Origin: an uncultured Ruminococcus sp.
GTDB taxonomy: Bacteria > Bacillota_A > Clostridia > RUG12999
Length of the DNA: 5,883 nt
Assembly: GCA_902783995.1 (NCBI GenBank)
Contig: CACZTG010000237.1
Span: 1-5,883 of the forward strand
Direction: 5' to 3'
Shown: positions 1 to 5,883 of the stretch, piece by piece
How positions within the stretch are numbered: position 1 is the stretch's first letter
How the letters are laid out: the number at the start of each line of letters is the position of its first letter
Notes under the pieces: generated by a model
What the model was told of the DNA's origin: nothing
The model's database searches: none
What the model saw: only the letters and a program-made list of their open reading frames with translations
Made by a program: the position numbers and the translations under genes

Positions 1-82
1 CGAAATAGTGGTGACAGCCCGCCATAATAGCGGCTTCCGCCAGGGCTTCGTTGCCCTTCATCAAAACTTTTTCATGACTCAT
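1..82 (-). CDS. vorB: 2-oxoacid:ferredoxin oxidoreductase alpha subunit, VorB-like (5' part only)
   Basis: Only the first 27 codons are in the window; the gene runs off at base 1. The start is ATG at 82, because the ATG at 90 meets a stop after two codons, and AGAGAGG lies about 9 nt upstream of 82. The visible residues include EKVLMKGNEALAEAA and an AGCHHYF stretch, which match the N-terminus of the alpha (pyrimidine-binding) subunit of 2-ketoisovalerate or 2-oxoglutarate ferredoxin oxidoreductases. These enzymes interconvert a 2-oxoacid plus CoA with acyl-CoA, CO2 and reduced ferredoxin, using thiamine diphosphate and Fe-S clusters in the cytoplasm. It follows the ferredoxin subunit by 19 bp, the usual gene order, and the catalytic beta and gamma subunits are expected just beyond the window. 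VorB (branched-chain) is preferred over KorA because ilvE heads the operon, but 27 residues cannot settle the substrate. Confidence 0.82.
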   Translation of the reverse strand, partial: MSHEKVLMKGNEALAEAAIMAGCHHYF

Positions 83-101
83 TATTTCATTCCTCTCTTT
101 C

Positions 102-308
102 TTATTTTTCAACGGTTATTACACAATCGGGACACATAGTTGCGCAAAAAGCGCAGCCTATACATTTATCCTCATCGGTAACACCCGCAGGGTGATAGCC
201 CTTAATGTTGATTTCATCGGTCGCGAGCGCAACTATGCCTTTGGGACATACTGTAACGCATAAACCGCAGCCTTTGCAAATATCTTTGTTAAAGATAGGT
301 TTTGCCAT
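102..308 (-). CDS. 2x[4Fe-4S] ferredoxin-type subunit of a 2-oxoacid oxidoreductase (VorD/KorD-like)
   Basis: A 68-residue protein with two CxxCxxCxxxCP cluster motifs: Cys11, 14, 17, 21 and Cys49, 52, 55, 59. Each motif binds one [4Fe-4S] cluster in the bacterial ferredoxin fold. The GYHPAGV segment between the motifs and the CPDCVITVEK tail are typical of the delta subunit of 2-oxoglutarate/2-ketoisovalerate ferredoxin oxidoreductases, which passes electrons between the catalytic subunits and free ferredoxin. Cys62 is an extra cysteine right after the second motif. The start is placed at 308 (MAKPIF) and not at the in-frame ATG at 341: AAAGGAA lies upstream of 308, nothing like it precedes 341, and the longer form would overlap the upstream gene. 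It lies 20 bp after the ATPase gene and 19 bp before the alpha subunit gene, so it is part of the same operon. Confidence 0.9.
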   Translation of the reverse strand: MAKPIFNKDICKGCGLCVTVCPKGIVALATDEINIKGYHPAGVTDEDKCIGCAFCATMCPDCVITVEK

Positions 309-328
309 AGTATAAATCAGTTCCTTTC

Positions 329-1018
329 TTAAGCATCCCAAGACTGTTTTACGTAAAGCGTCATGGGCGCAAGTTTATAAATTTTACCCTGAAGCTCGGC
401 TTCAAGAGATTTTTTTACCGTTGTCATCTTTATTTCAAGCCCTGTTATTTCTGCGACCTTCTCCGCATAAGGCACAGCCGATAAAACATCATTTGTCGTT
501 GTTATATCGCCAAGATTTGAGTTGTTTGCGATGCCTGTAAACCTCATTCCCGCCGCCTGCTCGATTTCACGCATAATTTCGGCAGTATCTTCAGGTGTTC
601 CCGTAAGCGGGCGGTATTTGTTTATCACAAAAATAAAATCGTAGCTGCCGTCCTCCAAAATACCCGGAGTGTATCTGCCAAGGGCAAGCGCCCCCCTGTC
701 ATCACCGCCGACGTCTATAACTCCAAGCATATCTTTGTTATCTAAAATAGCATAGGTGTCGGGCGGAAGCGCGGGCAAATCCACATTTGAATTCGCGAAT
801 TCGGAAGAAATAAGCCTTATGCCGTTATCACGCAACACATCAGCGCTGTCTTTTGTCCGGAAATACGGATTTACAATATCAAGGTCCGCAAGCGAAACAG
901 CTTTTCCGGGATACTTTTCACGAAGCGCAAGCGCGTAGTTGACCGCAATGTTCGTTTTTCCGCTGCCGTAATGTCCCGCGAAAACCACAATTCTTTTATC
1001 TGTTAAAACTTCTTTCAT
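329..1018 (-). CDS. MinD/ParA/CobQ-like P-loop ATPase of unknown function
   Basis: A 229-residue soluble protein with a Walker A loop at residues 15-22 (GHYGSGKT), a switch-like ADLDIVNPYFR segment at 44-54 (Asp45, Asp47) and a Walker B-type VIDVGGDDRGA stretch at 100-110. This is the layout of SIMIBI-class ATPases (MinD, ParA, Mrp/NBP35, CooC, CobQ). The usual signature lysine of the deviant Walker A motif (second position of GKGG) is His16 here, so it is not a standard ParA/MinD. The start at 1018 has no clear Shine-Dalgarno; the start codon is only 4 bp after the ilvE stop, which points to translational coupling. Its place between ilvE and the ferredoxin subunit suggests a role in activating or assembling the oxidoreductase (for example cofactor or cluster insertion), but that is inference. 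There are no signal peptide, membrane segments or Cys-based metal motifs. Family assignment is firm, function is not known. Confidence 0.85.
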   Translation of the reverse strand: MKEVLTDKRIVVFAGHYGSGKTNIAVNYALALREKYPGKAVSLADLDIVNPYFRTKDSADVLRDNGIRLISSEFANSNVDLPALPPDTYAILDNKDMLGVIDVGGDDRGALALGRYTPGILEDGSYDFIFVINKYRPLTGTPEDTAEIMREIEQAAGMRFTGIANNSNLGDITTTNDVLSAVPYAEKVAEITGLEIKMTTVKKSLEAELQGKIYKLAPMTLYVKQSWDA

Positions 1019-1022
1019 AATC

Positions 1023-2087
1023 TTAAAGCGTTACCGTCCAGCCGAAGGTATCTTCAAGAGTTCCGTTCTGAAGCCCTGTTATGGTATCATAAAGCTTTTG
1101 GCTTACAGGTCCTATATCTCCGCCGTTTATCGTCATAACATCGTCTTTATAACGAAGCTTGCCCACAGGTGAAATAACCGCAGCCGTGCCTGTTCCGAAA
1201 ACTTCTTCAAGAGCGCCGGATTTCTGCGCGGCGATAAGCTCGTCCACGGATATTTTTCTTTCCTCAACCTCGTAGCCCCAGCTCTTACATACATTTATAA
1301 CGGAATTTCTTGTTATACCGGGCAAGATACTTCCACTGAGCATGGGAGTAACAATTTTGCCGTTGATTTTGAAAAAGATATTCATAGCGCCGACTTCTTC
1401 AATATACTTACGCTCAACACCGTCAAGCCAAAGTACCTGAGAATATCCGTCGTCATGAGCCTTAACCTGCGCCGCAAGGCTCGCCGCGTAGTTGCCGCCT
1501 GTTTTAGCGAAGCCTATACCGCCTCTTACGGCTCTTACATACTCGTCCTCAATCCATATGCCGACAGGCGCAAGACCGCTTGCGTAATAAGCGCCGCTCG
1601 GAGAAAGTATAATTATGAAAAGATAGGTTTTTGAAGGCGCAACACCAAGAAAATCGTCTGTCGCGATAACAAAGGGACGAACATAAAGCGATGTTCCGGG
1701 CTCTGTCGGAACCCAATCGCTGTCAACCTCAACAACAGTTTTAACCGCCTGTACGAAATCCTCCTCCGGGATTCTCGGTATGCAAAGTCTGTCATTTGAA
1801 GCGTTTGCTCTTTTTGCGTTCATATCGGGACGGAAAAGCCTTACCTTGCCGTCTTTTCCCTTATAAGCTTTTAAACCCTCAAACATTTCCTGTCCGTAAT
1901 GGAAAACCATACTTGCCGGCGAAAGAGAAAGATTCTGATAAGGAATGACTCTCGCGTCATGCCAGCCTTTACCCTCGGTATAGTTCATAACGAACATATG
2001 GTCAGTGAAAATTTTACCGAAGCCGAGAGGACCTTTAAAGTCCGGAATTTGTTTTGGTGATTTTGTCTTTTCAATTCTGATGTCCAT
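1023..2087 (-). CDS. ilvE: Branched-chain amino acid aminotransferase
   Basis: A 354-residue fold-type IV PLP enzyme (EC 2.6.1.42) that moves the amino group between glutamate and 2-ketoisovalerate, 2-keto-3-methylvalerate or 2-ketoisocaproate. Length and sequence fit the larger type II (BCAT2-like) group. Landmarks are YGQEMFEGLKAY at 64-75, YVRPF at 135-139, the PLP lysine Lys195 in AKTGGNY, Glu231 in the EEVGAMN segment (pyridine nitrogen contact), SGSILPGITR at 251-260 and the phosphate-binding FGTGTAAVISP at 297-307. The redox CxxC of mitochondrial BCATs is absent; that position reads AVIS. AGGAGT sits 7 nt before the ATG. It is the first structural gene after the attenuator (2128-2350), so its expression is probably set by branched-chain aminoacyl-tRNA supply. 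It is followed by the P-loop ATPase after 4 bp and then by the oxidoreductase genes, which share its keto-acid substrates. Confidence 0.96.
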   Translation of the reverse strand: MDIRIEKTKSPKQIPDFKGPLGFGKIFTDHMFVMNYTEGKGWHDARVIPYQNLSLSPASMVFHYGQEMFEGLKAYKGKDGKVRLFRPDMNAKRANASNDRLCIPRIPEEDFVQAVKTVVEVDSDWVPTEPGTSLYVRPFVIATDDFLGVAPSKTYLFIIILSPSGAYYASGLAPVGIWIEDEYVRAVRGGIGFAKTGGNYAASLAAQVKAHDDGYSQVLWLDGVERKYIEEVGAMNIFFKINGKIVTPMLSGSILPGITRNSVINVCKSWGYEVEERKISVDELIAAQKSGALEEVFGTGTAAVISPVGKLRYKDDVMTINGGDIGPVSQKLYDTITGLQNGTLEDTFGWTVTL

Positions 2088-2094
2088 TTTAAAA

Positions 2095-2100
2095 ACTCCT
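2095..2100 (-). promoter_or_regulatory. Ribosome binding site of ilvE
   Basis: AGGAGT, 7 nt before the ilvE ATG at 2087. It lies downstream of the attenuator terminator, so it is present only on transcripts that read through. Confidence 0.85.
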
Positions 2101-2127
2101 TTATAAAAATTTTTATTATTTACATTT

Positions 2128-2157
2128 AAAAAACCCGTAACCCCATGCGGTTACGGG
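2128..2157 (-). terminator. Intrinsic terminator of the ilvE leader (attenuator segments 3:4)
   Basis: On the minus strand CCCGTAACC (2157-2149) pairs perfectly with GGTTACGGG (2142-2134) around a 6-nt GCATGG loop, followed at once by six Ts (2133-2128). This is a textbook rho-independent terminator in the minus-strand direction. It lies between the leader ORF and ilvE, so it would stop transcription about 41 bp before the ilvE start codon. Its position inside the leader of its own operon, not at a gene end, marks it as an attenuator. The 5' arm (2149-2157) can pair instead with 2214-2226, which would abolish the terminator. Confidence 0.93.
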
Positions 2158-2226
2158 CTGTAAAGACAGAAATAAAAATGCGAAAAAAGCAAATTCACTA
2201 TCTTCTATAAAAGCGCATAACTCGCA
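2146..2226 (-). promoter_or_regulatory. Predicted antiterminator (attenuator segments 2:3)
   Basis: In the minus-strand RNA, UGCGAGUUAUGCG (2226-2214), in the last codons of the leader ORF, is complementary to CCCGUAACCGCA (2157-2146), which holds the 5' arm of the terminator. The pairs are UGCG/CGCA, one bulged A (2222), then GUUAUG/CGUAAC with one G-U pair, one C-C mismatch and a closing G-C. The intervening loop is about 56 nt. Forming this duplex uses 2149-2157 and so excludes the terminator. Found by hand alignment, with no energy calculation. Confidence 0.72.
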
Positions 2227-2312
2227 GTGGTATTCGTCACGACCTTAATAATCAGGCTCACGAATATCACGACTGCAAGGGCTATGACATTAATAGAAGC
2301 GATTGCAAGCAT
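2205..2312 (-). CDS. Branched-chain leader peptide (ilvL-like), 35 residues
   Basis: A 35-codon ORF from ATG at 2312 to TAG at 2207-2205. AAGGAGT (2327-2321) lies 8 nt before the start, as good a ribosome binding site as any in the window. Six Ile, six Val and five Leu make up 17 of 35 residues, with IALAVVIFVSLIIKVV at residues 10-25 as the core; the ending is TNTTASYALL. This resembles in character the enterobacterial ilv leader peptide, whose run of Val/Ile/Leu codons senses tRNA charging. The last codons (2226-2214) double as an RNA segment that can pair with the terminator arm. Its translation, more than its product, is likely to matter. The core could also be read as a single transmembrane helix, so a small membrane protein is the alternative, but that would not explain the overlapping competing RNA pairings. 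Confidence 0.85.
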   Translation of the reverse strand: MLAIASINVIALAVVIFVSLIIKVVTNTTASYALL

Positions 2313-2320
2313 TTTTGTTT

Positions 2321-2327
2321 ACTCCTT
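2321..2327 (-). promoter_or_regulatory. Ribosome binding site of the leader peptide
   Basis: AAGGAGT, 8 nt before the ATG at 2312. It supports the view that the short leader ORF is really and strongly translated, which the attenuation model needs. Confidence 0.88.
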
Positions 2328-2356
2328 AAGCTAATAATCAATTTTATTTTATTATA

Positions 2357-2385
2357 ATTATAACACCAAAAGCCGTAAATGTCAA
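2357..2385 (-). promoter_or_regulatory. Sigma-A promoter of the ilvE leader operon
   Basis: Minus strand: TTGACA (2385-2380), a 17-bp spacer, then TATAAT (2362-2357), with an extended -10 TG one base upstream (TGTTATAAT). Both hexamers are perfect consensus with ideal spacing. Transcription should begin near 2350, giving about 38 nt before the leader start codon. A promoter this strong that does not vary much with an activator suits control by downstream attenuation. Confidence 0.92.
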
Positions 2386-2387
2386 TA

Positions 2388-2422
2388 TTTTTTACAAATT
2401 TTTTCGTTTTTTTTAAATTTTT
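2388..2422 (-). promoter_or_regulatory. Phased A-tracts upstream of the promoter (UP-element-like)
   Basis: Directly upstream of the -35 box the minus strand carries four A-runs at 2388-2393, 2399-2404, 2407-2414 and 2418-2422, with centres about 9 to 11 bp apart, close to one helical turn. Such phased A-tracts bend DNA and can bind the RNA polymerase alpha C-terminal domain. Role here is inferred from position and composition only. Confidence 0.5.
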
Positions 2423-2470
2423 AAAACTAAGGAAAGTTTTAACAGCGAAGCGGCGCGGTTTTCAGGAAAA

Positions 2471-2902
2471 TCAATGCCTGTGGCACGCTTCGCAGTTTCC
2501 TTTACATTTGCCGACAAGCTCTTCCGGAAGCTCCCTTCCGGTTTTTTCAAAATAATTTGTAAGAGCGGCGGCGATTGCCTCTTCCGCAAGCACGCTGCAA
2601 TGTATTTTTTGAGGAGGTAAGCCGCCGAGCTTATCCATAACCTCTTTATTCGTAAGCTTCATAGCCTCAAAAACCGACTTGCCTTTTACAAGCTTCGTTG
2701 CCATAGAGCTCGTCGCTATTGCCGCTCCGCAGCCGAAGGTTTTAAATTTTATATCGGTTATGATATCGTCATCTATTTTCATATATATTTTCATTATATC
2801 GCCGCAGACTGCGTTTCCCACTTCACCCACGGCATCCGCGTTTTCTATCTCTCCGACATTCGAGGGATTGTTAAATTCTTCCATAACTTTTTCGGAATAC
2901 AT
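2471..2902 (-). CDS. nifU: Fe-S cluster assembly scaffold, NifU N-domain/IscU type
   Basis: A 143-residue scaffold on which [2Fe-2S]/[4Fe-4S] clusters are built before transfer to apoproteins. The three cluster-ligand cysteines are present: Cys33 in NAVCGD, Cys58 in TFGCGAA and Cys102 in PPQKIHCS; Asp35 is the conserved Asp next to the first. The LPPQKIHC segment corresponds to the IscU LPPxKxHC region, where HscA binds in species that have it. The C-terminus is unusual: after the normal IscU end there is a Cys-rich KCKGNCEACHRH tail (Cys133, 137, 140 plus two His) that many clostridial homologues lack. AAGGAG lies about 9 nt before the start and directly follows the stop codon of nifS, 15 bp upstream, so the two are co-transcribed and probably translated in step. 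No clear U-tract terminator follows the gene. Confidence 0.95.
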   Translation of the reverse strand: MYSEKVMEEFNNPSNVGEIENADAVGEVGNAVCGDIMKIYMKIDDDIITDIKFKTFGCGAAIATSSMATKLVKGKSVFEAMKLTNKEVMDKLGGLPPQKIHCSVLAEEAIAAALTNYFEKTGRELPEELVGKCKGNCEACHRH

Positions 2903-2917
2903 TTTTTTGCTCTCCTT

Positions 2918-4102
2918 TTACGCTTTATTTTTAATTACTTCTTCATAAAGAGGTGACATTTTTCTTAATCTATCGACAATTTCAACAAGGCTTTCCACGA
3001 CATAATCAATATCCTCCATTGTGGTTTCCTCTCCTATCGTCAGACGGAGTGAGCCGTGGGCAATTTCGTGCGGAAGCCCTATTGCAAGCAGCACGTGTGA
3101 CGGGTCAAGAGAGCCTGACGTGCAGGCAGAACCGCTTGATGCCGCAATTCCTTTAAAATCAAGGCTTAAAAGCAAGGCTTCGCCTTCAATAAATTTAAAT
3201 GAAAAATTGACATTATTCGGCAGACGCTGTGTTCTGTGACCGTTCAGTTTTATATAAGGGATTTTTTCCTCAATTTTTTCAATAAGATAATCTCTCATTG
3301 TGGAAATATACGCCGCTTTTTCTTCAATTCCTTCCATCGCGATTTCCATTGCCTTTGCAAAGCCCACAATTCCCGCGACATTTTCCGTACCGCCCCGCCT
3401 GCCGCGTTCCTGCGCTCCGCCGTCAAGGAAAATATCGGGACGTACACCGGAGCGTATATAAAGCGCTCCCACGCCTTTTGGCCCGTAAAGCTTATGCGCC
3501 GACATTGACATCATATCAATATTCATTTCCTTAACGTCAATTTTAAGCGCTCCCGCCGCTTGAACCGCGTCGGTATGAAAAACAATTTTATGCGCTTTCG
3601 CGATTTCACCTATCGCCGCAATATCCTGCACCGTGCCGATTTCATTATTCGCAAACATAATACTGATAAGCACGGTATCGGGGCGAATCGCTTTTTCAAC
3701 GTCCTCCGGACTTATAATTCCGTATTCATCGGGCTTTATATATGTTACCTCAAAGCCTTCTTTTTCAAGAGCCGCGCAGGTGTGAAGCACCGCGTGATGC
3801 TCAATTGCCGATGTAATAATGTGCCTTCCCCTATCCTTATACGCGCGCGCCGTACCTTTTATTGCCCAGTTATCCGCCTCTGTTCCGCAACCCGTAAAAT
3901 ATATTTCGTTTGCTTTCGCGCCGATTGCCGCGGCAATTTTTTCTCTTGCGGCATTTACCGCTTCACGGTTATCTCTCCCGATACCGTAGATTGATGAAGG
4001 ATTTCCATAGTGCTCAACAAAATAAGGCAACATCGCCGCAAGCACTTCAGGCTTAACCGGTGTAGTTGCCGCATGGTCAAAATATATTGTTCTTTTATTC
4101 AT
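2918..4102 (-). CDS. nifS: Cysteine desulfurase, NifS/IscS family
   Basis: A 394-residue fold-type I PLP enzyme (EC 2.8.1.7) that takes sulfur from L-cysteine as an enzyme persulfide and passes it to the scaffold encoded next. The start is set at 4102 (MNKRTIYFDHAATTP): AAGGA lies 9 nt upstream of it, but touches the in-frame ATG at 4111, which is too close to use. With this start, the landmarks are DHAATTP at 9-15, EHHAV at 101-105 (PLP-stacking and catalytic His), HTDAVQ at 176-181 (Asp178 contacts the PLP nitrogen), the PLP lysine Lys204 in SAHKLYGPKG, RRGGTEN at 235-241 and the persulfide cysteine Cys327 in SGSACTSG. The loop around Cys327 has the longer group I form seen in NifS/IscS, not the SufS form. 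It has its own promoter and forms a two-gene unit with nifU. Confidence 0.96.
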   Translation of the reverse strand: MNKRTIYFDHAATTPVKPEVLAAMLPYFVEHYGNPSSIYGIGRDNREAVNAAREKIAAAIGAKANEIYFTGCGTEADNWAIKGTARAYKDRGRHIITSAIEHHAVLHTCAALEKEGFEVTYIKPDEYGIISPEDVEKAIRPDTVLISIMFANNEIGTVQDIAAIGEIAKAHKIVFHTDAVQAAGALKIDVKEMNIDMMSMSAHKLYGPKGVGALYIRSGVRPDIFLDGGAQERGRRGGTENVAGIVGFAKAMEIAMEGIEEKAAYISTMRDYLIEKIEEKIPYIKLNGHRTQRLPNNVNFSFKFIEGEALLLSLDFKGIAASSGSACTSGSLDPSHVLLAIGLPHEIAHGSLRLTIGEETTMEDIDYVVESLVEIVDRLRKMSPLYEEVIKNKA

Positions 4103-4132
4103 AAAAATCATTCCTTTTTTTGCTTTAAAAAC

Positions 4133-4161
4133 ATTATATACCTTTTCAGTATGAATTGCAA
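4133..4161 (-). promoter_or_regulatory. Sigma-A promoter of nifS-nifU
   Basis: Minus strand: TTGCAA (4161-4156, four of six consensus bases), a 17-bp spacer, then a perfect TATAAT (4138-4133). The start of transcription should be near 4126, leaving about 24 nt before the nifS ATG at 4102. The spacer holds a short inverted repeat, ATAC-N7-GTAT (4155-4139 region), that could be a repressor site such as for an Rrf2/IscR-type regulator; this is only a guess from its position. Confidence 0.8.
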
Positions 4162-4212
4162 TGGTAAATATGACGAAAAAAAGACTAAATTCATATAACT
4201 TTTGTATGTTTT

Positions 4213-4242
4213 AATTACGGCAGCATTTCAGCCGCCGTAATT
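4213..4242. repeat. Inverted repeat over the rnhA stop codon
   Basis: AATTACGGC (4213-4221) is the exact reverse complement of GCCGTAATT (4234-4242); inside, one A-C mismatch and two more G-C pairs leave a 6-nt loop. In RNA this is a stem-loop holding the rnhA stop codon (4228-4230) in its loop. No run of Ts follows on either strand, so it is not a canonical intrinsic terminator; it may be a weak terminator or a 3'-end stabilising structure between rnhA and the nifS promoter. Confidence 0.55.
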
Positions 4243-4698
4243 ATCATCAACAAGCAAATTTTCAGACGTGCCCGCCAAAACCGCAAGCTCATCACAGCGC
4301 TCGTTTTCGGGATTTCCCGCATGCCCTTTCACCCATATGAAATTCACCTCGTGAATTTGCAAAAGAGCCAGCAGGCGCTGCCACAAATCAACATTCAAAG
4401 CCGGCTTGTTGTCGGATTTTTTCCAGCCTTTTTTCTGCCAGCCATATACCCAGCCTTTTGTTACGGAATCGACAAGATATTTCGAATCGGAATAAAGGTC
4501 AACCCTGCACGGCATTTTAAGCGCTTCAAGCCCCGTTATTGCGGCAAGAAGCTCCATTCGGTTGTTTGTTGTAAGCCTGTAACCCGCCGAAAGCTCCTTC
4601 CTCGCGTCACCGTATTTTAAAACAACACCGTAACCGCCGTTACCGGGATTGCCGCTGCACGCGCCGTCCGTGAAAATTTCAACAAACTTTTTTTCCAT
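4228..4698 (-). CDS. rnhA: Ribonuclease HI
   Basis: A 156-residue enzyme (EC 3.1.26.4) that cuts the RNA strand of RNA-DNA hybrids, as in R-loops and replication primers. All catalytic residues are present: Asp11 in [11 protein letters not shown], Glu49 in NNRMELLA, Asp71 in LYSDSKY, His126 in [11 protein letters not shown] and Asp136 in ERCDELA. The basic protrusion or handle (residues about 82-102, with GWQKKGWKK) that grips the hybrid is intact, so this is the full E. coli type enzyme and length is normal. There is no N-terminal hybrid-binding domain. It starts 21 bp after the pheA stop; AGGAAAGG lies about 11 nt before the ATG. The link to pheA looks like shared transcription rather than shared function. 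The stop codon lies inside an inverted repeat (4213-4242). Confidence 0.97.
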
Positions 4699-4719
4699 AT
4701 CTCTTTATACCTTTCCTGC

Positions 4720-5850
4720 CTATATTTCGCTGTACGCTCCGAGAAACTTAAACTCGCTGTTTAAAACGGACATTTCCGAAAGAACGCTTATAAACTCCTT
4801 TGAATATACGGAAACCGCCATTTCAAGGTAAAACTTAAACTCAAAATCCTTGCCCGGAATAGGTCTGCTTTCGATTTTTGTAAGATTTATGCCTGCCGCC
4901 GCGAATTTCGATATAAGCTCATAAAGAGCGCCGGGCTTATGCGAAAGCGTTGTAATAACGGAAATTTTGTTCGCGCCGGGATATATTTCGGGCTTTTTTG
5001 ATATGCAGACAAAACGGGTATAATTATTGTCGCTGTCAGCAATTTTTTCCTTAACAATTTCAAGTCCGTAAATATCGGCGCATACGGGCGAAGCAACCGC
5101 CGCAATATCGTTTCTTTCGGACTGCGCGACGGTTTTAGCGGCAATAGCCGTGTTTTCGCACGCCGTAATTTTTACGCCGAGTTTTTTAAGAAAATCCGTG
5201 CATTGTCCGAGCGCCTGTGTATGTGAAATCACTTCTTTTATTTCTCCGTGACCGGGCTTTGCGAGAAGCGCGTGACATACCTGTGTTTTTACAGATTTAA
5301 CAATGCTGAAACCGTATTCGCCGAGAAGGTCAACAACCTCTGTAACCGAGCCGTAAACACTGTTTTCGACAGGAAGCACACCGTAACGGCACATACCGCT
5401 TCCGACAGCGTCAAAAACACCTTTAAAGTCCGTGAAATACATTTCTGTCGGCAGCGAGAACAGTTTTTCGCACGCCGCCTGAGAATATGAGCCTTCCGTA
5501 CCCTGAAAAGCTACCGTTGCGGAAGACGGCAAATCTTTTTCTGTTTCTTCAAGTGTAAGTTTTATTTTTTCAAGTAACGGGGAATTTTTATAAATTTTAG
5601 AACACTGATAGCTGCGGCTTACATCAAAAAGAGTGTTATAAAGCGTTTTCGCATAAATCGCAAGCTCCGGAGAAACCGCCTTTGTTACCCTGTCCGTTAT
5701 TTCTCTTTCCCTTGCCGTATTCATAATCATAAGACCTTTTTCAGCCTTATACTCCGCAACCTTTTCCGCTGCCCGCATACGCTTTTCAAATAGTTTTACA
5801 AGCTCGTTATCCACTTCGTCAATTTCGCTTCTTATTTTCTCAAGTTTCAT
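4720..5850 (-). CDS. pheA: Bifunctional chorismate mutase/prephenate dehydratase (P-protein)
   Basis: A 376-residue fused enzyme that turns chorismate into prephenate (EC 5.4.99.5) and prephenate into phenylpyruvate (EC 4.2.1.51), the route to phenylalanine. Residues 1 to about 85 are an AroQ-type chorismate mutase helix bundle; Arg7, Arg24, Lys35, Arg47 and Glu48 line up with the E. coli active-site Arg11, Arg28, Lys39, Arg51 and Glu52. Residues about 111-290 are the dehydratase, with AFQGTEGSYS, GVLPVENSVYGSV at 157-169, SHTQALGQC at 209-217 and the TRF motif at 278-280. Residues about 295-375 are an ACT domain with GAL (307-309) and ESRP (327-330), the phenylalanine-binding motifs, so feedback inhibition by Phe is expected. 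AAAGGA lies 9 nt before the ATG at 5850. Only 33 bp upstream are visible, with no promoter, so it may be internal to a longer operon. Confidence 0.97.
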   Translation of the reverse strand: MKLEKIRSEIDEVDNELVKLFEKRMRAAEKVAEYKAEKGLMIMNTAREREITDRVTKAVSPELAIYAKTLYNTLFDVSRSYQCSKIYKNSPLLEKIKLTLEETEKDLPSSATVAFQGTEGSYSQAACEKLFSLPTEMYFTDFKGVFDAVGSGMCRYGVLPVENSVYGSVTEVVDLLGEYGFSIVKSVKTQVCHALLAKPGHGEIKEVISHTQALGQCTDFLKKLGVKITACENTAIAAKTVAQSERNDIAAVASPVCADIYGLEIVKEKIADSDNNYTRFVCISKKPEIYPGANKISVITTLSHKPGALYELISKFAAAGINLTKIESRPIPGKDFEFKFYLEMAVSVYSKEFISVLSEMSVLNSEFKFLGAYSEI

Positions 5851-5883
5851 TCTTAATTTTCCTTTCTTTTTGAAAAATCATCC

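Follow-up and report, generated by a model that had tools for sequence, protein, structure and literature searches.

The ilv attenuator of Escherichia coli is built from four mutually exclusive RNA segments, and the enterobacterial ilvGMEDA and ilvBN operons of the acetolactate pathway carry before their first gene a terminator and an Ile/Leu/Val-rich peptide of ~32-35 amino acids. T-box leaders share the outcome of leader-peptide attenuators, namely read-through when the tRNA is uncharged. The E. coli ilvGMEDA leader is described as a peptide of 32 amino acids with 15 branched-chain residues (PMC6123439). The sections of two articles that deal with such leaders report ribosome-mediated attenuation of branched-chain genes in Staphylococcus aureus and Listeria monocytogenes, and its prediction in Lactococcus, Streptococcus and Corynebacterium (PMC5794164, PMC6123439). 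The S. aureus ilv-leu attenuator, as outlined in PMC5794164, has a Leu-rich leader, lies before ilvD and is combined with CodY, while in bacilli a T-box and a leader peptide are described on the paralogous genes hisS and hisZ (PMC2965389).

Here we describe a locus in a 5,883-nucleotide stretch of DNA from an uncultured Ruminococcus sp., the whole of which is referred to below as the window. We assign a probability of roughly 0.88 to the reading that this locus holds a classical ribosome-mediated transcription attenuator, predicted from fold models to sense charged branched-chain tRNAs and to control an operon of ilvE and 2-oxoacid:ferredoxin oxidoreductase genes. It resembles the enterobacterial ilv leaders in its Ile/Leu/Val-rich peptide and its terminator ahead of the first gene, a likeness of architecture, but the genes concerned are ilvE and those for 2-oxoacid:ferredoxin oxidoreductase and an acyl-CoA synthetase, not those of the acetolactate pathway. 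With the S. aureus ilv-leu attenuator it has in common the phylum Bacillota, a leader peptide, a terminator and branched-chain genes; unlike that system as presented in PMC5794164, its leader mixes Ile, Val and Leu, its gene set is different, and CodY was found in none of 11 relatives (0/11), the control search being positive in Bacillus subtilis and Lactococcus lactis. A literature search, with most subscription journals outside it, found no report of leader-peptide attenuation for clostridial branched-chain genes or for an operon of ilvE and 2-oxoacid oxidoreductase genes. The mechanism of attenuation is known; within the reach of our searches, the lineage, the gene set and the exchange of sensors at the ilvE operon are new.

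All parts of the locus lie on the minus strand of the window, where promoter, Shine-Dalgarno sequence, leader open reading frame (ORF), terminator and ilvE follow one another in the order required for an attenuator. The sigma-70 promoter (2385-2357) combines TTGACA (2385-2380), a 17-nt spacer and TATAAT (2362-2357) with a TG before the -10 element, matches at 12 of 12 positions, and is the best of four promoter-like sites in a scan of positions 1900-2600. An AAGGAG Shine-Dalgarno sequence (2327-2322) read from the sequence precedes the leader ORF (2312-2205), taken from the ORF list and its translation, which encodes a 35-codon peptide, MLAIASINVIALAVVIFVSLIIKVVTNTTASYALL, with 17 Ile/Leu/Val residues; this fraction, 0.486, is the highest among the 65 complete ORFs of at least 25 amino acids in the window. 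Lying with its own Shine-Dalgarno sequence between promoter and ilvE, the ORF is translatable by sequence, and its translation is predicted. An antisense ORF of 35 amino acids (40% Ile/Leu/Val) lies over the leader at 2227-2334 of the plus strand and is probably only a mirror of the leader's codon content. Ahead of ilvE, the first structural gene, sits an intrinsic terminator of 9 bp (2157-2149 with 2142-2134) with six T at 2133-2128 and a computed energy of -16.1 kcal/mol.

Beyond the terminator, an AAAGGAG Shine-Dalgarno sequence (2102-2096, read from the sequence) introduces ilvE (2087-1023), a branched-chain amino acid aminotransferase by its matches to TIGR01123 (423.8 bits, cut-off 250) and NF009897 (506 bits, cut-off 307). 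It is followed, 5 bases downstream, by the start of a P-loop ATPase of unknown role (1018-329), with a ParA-like match below cut-off and no NCBIfam match at E 0.001; by a ferredoxin-type subunit (308-102) that matches Fer4 families and whose start codon was picked by eye from the ORF list; and by the start of a VorB-like alpha subunit of 2-oxoacid:ferredoxin oxidoreductase (82-2), which runs off the window. The latter was assigned by matches in relatives, which reach 96% over 24 amino acids, the counterpart in the relative L251 being VorB. No promoter-like site was found at the scan threshold between terminator and ilvE, and ilvE should therefore depend on read-through.

To represent translation in fold models, the ribosome was mimicked by deleting the RNA up to 11 nt beyond the A-site codon, and ViennaRNA was used to compute how probable the terminator helix is at equilibrium; these stall models describe truncated RNA and not the kinetics of folding. 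In the models, segment 1 (2278-2258) is the first part of a run of control codons, codons 12-23 (LAVVIFVSLIIK; 2279-2244), of which 8 of 12 specify Ile, Leu or Val and at which modelled stalls weaken or remove the terminator. Segment 2 (2239-2212) takes either segment 1 (through its 2239-2222 part) or segment 3 (through its 2226-2212 part, which adjoins the leader stop codon) as its partner. Segment 3 (2159-2146) serves as the antiterminator strand and contains the 5' terminator arm (the arm proper being 2157-2149), and segment 4 (2142-2134), read from the sequence together with the U tract (2133-2128), completes the terminator. The spacer between segments 2 and 3 (2207-2165) folds in the nascent RNA as a nested hairpin of the antiterminator. 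The full-leader fold (z = -4.2; none of 200 shuffles equally stable) contains a 1:2 helix of 17 pairs, 2278-2258 with 2239-2222, and in it the leader Shine-Dalgarno sequence is partly paired (2328-2323 with 2166-2161). The nascent fold contains a 2:3 helix in which 2226-2223, 2221-2216 and 2214-2212 pair with 2149-2146, 2155-2150 and 2159-2157, respectively. In the modelled folds the 1:2, 2:3 and 3:4 helices of the window exclude one another.

The modelled terminator depends on where the ribosome stands. Without a ribosome, segment 1 pairs with segment 2 and the terminator forms with a probability of 0.996. This value is 0.98-0.99 for a ribosome at codons 1-8 and 0.82-0.96 at codons 9-11; it is 0.54 at codon 12, 0.06-0.12 at codons 13-15, 0.63-0.69 at codons 16-17, 0.04-0.41 at codons 18-22 and 0.60 at codon 23, and it is 0.98-1.0 from codon 24 to the stop codon (0.99 at the stop codon itself). 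With the 11-nt offset, values below 0.7 are confined to stalls in codons 12-23, with a minimum of 0.04, and values below 0.5 occur at eight positions, codons 13-15 and 18-22. With footprint offsets of 6, 8, 9, 11, 13 and 14 nt the stall profile keeps its shape and moves by a codon or two. When segment 4 is still unmade, the probability that segment 3 is paired upstream averages 0.89 for stalls in mid-leader and 0.21 for those near the stop codon. The parts, their order, their exclusive folds and this dependence on stall position are thus all computed for the window itself.

These results bear directly on a preliminary description of the locus made from its sequence. The consensus promoter, the short ORF with a strong ribosome binding site and 17 of 35 codons for branched-chain residues, and the perfect 9-bp terminator with six Ts were all present as described. 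The 1:2 pairing, proposed as 2279-2261 with 2236-2221, was recovered by modelling with slightly different limits, and the nascent fold agrees with the 2:3 pairing proposed as 2226-2214 with 2157-2146. The claim that these pairings exclude each other and the terminator in the right order agrees with stall folds that terminate without a ribosome and at the stop codon, and the suggested comparison of folds with and without ribosome-blocked bases, once run, showed loss of the terminator only around codons 12-23. The overall reading as a four-segment attenuator is supported by the position of the stall window on the branched-chain run and by the Ile-rich leaders found before ilvE in five other genomes.

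In the mechanism that we propose, a ribosome supplied with ample Ile, Leu and Val would reach the stop codon and cover segment 2, so that the 3:4 terminator would form; with no ribosome on the leader, the 1:2 helix would form, and the terminator with it. A ribosome stalled in codons 12-23 would cover segment 1, segment 2 would pair with segment 3, and this 2:3 pairing would let the polymerase read through into ilvE. In the cell, starvation would be expected to stall the ribosome, and read-through would be expected to rise.

The switch is rare among randomised sequences. In 300 dinucleotide shuffles covering the start codon to the terminator, the minimum of 0.04 was never reached, and eight positions below 0.5 were seen once. 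Among 300 random synonymous leaders, the minimum was reached in two and as many low positions in three; any position below 0.5 occurred in only seven, with none in the other 293. Since synonymous recodings so rarely switch, the RNA holds information beyond what the peptide requires. In the nascent model, the mid-leader pairing value was reached by 0 of 150 shuffles and the difference between mid-leader and stop by 1 of 150. The duplex energies taken alone are ordinary (72 of 500 shuffles were as good for 2:3 and 81 of 500 for 1:2). By these models, the switch effect arises from the whole antiterminator including the nested hairpin, which has an energy of -24.8 kcal/mol with the ribosome stalled at codon 21.

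The rarity of the switch also bears on a different reading of the same parts, in which the 35-amino-acid ORF would encode a small hydrophobic membrane peptide (or one resembling a type I toxin), the hairpin would be the terminator of its transcript, and the ilvE promoter would lie elsewhere. The peptide is, by eye, hydrophobic enough to span a membrane, and a strongly folded transcript with a partly paired Shine-Dalgarno sequence would suit such a gene, but a promoter-like site between terminator and ilvE is lacking at the scan threshold, the stall switch lies on the Ile/Leu/Val run and is absent from nearly all synonymous recodings, the order of leader, terminator and ilvE is kept in five relatives, and in a further relative, L027, a T-box occupies that very place. 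We regard this reading as highly improbable.

The distribution of the attenuator was followed through ilvE and its neighbours. Among the matches listed from named genomes, 80 ilvE loci (77-85% identity, many titled ruminant-gut Clostridia) yielded no recognisable leader in the 420 bases upstream of ilvE, of which L019 and L062 had only 1 and 13 bases; short ORFs filtered as leader candidates at 14 of these 80 loci were rejected by eye. A search of 394 genomes with the neighbouring ATPase led to ilvE loci with a consensus promoter, a Shine-Dalgarno sequence, a 38-codon Ile-rich ORF, a hairpin and a terminator. The family to which these loci belong comprises 63 genomes, for 28 of which the region upstream of ilvE was fetched, and an Ile-rich leader with its own promoter and terminator stands before ilvE in five of its genomes, G098, G416, G263, G215 and G417. 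Within the nine fetched loci L131-L139 (ilvE 78.9-83.1% identical), the leader is present in five and absent from four, and the leaderless loci appear, by eye, to continue from the upstream gene. When the G263 leader peptide was searched against the 394 genomes, the three matches below E 0.001 were to carriers already known; six of 17 weaker loci were inspected, and the one short ORF seen there (L172) was judged not to be a leader. In a scan for hairpins followed by T before ilvE (160 upstream regions, repeats included), only L027 was added as a strong, close terminator; the other loci had weaker or more distant hairpins, and in the four that were read a leader was not seen. The leader is thus restricted, not general, among ilvE loci.

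The five relatives' leaders are in frame over 38 codons and carry a run such as LIIAIIIA, and their final codons, AICRA, are invariant and form their segment 2. Cells of the alignment are paired in 158 of 175 cases for 1:2, 138 of 155 for 2:3 with the nested hairpin and 55 of 55 for 3:4, with few two-sided changes among the stem pairs. In the full-length equilibrium fold all five keep the terminator at every tested stall (probability at least 0.86), and a switch appears only in the nascent-RNA model, where upstream pairing of segment 3 persists until the ribosome is close to the stop codon. This drop is rare among shuffles in three of the five (2, 3 and 2 of 150) and ordinary in the remaining two (18 and 25 of 150); in all five, the mid-leader pairing is no better than that of shuffles (67-132 of 150 as high). 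By these models the relatives' fold evidence is weaker than that of the window, so their case rests on conservation and architecture. The window leader itself has no visible similarity to the five. A close relative of the window, sought through the ATPase, PheA and ilvE in 394 genomes of one order and 10 of one family, was not found: the best identities were 65%, 56% and 83%, respectively (85% for ilvE among the matches listed elsewhere), and, as far as can be judged, none of the compared genomes belongs to the genus of the window.

The codon content of these leaders helps to weigh the idea that the attenuator would sense slow translation generally, for example under ribosome-targeting antibiotics, and not branched-chain amino acids. 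In the model a stall at any of codons 12-23 works, and such leaders are described for resistance genes (PMC10314930). Against this, two thirds of the window's control codons (8/12) specify Ile, Leu or Val, the relatives' leaders carry their own isoleucine-laden run, and the controlled gene is a branched-chain aminotransferase; the idea strikes us as even less credible than that of a membrane peptide.

A second type of sensor was found at the same operon. L027, titled Clostridia bacterium RGIG2893 and originating from goat omasum, has ilvE, ATPase, ferredoxin and oxidoreductase in the order of the window, and directly before ilvE it carries a T-box (RF00230; 101.3 bits, cut-off 93) whose specifier was read by eye as AUC, for Ile. 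With Rfam at gathering thresholds over 60 loci, this was the one T-box directly before ilvE; the other T-box among these loci (L058, 6030-6265) lies ~2 kb past ilvE. The L027 leader is thus like that of the window in operon and position, and unlike a leader-peptide attenuator it reads the tRNA directly through Stem I, without translation of a leader. Computation places Ile-rich leaders at the equivalent site in five relatives and a T-box at that site in another.

The T-box control of this operon in L027 also lends some colour to the notion that the window's leader is itself an undescribed tRNA- or metabolite-reading element, a T-box or riboswitch, with an incidental ORF. The leader strand of the window, however, gave no Rfam match at E up to 1, T-box included (the sole match at that threshold, IS128 at E 0.14, is on the opposite strand and far below cut-off), the switch needs a ribosome-sized block at Ile/Leu/Val codons, and five relatives have preserved the 38-codon frame; of the explanations considered we find this one the least believable.

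An exchange of sensors is seen at ilvB too. In G143 (L241 / L266), ilvB is preceded by a promoter, a Shine-Dalgarno sequence, a GTG-started leader, VAAQYYTEVIIIIVLVLGLIVRVPCHVNKDFAANEGKV, with the branched-chain run EVIIIIVLVLGLIV, and a terminator, GCCCTGCAG...CTGCAGGGC, and no T-box was called before it, whereas in G089, which belongs to the same family of ten genomes, a T-box precedes ilvB. This arrangement is like that of the window, before a different gene and with a weaker fold switch: in the full-length fold the terminator is kept at every stall (probability 0.99-1.0), and among 150 shuffles the nascent drop was reached by 18 and the mid-leader pairing by 6, so that the modelled fold evidence at G143 ilvB is weak. 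The T-box leader of G089 (L267, 2115-2521, 407 nt) apparently has two Stem I elements, with the AGAGA and GGRTGGTGC motifs occurring twice, and one T-box antiterminator; read by eye, AUC (Ile) and CUC (Leu) seem to be its specifiers, and it is possibly a two-amino-acid T-box. T-boxes occur in all 11 relatives searched, over cut-off in 10. T-box and leader peptide are likewise described as replacing each other at the related genes hisS and hisZ of bacilli (PMC2965389), there for histidine and on a different operon, here for branched-chain amino acids.

Several expectations of the preliminary description need amendment in this light. It named T-boxes and CodY as the usual regulators of clostridial branched-chain genes, and the first part stands, with a T-box on the same operon in L027, while CodY was found in none of the 11 relatives. 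It called a ribosome-sensing attenuator unusual here, which is right only to a degree, such attenuators being already on record for branched-chain genes of Bacillota in the portions of PMC5794164 and PMC6123439 cited above. The leader, whose conservation among ilvE orthologues it proposed to examine, is present in five genomes, was not recognised at the 80 loci listed first, and is absent from four of the nine closest orthologues fetched in one family.

The window ends at the start of the VorB-like gene, and the full operon is a feature of the relatives. By tblastn, each of the five genomes with a leader has its eight genes on one strand and in the same order: ilvE, ATPase, ferredoxin, three oxidoreductase subunits, an XRE-cupin regulator and acyl-CoA synthetase. 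Protein family scans of the operon were done on L251, where IlvE (TIGR01123, 421 bits) and VorB (NF005507, 531.5 bits) are both over cut-off, the other two oxidoreductase subunits match 2-oxoacid oxidoreductase families best, below cut-off, and the synthetase matches MbcS best, below cut-off, with Pfam AMP-binding over cut-off. The XRE-type regulator with a cupin domain (L251, 3855-4409, minus strand) is flanked by the genes of the oxidoreductase gamma subunit and of the acyl-CoA synthetase, is present in all five leader genomes, and could be a second layer of control. Downstream of the operon in L251, a THF riboswitch (1886-1982, minus strand, 91.9 bits) precedes an ECF-type transporter gene. 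P-loop ATPase matches at E 1e-30 or better occur in 219 of the 394 genomes, and ferredoxin and VorB matches stand beside the ATPase in 29 of the 30 best fetched loci.

In rumen cultures, Leu, Ile and Val are described as being formed from branched-chain acids (PMC7356843). The operon would run in this direction, from branched-chain acid to acyl-CoA, 2-oxoacid and amino acid. In G098, G215, G263 and G416, for which genome completeness is not given, ilvB and ilvC were both unmatched; G417 has ilvB and, at a contig end, a weak partial match to ilvC. A switch induced by starvation, whichever the sensor, would fit a building and not a burning role, and we infer that the operon serves to convert branched-chain acids to the corresponding amino acids and is induced when the latter run short. 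Taken jointly as one claim, in which we place some, if qualified, confidence, gut-type Clostridia without detectable CodY, and in several cases without the acetolactate route, would build their branched-chain amino acids by activating and reductively carboxylating branched-chain acids with acyl-CoA synthetase, 2-oxoacid:ferredoxin oxidoreductase and IlvE; a starvation switch would hold back the operon, with T-box and leader peptide interchanged as its sensor at one site, and the sensor would reveal the building direction.

If true, these readings would widen the range of leader-peptide attenuation, bringing in the ferredoxin-dependent branched-chain route and a clostridial lineage in which CodY was not detected. 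With some relatives carrying a leader peptide before the operon and another a T-box, the locus would make a clean case for studying the replacement of one RNA sensor by another. The control region would also supply an argument, from sequence alone, for the direction of an enzyme that is able to make or burn branched-chain 2-oxoacids, a direction that bears on the use of branched-chain fatty acids by gut and rumen bacteria.
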